DNA from: Panagrolaimus kolymaensis
Lineage: Eukaryota > Nematoda > Chromadorea > Rhabditida > Panagrolaimidae
NCBI GenBank assembly: GCA_028622995.1
Contig: JAJQJQ010000012.1
Location: 1,674,001-1,738,000 of the forward strand
DNA: 64,000 nucleotides
Direction of reading: 5' to 3'
Under the pieces are notes generated by a model, which was not told where the DNA came from, did not search any database, and saw only the letters and a list, made by a program, of their open reading frames with translations. Made by a program: the position numbers and the translations under genes. This document shows, one piece after another, positions 1-64,000 of this stretch. Each line of letters starts with the position of its first letter. Within the stretch, counting starts at the first letter, position 1.

Positions 1-3000
1 GTTTCTCCTTATCGAAAATTTTTATATAGTCTATTTTCTAAAGCTTTTCCATGTTTGAAGCGTAAAGCAAACATTGTTAATATTAGAATTTTGAGCACTA
101 CGAATACTACTATTCCTTCAACTTTTGATAAACTATGAATTTAATTAACTAGGGTCTTCGGGGTATGCAAATCGCTAAAATTAGTAGTAAAATATCCATA
201 TGCAACATTGAGCTCCAAAACCCAAATCAAGATTCACTTATGTTTTTGTTGCAACCTATTGCAAATAATTAAATAAAATTTTAATTTTTTAACTTTATAT
301 TTTATTTTCTTTCTGATTTTTTTTTTGCTTTTATTTAGTTAAATAAAAGCCATAATAAATATTTTAAAGAAATCGTTACAAATGTACGCCATTAAATACC
401 ATAAATATGTGAAGCTTAACAAGTTCAATTTTTATAAGCTTATTTTTTTCTTTCTCATTTTTTCGCACTTCTTAACAATATAAAAAAATATTTTTAGTCT
501 TTTACATGTTAAAACTAAAGAGTAGTGTTCTTGAATCATATTATTATTATTAAAAAATAAATAGAAAAGAAAAAATGCATGAAATTCTGACAAAGCTAAG
601 AAAGGATGCTTTATGAACCATCCTCACTCATCATATTTTTATTGTTGTACTTTTAGCAGCCCACAAAAATATTTGGTGGTGTTTTCCATCCTTGTTTTTT
701 TTTTCTTTAACAAAAAGAGTTTCATCAGCTTTAATACATATTTTATTTTTTGTTTTGTTTCTGCTGCTTATTTGTTTACGTCTTTTTTTTTTGTTGAAGA
801 TGCACTCGTGAAAAAAAAGAAAAGAAAAAAGTAAACGGGTCAACAAGTTTTCCATCATCGTAAAAAACAGCAGCTTGGAAAAGCATGGAAAAATAAAATC
901 GGTTCTAACAAAGCCTCATTTTTTATTTTATCTTTCCTTACTTCTTTTTTTCTTAAGCTTTTTTGGTTATTACTTTTTTTTCTAACGAAAAACAAAAAAA
1001 ACTCAAAAGCTTCTTTCTTTTCTTCTTTTTGGAGTTTGAAAAAAAATAAGTATGGGGAAAGCCGCCACTTGTTTTTCTTTTGCTTTTGAGAAATGGAAAG
1101 ATAAAGTTGGTCGATGATGCATGAATGTCGTTGTCGTTGTCGTTAACGTGTTGGTGCCAATGCATTTTTCTTCAAAAACAGACGACAACTCGGGGAAAGC
1201 CTCCTCTTCGCTTTCCACGTTGTAATCGTAAAAATAGACGCAGTAAGGCAACGGAAAAGAAAAAAGCAAACGATGTCCACATAAAGCAAGCAACAAGAGC
1301 AGCTGACCGACTGACTCAAAAAGTCTCATGACGTGAAACAAAAAATAAGAGACAAAACTCAAGCTTATTTTTTTTATTTCTATTTCATCCTACTTTTTTC
1401 TTTAATTTTGTTTTTCAAGATTTGAAACTTTTATACTTTTTACTTTTATTATTATTATTTTTCAAACAAAAGTAAAAATGAAAGTAAACAAATTATGTAT
1501 TTTTTTGTTTTTTTAAACTGCAAAATTATTTTATTTTGCTTTTGTTGTTTGCTGCTCATTTTTTAGAGCATCAACTTTTTATTGTGATAAAATGATGATG
1601 CTTTCTGCGGCAGCAGTAGCATCTTTAGCCTCCTCATCGTTTTTTTGGTTATTATGTACTCGATGGTACCAATAATAAAATAAAGTTGTTCTTTTTCAAA
1701 AACAACTTTTTTACTTTTAAATTTTTACATCGAAGGAAAACTTTAATGTGTTTTGAGAAAAAAAGTTAAATTTTATTTTCATTGAATACACAAACATGTT
1801 TTTGAGAGGTTTAAAATTACATTTTCAAAAACAATAGAATTTCTTTGAACTGCGTGGTTGTAAGTTGAGTGACTATGGGAAAATGGTTGAAACTTTGGTT
1901 TCTTAAAGTTTAAAATTCAGTATGTTTACTATCCACGAAAAAAATATGGTAAAGGTGGTATTGAAATTTTTTCTAAATCTATAAAAAAAATTTGCTTTGA
2001 TCGTTTAATAGGCGTGAAATCTTTTTACCTATATCAAAGCAGATTTACTTTTCCAAATAAAGCAGACCAACCAAATCCGTCTGGTCTGTTTGATCTCATG
2101 ACTTTGCTTACATATGATTATATAATGACTTTTCCCCATCTAATATTTTTGTTGCGTCTGCTTTTATCATATAAGCCAGACTTTTAGATTAATCACGTTA
2201 TCTCTCTCTTTTTCTCTTTTTGATAAGAAAAGAAATAAATTATCTCCGATCTTAGGTCAATGCAAAGAAGTTCGCGTCCTTTTAATCCGCTTGTTTCAAT
2301 TCTATCAATCTATCTGTTTTACAGAAGATCGAAAATCGTTAACGTATAAAGAGTTAATTCAGTAAAAATGGGTATAATTTGAATTGTGTATTTATTTTTT
2401 GCCATGTGATAATTTTTATGCGCGTAATTTCTCGAAGCCTCGTGGTATCACCAAACCGAATAAGAGAAAGACGTAATTAAAATTGTTCGATCACCTGCAG
2501 TATAATGATAGTGATGGCTTGAAGCTAATCGAACTCGACAGTTTGGTACACTTGATTCTGATCTTGATTGTATACATAAACTTGGTTTCAAGGAACCAAA
2601 TTACCGTTAATAAAATACTTTTTATTTTCCATTTCTCTTAAAAAGACCTGTGAATTTGGTTGATTTCTTAGTTTTCACGCTCAAAATTTTTAAATGTTTT
2701 ATTTTTGTCCCATTTTTTTATAACAAAAGAAAGCCACTTTTTATTGTTTCCTTTTAACTTCTCCAAAAACAGCTTCAAAGGCTTCGAAGCAAAAAATAAA
2801 ATAAAAGTAAATATCCCTCTTTTGCTCAATTGAATTGAATGATAATGGTTTTTGTATTATTTGTTGTTGTCTATTTTCTTCTCGCCTCCTTCTCTTATTC
2901 ATTTCTATTGAAAATTCCTATTTTTAGCTTTCCTTTTACTCTTCTTCAAACAATCATGTTTTTTTCCTATTCTTAAAGCGTCTATCGAAAAATTACATAG

Positions 3001-6000
3001 CTTTAGGGGACAAATGCACCCAAAATTATCTTCTTTTTTGGAGCAAGAGTAAGATGTGATTGATTTAATAAAAAAGAGATATCTCCTATTCGATGCGATA
3101 TATTCGTTTATCTTCTGCATACATGACGAATTTAAATTGGTTTCGTTTACTCCGATGATATTATCCCATGAAAATATATGTATGTAATTAGGTTCGCAAA
3201 AAAAAAAAAAGCTTGAATGAAATTTCAAAAAAATTCTTTATTGAATACATGCTTTTAAAAGTTCCTTTATTACAGTACCATTTGAATGCTTTTCTCCTCC
3301 GATTCTATTGTTTCACACTTCACGATTTTCTAAATTAAACTTTAACCTTTGCATAATAGTTTTCTTAATCACTCACAAAACTAATACTTTTGACAATCAA
3401 AACCTTTTTCCCTCTATTTTTAAAGTCTCTTAAATGTTAAATATGTTTTTCTGTGTACTATTTTTTGAGCTTTTTGAGCCGATTTAAAGAAAGAAAAAAA
3501 GTAAAAAGCAAAACAGCAAACGAGTTCACGTGTCCGCGCATACTTATTTTTTGTTTTCTCTCTTTTTTCATTTTTCTTTTTTGTTGGAGATGGTCTTTTT
3601 CTTTTATTAACCTTTGTTCTAAAAAAGAAAAAATGAAAGAGCACCATCATTTTTTTTATTTGTAAACAAGCCCATTTTTGCATTCCTCAAAAACACTAGA
3701 AATATTTTTTCCGTTAAAAGAAGTAATTTTTAATTTAAAGATTTTTGTGCCCTTTTATTATTTAGCAGATGTTTCAAAAATAGCGTGAACAAAACCTGAA
3801 AACTGATGACACTTTTTTTACGCTTGCTATTTTTTTTGTCGTCGTCCGTTTCTAAAAATATTATTTCATTTTTTGAAAGCTATTGTTTACAGAAAATTTC
3901 ATTCTTTTTGTTCAATTTCAATTGAAATCAAATGCAAACAAATAAACGTCTATTTTCGGTCATGGTTTTAGACGAAAGCTTATTTATTCAACAATGGTTT
4001 TTGTCCTGAAAAAGCACTAAAAAAATTTTGTTTGTTTATTTTATCAAGTTGAGTCTCGCATCAAAAATGTTAATTTTCAAATTTTCTTATATGAGATTAA
4101 AAATCATTTTTATTTTATCCCTAAATATTTTTTCTTTTTTAACATTTTTGTTTATTTCTTTGTTCCTATTTTTCCACCAAGTATACTTTGATCCTATCCA
4201 TCCATTTTTTGTTCACTTTCCCTATTTTAAAGTGAAGGAAAAAAACTTCGATTAATCAGACCAAACTTTGTTTTTTATCTCTTGAAATACCTTGCAAAAA
4301 AAGTAAAATGAAGAAAGTTTTCTTCATACTTTCTCTTTCATAAAAACTTTTACAATGGCTGGCTGTTGAGTTCAGGTTCATGACAATCTTATATTTTTTT
4401 ATTGCTTGGGCCACACACGCTATTTCGATAAGCAAATTATTTGAGAGTGAGTGATAAATTAGATGATGGCTGTCTGCTACCGTATCTTTCTAGACATTTT
4501 TTTTATTTTACATTGGTTTTGCATTCAAAGACGCCGTAAATTTTTTTGAAGACAACGACAAATTTATCAAATATATTTCGTTTTTGTTTTTTTCCTGTCC
4601 GTAAATAAACTAAAAAAACCTTTACAAATTGAATAGAAAGGTATAAAAGCATATGAATTTTTAACACTTTTTAACTATGATCTTTCCTTTATTTTTTTTT
4701 CGACACTTTTGATAGATGTTTTTTATTTTATTTTTGATTGACGTTGGCGAATTTGCGAAGACAAAGCTTTGCATTTTTTGCACCTTTTTTTTCTTCATCT
4801 TCAAATCAACACATCATCACTTTTTTTCGACTCTATTAATCACTATGTTTAAAGATAGTAGGTAGAAGGTTTGTGAAAGACTTGGTTGAAAACACATGAT
4901 CAAAAAATAAAAAATATATGAATGCTTTTGTTGTTATTTTTTTCTTGCATGTTTATGCTTGATTTTCAATTTTTTTGGATGAGAGAAAGAATGTTGTACG
5001 AAAAATAAAAAAGATGATGATTCGACAAATTTTAGTATAGCTGATCGCAAAAGAATGTAATGATTGATCCAGATACGAATGTATGTATGTTTTTAAATTT
5101 TTCTTCCACCGAGAATGTTGTCTGTAGTTTTAGTTTTTTGTTTCAAAATACGGCAATTATTTATTCTTCAATTTTTTTTTGTAGACGCGGAAGTAATTTT
5201 AGGCTGGCTATATTGTAGTTTTAGTTCCAAAGCCTATGCTTTAATCTGACAAAAAAAGAATGGCATCTTTTCGATTAGGTTTTTTAGTGTTATAAAAAAA
5301 AGGTTAAACTAATCTGCTTTTAATCATTAATTCCAAAAAGTATTAGGACCCATTCTTATCAAAAGGCTCATAAAGGCATGATGAGCATATTGTTGGTTAA
5401 GGAAGAAACAATGAGAAAAGAGGCTTAACCATAGCAACAACAACCAGCATGGGTCTTTGTTGCATTAATTTTCTTTTCCTCTTTCATTTCATTGAAACGG
5501 TAATTTGTCGATGCCTAAAAACGATTATCATCAAAGTGAAGTGTTCATTGTTTACCCTAAAATTATCTTTGTAACAAACCCAACTAAAAATAAAGTAAAA
5601 ACTTCGAAACTTTTTTTAAATTTCATAAAAGCTATGACTGGCGATGGATGATTTGAACCGGAAGTAAGAAGGAAGAAGGATCGATTGCGCGGCGTTTTTT
5701 TATTATATTTGTTTTTGATTTTTTGTCAAAAAAATAATCATCACGATTTTTTTACTATCACCATCATCAGCGGATTTTAGAAATATTTTTCCTAGTCTTA
5801 AAAAATTGTTTTAAAAAAGAAAACCGATCGAATAAAAAAAATATTTTAGCCCGTAGTTGTGTCTCTCTTTTCCTATGTGTAATCAAATCGAAAGAAAAAG
5901 AAAAAACATTAGGGGTAAGAGAAACATTTTTTCTTTCTAACTTTGCTTTTGATTTAATTTAAAAAGCCGATAATTCTGTGCCAGCCACGTGAAAAAAATA

Positions 6001-8390
6001 AAAAAAATTGTTTGTTACATTTTTTTTATCCCAATCTATTTTTTTTTTTTTGCTTCCTTGATTACTACGAGCCGTCATCGTCGGTTATTTTTTTTTTGTG
6101 GCCGATTGATAGTAGCAAGCAGTAGCAGTTGTCAGTCAAATATCATCGGCTGCTTCTTTTCTTCTTGTTTTTTTTCGATTTCTCGGCTGCTTTGCTTTTC
6201 TTTTCAGTACACTTTGCACTTTAATCAGACAAAAAGCAAAGCAAAACAGAGAAGAAGAAAAAAAAACATACAAGCAATCTTCTTTTTTCTTTTATTAGAA
6301 ATTTTTCGTTTGAATTTGCTCCGTGCTTTTTCACTCCCTTTCCACGTGTTTTTTTTCATTTTGCATTTAATCAAACACTTTTTTATTTCGTCTCGGCTTC
6401 TTCTTGTCATCTCGAAGAAAAAAATAAGAAAAGAAAAGTTGTTAAACTTGTCACTTTTCTCTCCGTTGGTTTAACTATTACTTGAGTTTTATATTATAAT
6501 TAATCATAAGGTTTTTTATGAGTGCACCAAACTAATCAAAAATAGAGAAAAAAGAGTTTTATTTCAAAGAAAAAGAAATTTGTTTTATCACTAAACTTTT
6601 TTTGTCCAACATTAACACTTTTAGGAGGCGGGTTTATTATGTGTGTGTTTGTTAGGTATATTTTAAAAATTTAAAAGAGATCAGCAAAAAAATGAAATAT
6701 GTATATATAAATAACTTTCGTCATTTATTTCCCAAAAATAATTAAAACCAATAATAATATTTATTACTTTTAAGTGCACACTGCTCCATGGGTGCTCACT
6801 TTTTTTTTATTATCAGGAATCTTTGATCATTTTTTTTAAAATAAAAACACCCTTATTTTTTTTTTTTGGCGGTCGTTGTTGCTGCAATTAAAGCTCCACC
6901 TTTTATTTTTATGCTGAAAAAAGTGGGATCACTTTATTTTTTTCTGCAATTTTTATGTTTTGATGCTAAAGTTTTTTTTAGAGAATGGAAGATGGCAGGC
7001 AGGTTTGATCAAATTAAAAATAATTATTTTTCTCCATAAGTAGCAGTTGCCGATCGATTGGTGAAAAGTTAAACAACTTTTTTAAGTAAATCAGCCGATG
7101 AAAAATAAAATGCGAAACATGAATGTTTCAATTTTTCACGTTTTTTTCTTTGTAGTTAAAACTTTTTTATTTATGCTTGCCTTTAGCGTGCGCCTTTTTT
7201 TTTATACTAATTTGTACCTTTGCAACCTTACAGTTTTTTACTCTCATCCATTGAGAATATTTTAACCTGATGTTTTATATTAATGAGTTTGATGATGGCT
7301 CTCATCATTTGAGATTTCACCCAATGCCTCTCTGCCACCTTTGCTGCCATTATCTAAGTAGAAGATTAGATGAGCGACGGCACGTGCTTCTTCATTTTTT
7401 GCCTTCAAGCAGGGGCAGCAAGCATCGCGTTGCTCGTGTTTTTAATTAGGTAGAATGAATGTTCGCACTTTGCACTCTTTCTTTACATATTTTTTGTTTT
7501 ATGTTGTACGTTGTTTTCTTCACCCTTTTTTTATTTTTCAATCAAAAGAATAAAAAGAAGAATGAAAGAGCTACGTTTATAAATTATAACTAAACTAAAA
7601 AAACTAATCGATTGCGTTTTTTTTGACGACACTTCCTTTCTTTTTTTACTATTATATTTCACCGTTTTTTATTACCCAACAATTTTTTATAGGTTTAAAA
7701 TTTCCTTTTATTATTTTAGTTTACGTCAGAGCTTTTTTCATTTCAAATAATTAAAAAATTATATATTTTTATATCTAAATTTGATACTTTCCTCAAACAT
7801 GTCCTTTCTCTCATTTAGCATCAACTCGTCTCAGCTTTTTTTTCTTCATTCCTCGCATCAGCCTTGCTTGCGACAGTTTCATTTTTCTCTTATCTATTTG
7901 GAAATTCCTCCTTTTCTTCTTTAAACTCATCCTTGTCTGATGGGGATGATTTTGAAAATATAAAAGTGTACCTAATTGTAAACAACTAAAAAAATCTTTT
8001 TCCAAAAAAACTTTTTTTTGCAGAAAAAATAAAACTAAAACACTTTTATCCTCTCTTTTCTTTTTCTTCTTTGTCGTCTCACTAAAAAAATTAGTGTTTT
8101 TTTCTTTCTCGACTGTTATTTTTAAAGTGCTCGAGTACTACCACCGCCACCACATTTTTTCTTTCGTGCCGACGTGTTTATCCTTTACATTTTCCCATCA
8201 TATTGTATCCTATCTAAAACTCTAAAAAGACGCGAATGATATAAACTTACTTATTTGAACAAAAGAGTTTTAACTAATTTTTTATTTCTCTCAATTCCAG
8301 CTAATTTCAACTTAAATTTTATATTTGCCTTGGATAAAACTAATGACAGTATATTATTATTATTAAATTATTTTTCAACTTAAATTAAAA
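1..8390. other. AT-rich non-coding region
   Basis: No gene could be supported here. The DNA is dominated by T and A homopolymer runs and frames are short and low-complexity. Two patches are less homopolymeric: 2040-2640 and about 2950-3230. The second has a 107-codon minus-strand frame with scattered cysteines that I do not recognise. A third patch at 7310-7440 is more GC-rich. The region is upstream of the plus-strand gene at 8391 and probably includes its promoter; a TTCCAG at about 8300 could be a trans-splice or 5' UTR splice acceptor for it. Confidence 0.6.
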
Positions 8391-9085
8391 ATGAATGAAT
8401 TGCTTGCAATTTTGGTTTGTGTATTTGTTTGTTGTGGAATGTTTTTGCTATGGCTTGTTTCAATGGCGACATGCCCTGATCGAATGGTAAATCTTATTGC
8501 TGGAGGTGACTCCAAACCTTCTTCATCATCATCTCGAAATGAAAGTTGCGAATTGGTTTCAAGAGCGGATGAAGAATCAAGCATTTCTGATGGTAGTCCA
8601 GAAAGAGATTTAGATAATACTCTTCAATTGAGTAAAGCCGCTCAACGATCCAATAGCAAAAAGCTTAGCGTCGTGCCTGAACAAGATGAACAGGTAAAAA
8701 ATTTTCGAGTTAAAAATCAAAACTTATCAGAAATTTAAATTTTTAGGCCACTCTTCAATCCATGAAAAAACCATTTCGTCCAACCATTTATGATGCAGAT
8801 ATTGAAGAAGTTTATTCTATTCCATCCACAAATTCATCTGGTGCTCGATTGATTTCACGATTCTCTGAATCCCACATTAATCACATTGAAGATGAAATGA
8901 TGGAAGACGAACAACAACAAATTCCACAAAGAATGCTTCTTCAACCTGTAACTCTTCCAGCGAGAATCCCAATCAACTCAAGAGGCCCCGTGGCGGTTAA
9001 TGCTCCATATAGTCAAATTGGAGATCGTGTATTTAAATGCTATAGCGTTGGATATGTTAACCAACAACCTGAAATTCAATCATAA
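8391..9085 (+). CDS. Single-pass membrane protein of unknown function
   Basis: Two exons, 8391-8693 and 8747-9085, are joined across a 53-base GT...TTTTAG intron in phase 0, giving 213 residues. Residues about 4-26 form one strongly hydrophobic segment rich in Leu, Val and Cys at the extreme N terminus, followed by a Cys-Pro-Asp-Arg boundary. It could be a signal anchor or an uncleaved signal peptide. The rest is polar, with a serine run (about 44-49), acidic patches and a Gln run near residue 160, and looks disordered and possibly cytoplasmic. No family is recognised. The intron phase match and the contrast with surrounding homopolymer DNA support a real gene. An AATAAA lies near 9401. Confidence 0.7.
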
Positions 9086-9490
9086 ATATATATTTTTTGT
9101 TTGTTCTCGATGGGTACTTGCTGCTTCTTTTCTCCAGAATTTAGCGTGTCCCATTCTTGAAAAACTTTTTTTCGTGGTTATAAAACGAGTATCTCCGATT
9201 TATTTTTAGTTTATTTTCTAATTTTTTATCAAAGAATAATGTATCATATGGAGAAATTTTAAAACTCAAAACAAAAACTACTTTTCTCGCTTTTTTTACG
9301 ACGGCATTTCTTTGTTTTTTGTTTTTTATATTTAATGTTTTTTGTTAAAATATTTAGTCGCGTAATAGCTTGAATTTTTTAAAATGTTTTGAAATACAGA
9401 TGTAATAAACGGGTAACTATTATTCATAATTTGGTTGCTACAAACATAGAAAAATGAAAATACATCTAAACATAAAGTTTCACAAAATAT
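9086..9490. other. Intergenic: 3' flank of the membrane-protein gene
   Basis: No coding content is seen. The stretch holds the 3' UTR of the upstream plus-strand gene, with an AATAAA near 9401, and ends where a repeat shared with 12425-12590 begins. Confidence 0.5.
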
Positions 9491-9645
9491 TAATACTTAC
9501 TTAGTGAGCACGTTATTTTCATAAAAATTTTTTTTATCATTATGGAAGATTAGTTTCTGCGTTTGTACATAAATTTTTGAATTCAAGAAAAAAACTATTA
9601 GTTTTTAAAAATATACACATTTATTATATGATGGACAAAAAAAAT
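9491..9645 (-). repeat. Copy 2 of a ~155-bp direct repeat (neurensin-type poly(A) region)
   Basis: This matches 12425-12590 in the same orientation by eye, with shared blocks such as ATCAYTATGGAAG, TTTCTGCGT, ACATTTATTA and GACAAAAAAAA. On the minus strand it carries AATAAA at about 9620, placed to serve the fused gene that stops at 9757. It begins where similarity between the fused gene's 3' flank and the ZC3H14-like gene's 3' flank stops (about 9645 against 62648). The other copy lies just downstream of the neurensin gene. Confidence 0.65.
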
Positions 9646-9756
9646 ATTTTTTATAACAAACGTTTATAAACAATGGAAAAAATAAACTACGACAAATTAT
9701 TATTAGACTATAGTTGTTTTTGACACAGAGAAGCGATTTGAAGGCACATATTTCGA

Positions 9757-11673
9757 TTATGCATATATCTTTACCCAACGGAAACGACCAACATTCTTCT
9801 TCGGATGCCAAAAGTAACATGATTCATTTGTACAAGCTTCATCAAAACGACATCGCTAAAAACAATAATCATAAGTAAAAATCATTAAAGAATCAAACAA
9901 ATGCTTACTTTGGGATGGCGAAAAGTACAAGCTTCATTATTGCATCGAGCACCAAAACGACATGGAACACTGCTTGTAAGCTGCTGCAAAGACAAATTCA
10001 ATGGTTTAATACTTGAAACAGTTGATGGTTTAGATGTTGAAGCTCGAATATCTGGAGTATTTTTGATATCAAATGATACAATGAATTCGGTTTTTCCTCC
10101 ATTGGCATCATTTACTTCTGTTAAATTTTGTTTACCATTTGTTTTACTTTCATTGTCTTTAGTAGATGATTCGATTTGTGTTTTTTCAGTTGACTTTTTT
10201 GATGATTCAGTTAAAATTTTTGAAAGAGTTGTAGCAGCACCATTTGAATCAGCATTGGTTGACAAAGGATTTGGTTGGTGGACTGAATGAGCAGCTTTAG
10301 GCCTAAAAAATGTTGTTATCTTTGATTTAAAAAACAAAAAAAAATTACGCCATAGGAGGACGAGGTAATGTATGAGGATAAGGACATGTCGGTTTCTTAC
10401 AATTTGGTTCATATTTACATTTAGGATGAAAAAATAAGCATTTGTCACCAAATCGACAATTAGGAAAGTTGGTGCATCGTTTTGGTGGATGAGAAGATGA
10501 GCACGCTCTTTCATTACGACATTTTGAACAAAAATTACATCGTTTATGAATCTTTCCAACTTCAGGAGCTTTGGTACCACCAAATTGCAGAAAAGAAAGA
10601 GGATATGAATTACTAAATGCAGTTGATAAATATCCGTTTGACCAAAAACGACATCGAGATGGAGGAGTGCGAAGCTTTAATTTAGCTTGACGTTCTGATT
10701 TCTTTTGAGCACGACAAACAGTGAGCTTGAGTTTGGTGTCAGGAAGTTCAAAGCCATCAAGATTTTCAACAGCAGCTTCGGCAGCTTCAGCAGATGAAAA
10801 GGCAACAAAACCAAAACCTTTTGATTTTCCTTCAGCATCTTTCATGACGGAGCAACTTGTAATTTCTCCATGTTTTTTGAACAATTCTTCCAGCTTTTCA
10901 TCATCGAGTTCATCCCCAAAGTTCTTAACAAAAACATTCGTGAAGTGACGATCACCATCTCCAAGTTCATTCATACGAGCACCACGAGAATGAAATTTGC
11001 CGACGACCACTTTCTTTCCATCAAAGAGCATACCATTAACACGTTCAATCGCTTGTAGAGCTGCGTCTTCTTTTTCAAAGTGAATAAAGCCATAACCACG
11101 GCTTTGACCACCATCATCAGTAGCAATCTTGCAGGAGAGAATTGTTCCAAAGAGTGAGAATGTATCATACATAGATTTGGTATCAATACGTTTGTCAAGG
11201 TTTTTGATGAAGATATTACCAGCACCAGAACGACGAATTGATGGATTACGTTGGGACCACATAATACGTATGGGTTCATTGTTCATATGATCAAAGTTCA
11301 TGGTGTCCATAGCACGTTCAGCTAAAAAAGTCATTTGGTAATAATGATTAAATAAAATATAAAAAAAATCACCATCAGCAGGATTTTTGAACTTGACATA
11401 TGCATAACCAAGAGATCGACGAGTGATAGCATCACGACATACACGAATGGAAAGAACAGGACCTGTTGTTGAGAACTTTTCAAAGAGTTGAGCTTCGGTA
11501 ACATCAGGATGAAGATCGCCAACGTAAAGCGATGCCATAGGATAAGCTCCATTATTCGTTGTGCCCAGAAGCTTTTTGAGTTGCGATGGAGTCGAAACCG
11601 GTGGAGCAGCAGTAGCCTTAGCAAGAGCAGCGGCCATCTCAGCATATATAGAAACCGTTGGAGCAATAGACAT
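9757..11673 (-). CDS. Chimeric PABP(RRM1-3)-ZC3H14-like(CCCH x5) protein
   Basis: Four exons (11373-11673, 10349-11321, 9909-10302, 9757-9855) join in matching phase to encode 588 residues. Residues about 48-305 hold three RRMs nearly identical to the PABP at 58827-60943, with RNP motifs intact ([45 protein letters not shown]). The first intron sits at the same site as in PABP. Near residue 317 the sequence switches to the ZC3H14/Nab2-like gene at 62762-63711, including its five CCCH fingers (about 362-417 and 535-573) and both of its introns. RRM4, the PABP linker and the MLLE domain are absent. PABP RRMs and ZC3H14/Nab2 fingers are both known poly(A) binders, so an RNA-binding role is inferred. 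The upstream flank copies the PABP promoter. There is no stop or frameshift. Expression is unproven. Confidence 0.85.
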
Positions 11674-11990
11674 TTTTGAAAACCTAAAAATGAAAGGATT
11701 AATAAGAGAAGAAACGAAGAATAGGAGGCAACTAAACTCAATAAAGTTTCAAAAAAAAACAACAAGCGGGTTTTTCAATAATTTTATAAATTTTTTTGAT
11801 AGTTTTTATAAAAGTATTTTGTTTTTAGGCTTTAAAAAAAATAAAACCAAAAAAGCAAAGATGAATGATGAAAAAACTGAAGAATGAAGATGGTTTAGAA
11901 AATGATTTATTAAATTAAGCTAAAAAATCGGGTATAATAATATGCAAAAGAAATGAAGTGAATAATTTCCAATCTTTATTAACATGCTTG
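11674..11990 (-). promoter_or_regulatory. Duplicated PABP promoter/5' flank
   Basis: The reverse complement of this stretch aligns by eye with the PABP upstream flank at about 58540-58826. Shared landmarks are the TTTCATTTTTAG acceptor 10-11 bases before the ATG, a block around AAACCCGCTTGTTG, a run reading TATAAAAACTATCAAAAAAA, and TTCACTTCAT further out. The TTTTAG before the start codon in both genes is a likely trans-splice acceptor. The fused gene has therefore probably inherited PABP-like transcription. Similarity fades beyond about 12000. Confidence 0.7.
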
Positions 11991-12424
11991 GAAAAAATTT
12001 GGTTTGGACAAAGTACAAAGCAATAATTCAAGATCCAAGGGCTTGGTCAATGGTTTTATCAATGAATATTAAATTTGTTAAGAAACGTGATTACGATGAT
12101 TAAGGTTTTTTACGAACATTTTTTTGGACGTTGCACGAACCAATTCATCGTATTTTAACGAAATGGGAATCTTGGCCCCATTTCAATTCTTCCAGTTTGC
12201 ATTTGGCAGATGTTTTGTGAGATAATTAAGCTTTTGGTGAAGATAAATTTGAAGAAAATTTCGATTGCTTTCTCAAATAATCTAAATAAATTGGCAAATT
12301 TTTATATTCGCAACAACCAAGGATATAAAGAGAAATTCAACAATATTATTAAAGAGATTCTTGAATCATAGTCGCCTCAAACAGAAGTGCCTTCAGTTAG
12401 ATTTTAACTTTACATACAATTAAA
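11991..12424 (+). other. Possible decayed coding remnant
   Basis: This stretch has fewer homopolymers than its surroundings. It contains short broken plus-strand frames, for example a Trp-rich piece at about 12130-12220 and a 24-codon piece at about 12297-12371 ending ...FNNIIKEILES then a stop. The frames are interrupted by several stops. I do not recognise the source. It sits between the duplicated PABP promoter and the neurensin poly(A) region, so it may be insertion debris. Confidence 0.3.
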
Positions 12425-12590
12425 TATAAATACCTAACGTTATCATGTATTTTTATAAAAGAATGTTTATCACTATGGAAGTTTACTTTCTCCACTTTCT
12501 GCGTAAATTTTAAAATTTAAGAAAATAATTATTTGTTCTCAAAAAGAAGCACATTTATTAGATGATTGACAAAAAAAAACATAAAAATAA
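12425..12590 (-). repeat. Copy 1 of the direct repeat; neurensin poly(A) region
   Basis: This lies about 210-380 bases downstream of the neurensin stop codon and contains AATAAA on the minus strand at about 12549, so it is probably that gene's native 3' end. It matches 9491-9645 in direct orientation, as described there. Confidence 0.6.
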
Positions 12591-12802
12591 TTTATTCTAA
12601 AAATTAAAAAAGCTCCTCGTAAAAGAATGTATGTGTTTGTAAAAATGCCATGTCGCCGAGTCGAAAAGATGGTAACTATTATGTATATGATCTTTATTTT
12701 TTGTTGTTGGTAGAATTTGGGTCTCTTATAAATGGAAAATAAATACAATTTGTGTGTGTGAATGAATGCGCGTGTGTGTTTTTTCTTCGAATAATTAATT
12801 TT

Positions 12803-13969
12803 TTAATGAAGAAGTGGAGCATGAACATCTTCGGTATCAGTGATGAGATGCTCATTGCTGCCTGAATGTGAAACAGGTTGAGAAGGTTGTTGTTTCCCGT
12901 AAGGTTGAACTTTAGAAATTTCTTCCATAACTGGAACGGGTCCAGATGTGGGTGAAATTCGATGACCTGGAGTCATTTTAGCTGGAATTACTTTAAATTT
13001 GGATGGTGCTGTGGGATAAATTCTGATTGGTGGTTCATTGGGTGTATTATCTTCGCTAACAAAAGCTGCAAGACGTTTAGTTCCAATCATTTGTGCGCAA
13101 GTTGGAACTAAGAGGCTCAAAGCCATCAAACATGCGCCACCAGCAAATACACAAAATCCCGCCATTTTCCATGTTCGCATTGGATCTTTTAACATATCAT
13201 TAAATCGTTCTTGAGGAATATAAAAATTTCCTTCATCATCTTGTGAAATTGCAATTCTCATAATAGAAAGTTCAACATCTTCACGTTGATAAGAATAACC
13301 ATAAATAATTGCAGCAGCTCCACCAATGAGAAGCAAAAGTCCAATAAGGCTAAAGAATCGACAAATATAAACACCTGTTCGTTGACGTGGTGGTGGAGGA
13401 AGGAGATACCTATAAAAATAGAATAACATTTAATGAAAGAAAAATATGGTAGCTTTTTAAATTCTATCGTCATCATTTTTTATTTTGAGCGCAAATAAGC
13501 TTAATTTAGTAAAAGCTTATTTTTTAATAGTGTTTTCATTGCTTTTATTTTAAGAAAATATTTTCCGGAAGTTTACTAAAATTTGTTTTTTTAAAGATTT
13601 AGTCAAGATAATATTAAGCAACCACCCTGAGAAGCATAATCTTATCGTAGATAGTTGGTTTCGAAAGTGGTGTTTAAAATTATTTTCAATTTTATATTTT
13701 CCTATGTCTTAGTTCTAAGTTTATAACAAAAATCTCCTCATCTAAACTTAAATCCAAAAATACCCTTACCAAGCTCCAGAAGCTTCGATCTCTTCAGCGG
13801 TTGGGGAAAGATAAAATTGATGTAAATAACTTCGAATTCCAAAGTTCTTTTTTTCTCCACCCAAAGTTACGCCATCGATTACTTCAGATTCTTTTTCCAT
13901 GGGTTGATGTTGATTGGAATTATTTAAAGAAAGATAAAACTTTTTGCCTTTTTCAATAATGGCTTTCAT
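12803..13969 (-). CDS. nrsn-1: Neurensin homologue
   Basis: Exons 13770-13969 and 12803-13409 join TG|G in phase, giving 268 residues. Residues about 45-52 read FGIRSYLHQFY, matching the conserved YGVRSYLHQFYE segment of vertebrate neurensins. Two hydrophobic segments follow (about 82-106 and 148-170); the second is WKMAGFCVFAGGACLMALSL, resembling neurensin's second membrane helix. The C-terminal tail is Pro/Ser-rich and polar. Neurensins are neuronal vesicle membrane proteins involved in neurite growth in vertebrates; a similar role here is inferred from family only. A seven-codon upstream ORF (14002 down to 13979) precedes the start. The symbol follows family naming, and orthology to a specific worm gene is not proven. 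Confidence 0.8.
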
Positions 13970-16900
13970 TTCTTTGTTTTATAAAATAATAGAATCGCCC
14001 ATTCGTTGAGCTGCCGCACCACCTTTTATTTTTGGCACGGAAGATCCTTAAAAAAAGCACACGCGATTAAAAAAAGAAGAATGCAAAAAAAAAAAATAAA
14101 AGGGTTTCTTAAATAAACTTAAGTGAAAGCCACGGCAGCTTTTCTAAGAAATTCTCATAAAAGCACATTTCAAAGAAAATAAAATAAAGAAAATGGAATT
14201 CAATTAAAGGAAAAAAGAAAAATGTGAAACTCGAAAGGAAGGCATTGATTGGTCCAAAGAGGGCTTGGTTGCAACTGCAAGGCTTTGCCTTTTAGGGCGG
14301 AGGAACACGAACACCAAGTTAAAATTTTGGCGGAGGCTTACAAATATAAATAAAACGTTGATGTGATTTTATTATGACCCTTTTTGAATGACTTTCTCAG
14401 GTGAAAAAAAGCAAATGTAAATGTATAAAATGACGATTATAATGTATGTATGTTAAGTTAATGGCAAAAAAATGATGACAGATGTGGGAAATGCGAAAAA
14501 AGCAAAGTATTAAAGTAAAAAGTAGCTCGAAAAAATATTATTAATTTAAACAATAGACATGTAAATGGAATGAATCAAAAAAGAAGCAGATTTTAGATAA
14601 TGCTATCCAGAAAAAGAAAAGAACATCAAACATAGAAAGAAAATGACATGTTTTAAAAGAAAAGTCAATTGCTAAGGGTTGAGTTAAAAGTGATTCTTAT
14701 TCTTATGACTCATTTTCAACTCTTGGATCGGTGGTGTCTTCCTTCAGAGGACTAAGCTTTCAATCCAACTTCCCGCTTCGGCCGTGACGACATTGGTTCG
14801 ATTCCAGTCATGGACAATCTTCTTTTTTCTCACTCTTTTGGCTGCTATGTTTGCAAAAGAAACCCAAACCTTTTTCTTTGTACTTCGACCTTCAACACAT
14901 TTAGTTATTCACAATCTTCCACGTCCTTAAAAAAACTACCGTTTCAAATCACATTTAAATTTCGTTCAACAAAAAAAACCGTTTAAAAATGTGCCATTCA
15001 AAGGTTGCTAAAAGGCTTCTTAAAAAAATGGTAGAAACCTTCAAACTGCTATTTGCTAGTAACATTGGCATTTCCTCCTCTTTATGTTGCCATTTTTTCT
15101 GAGAAACAACATCACAAAAAAAGAGAACAAAGTATCAAGAAAAAAAGAGTAACGACATCTCGTAAAAAGAAAGAGAAGCAAGCAAGAAAAAATTCAAAGA
15201 AAAAAAGGCAGCAGCAACAACATCGACGACATAATTCTTTCAATGAATAACTCAATATTATTGTGCCATTGCCTTAAGGCATTTTATTGATATCATTCGA
15301 AGGAGCAAAAAACAAAACAATAGAATTTTCTAGGGAGCTAGGATAGATTCCTTCCCAAAAAAGAAAGAAGATTTTTTTGGAGCTTAATTCAAAAAAGAGT
15401 AAATAAAAGAAAAATAAAACCTCATCGATGACTTTATTTATAAAATTCAATGATGATGTCAAATTTCTTTTTTTTTTCTGTTGCTTCCTTTTCAAGCAAG
15501 CTAAACACGTAATTACATACTATTTCAGGTGACGCGGTATTGTTGTTTAAACGAGAAATAAATTAATAACGTACGTATAAGCCGCGCCTTCGCTTAATTT
15601 TTTTTTCTGAAAAAAGGCGAAGAAGGGAAGAAAAGAGAAAAAACTAATTTAGAAAAAATTGTATGTAAAAAGAGAAGGAGAGCGAGGGAGAGCAGAAAAT
15701 AAAGTGTAATGGATATATCAACTTTTTTTAAAGCTTTTTTTAAATGGGCAACTTTTTTGAGGCTAAAAGTTTAAAAGCGGAAAAAAAATAAATGGGAAAG
15801 GATGAAAGAGGAAAAAACATGTTGATACGAAAAACTTTAATACAACTACATAAATATAAAATTTATTTTGACGTAAGTTGTCAAATATGGCAATTAATAA
15901 ATATGACGAGAAAAAAGAAATACACGAGAAATTAGAAGTAGCTTGGATGAAAGAATAATATCTTTTCGATGGCGGGATAAAACTCAAAAATTTTGGCAAG
16001 TAAAAATGGTAATGATTTTTGTTGTAAGACTTCTTGGGACATTGTGGATGTGTATTTATGAAATGAATGTATGTAAGCACTTTTGTGGCTTAAAAAAATA
16101 ATTTAAGTTTAATATTTTTTGCCAAAAAGTATATTTTTTAATAATGAAAAAAATGATATAAACTTGATACAAAAAGGAAATGAAAATTTGACATTTAACA
16201 AGTGAAAAGGAAATGGAGAGTAGTCACTCGAAGTCAATTTGGATAAAGAATACGAAATGAAAAACTATACGAATGCCAATTTGTTTCTATACTTTTTTTT
16301 GGATGAAACTAAAAAAGCTAGGGGAAAAATGAAAATGCGCAAACGTACACGTATAAAAAAATAACGAGGGAAAACGAAATGATGGCGTGTATGCTGGATG
16401 GATGTGATGAAAATAGATAGAATGAAAAAAGAATTTTGGAATGGCAAAAAGAAAGCATTCATCAATAAAATGAGGAGCGTCCTCTTCTTCTTCCACCATT
16501 ACCATCACCCAAAAAGAAGAGGCATTCCAAAATAAAAATAAAAATAAAAGGAGAAAAAATGGAGGATAAAAGAAAATTTGGGTCATTAATGATAGCTTCA
16601 AGAAGCTCTAAATCTAATTAAGAAAAGTGAATACGGTAACTTTAAGACATGCACTCGTATCGAATGTTTGATTAATAAAAGTTTTTAACCAAAGAATCAA
16701 GATTCGTCATTTTTTTGTTTATGATATTATTTTAATTCTAACATTAGAATTTATTATTTATAATTTTATACCACAAAGGAGTTAAAAAACAAAACATAAA
16801 ACCAAAAGCACCAAAAACAATAGAGAGAGAAAAAGATGCCAAACACAAAAAAGTGGAGAGTTAAAAAGAAAAGAAGCTTAGAGACGTTGGAATCTGAAAA

Positions 16901-17951
16901 ATGCCTATGGCACTCAAGTGCGAGAAAGAGAAAGGGAAGAATTATTCCATGATGTCACTTTTTTTTAACCATAAAAACCTCTGACGTAACAAGCAAGCAA
17001 CGAAAGCAGGCGGCAGAGCGACATAAATGCCATTTCCAACAAACAAAAAAGAAAGAAAAAACAGAGAGAAAAAAACGAAGCTTTCAAAAAAATGCAGGTT
17101 TCAATTTTAAGAAAATTTTGTCATGAATGCCACATTTAATATTTTGACAACTTGATTATGGCTTTTTTGACATACAATGTTTTTGCAGAAGGAAAAGCAA
17201 GCATAAGGTGATTTGTAGGAAAAAAGCACTTAAACTTAACATTATTCTTTGAATTTGATGTTGAAAAATAACAAAAATAGATACATATATATAAAAATTG
17301 TAAATGCGTTTTTAGTAAAAATCAAATTATCAAGGGAGATTTGTTTTTTAACAACTTTATTAAAATTTATTTATAAGCTTTTATACACTTTATTTTTAGT
17401 AACCATGGCAGAGAAATGATATATAAAAATTGTAAAAATGACGATAATTTTATAATAATATGTTTTTTGTAACTTAGATTTGTAAAATAAGATTTATTAC
17501 AGCAGTAACAACTTGCATTTCTAAATCTGTGGAGCACATTTTATACATAAGTATAAAATATCGATGGAAAGTAAATATGCAATAATCAGGTATGCAAGGA
17601 AATTTATTTGAGAAAATTTGTGTTTTAATTTTGATTCGATGGCTTTGCTTTCACCAACTTTGCTCTAGAGTTTGCGATTTCTTATACATTTTGATAAATT
17701 TATTATAAAATTCGAGGTCATTCTTTTTATCAGCTGATTTTAGATTGTTGTTGTTTGAAACCTTTTCATTTGTAAGTGATTACCGCTTAATAGAGGATAG
17801 ACAACATTTATAGTTTTTACAAAGATGAAGAAGATACATGTAATTTTTAAATATTATTTTAGTTTTATTTCCAACATAAAGTGTATTAACAATAAACGAA
17901 ATTTGATAGTATAATCACATCAATTCAAAAATCTTTTGATTTTTATAACAC
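13970..17951. other. Intergenic AT-rich region
   Basis: No gene is supported. The sequence is mostly A-rich, with many AAAGAAAAA-type purine runs on the plus strand. The only structured item seen is a tRNA-like segment with a perfect B box near 14790. Frames at 15053-15250 and 15763-16601 are low-complexity and look spurious. Confidence 0.55.
14738..14814 (+). pseudogene. tRNA-like sequence (pol III B box)
   Basis: The segment ends with GGTTCGATTCC, an exact match to the B-box consensus. The flanking five-base arms ATTGG and CCAGT pair fully (one G-T) around the TTCGATT loop, a correct T arm. An A-box-like stretch and a T-run downstream (14820-14827) are also present. However, I could not find a 5' strand that pairs with the would-be acceptor CATGGAC, nor a convincing anticodon arm. 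It is probably a tRNA-derived relic or SINE head rather than a working tRNA. Confidence 0.35.
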
Positions 17952-18073
17952 GAACCGGAACTTCTTCAGTTTCTCCACCCTACTTTTTCACTTTTTTTCA
18001 TTTTTCCCTTATTTTACAGGGGGGACCAAGGGAATTTCCTACTTTAACAGGGGAGACCAAAGGAATTTTTTTT
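17952..18073 (+). repeat. Left terminal inverted repeat of Merlin element
   Basis: This pairs with 19470-19591. Within it a motif of the form ACAGGGGRGACCAARGGAATT occurs twice in tandem (about 18017 and 18048), a likely subterminal transposase-binding repeat. Confidence 0.85.
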
Positions 18074-18140
18074 CTTCAAGAGGGAGTCGAACTTTCGACT
18101 TTCTCACAGTCAATGGTACTAACCACTCGACTATAGAAGC
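18073..18140 (-). pseudogene. tRNA-derived sequence inside the Merlin element
   Basis: Read on the minus strand, this has an A box (TAGTCGAGTGG), a D-loop-like GGTTAGTAC, an anticodon-loop-like CTGTGAG (GTG, His-type, with T33 and a purine at 37), and a B box (AGTTCGACTCC). Five of seven acceptor positions pair between GCTTCTA and TTGAAGA. The variable region is about four bases short and the anticodon and T stems have mismatches, so it is degenerate. It abuts the left inverted repeat and is absent next to the right one. Confidence 0.45.
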
Positions 18141-18230
18141 TTCAAAGACCTTTGTTTCAAACTTGAATATATTGAAATCCAAAAAAAATATAATAACTAA
18201 TTATTTATTCACAAAAAAGAATAGATTTAT

Positions 18231-19258
18231 TCATGAGTACTGTTGGATAACCTGTTGCCAAAAATGAAAAAAACCTAAATTATTAATTGCAAATTCTTTT
18301 CTCCAACAATGTTCAACGATGTAATCTGCCAATGAAGATCTATGGGTTCCATATCGGGTTTTGTGAGCAGCTTTAAACTTTTGCCAGCTGCTTTCTATTC
18401 CTTGGGTGTAAGCACCATTTTCGGGATTAATAAAATTTTCTGAGTGGTTAACGGTTAAATGAGTATAGCCTTGTGGAAGTTGATCAATGCGAAAGTATGC
18501 ACGCCACAAATCACTGATTATTATGGACCCTGGAGCAATTCGAGATTGAATGATAGGAAGAAGGGTATCAGCGTTTCGAAGAGGAACAATTTCCATAAAG
18601 CAATTAGAAGGATTTTCACGTTCAATACCTCCAAAAATCCATACTTGTTCAGTAATGATTCGTCCTGAAAAACATAAACCTAATAAACGCTTTGATGGAT
18701 ACAACTAACCTTTATTATATTTCCGTTTAGAAATGACGGTTTCGTCAATTTCAACTACCACTCCGGGTCCACCAATAACTTTAGGATGGGCAACATAATG
18801 ATCAACACAAACATCGCGACAGAATTGAAGCCAATCACAAATTGTAGCATCACCAAGATTACTTTCATCTCGACCCATTTCCCAACGAATATTTTTATAT
18901 TGAACTATTTCACGACTCCACCAATAGACAATTTCAAAAACCTTAAAATAAAAATAAATAAAATTCTAAGAAGTCTCTAATTAACCTCAATCAGCTTCAA
19001 ATGTGTACCACTAAAAAATGTATCTTTTAAAAAAGAAACTTCTTTACGACATGAAGTGGTGCGGCATCTCCAAACATCAGGTTTGTTGGAACGCTTCTGT
19101 AATCGCATCTCTCCAGAACACACACAAATCTTTTTATCAGGAATAATACCCAATTCTTGAAAGCATTTTACAACTTCTTCTTCATCAGCTAATTGGAGTT
19201 TAATAATATCACGATGGCGGAACAATTTTAAATCATTCAAAACAGAAAAAAAAACCAT
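18231..19258 (-). CDS. Merlin/IS1595-type DDE transposase
   Basis: Exons 18986-19258, 18710-18941 and 18231-18664 join in matching phases (0, then 1) to give 312 residues with no internal stop. The N-terminal part has a zinc-ribbon-like set of cysteines (CVCSGEM...WRCRTTSCRKE). The catalytic domain follows the ISXO2-like order: VEIDETVISKRKY (first Asp), IIISDLWRAYFR (second Asp) and TQGIESSWQ (third acidic residue), with the conserved HSENFINP just before it. The protein is presumed to act in the nucleus on its own inverted repeats. Length is normal for the family. The intact frame suggests the element could still be autonomous. Confidence 0.9.
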
Positions 19259-19469
19259 GACGAGAACAAATAAATGATAAAAATAAACTCCAGACTATCT
19301 TGTTTTTTATGTTTAAATAACCAAAAAAAAAGAAAGACTATAAACAAAAATAGCGCTCCCTTTCAATGATATTTGAAAAAGCTCAAACTGACAGATGCGC
19401 ATCTCGATGATTCATTTAGAAATGCAAGTTTAAAGGTTATAAAAAAACCTTTAGCTTTTGTGGAAATTC

Positions 19470-19591
19470 AAAAAAAATTCCTTTGGTCTCCCCTGTTAAA
19501 GTAGGAAATTCCCTTGGTCCCCCCTGTAAAATAAGGGAAAAATGAAAAAAAGTGAAAAAGTAGGGTGGAGAAACTGAAGAAGTGCCGTTTC
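19470..19591 (-). repeat. Right terminal inverted repeat of Merlin element
   Basis: Reverse complement of 17952-18073, differing only at a few outermost bases. Confidence 0.85.
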
Positions 19592-19711
19592 ACTAATCAT
19601 TGCTTTGTACATATGTAAAATCCTCAGTCAATTCATGAAAATTCTTTTAAACATTAGAGAGCTATTTTTTATTTAGTGAAATTTATAATGCTTTTTGTAA
19701 ATAAATTTATT

Positions 19712-20893
19712 TTACAATTCCTCATGATAATGTTTATGAAAATGCATCATTAAACCAAATTCACCATGTGAAAATGGAGTCCTTTCAAATTTCCAAATAA
19801 ATTGGCACAATCCCAATACGATTGTAACCACCACCATTGAAGCTGTAAAAGAATAATGAATAAAAGCAAAAAATGAAATTGAAATCAGTGAGATTCCAAG
19901 CAATAATGAAAGACAAATAAAAGCTGGAGTATCATTTAAATATTTTTCATTGGCTTCAATATTTGGAAATGGTTTCGCTGGAGAATTAGCCATAAGTAAA
20001 ATCCAATGAAATAGAATTTGAACTTTGAAAATGTAATCACAAAAAGCTCGATTTCGAGTTTTACGAAATAGTAAACGATATGTGCAACAATAAGAACAAA
20101 ATCCCAATAAACTGGAAAAAAATTTTGATTATGAATAGTTTCAACTTTAATTTATTTATATTTTTGAACTTTTGGATTTGTAATGTTTAAGTTAATTTTT
20201 TTAAAGAAGCTGACCATTCTGTACTTTAAAACTACAAAGATATTAGCAAATTATGTTTTTTAGTTCCCTTTAGAAACAGAAAGAAGCCTTATGTAGAAAC
20301 ATAACAATATTTTTTTATTTTTGAGTTTAAAAATAATTAAAAGTTCAACAACAAATATGAAAGTATTTGTTTAGTATGAACAGAAATTCTGGTAATTTGA
20401 GGTAGCATGAAGCAATTAATTACGAAAATTAACATAAATTTAAGAATTGTCTTAAAAATATTTAAACTTTCTGAATCTAGCAACAACGAACCAATAAAAA
20501 TTCTTAATTTCATTTTTCTTAAATTGTGGAAGAATAATCTCCTTTGATTTTCTATTGAATGTTTTTCGTTGGTAATATTAATTTTTTAAACTTTTCTAAA
20601 AAATTACTAAAAACTTAAAAAGAAAAGCTTGCATAAGACTTTGGTATTTAATTTTCTATTTTTAGGAACCTATGCTCTTGAGACATCAAGGTTTAATTAT
20701 TTTTCAAAGATTCAAATAATAAATTTTCCAATTATTTTTTCTTTTTATATGTATAAATTGAGCTAATTTATAAATCTTTTTTTGCTCCTTCCTACGTTAA
20801 TTTTTAAAGTTAACCTTCAAATTTATATTTTTAAATTTAGAAAAAAACTTACATAGTAATAAGTTCAATAACTTTATGACAGCATAAAGCCAT
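19712..20893 (-). CDS. Small multi-pass membrane protein, unknown
   Basis: A short first exon (20853-20893, 13 codons plus 2 bases) joins a 400-base second exon (19712-20111) across a 741-base intron with GTAAGT and TTTTTCCAG ends. The result is 146 residues with matching phase. Hydrophobic segments lie at about 8-22, 40-55, 78-98 and 102-122, suggesting up to four membrane passes. The N-terminal part is Cys-rich (ALCCHK, FCSYCC) and the C terminus is His-rich (MMHFHKHYHEEL). No family is recognised. The correct splice signals and codon-like composition support a real gene. Confidence 0.65.
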
Positions 20894-23800
20894 AATATTT
20901 TTTCATCGTTTCATATTATTATTATCCATAAATTAAATTCATTTTTAAAATTTACAAAAAGCAGCTTTAATAGTTTTATTTTGGGAAGCTAGCTCATTCA
21001 CAAATGTTTTGCTTTATTGCATGGAAAGCTCAGTCCATTTTTTTGCTTGTTTGCTACCTTTCTGTTTTCTCTTTTCTTCAATCGATATTTTTACAAACTG
21101 CAGATAAATGCAGCTAACTAGCTGCTTGCTTGCCTGCCGGCAAAAGCGGTGGCGGTGGGCTTTTTCATTTTCTAACGAGTATGTCGGTGGCCGCCCAAAT
21201 GTAACACATCCAAAAATTGTTGTTTTTTCTTTTTTGGAAGATTAATGAGAGTTCTAAAAAGTTTACGGTAATAAATAATTATACTTTACTATTTTAATAA
21301 GCTTGTTTATTTTTTTTTATTTTTGTGTTTTTCAACAAAAATGTCAAGTTTCCGGCTTTTGGTGAGAGAAGGAAGAAGAAAGTTCACTATAAAGTTATTT
21401 TCATAAAACTTTTTTATAAAATTAAAAAATTAAGAATTGTTTTTTTTTTCTTCAAAGATCTGTTTTTGGTTTTTTTTTACATTCAAACACTTATTTTTTT
21501 TAGCAGAGGAAAAAAAGTATTTAGGAAAAGATGAAAGAATAAGAGAAAATTAAAACCAACCTGTGACGTCTTCAAGAAAAAAATATTTAAAACTTTTTTT
21601 TGTTCCCTTCTTTCTTTATTTTCCTTTATCTTTTGTGTTTTACACGTGATAAAACAAGAACGACGACAACCGCAACGATGACAACGACGTTTTTTTTCTT
21701 AAGTCTTCGTTGTTAGTTTGACAACCGTCCGCAATTGCAACAACAAAAAAACTTTTTTGGAACTTTTTGGATGAGCAAGAAAAAAATTCTGTTTGCCTTT
21801 TTTTGCTGTTTTTTTGGAAGTTCCGCCTTTTGTCTTTTCTTCTTTTCTTTTTTAAAGAGGAAGATGGTTAAAAGATAAATTAACTCTTCTTTTTTTCTAG
21901 CTACAGCAGCAGCAAAAAAGAAAATGAAGATGGGTTTAACATTTGAGAGAGATGAGAGTAATTTTTTCTAAAGACTATTAGTTACTTATGTCGTAAATAA
22001 AAATTTTTTTTACATACTTTGTTTGTGTCGGTTTCTTTTTTTGAAAGGTGTTTTTTGTTCTTTTTTATTTCTTTTGTGACGCGCGCAGTTTTGATACCTT
22101 TATTAACTTTCTTCTTTTTTTATTTTTTAATAATTGTGTTTTTGAATGGTGTTTTACTATACACAAACACAAAAAGAAGGATTATCTCATTCTGCCATAT
22201 TTATTACTTTTTATTTTCCAAATGAATGGAAGGTGTAATTTCTTTTTTTTGTAAAAGTTTATTTTCTTTTTTTATTAGAAAAAAATATGAAAGGAAGCTA
22301 AAAACAGGCAATTATTAGTTATTGAAAACAGTAGCTTTCATTATAATACGTTTTTAATAGCAGAGTTATTTTGAAAGAGTAAAGCAACATTTTTTTAAAA
22401 ATAAATATTTAGGTTAGTTAGGCCGCTTCAGCATTTTTCTTAGACTGTAAGTTTTACTGTAACAAAAATACTTATTCTTTATTGTGGAAAAAAATTAATT
22501 AACTTTGTTTAATATCGTAACCTTTTCACTTAAAATCCAGATTTTTATTTCAAAATAAAATAAATTGAGTTCATTCGTTCCAATAAACAAATTATGGTAC
22601 ATCAGCACCAAAAAATTTTTTTACGAGCAACACTTGTTTGAATTTTTTAAAATTGAAATCCGATTTTGTAAGACCTCTTTCAAAAAAAGAAAAAATTTGA
22701 ACACAAAACAATTCTTTGCTCTTTTTCTTTCTTTTGGAGTCCATTTTATTTTTATAATGTTTGCTCAAGTTTTTTTTAAATGTCTCCATTATCTTCCATC
22801 ATCGTCAGCTATTCTTTATTCTCTTTCTAATATATAAAACGTGAGAAACGAAGTCTCTGATGTTGTATATTTTATGTTATATGTTTTAACAATAATAAAA
22901 TATAATACACATATTTCTATGTGTCCCTCATCTTCTTTTTTGTTTGTTGTTAAAAAATTAATTTTTCTATTTTATATTATTTTTTCATCTGCATGTTTTA
23001 TTTCCTTCCTGTTATAATGTTGTTTCAGGCTTTCAGCCTGGCTGGCGCATTTTCATTCTTCAAAAAATAATTTGTTCACTTTTTTTAAATTTTTCTGTTT
23101 TTACCAAAAAATTTCACATACTTTTTTTCTTCACTAATTTTGTTTTGATTGGGACCTTTAATTCCTTTTTTCTCCATTCACTATTTTTTACTCCCATTTT
23201 TTGTTAAACTAAAAACTACAACAAAAAACAGGTATCTTTTATAAAAAAAAAATAATTTTTTTGTAGTTTCACTAAAAATGTTTTTTTATTTTTTACGAAT
23301 TAATTGTGGAGGCTTTGGGACGGAAGCCTATTATATTTAAAATAAGTACATGGATGACGAAACGTAAAAGAGAAAAGAAGTTTTTTCTTTCTAAAAAAAG
23401 TCTTCTTTCATTTACAAAATGCCATCAGCAACAGAATATAGGATATAGTTGCCGATGCGATAGTATGTATGTTTAAAAGCTGCCATCGTAAGCGTCATTT
23501 ACGTATGTATAAAAAAAGTGTTGTCACGGAAGAAGGAGTGCCACTTCTTTTTTCTTTTTTGCCTTCTTCCAATTTTTAATGACATCGTGGAGAAAAGAGA
23601 AGAAGGGATATTTGCTAAAAGTTATTTACACTTTTTTATTAATAAGCTTTATTTATATAAAAAGATGAGATTTTTTAATCCCCGACTTGCTAGTTTGTTT
23701 GGGAGTGAAAAAGATAAAACTAAATTGCATTCTATCACCGTCTTTTTAATCCTGAGTAGTTAATAAAGAAGTCCATTTTTGGATGCACCTTTAATTAAAA

Positions 23801-26800
23801 AAGAAAAAGTCATAAGATAAAATGTTTTTGAACAAAATCTGATAAATAATAAAACCATAAAAACTATGAAAAAATAAGGGTAAATAAATATATTGAAAAT
23901 GTGCTAGTGGCATCGCTTTGGAAAAATGGCTTATGTTAGTTGAATTCTTAGAGGCAGATAATATATGTTTTTGATGCATTTGTTTATTAAAAAATGCTCG
24001 GTACCTTACTTTCACCTGTTTTTTTTATATCTCTAACTAAAATAGCATTCTTCTAAAAATTATCAAAATTTGCCAGGTTTTAAGCCTAAATTGATTTTGT
24101 AGTTAAAGTTTTATGTCTTTGATTACATAAGTAAAAGGAAGATATTTGTGTTTTCAACCCAATTCACTTCCTTTTAAAAAAGCACAATTAAAAATTTGGT
24201 CTTTACCCGGACACATTTCTTTGTATTCTTTCTTTATGGACATAAATTCAAGTAACATTGTTGTTTTTTATATTTCATTTTTTTCATTGACAAAAAATAA
24301 GTTGAAAAACTTTTTAGGCACTTTATTTTATTTTAAAAAGATTTCAAACAATTTTTTTACCTTTTTGCTAAAAAATACATGATTACTTGCTACTTGACAA
24401 ATTGCAAAATAGAAAAACTTCACAAAATTCACGTGTGTATTTTTTTTATTTTACTCAATTCAACCCAACCTATTCAACTCGACTCGACTCAATTGTTAAC
24501 ATACATAAAAGAAACATATGTAGTCGATGTCTTCGTTGTCGTCAAATTTTCTGTAGAGAAAAGTTTTGCGCATTTCATTTTTTTTTGAGTTTAGTTTTTT
24601 TTCTTGTTGCATTTTTTTATTTTCGAGGTTTTCGAAAGTCTTTTCTCTGCTTTTGCTTGCTTGGTTGGTGGATGTCGTCAGTCGACAACGACGAATGTTG
24701 TTGTCGTTGGTTGATGGAAAACCGAAACTCTCTCTCACATACTATGTTTCTCGAGGTCCCCTTTCAACTCGTTCTTCTTTCAACAAGCAAGCAAATTGTC
24801 AATTATGCGGATAGCAGCAGCAAAAAAATGGTGTTCATCGAGACTCTCCATCCTCTTTATATTTTTTTTTGCGGCTGCACTGAAACAAGTGAAGCGACAT
24901 TTTGCAATCATTTTTTTTTAAAAAACACAAAAAATAGCAAAGCAAAAAAAAAAAGCAAAGTGAGTGAGAAAGAGAGAGAGAGTCTATGTTTGATGATAAA
25001 AAAAAAAGAAAGAAAGAAGAAAAAGTATGAAATACTACGGACAAACCCTTTAGGGTTTTTTTCTTGCCTTTACATCCGCGCATGTCTTCACAACCACCAC
25101 ACGTACGTCTTTTTTTTTTTGTGTGACAGCAGCTGTGGGAACTCCACTTCTTCTTATGTTGCATTAAAAATAAAAAAAAAACAGAAAGAAAAAAAGAAAA
25201 GAAAATTGAGCCAAGTCCGTTGTCGCTGCTGTCTTTTGCGTGTGCACTCCGTGAAAAAAAGCTGACGACGAGAATTAAACAGAAAAAAAAGGAAGGGAGG
25301 AAGGAAAAAAAAGCTAGCTAGTGAGGTTGGTTGCATCCATCGGCAGCTTTTTTTCAATGCCGTTATTTGAAGAAGAAAAAAATAAGTGGAATGTTGCAAA
25401 AAAAAAAAAGAGGTTTGGATGCTTTTTCAAAAAAGGCTTTTAGCAAACACGGAAACATATGTTCTTTATATATTTTTTTATTTTATTTTTATTTAATGCC
25501 TTCAGGGAGGGTCTAATTCTAACATGTCATCGGAAGTGAAACTTCTCGCCTACTTTTTTTGGCTTTAGAAGTTAGCATTAAGTTTTAGAAAGTCTTTAGT
25601 TTTTTTAAATATTAAATTAAACCTTTTCTTTAAAAAAAAATGTCGTTTCATTAATGGTATAAAATGTAAAACCCTAAAAAAGAAAAATTACCTTCATTCT
25701 ACTTTTGTTTTTTGTTTTGTTCGTACTAATCCGATCAAACATTCGATAATTAACTTTTCTAACTTTCCGGTTTTTTTTTTTTTGCACTTTTTTATTTCCA
25801 TCGCCCTACACGAACTCTTTTATTTTTTGTTTAATTTAAAAATTAACCAACATTATTTGCTAGTTTTTGTTAAATAAAATAAGAATTTCTTAGCAATACC
25901 TTTCCTTCTCATTGCGAAAATTTTGACATCTGTTTTTTTCTATGTTCCAAGTCAACTTTTAAAATTTAAATCTTTCACAAATTGCGTAGTTGTATAATAT
26001 TTTTTACGATTTATAAACCGTCATAGTTTTGAGTTTTTGCTTCCACCATACATATGCATATGCTAATTATCTTCCTCTCATATTCCCTTCAAAAAAAACA
26101 ACAATCAAAACAACCTTTTTTAAATTCCAAAAATCATTTAAAAAAACTTTTTTAAATGCATTAATAATTTAATCAAAGCTGATCGAAGTAGTGCATATTT
26201 TATGTTTAATCTTTGAACGAGTTTAAAAAAGTGTGAAACTCCAAAACCATTATCATTTTGTCTCTTCTTTGGTTATAATTTTTTTCTCACAGGATTCATT
26301 CATTGAATTATTTATGCTGATATAAGTTATCTCTTTTCACTGGAGTTTGCTTCTTCTTCGGATGACGTTTTTTATAAAGAAAAACTTTTAAAGAGACAAA
26401 TCCTTTTTTCTTTTTTTCAAAAATAAAAAAATAAAACTAAAAAAATATTTTTCCTTCGTAGTTTTTAACTATTTGTTTTTCATCTTTTTTTATTTTATTC
26501 TATGTTTGAGTTTTTTTTTCTCGAGATGAGAGAATATAAAATTTGACACCGGAAATTTGCGCTGCTTTATTTTTAAAAAAGCAAAAAATTTTATTTAAAA
26601 AAAGCAAAGTGTATTTTTTCTTCTCAAACACATGTGTCTCAATTAGCGAAACAAATTTTGTGCTATTTTTTATAACACATATTTTTTTTACTCAAATCTT
26701 GCAACAAAAATTGGGTATTGTCGCAAATAAAGACATTTTTTAAGAATTATAAAAGCTTTACAAAAACAGATATCCTATTAACTTTTTACCTTTTTTTGCT

Positions 26801-29534
26801 GTTTCTTTTTCAAATTGGTGAAGAAAAAAAGCTGCGAACAATTACCCGATTTTCCTTGCAAACACTCGCTAAATCATATTAGTCTTTCACAAAGCTGTTT
26901 TTTTCTTCTTCGATGTCTGCTTTTAGTTTTTACCTCAAGTGTGCATCATTCGTGAAGAAAATCGTTACAATTGCAACAATTCAAAAAAATACACGAATTT
27001 TTTCTTTTTCAATTTTTCAATTTCGAACAAAGTTGTTTTTTTGTTCCAATTCAAAAAACCTTCTGATGCCAAAGTTGAATTTTTCATGCTTCAACAAAGT
27101 TGTGAACCCGTGGTTTTCATTGTTCTAGGCTTTTTTTGTTATTTTTTTCTCGATGTATGTAGTTATTGTTGCCAAAAACACATATGTACATATTTGTTTT
27201 TTTTTCTTCAAGATTTTTCACCCATAAAAAAAAACTTTGGAACTCCACCTTTTTTTTATATTTGAACCACACTTGAAAATCCATGGTAGCAGGTTTCTTG
27301 TTTTTTCTTTTCTTACTCAGTGTTTTCGATTGCTGTCGTCTTTTTTCTTTCTTTCTTTTTTTTGCTTTGCATCCGTGAGAACAATTTACAACAATTTTAG
27401 CCTCAAGAAGAAAAAAAATGAGATAGAAACTTTTTAACAAAAAATCTTAAAAGGCATTCTCGAACGCCTTCATTCGTCGTTTTTTTACGTACATAAATTT
27501 ACTTTGACAGAAAAATTTTTTTAAAGAATAAATTGATTTAGAATTTTTGCGTTAAAGAGTGAGAAAGAGAAAGAAGGTGACGTTTACAGTAAAAAATATT
27601 GTTAATAGCGGCATTTTTTTGCTTATAAAAATCAAAAATTTTAGTTTTGTATGGGTTATTTTTAAGCTACTATTTCGCTTGAAAAAATTACTCACAATTT
27701 TTTAACCTTTGCACTTTTGTAATGATTTACGACTCCATAGTAATAGCTTTTGATATGGTGAATCATATTTACTTGACCGTTTGTCTTTTCTTTTTTCCAT
27801 TTAATCACAAAAAATTGTTGAATCTTTGAATTTTGCTTTCAGGAGAAAAAATATTTTTTGCATTTTTCATAAACTCTCTTCGACTTCCATATCTCTAATT
27901 AAAACATTACAAAAAATTGATTTAACGAAATCCATCCCGAGATTTTTCTAGTAACTTTTTAAGCTTTTGTAAAAGTGCTAAAGCCTTTTAGTGTTTTTTT
28001 TTTCTTGGTATGTTTGAACATATTTTGTTTTTTTTATCTGAGCCACACACAATGTTGCTGCTCTCTTTTTTTTGTTGCTTCTTGTTCGTCACTATTCGAA
28101 ACGAAGAACATCAAAGGATAAATGTTTTCATTAAAAAACAATTTATTCTTCTATATATTTTTTTTACAAAAATCTTTTTTAAAAGCTCATTTCAAAACAA
28201 AAAAATGTGTTTTTGCCTATATTTTTTTTTCATTGGTTAAAGTCTATGTGTCACATAATTGTAAGACTTTAGTCAGTCCACCTGGGAGCTTCCAAAGTTA
28301 ATTTTAATATTTTTATGTTTTCTTTCAATATAAATCCCTTTTAAATACAGCGGACAATTTAAATACAATCTTTTTCTTTTCCTTTTTCACGTGAGAATTA
28401 CTATTTTTATTTTTATAATAAAAAAACTTTTTAAATTCTTTTTTCAACAATTTATTTTTTGATATTTATATCACATTTTGTTGTTGCTTTTGTAAGTATG
28501 TGTGATGACCTTTTTTCAAGCGCAAAGATTATTACTATTCATAAACATTATTTTGGGTTATGTAGGGTTGATGATTAATAAAAATGTAAATATTTTTGAA
28601 TTTAAACTTTGATATTTTTTAGCCAATTTTTTGTCTCATTTTATTCTTTAATTTTTCTTTGTTGTTTTATTTTCTTAGATTTTTACAGAGATTTAGACTA
28701 GAATTTATTTTTCTTAATACTTTTTATTTTAAAAGCATATGAAAAAGCTAATTTCTGCTTCACTATGACAATATCTGTAGTTTTTGTTACTATAAATTTA
28801 CAAAAGAAGAAGTTTATTTTAAGCCGATTTTTAATAAAATCTTACAAATAATTTCTAAAATTTGTATCCCAAAAATAAATCCATGAAACCATAATCTTTA
28901 TATCTCAATGCTGCGATAAGAAATCCAGGTGCTTTAGAGGACTTTTCGAGTTTAATTTTTCCCCTTCAATCACTTTACTAAATTCTAAAGAAAAAACTTT
29001 TTTTTCCACAAATGCCACCCTACTTATTTTCCTCCAAATTTTTTTACAACCATCTTCCTTTCAAAAAAAACTAATGTACCACCAACAACTTGGATACTCA
29101 AGTTATTTTCTTTTCTTATCATTGTTTAAAAAAATTTTCTTCGCATTGGAATTATTTTTCTTTATTTTTTTTCTCGCCCCGTTCATTTTTTCCTTTTCAT
29201 TTTTCGTGCATGCATGAACGAAAGTTGTTTATCATCAAATTGAATTGATAGCCACCCTTTCAAAAAAAAAAAAGAAAGTAATGAAGGGAGTAAAAAACCC
29301 AACAAATTTGACATCGACAATCAAATCAAGTTTCCATCTATCTATCGCTTTTTTGTTTTTCAGGTGGCAACAGCAACAACAAAAAAGAAGCAAGAAAGAA
29401 AGACGAAGAAAATTAAATTCACGTGAAGAAAAGGGATTGAATTGTTTTTTTTTTCTTTGGTAATGGAAAATTATTATTTTTATTTTTATTAAGTTTACAA
29501 AAAAATATATATATAAACTAAAGAAAGAAGAAGA
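20894..29534. other. Long AT-rich non-coding region upstream of the SAEG-1-like gene
   Basis: About 8.6 kb shows no supportable gene. T runs of 6-12 bases are frequent. Islands of imperfect GTC/GTT or AAC/GAC trinucleotide repeats occur at about 21655-21690, 24520-24545 and 24670-24706. The longest frame (24387-25265, +, 292 codons) is a low-complexity K/F/S/C-rich translation with no recognisable motif. A small perfect inverted repeat, CAGGCT-TTC-AGCCTG, lies near 23030. The last few hundred bases probably include the promoter and any 5' UTR exon of the gene at 29535; a TTTTTCAG lies near 29362. Confidence 0.6.
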
Positions 29535-32500
29535 ATGAATTATCCTAATCAAGGTCATTTTACTGTTTCTCCACATAACAATAGTAATAGCTTTGGATCG
29601 GATGCTGGTGATTTTCCTTCAGGACCAATGCAACCTCCACAACAGCCATTTGGAAATGGTGGAAATGGAGGTGATTATGGTCCATTAGAAATTCAGTGCT
29701 CATCTCAACAACACCAACCAAACCAACATCAGCCACCTCAATATTATTCAACTCCACAATCACAACAACAAATGGATGTGGATATGGATCCTCAGCACCA
29801 ACAACAACGGCAACAACATTCTTCATCCTTTTCAAATACCTTACAACCCATTCCACCTCGAAGAACTGTAAGCTTTGGAGGTTTACCACCTCCACAAATG
29901 CAACAACAACAACAACAACATCCTTTTATGCATCCTCCACCACCAGCACAGCCCCAGCAGTAAGTTTCGCACCTTTGATATTTTTTACCTGTTTTTTTTT
30001 ATCAAAGATAAAAAATCATTATTCAAAAAAAATTTCTGCATTCTTGATAATCAAGAAAATATTTTGGACCGGGCAATTGCATCGTCCATGTCTATCATTA
30101 TTATCATCGTCAATAACAATGTATAAACCTTAGAAAAACGATTCTCTTTTTATCGCTCATTCTCGCCCAATTTCATTGAAGAGTAACAGCAACAAGCAGT
30201 TGATGTCTCACATTCATTTGAAAAGGGACACTCTTGTTTTTTTCGTTTCAACAAAAAAATATTTATTGATAGTTTTCGGGTGTTTTTAGTTTTTTTCTGC
30301 TCTCTTTTTTTGCTTCAAAAAACTTTTGTTTTTGACACTATTTTTTGCTGTTATTGGTGCAAAAACTATTTATCTCACAAACAAATGATAGCTTGAGGAT
30401 CCCATTTCTTATGCGTCATTCGAACGTTATTTATTTTGAAAGGGAAAAAAAAAAGAAGTTTAAAAACACTGTAATTGCGGTTAAAAAAAATTTAACCTTC
30501 AAAATGATTAAACCATTTTTCGTGATTTTTAAGAGGGTAAATTACTGCCACTGATTCTTATCTTTCATATTTAGAAATATAAATCTTTGTATTTTTAGTA
30601 ATTAATTTCGACAAAAATTTTCCTTTCAAAGCAACCGTTTATTTTTTTGATCAGGATTTTTTATAACCATACACTTTTATGCTTTATTAAAATGCTAAAA
30701 ATATCATAAAAGTTTAAAAATTCATTGTATCATCATACCTTTTATCACAACTATCATTTTTTTACACTATAATGTTTTGATATTTGAAGATTAAAAAAAT
30801 AATTAAAATGCAAAAACAAATCATTCATTTTTATGTGTTTTTGTTAAAATTTATAGGATGCAATCACTTATGGGTCTCACCCCTGTTTTTAACCCGTAGG
30901 TGTTACACGCAAAGTTCACATTTTTATATATATTTTTTTGCCTGGTCCTTTTCTCCATCAAAACAACTTTTTTCTATTTCTTTTTGGTTTATGATAAAAA
31001 AATTGATCAAATTGTTTACAACTTTTTTTCTTTTTTTTAACTCCATTTTCTATTTTTAATTTTTTCTTTTTTTTTGAAAAATTAAATTAACAGAATTTTT
31101 TTTATTTTTCAGCTGTTCTCCACAGCTTCAACACCACCCGCATCAACAGCAAACTCCAACGCTGCAACAGCAGCAATCATTGCAACCTCCTCCTTCATTC
31201 AATATGGACAAGGGAGGCACGAATAATAATAGCAACAACAACGGCTACTTACATTCCCTACAGCCACCACCACAACCTTCATCAGAGCAACAACAACATA
31301 GTCCATTTAATAATTTTAATAATAATAATTCACACTATTCTATGCCACCACCACTGCCTCAACAACCACAGCAACAACACCACCATCAACAGCAGCATCC
31401 ACCACCGATGAGAAAATTCAGTCATATTGTGATGGCACAACATTCAGGATTTCTTGATAATTATCCTCCTCAACAACCAAATCATGAAATATTTCGAGCC
31501 CATTCGACTGTAACCGTGAATCTTGATAATCATCAAAATCAAAATCAACCACCTTTAAGTTGGAGAAAAATGTCTTTGGCACCAAACTTTAAAATGTAAG
31601 AGTTTTATTTTTCATTATCTAAATATTTATGCGTCTTCCAAAATTTCAAAAGCGCGTCTGTATTTTCGAAGCTAAATATTTTTAATGCTAATTATTTACA
31701 GCAGATTCGAAAATATAAATAAAAGTTAAATTTTTCGCTTTTCCTGCTATAGAGTTTTTTTAAATTGAAATTTTAGAAAACCTGAGAACTTCCTTGCGTT
31801 TATTAGTCAGTGAATGTTTTGTTTTTAAAGGTTTATTTTTATTTTATAAAAAATATGAATGTAGCCTTGTTTGTGAATATTTCCCATTTTAGAAAATGTA
31901 AAAAGTCTTGGGAAAATGAACTTTTATTTTCCCATCAAAAAAGCACGTTATTATACTTTTAATATTTAAATATAAAACATGCTGTAAAATTTGTGTTTTT
32001 CTCTCCCAAAATATATTTATTTATTATTCAAAAAACATCCCTTTCTCTTAAAAGATTTTTTTAAATTGCTAGTCTTCTTTAAAAAGCTATCTTTTTTAAA
32101 TGGAAACAAACAAAAAATAAGTAAGAACACGGAACTAATAATTATTACAAAAATATGGCTAATGATACTTTGGCACGCGTCGTTGTTGTCTGTAAAAAAA
32201 AACAACAGCAAAAAGTGTAACCAAAAATTAATTTGTGTAAAAAATTACTTTTTTAGTAAACCTAAATTACCTCTTTTCCTTCCTTTTTCTAGTTATCATC
32301 ATCAACACGGAAGGAAGGATTATTTTGAAGCTTTAAACGCGACACAAATAATAAGTTATTAAAAAGTTGGAGCATAGTAGTTTTTTACAGCAATCATTAA
32401 AAATTCAAAACGCGGAAGGTGAAATAATTAGAAAGGTTAAAAAAGACGGATGTAAAATTAAAAAAAATTGCAGTCTCGCGACGTAAATAGAAAATATGTA

Positions 32501-35500
32501 TGTAGTTAAAGTCAGATGTTTACGTTTCCAAAAGCTATGATTCTTTTAAAGGCAATTCTTTTTTTATCCGCCTACAAAATTTTATGTGGTCATGTACTAT
32601 AAAAAATATATATACACGAACAAAACTTGCTTACTCCCAATTTTTTATTATTATTAATGATGCCTTTTTTAAATCTTTTTTAAAAACGCATGCTTGCACT
32701 TTTGTTTTTTTGTTACACCCGGTGTAGCGTTCAATCCAAAAATATACTCTCTTTCTCTCTCTCTCTGATATTTCAACAACACCCTTCTTAATGAATTAAA
32801 AAACGTGTTTATTATTTTTTTATAGGAATTCCTCATATAGCGGCGGAGATTCTCTAGAAGATCAGAAACCATTACAACGAACTCCATCACAAGTTTTGGA
32901 ATATCATAAACGAAAATTATCTCTTCGAAGATTTAGTAGTCAATTAAGAAGTACTAGAGTGCCAGGAAACGCATCAAATCCATCAATGTTGAGTTTAACT
33001 CCATATACTCCTCCACCCATACTATCACCAATTAGAAATGGAAGTGGATTGTTTTGTAAAATTGCAAGAAAGCCATGTAAGTTTTGATATATTTTTTGGC
33101 AATTTTATCGTGAGCTTTTTACAATATATTAATTTAATTGGTGCTTATTAGAACATTATAATTTTAAAAAGTTCATTTCTCGCAGAATACGCATGCGAAA
33201 CGAAATTAATAGATATCATGCGGCTACAGTAGTATAGCAGCAAAGTTCCATAACAGAAAAAAAAATAAAAGCTGTTTAAACTTTTCTCTTTCACGTTGCA
33301 CTAATAATAATTACCACCCAAAAAAACGAAAGAAAAGAAAGCACCCATTTCATTTATATTATTTGCACACATGCTTGTTACATATATATACGATTGACTT
33401 TTAAAGCCTTTTTTCATTTTCAAAGCACAATTTTCCCTTCTTTTTTAAATTATTTATTGTTTGATTTCATTTCAATTCAATAATAAGGAACTATTAGACA
33501 TATAAACTTTGCAACAACAACTTTGGTTCCGCGTTCGTTGTTGAAACAAACAACCAACCCCAAAAAGAAAGAAATAAAAAAAAGCTGCTTTTTTTTATCA
33601 ATCTGCCAGCCAGCCAGTCTTCTTCCTCAAAAGAAAAAAAAACGCAATTGTTTTGCAAAAAAAAGTAATTTCCATTTCTCATTTTTCTCTCTATTCCAAG
33701 AGACGAGACTCTGTTCTTTGCAACAAAAAGAAATATATTTTCCAGAGAATTGAGAAACTAAAATCTTGGAAAAATAAATGTATTTCTTCTTTTTCATTTT
33801 TTTTAATTCTCTGTTGTCTTTTTCTTTCTTTTTGAACGCAAAAAATAGGGGAAAGAAAAAAAATTGAGAATGACCAAGTTTGTCAAAAAAAAAAGAGGCG
33901 AAGAGCACTATTTTTTCTTTCTTTCAAAAGATGTTGTTGTTGCTCATAGTGTCTTTAGTTTTAGTTTTAGCTCTTTTTTTCGTTCAAATGCAAAAAAAAA
34001 ATATGGATGCTAAAATATTCGAGCTCGCGTCAAAAATACATACACAACCACCACCACAGCCTACAAATGTACACCATCCACGTTGTTTGTGCGGGCGCAA
34101 GTAGCAAGCAGCACTCTTGGTTGTGTTCTGCTCTGTTTTTAGTCGTAGTCATCGTCGTCGTCAAAAAAACATTGTGGGCTTATTTTTTTATTTTCGCTCT
34201 ATCCTCTCTCTTATTTTTTTCGTCTACAAATAGCTTGTTTGCAACTAAATTCATTGCAGAAGTAGTTGCAGCAAAAAAAGTAACACATCTTCTTGAAATA
34301 TTACTTTTTTAGTTGTTGTTTGTCGTAGCCTAAAAAAGGATGAAAACTAAAGTTTAATTTTTTCTGAGAAAAACTTTTGAAAAATAAAAGCGCAAAATAT
34401 TTAAATTTTCGCCAGTTCTGTATCAAGCTTCAAAGCTTCCATTCGCAAATTCTAAAGTCTTCAAAGTTGCTTATTATTATTTTGATGAAAAGCTTTCTTT
34501 TCTTCCCTTTTTTAACTATCTTTTTTCGTGAAATTTTATTTTATTTTTTGATGATATTGCAAAATTCCATTTTTATTTGATTATTTTTTTTTGCACACAT
34601 ATATTTCTTTCATTATTTTTCAAGCGACCAACCCATCTTCTTCCCGCTGCTTTTTTTTAAATTCGAAAAAAATTTGTGCTAAAAGTGCAATCGATTGATT
34701 GACTTGATGGAGAAGAAGATGACTCAAATCGATTTGCACTTTATTTTATTTTGCAATTGCAATGGCATGATTATTTCTTTTTTGAAAAAGTCTCAAGATC
34801 TAATTATTCATTGACGACGCATGTGTTTTTTCTTTTCTTCTAACAGCAGTTTTCTATTTAACAAAATTTATGTTTGTAAATTGCAATATGAGATAGTTAG
34901 AATTGAAAATTGAACAAGGATAAAGACGATGAAAAAAAAAAATTTGTAAAACTAATTCGGTTTTTTTTTGCTACTCCGTCAGCGATGAGTAGAGGTTGTT
35001 GCTCTACTCTGGTCGGTCGAAAACTCAAGTAAATTGTTGTATCGTCTCGTCGTAGTTTTTTTAAGAATATTAGCCATCGTTTGTTTTTTTTTTAGTTTTG
35101 CGCACACTCAATTCTTGGTTTTTTTACGACGTCAAATTTATTTTTTAAACCTTTTTTCTCCTTGAATGGGTAGATAAAGAAAAATGAAATAAAAAACCCT
35201 CAAGGGTTAAAGGAGAGAGAATAAAAAGAGTAATGATTCTCCGCTTTTTTTCGTAAATTTAAAACACGCGCAAAACCATTCAATGATTTTTTCAATATTT
35301 TCTTGCATTTCTGCGTTGTCAATGCCGATGTCGGCGATAACAAACATCCGTGGTCATTTTTATTTTTTCTATTAAAAAAAATAGCAGTAATAATCTTCTT
35401 ATTTTCATTTGATCTTTTGCTCTCTTTTTTTTGCACGAAGATATACTTTTTTGCAACATTAAAAAAATTATTCCCTTCTTCCTTTTTTTGCGACTACGAC

Positions 35501-38500
35501 TCTCTGCTTTTTTGGTGGTACTCTGGGTGATAGTCTCAATATCTTTTATTTTATTTTTTGCATGCGTCTCCTTCAAAAATAAATGTGCAATTTCGCAACA
35601 ATAAAAAAAATAAAGAAAATTCTTTTTACCGGTAATTTTTTACACTTTTTTTGTATCACATTTCCATTTCTTCTTTTCCATTTTAACGTATGTACATAAT
35701 TATTTTCCAGCTTCGCTATCAATAATAATGTGCTGAATTTTTTTAGGCATAATTTTTGAAGGTAAAAATAAATAAAAAGAAAAGCTCTTTTAATTCTATT
35801 GCGGCGAAAGAAAAAAAAAATGAGAGAGAAAAAACTCGATTATCGGAAAATATATTTTTTGCACTTTTGTTGTTTGTAACTTACTTACATTAGGCTTAGT
35901 TAGTCGTTGACCTCAGTTTTTTTAGTCCTAAAAATGGTATATTTATTTTATTTAGTTTTTAGTTATGGGTTTTGTTGTGTGCAAAAAAAATTGAGAGCAT
36001 TAAAAAATTGTTTTCAGTTATTTTTTTCTCTGTCATCATTTTTATTTTCTTTCTGAACTTCCTTGTTTGTTGTGTGTTTGACTTTTGATAGAAGGTATCA
36101 TGATCTTTGTTAAAAAATATAGTCTAGGCAAAGTTATAAGACAATAGCTTGCTCGCATTGAACATTTGAACCTCTTTGCTATTAAAAAAGCGCTTGAAAT
36201 TTGAGAAATCTTTTTGGATCAAGAAAAACAATTAGTGCGCATTTTCAACGAAGGTTTTAAAAAAAAAATTTTAATTTTATAATTCACTCTCAGGATTTGC
36301 ATCCATTAATATTCGTTATCAAGAAATTTTTAGCAAAGTTTAAGAATGCCAGACAAAAATTATAAAATTCTATTATTACAAAGTTTTTTAAAATTCCAAA
36401 CTTTGACATATGAGTTTTGACGTAATAGCAGCAGCTTATGTCTAAAGTCTTCTTCCTGCTTTCCGCTACAAAAGCCTTAAACCAAGTTTAGATTTCACGC
36501 ATTTCATCACCACATCTTCAGTAAAAATTTTATGTTTATTATTTTTATCCCAGAAAGATGAGGAAGAAAAACAAACTTGCGTCTTTTTTTTAATTTTGAG
36601 ACAACCTTTTATATTTTGGTTAGCATCACCTCCTCCTTAAAAAATTTGCTAAAGCTTTTTTTTTTCTTCTTCAAATTTTTTGCGCTCCTATTTTTTTGCT
36701 GCCATATTTGTAACTATTTTCAACATTCTATAAATTTTCTTCTTCCTTTTTTTGATATATATGTACAATATTAAATGAAATATAAAAAAAGCCCTGAAGC
36801 ATTTTTTATGTCCTGGTCTCTCTTCAAAGAGCTGTTGCAATGCAAAAAAGAAAAAATTGGAAAACATTTTTTTTATTCTTGTTGAACACACAAAACGTTG
36901 CAGAAAATAACTGACGGCGTGTTCTTTCGGCTGGCGGCTGCTACTTGCAGGAAGAAGAAATATAAAAATAAACGCAATCGAGCATTTTATTTTTTCCATT
37001 TTTATTTTTCTCGACTGGCATGTTCGGGGTTGTTGTTTTCTTTTTTTCATGTCTTCGTCGTCTGAAGCAGCCACGTCTCGAGCAAGTGCAAGAGTGCAAG
37101 CTTGAGATAGAAAGAAAAGAATGGCAAAGAAAAGCTGTTCGAATCAAAAAATAAAAAAATTTATCACTTTATTTTTGAGAGCAGCAAAAAAAAAAAAGGA
37201 CATCGAAAAGAATGGCAAAATAGCTTTCTCTTTTTCTATTTTCATTGCAAAACTATTTTTATTTCTCAACTTTGTGCTTTGGTTTATCCTCCTCCATTTT
37301 TTTCCAACTTGTTATTCTTTTTCAATCGGGTGCTTCCTTGCTTATTCGAGAAAAAAAGTTGCTTCATTTTTTTGAGTGAATAACAAAATAGGATAAGATA
37401 AATATGTACAAATATAAATTGTCTTTAGCAGCAGTAATACTGGCAATGCCATTGTTTTCTTTTTTCTTTACATGTCGTTCGTTTTTTATTCTTCAAGATC
37501 TTTGTCAAAACAAAAATAAAAAAGGAGGAAACTCAAAAAAAGTTGTGTTGTTGTTGTTAGCATTTTTGTGCAGCACATAATATTTATTTTTAAAAGGAAG
37601 TAATTTTTGCACTTTCCTTTTTTCTTTCTCATTTTATTATAGCTTACACATGAAAAAAAACTCAAAGTTGTTTTTTTATATACTCAGATTAACCACCTTG
37701 CGAAATTAATAGCGCTGCCATTTTAACCGTTAATAAAATGTTCTCATTTTCTTCCTTTTTTGCTACTGCTTTCCAACAACAAAAATGCGAATGTGAATGC
37801 ATGAGTCAGCTATGCCACATCAGCAGCATCAAGTGTAGTGCCAAAGGGAAAAATTATTCAGGTGTTACCTTTGCTTGTTGCATAACTTGACTTTCTATTT
37901 TTCTATTTATTTCTTTTACCTTTTTTTATTCTCGAAAAATTGAGTACAACTTGTTGCTTTTTTTATTGCTGAAATTTTTTTATTTAAATGAAAAAGAGAG
38001 AGATAATATTATTTTAAAATGCATGGAATCACGTGGTTTTTTTTTACTTTGCATTTTTTGCTTCCATGATTTATCACCTTTTATAGGTTTTGCGATCTTC
38101 TTAGCCGTCGTCGCCGTCTGTCTTTCTTCTTTTTGGGTTTTTTGCACGTTTGTGATTTTTTTTCTCTGCAGTCACGTTTTTTCACTTCTATAATATATAT
38201 TTTATCATTGACAAAAAAGAAATAAAAAAGAAAGAAAGATGATAGTTATGAATATTTATCGTCGCCGTCGTCAACGATGTCGTCTGTCGTCCTTTTGTGA
38301 ATCAATTTTTTTGTTGTTTCTTGCTTGAATCAGTTTCGATGCAAATGGTTAGGTTTTCTAAGGAGTGGTTTATACAAGCAAAACGCGTTCCTTTTTCCTT
38401 TTATTTCTGCTTCCAAGTTATAGGGTTTTAGATCTTATGATAAGAAACATTTTTTTATATTTATTTATTTTTTCAAGGTTGTCTGTATTTAGTTTAAAAA

Positions 38501-41500
38501 CAGAAGCTAGGCTTGTACTTTTATTGATACTTTTTTGTTTAGTTAAAGCCTTTTAGAAGAGAATTTTAATTTTACGGGATCAAAATTTTGAGTACAATTG
38601 TCCATTATGAAATGAACTCCATTGTTTTTGAACCATTTAATTGTCTGCAGCACAATTTGTTTTGGATTACCCATTTTCAGACATGTTTTTTCCTCATGTC
38701 TGAACACATATTTTTTAAATTAAATACAATTATGCATAGTTTCCAAACAAACAATATATTTGTTTCATTGCACAGCTTTTTTTTTGAATTGATGTTTATT
38801 TATTTATTCGAATTCATTTTTTATGTTGTAAATTGTTTTTCTGATGTTGCAGTTGTTTTCACTTTCCTTTTTTTCTTATGCTGCTCTCATTGCAACCTTT
38901 TATTTCATTTTTTATGAGTGCAAAAAAACACGTTTAGAGAATTCTCGTGTAGTCTCTATTTATTTTTTTTTGCCATCGTCACCATTCAACAACAAAACAA
39001 CTCTTTCATACTTTTTTTTCAAGCCTAATGTAATTTTTTTCCTTGTTAGTAGTTAGACACTGACAGTCAATGCATTTTTTTTCGATGTGATTGCAATATT
39101 TTTTCTTCGTTCGCGCTTGCTACTGCTCTTTTTTGGTAATGATTAGAACAACTACACGTTTTTTTTCGTTGTTGACGACGTCGACAAGGCCTTTTTTGCT
39201 TCCTCACCTTCTTTTTTTGTCACTAACTGACGAGGTTGACTGGCTGGCTGCTAGGGTTGTATGACAACCACGACCGATGGCGATAAATTGTTGCTGCTTG
39301 CCATTGGGCCTTGTTTTCGTTCAATTTTATTTTTTTGCACCACCGCCACCATCATCATAGAGATAGACGAAGATCGGTCCCCTTCGTGTTCGTGGCCTCT
39401 TCCTTTCATATTTTGTTTTTCTCTGCAAAAACCACGCGGAAAAAAATGGAAAGAGAGATTACGTTCCTTTTTTTCTTTCTCTCTTCTCTCAATTTGATGG
39501 ACCTGTTTTTGCGGCGTTAACGTCTATCAAAACATTGCCAAATTGGCGGCGGTGGCAGCGAGAATGAACAAAAAATAGGACAAAAACAATTGATTATTTT
39601 TTTGGAGAGCATTTGTGCAAATCCATAAAAAAGATTCAATACTTACTTTTGATTTTTTAATCATTTTTGTTATCATTCGATTATTTGTCAAGAAGTTATC
39701 GAAAAAAGAATTCTGTGACGTTTGATTTTCATGTTTTTCCTTTTTTTGTTTGTTTGTTGAGTTTAAGACTTGTTGTTATTTTTCGGGTGGCGGCGTATGC
39801 AAGTAAGGAAAGTGTTTTGCTTAGGTAGTGTATGACATGTGATTTTTGATAAGATCTCTTGAAATGTATGTATGACGGAACGCGAAAAACGAGGTGGTCA
39901 GTTTAACGCCTACTTCTTTCTTCTTTTTTTCTTTAATGCTTGCTACAACTTTATTGCGACTATGAATCTTTTCCGTTTTGGACTTTCTCTAAATTTAACT
40001 TTTTTATCATAAAAAAAGAATTTATTTCCGTGTTTGAAAAGTTCTTTAACATTCTCTTATTTATTCTTCGTTTTTTAGCCGAATTCCGTAAACGTTCAGC
40101 ATTATTTGATATGGCAACCGATGTAATTATGGAAGAAGAAGTTCCATCAGGTTCGGGACAAGATAGTGGCATTGCAGATGATATGGATCAAGGCCCAAGT
40201 CCCGCTACACCCGAAGATGCCCTCTCTGATGAAAAACAATCATTAACTCCAGCACCCGCACCATTTATTCGACCACCTATTGATAATCGAGCTAATCGAC
40301 CTCAACGCAAAGTTGGCCTCTTTCTCAGTGGACAAGAAACAACTTCGGTATGATTTTATTTCGATTTATTTTAATCTTTCAAAAATATAAAAAGCAATGA
40401 TACTTCCACTTTTTTTGCCTTTCACCTTTTTTTTGTTGGGAACTATAGTGAAGCGATTAGATTATTAGGTGTTATTGCAAAAGTGAGCGAACACTCACTT
40501 TCCTAAACAAAATTCTTTCACAATCGTTGTTGGCCCAAAGAGAGAGTTGTTCTATTTTCACCGTTTTTTATATTGCATTCAGCGTCAGTTAGTTTATCAT
40601 TATTTGGAACGAGAAAGAACTAATGAGCTTGTTTTTGAAATCGTTTTAACCAAAAAGAAAAAAATAAGTTTTATTGCAATTGTTTAAGAACCATCACATA
40701 TTTTATTTTTTTTATTATGAGACAGTCACGTAATCAACCTTTGATTTTAAACTTTATGTATGATACATTAAAAAAAAAGAAAACAAAAAGGGATTCAAGT
40801 TCGATGAGAATAATAAAAGTTCCTTGTCAAAGTTTCATTACTGTCTGAAAGTTAAAAATTGTGTTTTGCTCTTGCCATAAAAAAATCCTTTAGTCTCTCC
40901 ATGGAAAAAATGATACTTATCTCTGCATTGTTTTTAGACTGGATTTGTTGCAGAACTTGAAGCTTTAAGAAAGGAATCGGCTGAATCATCAATGTCTGGA
41001 AAATCCCTTGAAGCTTTACAAACTCGTTACATTCAACAACCCCGAAAATGTTCCATTCGAGCTTCAACTTCTGGCGGTGATGATGTTGTTATAAGGAAAA
41101 TGTCCACAGTTTCCATGGATGAACCAATAATAAATCGAAAGATTTCAACTTTATCTGAAGCATATTATGATTATCAACCATGTGAATCTGATATTACCCC
41201 ACACATAAATCTTGGAAAACATTATCAAGCTAGAGTTCGAAAATGGGCTGATCGAGAAATTATGCCACATGAGCGTGAAGCTATTCCAGATCGAGATGAA
41301 TGCCTTTTTGATTGCAATGTTACCGAACATTTGGATGAACAAACTGGTAAGCATTCTATTTTAATCGAGTAACATTTATTGGGGTTACTGTTTTTTGACA
41401 ATAATAAAAAAAAATTGATGCTAATTTAATTCAATTTTCTCCCCATTTTTTTGCTCTATTTTTAACAAAATTTTATTTAACCCAAGTCGCTTTTTTTTTT

Positions 41501-43230
41501 TTGCATTAATTTACAGTACTCTTTTATTGTGTTCTCTTAAAATCAATATTCGTCACTTTTATTTTTTAAAGACTAACTTTATTATTACCTTTTCTTTTTT
41601 TAGTTGCTGCATATGAAGCACTTGCATGTAGTGCAGCTGTACCCAAAGTTGGACATAATAAAGAATTGGCATTACATATATTAATGGAAAATAAGGGTAA
41701 TATTCAAGCAGCGGTTATGGATTTACTCCGTTCTGATACTCTTGACTGGGAACAATATCCAATAATTTATAATTATCGATATAGCAATGTTGAAAATTGG
41801 ACTCCAGATGATATTCAATCATTTCAAGATGCGATATATAAAAGTGAAAAAGATTTTCATCAAGTTTCTGCAGAATTGGGCAATCGAACAGTGAAAGATT
41901 GTATTGAATTTTATTACATGTGGAAGAAAATGTGCCCGGATGATTATAGAAAGCTTCGAAATCTTCGCCGTAAAAGACATTTATTGGAACAACAACTTGA
42001 TTATCCCACATCAGTATCCAAAGCCACTCCATTCCAAGATCATCCAATGGAAGAAAGTAGCGAAGATGAAATTGAATCAGAATCAGACACGGATGTTGGT
42101 ACTCCCATGTATGCATCGGATAGATCCCCAGATGAATCAAGACCAGTTAAAATGCCAAGACTTGCTGAAACTCCTTCACCGAGTGAACGAAAGAATAGTG
42201 TTCGATTTGTTGAACCTGAAAAACTTGAAGCTCCTATTCCATCCATCGCGGTAGCAGCCGCAAATGGTTTAAGTCTTTATCCATGGCTTCATGGTGAAAA
42301 TGGAGTTTTCCCTTCACCAAGTCCCTCATCCGTGGGTAATTCTGCTGGCACAGGACAATCATATTCTCAACCACCATCAGTTGGAAATAATGATATTTTT
42401 ACTTCACCAGCTACAAATGAAAGAATGCAAACAGGTTTTAATCCGGATATATTACATGGTAAAATTGCAAACGTAAGTCATCAGCATCACAGCTTCCTGT
42501 TTTTTTAACATTTATAATTAATCTCTATTTGGTTTAGATTCATCGAGTCACAGCATCTAAAAAAGGCGCCCAACCTTCTGCAGATGGATTCTTCCATTGC
42601 AGATTATGTGATAAACGATTTGAAAAGGTTAAATCTCTTAATGCTCATATGAAATCACATGCAATGAAAGCTAGAGCTGAAGCAGAAGCACAATCACAAG
42701 GAAATACATCGACGGGAGGAGGAAATTCGCAACCATCACACTCTCATCCGCATTCAAACTCGCATAGAAATAACCCCAATCATGATAGATCCTCACATTC
42801 AAACAGCAACAATGTTGGCGGCAATAATGGTGGACTTCTTGGAAACCATTCATCCCATCTTGATGCTTTGAATCAACAACTTAATAATGTCGTGAGTGCA
42901 AATGCTGGAAATGTTAATGGCAACAATTCATTATCCAATACTATGGGTGGATCACCCTTAAATTTTGGCCATCATCTTAGTCGTATGACACAATTTGCTT
43001 CACCCATGGGTCTTGGTGCAGCTAATCCCAGTGGATTACCTAATCTTCCACCTGGAATGAATATGAATATGTTTAGTCCTGATATGATTTCAGCGATGCA
43101 TCAACTTGCAAATTTACCTCAACATAATGGAGGAGGAAATCTTTCTACAACATCCGTTGCATCTTCAGTTTCAGCTCTTCAACAACTTCATAATAATTTA
43201 CAACAACATTCTGCAACAATTATAAATTAA
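29535..43230 (+). CDS. saeg-1: ELM2-SANT-C2H2 corepressor, SAEG-1/MIDEAS-like
   Basis: Seven coding exons (29535-29959, 31113-31595, 32826-33076, 40079-40347, 40938-41346, 41604-42472, 42538-43230) join in matching phases to 1132 residues. The first 300 residues are Gln/Pro/Asn-rich. An ELM2-like region lies at about 560-655, a SANT domain at about 677-725 (WTPDDIQSFQDAIY...DCIEFYYMWKK) and one C2H2 finger at 923-943 (C-x2-C-x12-H-x3-H). ELM2-SANT proteins bind class I histone deacetylases; worm SAEG-1 acts with HDA-2 downstream of the cGMP kinase EGL-4. At least eight basic-basic-x-Ser sites (S113, S245, S296, S335, S340, S515, S532, S546) fit kinase control and recur on both sides of the 7-kb intron, supporting one gene. 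The symbol is by domain similarity. Confidence 0.8.
29960..31112 (+). other. Intron 1 of the SAEG-1-like gene
   Basis: This 1153-base intron runs from GTAAGT to TTTTTCAG. It is T-rich and nothing else is recognised in it. Confidence 0.7.
31596..32825 (+). other. Intron 2 of the SAEG-1-like gene
   Basis: This 1230-base intron runs from GTAAGA to TTTTATAG. It includes a short CT microsatellite near 32750-32767. No coding content is recognised. Confidence 0.7.
33077..40078 (+). other. 7-kb intron 3 of the SAEG-1-like gene
   Basis: The donor GTAAGT at 33077 and acceptor TTTTTTAG at 40071-40078 leave compatible phase (T|CC, Ser). Most of the intron is T-rich. It holds several GTC/GTT trinucleotide islands (about 34145-34162, 38103-38120, 38260-38292, 39160-39186). 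A near palindrome, AACCCTCAAGGGTT, lies near 35196. No gene is recognised on either strand. A small missed exon or an internal promoter cannot be excluded. Confidence 0.6.
40348..40937 (+). other. Intron 4 of the SAEG-1-like gene
   Basis: This 590-base intron runs from GTATGA to TTTTTAG. It contains the mariner-like end described separately and a 7-bp hairpin (AAGTGAG...CTCACTT) at about 40481-40500. Confidence 0.65.
40463..40485 (+). mobile_element. Possible mariner-type transposon end
   Basis: A TA followed by TTAGGTGTTATTGCAAAAGT resembles mariner terminal repeats of the TTAGGTNG...GCAAAAGT type. The next 150 bases are less homopolymeric than the rest of the intron. I found no matching inverted end within the intron, so it would be a solo, truncated remnant. 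Confidence 0.3.
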
Positions 43231-44114
43231 ACAACAATAAATATATTATTTAAATTAATTTTTTTTTCAACAATTAAAACAAATATTTTTAAAAAAATAC
43301 TCCCATTCTATTCTTTGCCAGCAGCGGGTTAGGAATGTTTTCTTTTTGTGCCATTCTTTTTTTTATTGAATTTTAAATTGTTTCGTTTTATTATCTCGGT
43401 GATATAATTTTTTATAGGGGCATTTTTTATTTTAAAAAGTCTCGACAAAAAATAAAACAAAATAAGTTTGTAATTTTTCTATCATCGGTTGTCTTCGTCT
43501 TATTATTATTATTTTTATTATTAGTTTTGTACATAGTTATTTTTTGTTATGTTTAAATTTTTTTCTTCATCGAATGTTTGAAAATATAACCTCATTTTAT
43601 TTGTTTATTTTAATTCTGTTTTATTTCCTAATAGTCAAAAGTTTGGGTGAAAGAGAGAGAGAGAGAGATATGAGTAATGGAAAATGGAATAAAGATGTAA
43701 GAATATCCAAAAAAAAGATTGATTTGTGGTTTATGAAAGTTTACCAAAATCCATTTTATCATAGTCACTTTTTTGCTTTTTTCACTTCCTCCTCTTTTAC
43801 CCAACTTTTTATATATAAAATCATTGGTGAGTATAGTTTCTGGTTTAGTTTCATGTACAAAAAAAACACAATTAACGGATTATTGGAAAAAAGGTTTTTA
43901 AAGCATCTCAAAATCAAAGAATAGATTCGAGTCTCTGAGATTTTTTAATGCTTTCTTCTTTTTAACAAATTTTTTTATTACTTTTTATTTAAATATAAAT
44001 TTTTGTTTGTTTACGTACGTACAAAAGAAAGAAATAAAATATTATTGATTCAATCTTCCTGTGTTTGTTTACATTTTGCTTTAGTGTTTTTTTGCAAAAA
44101 TTTTGAAAGGAAAA
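43231..44114. other. 3' flank between convergent genes
   Basis: This stretch lies between the SAEG-1-like stop codon and the last exon of the minus-strand vWA gene. An AATAAA at about 43235 is the likely SAEG-1-like poly(A) signal. A GA microsatellite lies at about 43650-43670. No gene is seen. Confidence 0.55.
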
Positions 44115-45722
44115 TCATTGTCGGCATTGAGGTTGTAAAAAATATGTAAAAAGTTTGGGAAAATCTTTTTCCAAAAAGATTGACTAAAATGAGAAAAATT
44201 TTTATTTGACACAATTTTAACACAAAAGCTACTTACTTTAGGATCAGTGGCAATAGCTTTAAGTTGTTCATGATCAGGTGGTTGACTGGAATCATCAACA
44301 GCCACAGCTAAAACTTTAACTCGTTCTTTATATAATTTAGCAGACGAATCTACAGGATCATCCTGGGAATAAGCATCAGTGAAAACAACCATAAACTTTT
44401 GAGCATCAACTCGACCACCATATCGAGGATCAAATTCTCTTGCGGCATCAAGCATGGCTGCGCCAGTTCGAGTTGTTCCCCCCAAAGATGGAGTTCCAGA
44501 AATTTCATTAATAGCTGCGGTATTATTTCGATGCTTTCTTAAATGGAAAACTGAATCCGTTCTTCGTAATCCTGAATATCGAACAAAAGCAATTTGAGTT
44601 GCGAAATCTCCAAGTTGCATATTTCGAATCATTTCCGAAGCAATGTTAATATATTTTTCTCGTTTATCAATGGCTCCTCCGCTGAAATCCATTAAGAAAA
44701 CAATATCCATGAGACAACCAGGGCGAATTGTTAATGGTCGAGTTGTTGATGGACGAGCAGTAAAACGAGAGCCTCTAATTGGAAGTCGAGTAGTTGCTAG
44801 AGGAATTTTGGGTGCTACCGATGCTGGAGCAAGTGCAACTGGCTTTCGTCGAAGTGTTCGAAATTTGGAAGTTTGTTCACATGAAATAAATGGACGAAGT
44901 GTGGAGGTCAACCGTTGTTCAGGGCTTGCAGTTCGATCTTGAGCTGTGATAATGGATTTCTTTTCATTGTTAGTTAGAAGCAAAAGAGTGGCAAAACTGA
45001 AAAAAGTATACATTATTAGCTGTGTCAAACTTTTGAAATGGAACTGAATACGTAGAAACTTTTTCAAACAAAGTTTATTATGTTTCTTTATAAATTTTGT
45101 ATCTTCATTTTTAACTGACCGTTCCGTACTGATTGAATTTTCAGCATTGATTGCAAATGTGTGAACATAATGTTTCTTTGCTAATTTTGAACTAATTTTT
45201 TCAAGTTTTGGTAATTCATTGGGTCTCATTTCACCATCAGTAAAGAATAAAATAACGACAGGAACTCCCATTCGCTTGTGAGGAAGCAATTGTTTAATCA
45301 CAATATCCACTGCATCAGCAGTTCCAACAGAATTTGGTAAAGCTTTTGATGAAGAATTTTGAAATAAAAGATTATCAAATTGTGCTCGAATGTTGGAGGT
45401 GAAAGAATCTTTTATTTGACTATCATCAAAAGAAGAAACAATAAGAGAATCAAGTGAGCGACGACCATAAAAAACTAAAGCAGCTCTATGAAGACCTGTG
45501 CCAAGTTCAAGTTGTTGAGCGGTTTTTATTGCAAGATCTCGACGGCGCTAAAAAAAATTGGATGCTAAATATAATTTCAAGATAAAATCAACTAACTTGA
45601 AGCCCTCGTCCAAGAAGATTATCATCGGCTTCTCCGTCAATAACAAAAACAAAGTCAGAACATGCTTTTACAGAAGCTAGAAAAAATATTCCTGCCAAAA
45701 ATATTTTAAATATCTTCGACAT
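44115..45722 (-). CDS. Secreted protein with two von Willebrand A domains
   Basis: The model has four exons (45597-45722, 45120-45547, 44237-44996, 44115-44183) and 460 residues. Residues 1-20 are a signal peptide (MSKIFKIFLAGIFFLASVKA). The first vWA domain starts CSDFVFVIDGEADD and the second CLMDIVFLMDFSGGA; an Arg/Thr/Pro-rich linker separates them. The MIDAS sequence DxSxS is altered in both (DGEAD, and DFSGG lacking the second Ser), although the TRTGAAM and FTDAYS segments of the second domain remain. vWA pairs of this type are adhesion modules of extracellular worm proteins; no partner can be inferred. The second intron (44997-45119, GTCAGT donor) is chosen by phase and is the least certain. 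The short last exon ends LQPQCRQ. Confidence 0.75.
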
Positions 45723-46648
45723 TATTGACGTAAAAAAATAGTCAAAACTTTTATGTTTTCTCTTTTTCTTTTTCAAAATATCTTTTTTAATTACGAATCC
45801 GTCTTTTTCTTTTTTGTGTAACACTTTTTTCTGATATATCCGTATCGGGATAAAATAAATTGTTATCTAAGAAAAGCGTAACTTTTTCAATTTCTCATTC
45901 TTCTCTTCTTTCTTTTATTCTGAAAATTGATAAACGGATTTGCTCCAAATTTTTTTAAAATAAAACCAATCAAGTGAGAAATTGTCATATTTGTAATTAA
46001 TTAATTCGAGAAGGTGTTTCAAACCTTTGACAAAGTGAATGTTTCTCTTTAAAGTTTTAATTCATAACATTTTTTAAAATCAAAGTTATTAAGATTTTCC
46101 AAGAAACATTTAGAATTGCCAATTTAAAACAAAAGTAAAAAAAGCAGCCCACACAATTATCAATTTGAACATTTTTTTGACGACATTAACACCACCTTTT
46201 ATTTTCAACAGGGATTAAAAAGTGTGAAAAACAGAAAAAAGGATAGTTCTTTTCTAAAGCCCGCACTCCTTATTATTTGACAAATCAATATTCCTACCAA
46301 AATACTTGGAACAATTTGAGCCACTGAAACCCCACCACCCAAATACAATCAGATCAACAAACTTCAAGAAAATGTTAATCAAGATTAATTTTTAAGAAAA
46401 ATTATAATTGCTAAAATCAACAAATAGCATTCATTCATTGAAATGTGAATGAGCGCCCCTCCTTTAAGCTACTTTATTTTTCTTCTTTTTGAAGCTTTGA
46501 ATACCTTACAAACTGATAACACTAACACATACATAATTCCTTCACTCTCAACCATCTTTCTTGAAAGCTTATATGAAACAATGAAGATATAAAAGCAACG
46601 AGTCCTCGAAAAAATGTAAGAAAAGCATTTTTTGAAGTATTTTTTAAA
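45723..46648. other. Intergenic between divergent vWA and neuropeptide genes
   Basis: No gene is seen. The two genes diverge from here, so it should carry both promoters. Composition is mixed A- and T-rich. Confidence 0.55.
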
Positions 46649-47065
46649 ATGTCTCCATTTAATAGGCAAAATATTTTTTGCATTATTTTTATTACATTTA
46701 TTTTCATCAATTTTTCGCACTGTAGGCCGCCAAAGGTAGCTGCTAAAAAACATGAAAGTTCATTTTCACAAAATATTTTAAATGTTCAAATTTTGAGGCA
46801 GTTGATTGCAAAGGTAAGTGATTGGACTTTTGATTTTCCCTTGAAAAAAAAAATCAAACAAAAAATGAAATAGTTTTCCGTATTTGGATAACTCCTTTAT
46901 ATAATTTTAAAACTTCGGTTTTCAAATATTTGTAGCTAGTACAATAAATATATTTTTTTATTATTTCAGCACAAATCTCAACCCATCCTTCAACATCGAC
47001 CATTTAAACAATATGCTTCAGCTGCAGCTGATTTACCTTGCTTTTTTAACCCAGTATCTTGTTAA
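46649..47065 (+). CDS. Allatostatin-C-like neuropeptide precursor
   Basis: Exon 1 (46649-46813) and exon 2 (46970-47065) join in phase 0 to encode 86 residues. An N-terminal signal peptide (about 1-25, FCIIFITFIFINFSHC) is followed by a polar propeptide. The C terminus is C79-FFNPVS-C86 and the stop follows immediately. This eight-residue Cys-bounded ring matches the arthropod allatostatin-C ring (C-YFNPIS-C) in spacing and in the Asn-Pro and Ser positions. No dibasic site adjoins it; cleavage after K68 would expose Gln69, which could form pyroglutamate as in insect allatostatin C. Such peptides act on somatostatin/allatostatin-C-type receptors. An AATAAA lies at about 47087. Confidence 0.75.
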
Positions 47066-47224
47066 TTTTTTTGTTACTTAGACTTTTAAAATAAATTACT
47101 CAAAAAATAATAAATTAAACTTCTAAAAAAAAGAACTTTAAAGAAAAACATTTTTCCAAATTTTATTGCAATTCAAAAATAAAATCAAAAATAAATACAA
47201 ATTCAACAAACAACAAAATAAATA

Positions 47225-48397
47225 TTACAAAGTTTCAGAAACAGGATGGGAAAGTCGTCGAGCAATTTCAGCCAAAATTTTATCATTAAGAGTATGAATT
47301 CCACTCAAAAAAGTTGGGGGATCAAAATATTTCATCAAAAAGGAAAGACAATATTCAGGTAGATGAATACAATTATATGTAAGAGACAAATTCGCGTATT
47401 GACAAACATTAGTTTCGGATAAATTTTCAATCAAAAAAGATTCTACGATAGTCTATAAAATAAACGTTTAAAAAAAATTTCAAAAAAATAAATATAATTA
47501 ACTCACTTTCATATCAACTAAATCATATTTATCCGCAAACTTGAGAAGTTCAGCTGCATTATCACCGGTGACAAATGGTTTTATATCGCGTTCATAACAA
47601 AATTCAATCGCAATTTCAACTATTTCTGCATCAAAATCGGTGATAATAACTTTGTTTTCTTCGGCTTCTTTCATTCCCGAACGAAACATTGCTTCAAAAA
47701 CCTTCGATTGAAGTGTTAAAACCCATTTATGGATCTAAAAGACAATAAATAGAAAAGGGTTAAAATAAACAATTTAAACTTTGTACCATAATTTTTTGAG
47801 TTCCAACAAAAAGACTAATATCCTTATCATCATCCTTTTCCCATAAAGCTTGAGCCAATTTACTTGGATTTACCAATGGTTCATTGGTTTTTAAACCTTC
47901 TGGATTCAAAGTTGCTTCAAGTTCAATAGTCATAATTCCATCAACAAAGAATTTGTTTTCTGCGTTAAAAAGATTTTCACGTGTACTCAAAAACTTTCCC
48001 CAACCAACTGGCTCGTCATAAGCAGTTATAACATTGATTATTTTTGAAGCAGATTTAATGGAAATATTAAAATCAACATTGACTTTCTTTACCATTTTAA
48101 AACAATCGAATTTTAAGAAAATCAAAACGTCGTCAGGTTTGTCACTATTGAGGCCATTTGGAGCAATTGAAAGAGAATATTTTACTCCAGGAATTTTAGG
48201 AACATTAAATCCAGCGCTATGCAACCGTTCTTCTTTTGTTTCTCGTAAAGTTTGTTCTTTAATATACCATTTCATTGTAATTTTACATTCTCGGGGCTAA
48301 GAAAAAAAAGTTATATAAAAGAAACCAAACTAAATAAAAATAAAATGCTTACAAACTTATCATCAAGCGAATCCATTTTCTTATCGATTGTATCCAT
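47225..48397 (-). CDS. MATH-BTB protein (copy A)
   Basis: Exons 48353-48397, 47787-48296, 47507-47734 and 47225-47452 all join in phase 0, giving 336 residues. A MATH domain spans roughly 18-155 and a BTB domain roughly 172-265 (DISLFV...HKWVLTLQSKVFEAMFRSGM...LLKFADKYDL), followed by a BACK-like helical tail. MATH-BTB proteins recruit substrates to CUL3 ubiquitin ligases and form a large, fast-turnover family in nematodes; substrate choice is set by the MATH domain. It has the same exon structure and length as the gene at 49617-50800 and is a tandem duplicate. An AATAAA lies near 47165 on the minus strand. Confidence 0.9.
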
Positions 48398-48844
48398 AGT
48401 TAAAAAAAATCTTTTTCTTTTTGAAAGGATGAACGAATTTTATTTCTTGAATATTTTTTTGAAAGTATTAATGCACAAAATTTTATTATTCTTTTATTTC
48501 GTAAAGAGCCAAATAGATTATGCCTTTAAGTAAATCTTCACATATTACTTTTATGCCTCAGTATTATTAAAAATGAAAACCGTGACTAAACAATTTTTTT
48601 TACTTGTAAACTTGTAAACCAAGAAAGAGAAGGGTTTTAAAAAATGATGGCCATTGGCCAATATCTAAAATAATATTTTACTTTAATGCTTTCTTGTAAC
48701 CATGAGAAAAGTATTTTACACGTTTATTTTTTCATCAAAAAAGAATTATTCGCAGAAGAAGAAAAAAATTTCAATTTTTTATTTGAACAAGCATGGGTGA
48801 AGTCAAAATAATTTGAATCAAAAAAATGAAAAACAAATAATAAA

Positions 48845-49165
48845 TTACAAAGGTTCAGCGATGCGATGAGAAAGTCTTCGTGTAATTTCTGCTGCAATTG
48901 CATCATCAAGAGTATCAATACCTAAAATAAAATTTGGCGGATCAAAAAATTTCATCAAGAAACAGGTGCAAAATTCTCGCAATTCTTTACAGTTAAAAAC
49001 GATGGACATGTTTGCATATTGACAAACATTAGCTTCTGATAACGATTCAATTAAATAAGATTCGATCAAAGCCTTAAAATAAGTATTTCTTACATATTGG
49101 GGTAATAAAATAAGAAAAGACTAACTTTCAAATCAGCGATATCATCAATTGGATAAAGTTTCATT
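48845..49165 (-). pseudogene. Decayed MATH-BTB copy (last exon plus a fragment)
   Basis: The last exon (48845-49072, 228 bases) is open and closely resembles the final exons of both neighbours (ESYLIESLSEANVCQYANMS). Just upstream, 49126-49165 retains only the end of the preceding exon (a degenerate IDDIADLK in place of FADKYDLVDMK), with a GT at the right place. The MATH domain and most of BTB are missing; between here and 49616 only AT-rich DNA is seen. It is a 5'-truncated remnant of the tandem array. Confidence 0.75.
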
Positions 49166-49616
49166 ACTTTCTTCTTTGTCTTGCATTACCAAAAAAATCC
49201 CTAAATAAACAACTTACTATTCACAAAAATTTTGTATGTATATGCTTTTATGTATCAAAAAATATGAGTTTTACAACGCGCCAAATCGAAATTCAGTGAA
49301 GGGTTATACGTTACAAAGGTAGGTTTCATAGTTCATAGAGCTCGATAATTATCATTCCACTTATATGTGCATGTTTATAATGCTTTCAAATTAATAAATG
49401 GAAGAATATCTACGGAAGAGATTGTTAATTTTGAAATTTAGATTTATGATATACTTTAACAATGTATTATAAAACTTGTGAATTTTTTTAAAAATTGAGT
49501 TTTCCTTAGGTTTTTCGAATTCTCCAATCAGTTTTTTTCTTCAACTTTTTATTGAAAATAATTCAAACAAACAAAGCAACCACATTTTAAATATCGAAAG
49601 AAAAAAAAACAAAGGT

Positions 49617-50800
49617 TTACAAAGCTTCTGCTGTTGGATAAACAATTCGATTAGCAATTTCAATTTTGATTTCATTTTCAAGGATATGAATATCACCCAA
49701 ATAACTCGGTGGAACAAAATATTTCATTAAAAAGCAAACGCAAAATTCTCGAAGTTCTTTACAATTTGAAGCAACTGCCATATTTGCATATTGACAGACA
49801 TTATCATCAGATAAAGTTTCAATTAAATATGATTCAATAATAGCCTATAAATTATTTGGAAACTAAAATAAAAATACGCAAAGATAAAACGAACTCTCAT
49901 ATTTGGCATATCATATTTGTCAGCAAATTTGAGGAGTTCAGCTGCGTTTTCATCGGTGATAAATAATTTTATATCGCGTTCATAACAAAATTTAACCGCA
50001 ATTTCAACTATTTCTGCATCGAAATCGGTGATAACGACTTTATTTTCCTTTTCTTCTTTCATTCCTGAACGAAACATGGCTTCAAAAACTGGAGAGCGAA
50101 TAGTTAAAATCCACTTATGGATCTAAAAAAGAGATAAGGAAAATGAAAAAGTATACTACAAATATATATAAAAAAACATACCATCATGTACTCATTTTTA
50201 ACAAAAAGGCTTATATCTTTATCATCTTTTTCCCATAATGCTTGAGTCAATAAATTAGGATTAATGGATGGAGCATTTGTTTTTAAACCTTCTGGTTTCA
50301 AAGCTGCTTCAAGTTGAATGGTCATAATTCCATCAACAAAAAATTTGTTTTCGGAATCAAAAACAAAATCATGCGTACCCAACTTAACTCCCCAACAAGT
50401 TGGTTTGATGTAATCATGACTAATTTCAATATCCTTCGAAGATGATTTGACAGAAATGATAAAATCAGCATTAATTTTCTTTGCATTTGCAAATTTTAAA
50501 CTTAAAAAAGCCCAAAGTTCTTCAGGTTTATCATCATCGATGCCATTGGGAGCTATCATAAGGCCATAGTTAAGTCCAGGAATTTTTGAAGCCGCAAATT
50601 CGGTGCTCATTAAAAATTTTTGTTTTGTTTCTCGTAAAGTTTTTTCATTGATTGACCATTTCATCGCAATTTTGCATTCCATTGCCTATAATATGAAGAA
50701 AAAAATAAGAAAAAAATAAGAAAAAATTTTTAAATTTAAATAAACTTACAAATTTATTATCAAGTGTATTTGGTTCAATTTTATTGAGAATTTGAGCCAT
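49617..50800 (-). CDS. MATH-BTB protein (copy B)
   Basis: Exons 50750-50800, 50182-50685, 49895-50122 and 49617-49844 all join in phase 0, giving 336 residues. MATH (about 20-155) and BTB (about 170-265) domains are followed by a BACK-like tail ending YPTAEAL. Exons 3 and 4 are both 228 bases, as in copy A. The BTB core (MFRSGMKEEKENKVVITDF) is almost identical between copies, whereas the MATH half differs at many positions, a pattern expected if substrate binding diversifies while CUL3 binding is kept. The likely role is a CUL3 adaptor. Confidence 0.9.
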
Positions 50801-51341
50801 CTTGCTAAACCTATATGAATATTTCTTAAAGAATGGTTGAATCAAATTTTTCTATAATGAACTTTTTTTAAATGATAAATAAAGATCACAGATCACTGCA
50901 TTATTATCATGGAAATGGCAGAGAGATTCCGCCTTAAAGCAAATTTTCACGCGTGATTCTTTGTTTTCATATCCTAAGAATTCTATAAATAAACAACAAC
51001 TTCTTACTCGTAAACAAATTTTGATAAGTTAAAGTGCACTTTTTAAGAATTGGTTTCATAGCAAATTAAATTTAAAATCAAATTCAGCAAAAAGAACCAC
51101 ACTAAACGCTGCTAAAAGCGATTCAGGAGTAGAATTTTATAGTTCACTTTTGTTAATTGATTTGATCAATTAATTAAACCACATAATTATCCATGAAGAG
51201 ATTTCATTTTTAATGAATCCCAAATTTGCATTTTTTACAGTTTCTTTATTATTAATTGATTGAATGTTATTTTTTAATATTATTTTTAATATAATTGCTT
51301 TTTTTAAACTTTGATAAACATATTTACATAAAAAATCTTTA
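50801..51341. other. Intergenic
   Basis: No gene is seen. It should hold the promoter of MATH-BTB copy B and the 3' end of the SPATA7-like gene. Confidence 0.5.
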
Positions 51342-53181
51342 TTATTTATCTAAATCCTCTCTATCAAGACTTGCTTCTCTACCATAATGTTTTTGATTAT
51401 AAAGGCTATCATAACTAATTTGATTATTATCTCGAAGGTTGAGTTGTTCTTCCAATTCACTCGATGATGAAAGTCGATATGCACCCGGGGTGGTTGTCGT
51501 TTTATAATAATCTAAGCTGAAATAAGGAAAAACTTTTGATTAATTTGTTGATTTCAATAAAAATTGTACTTAGAAAAGAAAAATTGAAATATTCATAACT
51601 AAATGATAGATAGGAAGAAGTAACGAAATAAAACTAAAATAAATGTTTGAAAAGTAAGGAACCTCGCCTGCTTTCAGATAGCAAGGATGATGGCCTTCTT
51701 GAATCTTCTTTTGTTGGTGGCTGCTTCTCTTCTTTAGAATGATGTGAACCACCATTATTTGTTGATGAGGAAGAGCCACTGGATGATGAAGATTCTGATT
51801 CAGATTCAGAATGAGATGCGTCAGTTTTGGATGCTTCAGAATCAGATTTTTCTTCATTTTGTGATTTTAATGCTTCTTTCGAAGATGAAGAAGAAGAACC
51901 AGACGATGAGGAAGAAGCAGACGACATTGATGGTGATTGGGATGGAAGGGAATTGATTCTGAAACGCGTTTGATGATATTTTATTAATTCCAAAATTATT
52001 CTTACTGTGAAGTTTTATCATCAGGAATATACATTTCTGAATCAGCAAAATCAACGGTTGGTGTTCGTTGAGGAATAGCGATTTTGCCATTTTCAAGTGT
52101 AACAACACTTCTTTGCCTTGCTGTTTTGGGTCTTTTAGCTCGACTTGGTGGAGGAGCTGGAGCGGTTTCAGATGTCTTTACTCCCAATTCCGTTAATGTA
52201 TCAAACATAATCATTTCCATTTGGTTCTAAAATTTACTTATGAAAATGTGAAGAAGAAAAAAATGCGAATAAGCTTTACCAAATCCAAATCAGTCCGTCG
52301 CTCAATTTCACGATAAAAACTATCTTTTATTACTCTGAAATCAAAAAATTTAAATTTCTTATTTACTTTTTTAGTTTCAAACCTATCAGTAAAAACACCT
52401 CTTCTTAAAATATCACTTAGCACCGCTTCTTTAAATTCTTTGTATTTTAGTCGATATAAATCCATATTATTTCTCATGGCACTGCTACTTCTTCCATTTA
52501 AAACTGCACTTCCAGCTCTTAACTGATTAACTCTTTGAGGAATAACTGGTTTTGAATCAACTGACCGACTTCCACCATTTGTTAAATGAATACCCGTTAA
52601 AGATCTTGAAAGTTCAAACATTGAATGTGAACTTGGTGGAGGTTTGTTATTAGCTCGATGTAAAGGAGGTTGATATGTTCGAGTATCAAGAATTTTAGCT
52701 CTCACTGAATTTCGATCAAATAATGGACGAGTTGATTTTGTTATTGTTTTTGATGTCGATGGACGAGAAGATGCTGCCGAAGTTGATGGAGTTGTAAGTG
52801 AAGCAAGATTGGACATGGATTTTCTTGCATATGCATTAAATGAACTATTAAGGGATGATGGAATTTGTAAGGATGTATGTTTATGAGCAAGAAAATGAGC
52901 TAATTCTTCTTGACCTCTCCTTAAAATTTAAATTAGTAATAATTTCTAAAGATTTTATTTGTTAACCCCACAACGAAAAAAAACAACCATGTTACTTACC
53001 TCCTCGGTGGATTTGGTGTTCCTTCTAATGATTTTGGTTTTCGATTTGCAAATGGTTTATAATGGGTACTTTTGGGTGAAATAAACATTGATTTTGGTGG
53101 TTTATTATCAATCGTCGATCGAACTTGTGTATGCAAGCGGTAATGATGATGAAGTAATCGTTCAGCATCTTCTCTTTTCAT
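51342..53181 (-). CDS. SPATA7-like protein
   Basis: Exons 53000-53181, 52383-52919, 52280-52334, 52006-52226, 51663-51958 and 51342-51511 join in matching phases to 486 residues. Two segments recall vertebrate SPATA7: the N-terminal HHHYRLHTQVRSTIDNKPPK (compare HYNKILSAKAAVDCSVPVS) and a central AVLSDILRRGVFTDRVIKD (compare VTDEILKLGLFSNRFLERLF). The remainder is low-complexity, including a Ser/acidic stretch at about 345-400. SPATA7 localises to the ciliary connecting/transition zone. A TTTAG three bases before the ATG fits a trans-splice acceptor and decides the start. The acceptor of the last exon (CTTAG at 51512) was picked by phase. Confidence 0.6.
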
Positions 53182-54111
53182 TCGCTAAAGATTAAAAACA
53201 AAATTTTCCAAAGTTAAATTTTTTTTAAATAAAACGAAGCGCAAGTTTCTGTAAAAAAGGTTTTCGATTCTCAAAATAAAAAAAATCTTTCATTTATTTT
53301 ATCCCATTTTCTCAAACTAATAAATTTCCTTGATGGTTGACATTGAAGCGGTGGCGGCAACGGTTTCGGTTTCCATAGGAACGAATACGAACACAGATGA
53401 ATCGAAAGAAACGACAAGCACCTGTCACATACTAATAAATGAAAGAAAGAAAAAAAGTATAATCTTTTTCTCTCTGCTTTTGAAGCAGCATTTCTCTTTT
53501 CTTTTCTTTTTTTAGTAAGTAAATAAATAAATAAGAAAGTCAATTATTATATCCATCGTCATCTATGTGTTGTAAAAAAAAACGAAAACACGCTTGTAAA
53601 GTTTTTAAGAAGAGAAAGAAAACTTTAAATACTTATAAACACGCAAGAAAAATGTGTTTTTTGAAAAATGGCAACATCTTTAAAAATAACTATTAGAAAA
53701 TGAATTTAATTGAAAGCAATATTTGATACACTTTTCTTTTGATGCACGGAAAATTCCATATTCACTAATAATTTTCGTATGTATGATTAGAACATGGCTA
53801 CATAAACTTTTTTTATGAGCATGTCATCAAAACATTGTCTTAAAAGCCTTATTACATGAAAATGCTAGCGACGAAGTTTTTATAATTGCAGATAGAATAA
53901 AATATTTAAAAAAATTAATTAATTTCCTTCAACTTCTCGTTTTATGAAGAAGAAAAAAATGAATCGAAAAAGAATGCTGAGAAATGCTCCTAGTCTCATT
54001 TTACTTGAATACAGTATCCAAACATGTAAGCGAACGACATACAATTCGCGAATGAAAAACTTTCTCACAGAAAAAATCTCGTTTAGTAAATTTGCTCGCG
54101 TTGAAGACCCT
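53182..54111. other. Intergenic with a repeat
   Basis: No intact gene is seen. The segment 54010-54080 is repeated at 56794-56860. A 36-base stretch rich in CGG/CCG-like triplets lies near 53345-53375. Confidence 0.45.
54010..54080 (+). repeat. Copy 1 of a ~70-bp dispersed repeat
   Basis: This shares TACAGTAYCCAAACATG, an AAGCGA block, a CGCGARTGAAAAA block and CAGAAAAAATC, in the same order and strand, with 56794-56860. Confidence 0.55.
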
Positions 54112-54271
54112 TTGATTAAAGCAAAACTTGATATTGTTAAAAGAAAAATCGGTGAGTTGTTAAGTGATGATTGCCCACTTTGTGGAAAGCGAGCCAAAAA
54201 CCTCGTTGATGAACCATTCATTTTACACCCAAAATGAATATGAAAGAGAAATGAAACAATGGAAAATTTGA
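54112..54271 (+). pseudogene. VPS18 C-terminal fragment (frameshifted)
   Basis: The frame reads IKAKLDIVKRKIGELLSDD then CPLCGKRAKNLVDEPFI. This matches the end of VPS18, where a Leu-Lys-Ala-x-Leu-Asp helix leads to a C-x2-C knuckle and the IDRPFID motif. After PFI the frame hits a stop, but the +1 frame continues with a YERE...QW-type ending like the VPS18 terminus (stop at 54269-54271), so one small indel is present. VPS18 is a core HOPS/CORVET subunit; only the last few dozen residues are here, so this is a dead fragment. Confidence 0.65.
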
Positions 54272-54346
54272 GTTTATGAAAAAATATTTATTATATTATT
54301 GAAATTACAAATTATTATTATACATACAAATAAAAAATATATAAAA

Positions 54347-55301
54347 TTAATCAGGTAATACAGTATTGTGAATAATTTGTTGAAGTTCAGGATGTTTGAC
54401 AAAAACACAATGTTCGAAAGCTTTAGGCTTTTCACCAATTGAAAGTTGAAGACATGGCGTTGAACGATATCTTTCAAGCTTTTCCCAGTCATAAGGATCA
54501 TCGAACTTTATTCCATTTGCATCCATAATTCTTGCAAGTACAACATAAAGACCATCATAATCAGGTGAATCATCAAATTTCCATTTGTCGATAACATTCA
54601 TGATCAAATTATATTGTTGTGGACTTTTTGAAAGGAATGATTGACGATCACTTGTTCGGACACGTAGTTTGAATGAAAAGAAAGAAAGAACCAACCTGAA
54701 TTCCAACACGTACAACAGTTCCCAAAGTTAATGATCCAAATTGTCGTCGAAGAGAGCTTAAATTTTCACCAACCAAAGTCATAACCATGAATCGAGTTTT
54801 TGAGAAGGTGTCAAAACCCATATCGAAGAGAGAACAGAAATGTACACCATTTTTGATCTTTTGCAAGACTTGAATTTCGATATCCAATGAATCAGTACTT
54901 TCAGATTTGATTGCAACAAGTAAGAATTTTCCATCGATAAGTTCATATTCGCCTTTGTGAACGACACCATAACCACCTTTTCCAATAACTTTGTAAACAC
55001 GATAAGTTCGTCCACTTCTTCCTTTGACAATTGTATATTCAATCGAACCTTCAGTTGTTTTATCATTTGTGTATGTATTGTTATTAACAGATTCGCTTAA
55101 GATGGTTGTTGGTTGAAGTTGAGATCCTTCGAGCGTCTTGGATTTTGGTTGTTCTTCCAGCTTCTTTGACTTTGGTTCTTCAAGCTTGTTTAATTTTAAT
55201 TGTTCTTCCAGCTTCTTTGATTTAGGTTCTTACAGCTTCATTGACTTTGGTGCAGGTTCAGAAGGTGGCGGAACAGCAGCAGCTTTCTTAGTTTTCAACA
55301 T
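54347..55301 (-). pseudogene. CK1/TTBK-like kinase pseudogene
   Basis: From an ATG at 55301 the frame stops after 22 codons (TAA at 55230-55232), then continues open through KLEEPKSKK-type repeats into a kinase N lobe. That lobe has IGKGGYGVVHKGEY (glycine loop), LVAIKSES (ATP-binding Lys) and RFMVMTLVGENLSSLRR, the CK1/TTBK hinge pattern. At about 54705 it breaks off; what follows (SKSPQQYNLIMNVIDKWKF, DDPYDWEKL) corresponds to the C-terminal end of a CK1-type domain. The catalytic HRD, DFG and activation segments, roughly 130 residues, are missing. The stop and the deletion make it a pseudogene. Worm genomes carry many such kinases, often sperm-enriched. Confidence 0.75.
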
Positions 55302-55503
55302 TTCTTTGACTTGATTTTGAGACTGACTGAAAATATAAATGCTTTGAAAAAAATTAGATGCAGTAAAAAAAGGAACTATGCAAATTTATAAAAGTTTAAT
55401 TTTTCTTGGGAAAGCAATGCTTTCATTCGATTGAAAATTTTTTTATCTTTCATTCATTCTTAGGCATTGCCGCTTGTGCTGACGACGACTCTTTACTAAT
55501 ATT

Positions 55504-56379
55504 ATGGCGACGAATTCAACTTCAACTACTCCAGAAAATACCGACATTCATGATTATGCTCCTCTTGGAATTGAAATTGGACTTATAAGTATGTTATTTT
55601 TTAATAGCCGGGGAAGGCATTCTTAATGATTCATTGGAAGCATGATACTGTAATGAAATTATCTTTTGCCAAAGATGTTGTTTGAAATTGGGGTTCTTTA
55701 AAAACTATTTATGTTAGTTTTCTACTATGCTTTATTTCAACTATCATTCATTTTTTCAGTATTAGGAATAATAATTTGGGCAATCTTGCGCTATTGTGTA
55801 TTTCGAAATGCATTAAAAGAAAAACATGGTGGACCAACAGAAATTCATATTCAAACAAATGCTGAAATTGACAAACAACAAAATGCTTTCTCTAAAAATG
55901 GTGGACAACCCAATCAAGCAAGAATCTCACGAGAACAACATGAAAAGAATATGGCAAAAATTCGTCGAGTTATTGGTGATGAAGAAGCTGCAAACCTTGA
56001 AAAAGAATTGGATGCTCGTGGATTTGAACTTGATGCAGATGCTGTTGATCGTGCAGTCAAAAAAGGTGGTCCAGATGTTGCAAAAATTATGATGCGGGAA
56101 CGTTGTGGATTTAATGAAGCTGTGAAAATTGCAATCAAGGAACAATCTGCTGCTGCAATGAAAAATGATCCAGAATTTGCTCAAAGAGTTAAAGATGATC
56201 CTGAATTAGCTCAACAAGCCATTGATTCTGGTGCATTCACAAAATCTGAAATGGATAAACTTATTGCTGAAAATGGTGGTGGTGCTACTGCTGCTGCTCC
56301 TGTCGCTGACGGTGCTGCTGCTGCTGAAGGTGGTGATGCTGCTCCTGCTGCTGATGTTGCATCAACTAATAATAATTGA
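55504..56379 (+). CDS. Single-pass membrane protein with Ala-rich tail, unknown
   Basis: Exons 55504-55588 and 55760-56379 join A|TA in phase, giving 234 residues. A short N-terminal segment (1-23) precedes one membrane helix (about 24-44, IGLIILGIIIWAILRYCVF). The long tail is charged and predicted helical, with DEEAANLEKELDARGFELDA and Asp-Pro-Glu repeats (KNDPEFAQRVKDDPELAQ). The last 40 residues are Ala/Gly-rich. The C-terminal side after the helix is Arg/Lys-rich, so the tail is probably cytosolic. No family is recognised. An AATAAA at about 56452 ends the gene. Confidence 0.75.
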
Positions 56380-57147
56380 TATAAACATGAATTTGGATTT
56401 TACATTTATAAAATTTACTGACTTTGTATGTATGTACTTTGTAAAAAAAAATAATAAAATTTTTTTATACAAAATTTTTTGTTTTTTTGATTTGAAGAAA
56501 AAATGCTCTGTTTTGAGTTTTCTGAATTTTTAAATCAATGGTGTTCTTTTTGATGAAAAAATATTTACAAGTTTTGATTAATTTGTTAGAAACCATAAAT
56601 TTGGATTTTCGAATTATGTAATCCATTATTGTGAATTTTATAATTAAAAATTTATAATGCTAGCGTACTTTATTTGCATAAAGAAGGTGAAAAAAACTTT
56701 CACGAAATTGTATTATTAGAAATTCATTTCTTCCAATTTTTGAATAAAGAAAATCCGTAAATTCAAACAATTCCCTCGTTTCAGTCAAGTTAATACAGTA
56801 CCCAAACATGGAAGCGAGAATTACCACCCGCGAGTGAAAAAAATTCAAACAGAAAAAATCATGATTGCATTCTTCAAAGTTTCGTTTTGCACAAACTTGT
56901 TTGGTTTTTGTTTTTTTGAAAAATAATCAGTAAATTCATATTTTCCAAAGTTTATTAACCTCCGTGAATTGCTTTGAGTTATTTTTTGTTTTTATCGTTT
57001 TCATGAATTTATGCTGCATCCTCGCGGTTTTCATATTTTCTTATTATTATCATCTCGTGAAAGTTGCTCCTAGTGTATCCTTGAATTTTTTCCTCTCATT
57101 TTTGAAGAAAATCTCTAAATTCTATTATTTTCAGATTTATTAAGAAC
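56380..57147. other. Intergenic with repeat copy
   Basis: This holds the 3' UTR of the upstream gene, the second copy of the 70-bp repeat, and the promoter of the CDC25 gene. A TTTTCAG 13 bases before the CDC25 ATG is a likely trans-splice acceptor. Confidence 0.5.
56794..56860 (+). repeat. Copy 2 of a ~70-bp dispersed repeat
   Basis: Matches 54010-54080; see that entry. Confidence 0.55.
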
Positions 57148-58215
57148 ATGGATGGCCTCCAATTAACTCCACAAACTCGAGCAATACCAATGGATTTTAT
57201 TGAAATATCACCGCTGCTTGGTCAACTGAATTTCAATTTAACATCAACTCCACTGCCAGAAAAAACTCCAAATGCTCAACTAACTCCATCAATCCGCCAT
57301 GGTTCAAATAAATCTGTTTCATCAACGCCTTTTCAAAGATCAACAATGAATTTTTCTGCTGCACCTCTATTAACTCGAACAACATCAACGAGTATTTTAG
57401 AAGGTGACATTCATAATGATTCAAATTGGCAGCCATGCATCTTGGAGCCGGTAAGTATTCTTAGAATTAACTCAATCATAAGATGCCTTTTTAGTTTTAT
57501 CATCTACCAACAATTGAGAATCCTCAAACTGATTCCGTGGCTTTTCGTTCAATTTCTGCTGAAACTTTATCTCAATTACTCGAACTTCCAAGGAATGAAT
57601 TTGATAGCAAATATATCCTGATTGATTGCCGATATCCGTATGAGTATGATGGTGGACATATCAAGTATGCTATCAACTTCCATGAAAATGATTGTATTCA
57701 AAATTTATTTTATCCTGATAACAATGATGTTTTTGATGAAATGAATAAGAAAATACCAATCTTTTACTGCGAATATTCACAAGTTCGAGGACCTAAAATG
57801 TAAGTTTTGTCTTGCGAAGTTAATGATTCTTATGTCTTCATCTTTTAGGGCTCATGCATTAAGACGTTTTGATCGACGAAGAAATGAACTTCAATATCCT
57901 TATGTTGATTATGAAGAAATGTATTTATTAGATTGTGGCTATAATAAGTTTTATAAACTCTTTAAAAAACAAGTTAGTTTTTTCCTTTCATATTCCTTCG
58001 CCATTTAATCTCTATGTTTTCAGGGATATTGTGCACCTGATCATTATGTTCCAATGAATTGTAAACATTTCGCTAATCATCTCAAAAACTTTCATTTTCA
58101 TCGAAGCCGTTATCAACCAAATCGAAAAGTGAAGCGAACACCTCCATCAAGTCAACACCATTATGAACCAATCCTACTATGTTTCAATGCAGATCAATCT
58201 TTAGAAGGCTTTTAA
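57148..58215 (+). CDS. cdc-25: CDC25-type M-phase inducer phosphatase
   Basis: Exons 57148-57450, 57495-57799, 57849-57972 and 58024-58215 join in matching phases, giving 307 residues. The catalytic rhodanese-like domain spans about 117-250, with the CDC25 signature LIDCRYPYEYDGGHI (142-156) and the C-terminal YPYVDYEEMYLLDCGYNKFY. The active-site loop reads FYCEYSQVRG: Cys193 and Arg199 are kept, but the usual His before the Cys is Tyr. CDC25 removes inhibitory phosphates from CDK1. The protein is short for the family because its N-terminal regulatory part is only about 115 residues. An AATAAA lies at about 58373. Which worm cdc-25 paralogue it equals is not resolved. Confidence 0.88.
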
Positions 58216-60943
<2,728 letters not shown>

Positions 60944-61644
60944 ACATCAAGTTCAACAACTAAAGCGGCCAAAAAAAACATTATTATTTAAAAATTCGTT
61001 TTAGTTTTAATTTGTTTTGTTTTTATTATAAAATTATATAATGTGTTTCTTGTGTCTCTATTAGCATTCATCTTTGCAAAAACTCTTGTTTTTGGACGTT
61101 GTTAGGATCATTAGCCATTATGATCGTATTTATTATCGATAAGGTTTGCAAATGATTAAGATTACTTGAGCTTTATGATTGGATTGCTTTTACAAGAGCT
61201 AACTAAAGGAAGAAGGCTTACATACCATTTCATAGTTGTGGCTTAAAAATAAAGATAAGAAAGACTCTTCTTTTACCGGTTGATATGACCTTTCAAAAAA
61301 ATTCACAACCGCTTTTCTTATTACCAGCCTTTGCATGAAGTCTTAATATTTCCAAACTGTTGATGTTTTAATTATTGTATTAATAAAGTTTGTGCTTTCT
61401 TTAAAATGTTGGCATAAACATTTGTTACAAAGTGAGCCTCGGCAGAACTCAATCATTAAGGAGACGTTAGGCTTAACCAAATCTTTAACAACGACCGCCA
61501 TAACTTTTGCACAGTTCCAACAAGAGTAAATAACACAAAAACACTACCCGTTTGCTTATTTCGTCGCTATTATAATTTCTTGAATATGGTTCGAGCCACC
61601 TTGAGAATTATTTTTTTCACCAAAAATATTCGATAAGCTTGCAA
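60944..61644. other. PABP 3' flank
   Basis: Non-coding. It includes the PABP 3' UTR and ends at the 8-bp target-site copy GCTTGCAA (61637-61644) of the MITE. Confidence 0.5.
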
Positions 61645-62130
61645 TAGGGTGGACCGATCTACCGGTAGATTGAAAAATCGGTAGATCTACCGGTAGATCT
61701 ACCGGTGGATCTACCGGTAGATCTACTGAAATCTACCGCAAGTCCAAAATTCGAAAAGAAAGGGATTTTGAATCAAGGAATACAAAATTAAGGATATAAG
61801 GCTATTTTTGGGCACAAAAATAGGTTTTGCAAACTTTTAAAAAAATTTCAATTTTTCAACAGGGTGGACCAAGCTATTACTTTCCTATCATAAACTCTCC
61901 CCTGTTAAAAAAATTCAAAAATTTTCGGAAATAGAGAAAACATCGTTTTTATGCATTTTAGAACCTGCTAATTCATAACTTTCGCTTAAAAAACTCCGAG
62001 AACGTCTTTTTTTAAATTTTGGTGGCGCGGTAGATTTCGGTAGATTGGAAAATTTTTTCGGTAGATTTCGGTAGATCTACCGGTAGATCTACCGGTAGAA
62101 TCTACTGGTAGATCTACCCGGTCCACCCTA
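61645..62130. mobile_element. hAT-type MITE (486 bp) with palindromic terminal repeats
   Basis: The element begins TAGGGTGGACC and ends GGTCCACCCTA. It is flanked on both sides by GCTTGCAA (61637-61644 and 62131-62138), a perfect 8-bp target-site duplication; both fit hAT superfamily rules (8-bp target site, YARNG-type tip). Each end carries tandem 12-base GATCTACCGGTA units in which GATCTACCGGTAGATC is a perfect palindrome. There is no transposase frame, so it is non-autonomous. The centre (about 61858-61913) holds a smaller inverted pair, AACAGGGTGGACC ... CTCCCCTGTT. Confidence 0.85.
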
Positions 62131-62761
62131 GCTTGCAAACACAGGTTCAGTGCAAAACGCAAACGACATACTTGATTCTTCCGATGCATGTTCCACTATC
62201 AAAAGCATTTAAAAGGATAAATAATAAAATATTTATTTTTAATATGAGCTTATAAGTTTCATACTGTATAAATGTTAAAACTAACAAACATGAATACATA
62301 AAAATGAACAAAGGTGCTGTGATCAAAAATCGAGCAAATAATAAAGTATCCTCTTTCATGATAATATCCTAAAATGAAAATGCATATTGTTAGATAAAAA
62401 GATTGAAAATAAGAATCAAGAGGTATCACAAGTTTTGTTTTATCATTGAATTTAATCAATCAAAAGAAACTTAAAAGACTGTTGACAATTAAACTATTAA
62501 TAATCGATATTAAAGGAGTGAAGATGCTTAGATTTCAAAGGGATAAATGTTGCATCGAATAATGATAAACATAAGAGAGAGAAAAAACCGGCATTTCATT
62601 GATTCAAAGAAATGATACATACAAACAAACAAAAAGACACACAAAATTAATTTTTATAACAAAGTTTATAAACAAACGAACAAAACTAAACTACGACAAA
62701 TAATTATTAGGCTATAGTCGTTTTTGCCACAGTGAAGAGATTTGAAGTGCACATATTTTGA
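62131..62761. other. 3' flank of the ZC3H14-like gene
   Basis: This non-coding stretch begins with the second target-site copy. From about 62648 to 62761 it is the ZC3H14-like 3' UTR, duplicated at about 9646-9756. Minus-strand frames at 62147-62459 are hydrophobic, AT-rich and unsupported. Confidence 0.5.
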
Positions 62762-63711
62762 TTACGCGTCTGTCTTGATCCAACGGAAACGACCAGCATT
62801 CTTCTTCGGATGCCAAAAGTAACAAGATTCATTTGTACATGCTTCATCAAAACGACATCGCTAAAAACAATAATCATAAGTAAAAAATCATTAAAGAATT
62901 AAACAAATGCTTACTTTGGGATGGCGAAAAGTACAAGCTTCATTATTGCATCGAGCACCAAAACGACATGGAGCACTGCTTGTAGGCTGTTGCAAAGACA
63001 AATTCAATGGTTTAATACTTGAAACAGTTGATGGTTTAGTTGTTGAAACTGGAATATCAGGAGCATCTTTTGTATCAAATGATACAATAACTTCTGTCTT
63101 TCCTCCATTGGCATCATTTTCTTCTGTTTCATTTTGTTCACCTTCAGTAACATTTTGTTCACCATTTGTTTCACTTTCATTGCCATCAGTAGTTGATTCG
63201 ATTTGTCCTTCATTTGCAGTTTGGCTTTCAGTAGGCTTTTTTGGTGACTCAGTTAAAGCTTCGGAAGGAGTAGCAGCAGTACCATTTGAATCAGCATTGG
63301 TTGACAAAGGATTTGGTTGGTGGACTGAATGAGCAGATTTAGGCCTAAAAAATAAATGTTGTGATCTTTGATTTAATAAATAATATCAAAAACTTACGCC
63401 ATAGGAGGACGAGGTAATGTATGAATATAAGGACATGTTGGTTTGTTACAATTTGGTTCAAATTTACATGGAGGATGAACAAATAAGCATTTGTCACCAA
63501 ATCGGCAATTAGGAAAGTTGATGCATCGTTTTGTTGGATGAGAATATGAGCATGCTTCTTCATTACGACATTTTGGCCAAAAACGACAGCGTTCAGGAAT
63601 CTTTCCAACTTCAGGAGCTTTTGTACCACCAAATTGCTGAAAAGGATTTGAATAACTAAATGCAGTTGATAAATATCCGGTTGACCAAATTTGCAAAGGT
63701 TGTAGTGCCAT
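62762..63711 (-). CDS. ZC3H14/Nab2-like CCCH poly(A)-binding protein
   Basis: Exons 63398-63711, 62915-63344 and 62762-62860 join in phase, giving 280 residues. Five CCCH fingers occur in the ZC3H14/Nab2 order: [34 protein letters not shown] and CKFEPNCNKPTCPYIH near 42-100, then [16 protein letters not shown] and [16 protein letters not shown] near the C terminus. A roughly 120-residue Ser/Thr/Glu-rich linker separates them. Family members (worm SUT-2) bind poly(A) RNA in the nucleus and limit tail length. The usual N-terminal PWI-like domain is not present: the frame starts 41 residues before finger 1. It may be a short form, a truncated paralogue, or lack an upstream exon beyond the window. 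It is the source of the 3' half of the fused gene. Confidence 0.85.
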
Positions 63712-64000
63712 ATTGATTGAAAAGTTTAACTCACTTTCAAAATATTGAAAGTGTAAAAAGTAAAAACATTGAAGAATGAGCAATGATAAAAAGAAAATCA
63801 AAGTAGCACCCTTATTTTTGCGTTTCGAAAGACAAAAGAAAATGCGGCATATTTAAAATGTTTTGAGTAAAATGCTAATTTGTTTATCAATGGCTTAATA
63901 TTTATCCCATGTTTTCCTAATTGACTTTGTAAACAAAATGATACGAAAAAACTTCTACCTTAGTAAAAGGTATCATTAATGAATAAAAAAATCAACAAAC
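63712..64000. other. Upstream flank of the ZC3H14-like gene
   Basis: No coding exon is recognised. The stretch is A-rich, runs to the window end and probably includes the promoter. Confidence 0.4.

Follow-up and report, generated by a model that had tools for sequence, protein, structure and literature searches.

A chimeric gene joining PABP RRM1-3 to the CCCH fingers of ZC3H14/SUT-2 in Panagrolaimus kolymaensis: a putative effector-less poly(A)-binding protein

A gene composed of parts of two neighbouring genes was located in a 64,000-nt stretch of the Panagrolaimus kolymaensis genome, termed the window here, on a contig designated C11. Its 5' portion is derived from the poly(A)-binding protein gene (PABP) and its 3' portion from a ZC3H14/SUT-2 gene (ZC), both of which are represented in the window. 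The features concerned are as follows.

9757..11673, minus strand: coding span of the fusion gene, 588 aa plus stop in four exons (blastn, spliced CDS and Pfam)
11673-11373, 11321-10349, 10302-9909 and 9855-9757, minus strand: the four exons, spliced with parental splice sites
11322..11372, minus strand: intron 1 of the window copy, 51 nt, donor GTGATT, a multiple of three and stop-free
10303..10348, minus strand: intron 2, 46 nt, donor GTAATT
9856..9908, minus strand: intron 3, 53 nt
11674..11888, minus strand: copied PABP upstream region (promoter/outron), containing TTTTTAG, the end of which lies 10 nt before the ATG
10647..10675, minus strand: junction filler, 29 nt, not significantly similar to either parent near the join
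10588..10646, minus strand: 59 nt of ZC3H14 intron or alternative first exon, now protein-coding
9640..10587, minus strand: ZC3H14-derived part (fingers 1-3, linker, fingers 4-5, 3' UTR)
9485..9644, no strand assigned: flanking direct repeat, downstream copy (blastn)
12422..12578, no strand assigned: flanking direct repeat, upstream copy, 76% identical to the downstream copy
58827..60943, plus strand: PABP parent, with RRM4 (split between exons) and MLLE in later exons
62643..63711, minus strand: 3' finger end of the ZC3H14/SUT-2 parent, the remaining exons of which lie beyond the window

In blastn comparison within the window, positions 10676-11888 (minus strand) of the fusion aligned with 58619-59831 at 89.7% identity over 1,229 columns, representing the upstream region and 5' end of PABP through RRM3, with homology beginning approximately 215 bp upstream of the fusion ATG. 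Positions 9640-10646 (minus strand) aligned with 62643-63689 of the ZC gene at 86.3% identity over 1,054 columns. An earlier note on this DNA had described a PABP match from the promoter through RRM3 including the first intron site, a subsequent ZC match through five fingers, introns and 3' UTR, and a frame open over 588 codons with parental splicing. All of these were borne out: the first by blastn together with the shared upstream region and intron 1 site, the second by blastn and the spliced CDS, and the third by the spliced CDS of the window copy. The gene at 9757-11673 is confirmed as a true PABP-ZC3H14 chimera. A chance open reading frame is ruled out, since two genes match it at about 90% and 86% identity over stretches exceeding 1 kb. 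Retroposition is also ruled out, since introns, the upstream region and the 3' UTR were copied. A plasmid search with the PABP exon gave no match, a result that carries little information for a nematode.

The Pfam matches of the 588-aa protein comprise three RRM_1 stretches and Nab2-type zf-CCCH_2 (PF14608), the five CCCH fingers being joined in frame after PABP RRM1-3. At the N end before RRM1, gaps of 1 nt and 2 nt relative to PABP leave a short stretch frame-shifted between them. In the other two copies of the fusion, on contigs C5 and C3, intron 1 is 52 nt long with donor GTGAGT; since that of the window copy has 51 nt without an in-frame stop, the frame there also remains open upon intron retention. 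The intron 2 donor of the ZC parent is GTAAGT (C11, C3) or GCAAGT (C5). The TTTTTAG site in the copied upstream region is a putative trans-splice acceptor. Structure prediction for the exon-2 piece of the fusion gave a mean pLDDT of 49.4, obtained with 8 sequences.

Regarding the join, comparison of the 29-nt filler with both parents near the join gave no significant match that would indicate its origin (permutation P 0.17-0.86). The finger exon of the ZC parent would most simply start directly after TTTTCAG, at CAATTTGG. In all three fusion copies this parental acceptor is altered, to CTG in C11 and C3 and to CTT in C5. Because the join lies upstream of the likely acceptor and its AG has been lost in every copy, about 20 codons appear to be exonised intron or alternative first exon. 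The latter may apply to the stretch MALQPLQ, because in the ZC parent an ATG begins an open frame through it.

The part of PABP that was copied excludes the remainder of RRM4 and the MLLE domain of the parent (PF00658, 84.4 bits). For the other parent, the earlier note had been right about its identity but not about its extent: the ZC3H14-like gene placed at 62762-63711 is merely the finger-encoding end of a longer gene. Exons upstream of the finger exon, encoding a PWI domain and an RS-rich stretch, were found in C3 and C11, extending in the latter beyond the window to about C11:1,739,640; the PWI domain, scored for C11, reached 25.7 bits against a cutoff of 22 (PF01480). A short, self-contained ZC parent is ruled out by these exons. 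Its fingers match the Nab2 chains 2lhn, 5l2l and 4lj0. A protein search of the genome with the finger part (E <= 0.001) returned 17 matches, all within three ZC and three fusion loci, which indicates, at that sensitivity, a single ZC3H14/SUT-2 gene per haplotype.

P. kolymaensis is a triploid nematode, for which an assembly of 266 Mb in 856 contigs with an N50 of 3.82 Mb is described in an excerpt of PMC10374039. The genome searched here comprised 265.8 Mb in 807 contigs, and the fusion was present at three places in it.

C11: fusion 1683640-1685888, PABP 1732619, ZC 1736643
C5: fusion 6083597-6085858, PABP 6021755, ZC 6018346
C3: fusion 2757922-2760181, PABP 2710187, ZC 2706790

At each place the PABP gene lies approximately 47-61 kb and the ZC gene approximately 50-64 kb from the fusion, and the three copies probably represent one per pseudohaplotype. 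The junction is the same in all three. The flanks of the fusion also match across the three contigs, the upstream match in C5 being split into two pieces. Divergence among the copies is 4-6%, and that of the window copy from its parents is 10-14% (nucleotides). An assembly artefact joining two parental genes is therefore very unlikely, as one junction is carried by three diverged copies with matching flanks and the window copy has itself diverged from both parents. Moreover, the likely source assembly was built on 84x PacBio HiFi reads with a mean length of 14.4 kb, according to the same excerpt of PMC10374039. No points in favour of an artefact were found among these comparisons, and misassembly, which the earlier note had named as a possible refutation, can be set aside.

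A tree built from 11 RRM-coding rows (the row pab2C312 was left out, being identical there to pab2C3) placed the three fusions on one side of a branch with support of 100/97. In the ZC half, dS to the ZC parents was 0.12-0.18, compared with 0.02-0.05 among ZC alleles (NG86), by which the fusion seems to predate the separation of the pseudohaplotypes. Taken together, the shared flanks, the tree grouping and dS suggest, as the simplest reading, that the fusion is the product of a single event preceding the divergence of the pseudohaplotypes; alternatively, it could have been spread by subsequent exchange between homologues. The flanking repeat of about 160 bp was found at the fusion loci and, among the best candidates scored, at C5:6027352-6027761 and C5:5739588-5739913; these repeats provided no evidence of transposon capture at the places examined.

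The frame is intact in C11 (588 aa) and in C5 (592 aa). In C3, a TGA is located at codon 374, which is the third cysteine and a zinc ligand of finger 1, and that copy would be able to yield only a truncated RRM1-3 protein. C11 and C5 retain the complete set of 20 zinc ligands. In RRM1-3, 255-257 of 270 residues in the fusions are the same as in the window PABP (13 of 270 differing), and the best PDB matches of exon 2 are the PABP chains 6r5k, 4f02 and 1cvj. The statement that differences spare the RNP motifs applies to the stretches shown for RRM2 and RRM3, which are identical in all 11 rows, but not to RRM1: RNP1 reads LGYAYVKFK in all three fusions versus LGYAYVNFQ in all eight PABP rows compared, and in the C5 fusion RNP2 reads LYVVDL for LYVGDL (G-to-V). 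In Nab2, the adenine-contact code consists of a basic and an aromatic residue after the first cysteine and an aromatic residue after the third, as set out in the part of PMC3874189 consulted. The basic and aromatic residues of this code are all kept in fingers 3-5 of the fusion. In finger 2, as in that of the ZC parent, just the aromatic residue at C3+2 is present, and finger 1 has lost both the basic residue after C1 and the C3+2 aromatic.

Selection on the RRM half was assessed with a guard against gene conversion, in that codons were used only where all six PABP1/2 rows agreed (230 of 270, with 40 dropped). At these codons, 18 nonsynonymous and 24 synonymous changes were observed in the fusions, corresponding to an omega of 0.21 (P = 6e-7). 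With kappa varied from 1 to 4 (five PABP1/2 rows, 230 codons), omega was 0.22-0.28 (P 1.2e-6 to 5.2e-5), and after removal of 7 changes shared with PABP3, 17 nonsynonymous and 18 synonymous changes remained (P 1.6e-4 to 0.0023). Pairwise omega (NG86) was 0.31 for C11-C5, 0.24 for C11-C3 and 0.13 for C5-C3; among PABP1/2 rows it was 0.01-0.09, one identical pair being undefined. No stop was seen in the RRM half where 3.4 were expected (P0 = 0.033). The RRM1-3 half is under constraint, several-fold to tens-fold looser than that on PABP itself.

The ZC half displayed a different pattern. Pairwise omega was 1.30 (NG) or 1.02 (YN) for C11-C5 and 1.07 (NG) or 0.94 (YN) for C11-C3, while the closer pair, C5-C3, gave 0.14 or 0.09 from 2 nonsynonymous and 4 synonymous codons; among ZC alleles, values of 0.11-0.49 were obtained (0.15-0.49 with NG). 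Nonsynonymous (N) and synonymous (S) changes were counted at codons invariant in the three ZC rows and free of gaps, as listed below.

N end of ZC half: 25 codons used, 5 dropped; N 6, S 1
Fingers 1-3: 60 used, 3 dropped; N 20, S 3 (one N is the C3 stop)
Linker: 107 used, 24 dropped; N 43, S 11
Fingers 4-5: 35 used, 5 dropped; N 0, S 2
C end of ZC half: 11 used, 0 dropped; N 4, S 4

These counts show no departure from neutrality for fingers 1-3 or the linker, and a marginal one for fingers 4-5 (P 0.04-0.06 on two changes). Of the 20 nonsynonymous changes in fingers 1-3, 15 fall on the stem; on the branches that follow it, such changes are less frequent in fingers 1-3 than in the linker (P = 0.018).

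The counts bear on a reading in which the RRM1-3 half alone works and the finger half is a decaying passenger, the C3 copy showing the direction of the locus. Constraint on the RRM half is visible even in changes found in C3 only (3 nonsynonymous, 6 synonymous, P = 0.005); the neutral fingers 1-3 and linker and the stop in C3, where RRM1-3 is still open, point the same way. Other properties of the ZC half argue against it. On the stem, C11 and C5, no nonsense change was seen in this half against 5.3 expected (P0 = 0.005), and no change was seen at the 20 zinc ligands in C11 and C5 against 6.2 expected (P0 = 0.002), of which 3.7 were expected at the 12 ligands of fingers 1-3 alone. All four coding indels in the ZC half (6, 12, 15 and 21 nt) are multiples of three, compared with 7 of 41 non-coding indels (P = 0.002), some of which were counted twice; separate sets gave 4/22 or 3/19 (P 0.002-0.005). 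Ahead of RRM1, the N end contributes further gaps of 6 and 12 nt together with the compensating gaps of 1 and 2 nt, giving 6 of 8 in frame (P 0.003-0.007). The assignment of gaps to coding or non-coding sequence was made by hand, and the tests on the ZC half share data. In C11 and C5, frame and all 20 ligands are kept beyond neutral expectation despite neutral N:S, and fingers 4-5 carry no nonsynonymous change at the 35 codons scored, with 5 dropped. A working RRM half with a passenger finger half is considered possible but less likely than not.

Some of the apparent constraint may reflect gene conversion from the parental genes. Divergence from ZC is low in finger 4 (1-3 of 59 sites) and intron 3 (1-2 of 51-52 sites) compared with finger 5 and the C end (9/97) and the 3' UTR (13-17 of 96-99 sites), and part of the conservation of finger 4 may thus be due to conversion. 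Moreover, intron 1 of the C3 copy is PABP-like, unlike that of the other fusion copies, and is likely a conversion tract. Such mosaics, together with the stop in one of three copies, would fit a whole locus that is a silent, slowly decaying duplicate in which constraint is an effect of conversion. This explanation is unlikely, since the RRM test was confined to codons invariant in PABP1/2 and retained P <= 0.0023 without the changes shared with PABP3, and conversion would be expected to erase nonsynonymous and synonymous changes alike. Furthermore, the frame of the linker is kept in all three copies in spite of differences from ZC at 38-49 of 336 sites.

The description of the gene as young and constrained, for which the earlier note had proposed dN/dS against each parent separately, consequently needs qualification. 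Between the fusion copies, pairwise omega is well below 1 in the RRM half and about 1 in the ZC half (C11-C5, C11-C3); constraint is clear for the RRM half only, beside near-neutral N:S in the ZC half, and by dS the age of the gene seemingly precedes the pseudohaplotype split.

The architecture of the product can be compared with both parental families. The fusion has RRM1-3 sequence, the intron 1 site and the upstream region in common with cytoplasmic PABP (PABPC/PAB-1, TIGR01628), but has no RRM4, linker or MLLE, its three RRM_1 stretches being followed by ZC sequence; no MLLE is present among the Pfam matches of the 588-aa protein. Against TIGR01628 (cutoff 497.1), the exon-2 piece of the fusion scored 299.7 bits and that of the PABP parent 372.6, the latter also falling below the cutoff because it is only a piece. 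With ZC3H14/Nab2/SUT-2 the fusion shares five C-terminal CCCH fingers, with all ligands in C11 and C5; it differs in a degraded finger 1 and in the absence of the parental PWI and RS-rich regions. An N-terminal PWI-fold domain is described for the ZC3H14/Nab2 family in the part of PMC6371209 consulted. The Pfam matches of the fusion protein, which starts with PABP sequence, include no PWI.

The reading preferred here, to which a probability of roughly 0.5 is assigned, is that the fusion is a retained, putative poly(A)-binding chimera devoid of effector parts. A rearrangement at the DNA level would have copied PABP from the promoter through RRM3, with its intron, and joined this piece, with the 29-nt filler in between, to the adjacent ZC3H14/SUT-2 gene at a point shortly before its finger exon. 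Transcription would proceed from the copied PABP promoter. Given the little-changed RRMs and the finger code, binding of poly(A) by two modules is expected, presumably RRM1-2 and fingers 2-5. The product would lack RRM4, linker and MLLE of PABP and the PWI and RS-rich regions of ZC3H14, and since the effector parts of both parents are missing, it would not be expected to substitute for either of them; its main effect would more likely be to compete with, or modulate, proteins on poly(A) tails, primarily PABP. The suggestion that it could bridge the functions of the two parents is weaker than originally put, because the PWI domain and RS-rich region were not captured. Counting against a retained chimera are the neutral-like omega of the ZC half, the C3 stop, the losses in finger 1 and the RNP changes in RRM1. 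A stronger version, in which the product is a working, effector-free bivalent clamp on poly(A) that selection has maintained in this asexual, triploid lineage specifically to antagonise or tune PABP, is offered tentatively and is less probable than simple retention of the chimera.

Partial precedents for such an arrangement exist. Human PABPC5 is a PABP without linker and MLLE, having an RRM-only architecture; the fusion and PABPC5-like proteins have the absence of MLLE and linker in common, but PABPC5 has RRM4 and no zinc fingers. CCCH fingers and RRMs are combined in one chain in RBM26/27, RBM22 and U2AF35, which to our knowledge have neither PABP-type RRMs nor Nab2-type poly(A) fingers. Chimeric genes that arise by DNA-level rearrangement of linked genes are a known kind. 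In the literature searched, no described PABP/CCCH fusion was named in titles and the openings of abstracts, and the pairing of PABP RRM1-3 with Nab2-type fingers is an architecture new to us. If functional, it would represent a natural experiment, with two poly(A)-holding folds of unrelated type placed in one chain without partner-recruiting domains. It would further be a datable chimera of PABP and an adjacent gene, present on three pseudohaplotypes, with loss of half of the gene already under way on one of them.

Several further observations were made in the window and genome. At C5:5738536-5739053 (L021:3536-4053), near a PABP2 gene, the upstream region of PABP with its first ten codons occurs in another copy, joined to unrelated sequence. 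The PABP frame there stops after 19 codons, and an 84-codon open frame with a GTG start (72 codons from the first ATG) follows at L021:3799-4053. The PABP 5' end seems to be readily duplicated and attached to other sequences. In addition to the PABP genes described above, two sets with identities of 90% and 81-82% to the query were found, one being located at C3:2425466, C5:5744587 and C312:23539 and one at C6:2577197, C32:324547 and C1:4662190, along with a 71% partial match at C7:2029105; by these, each haplotype may carry three PABP genes besides the fusion. Between the PABP and ZC genes of the window, at 61660-62120, repeated palindromes of the GGTAGATCTACC type form two clusters. Elsewhere in the window, 47209-50764 contains a duplicated block, in which 47261-48367 and 49653-50764 are 72.5% identical over 1,132 columns.
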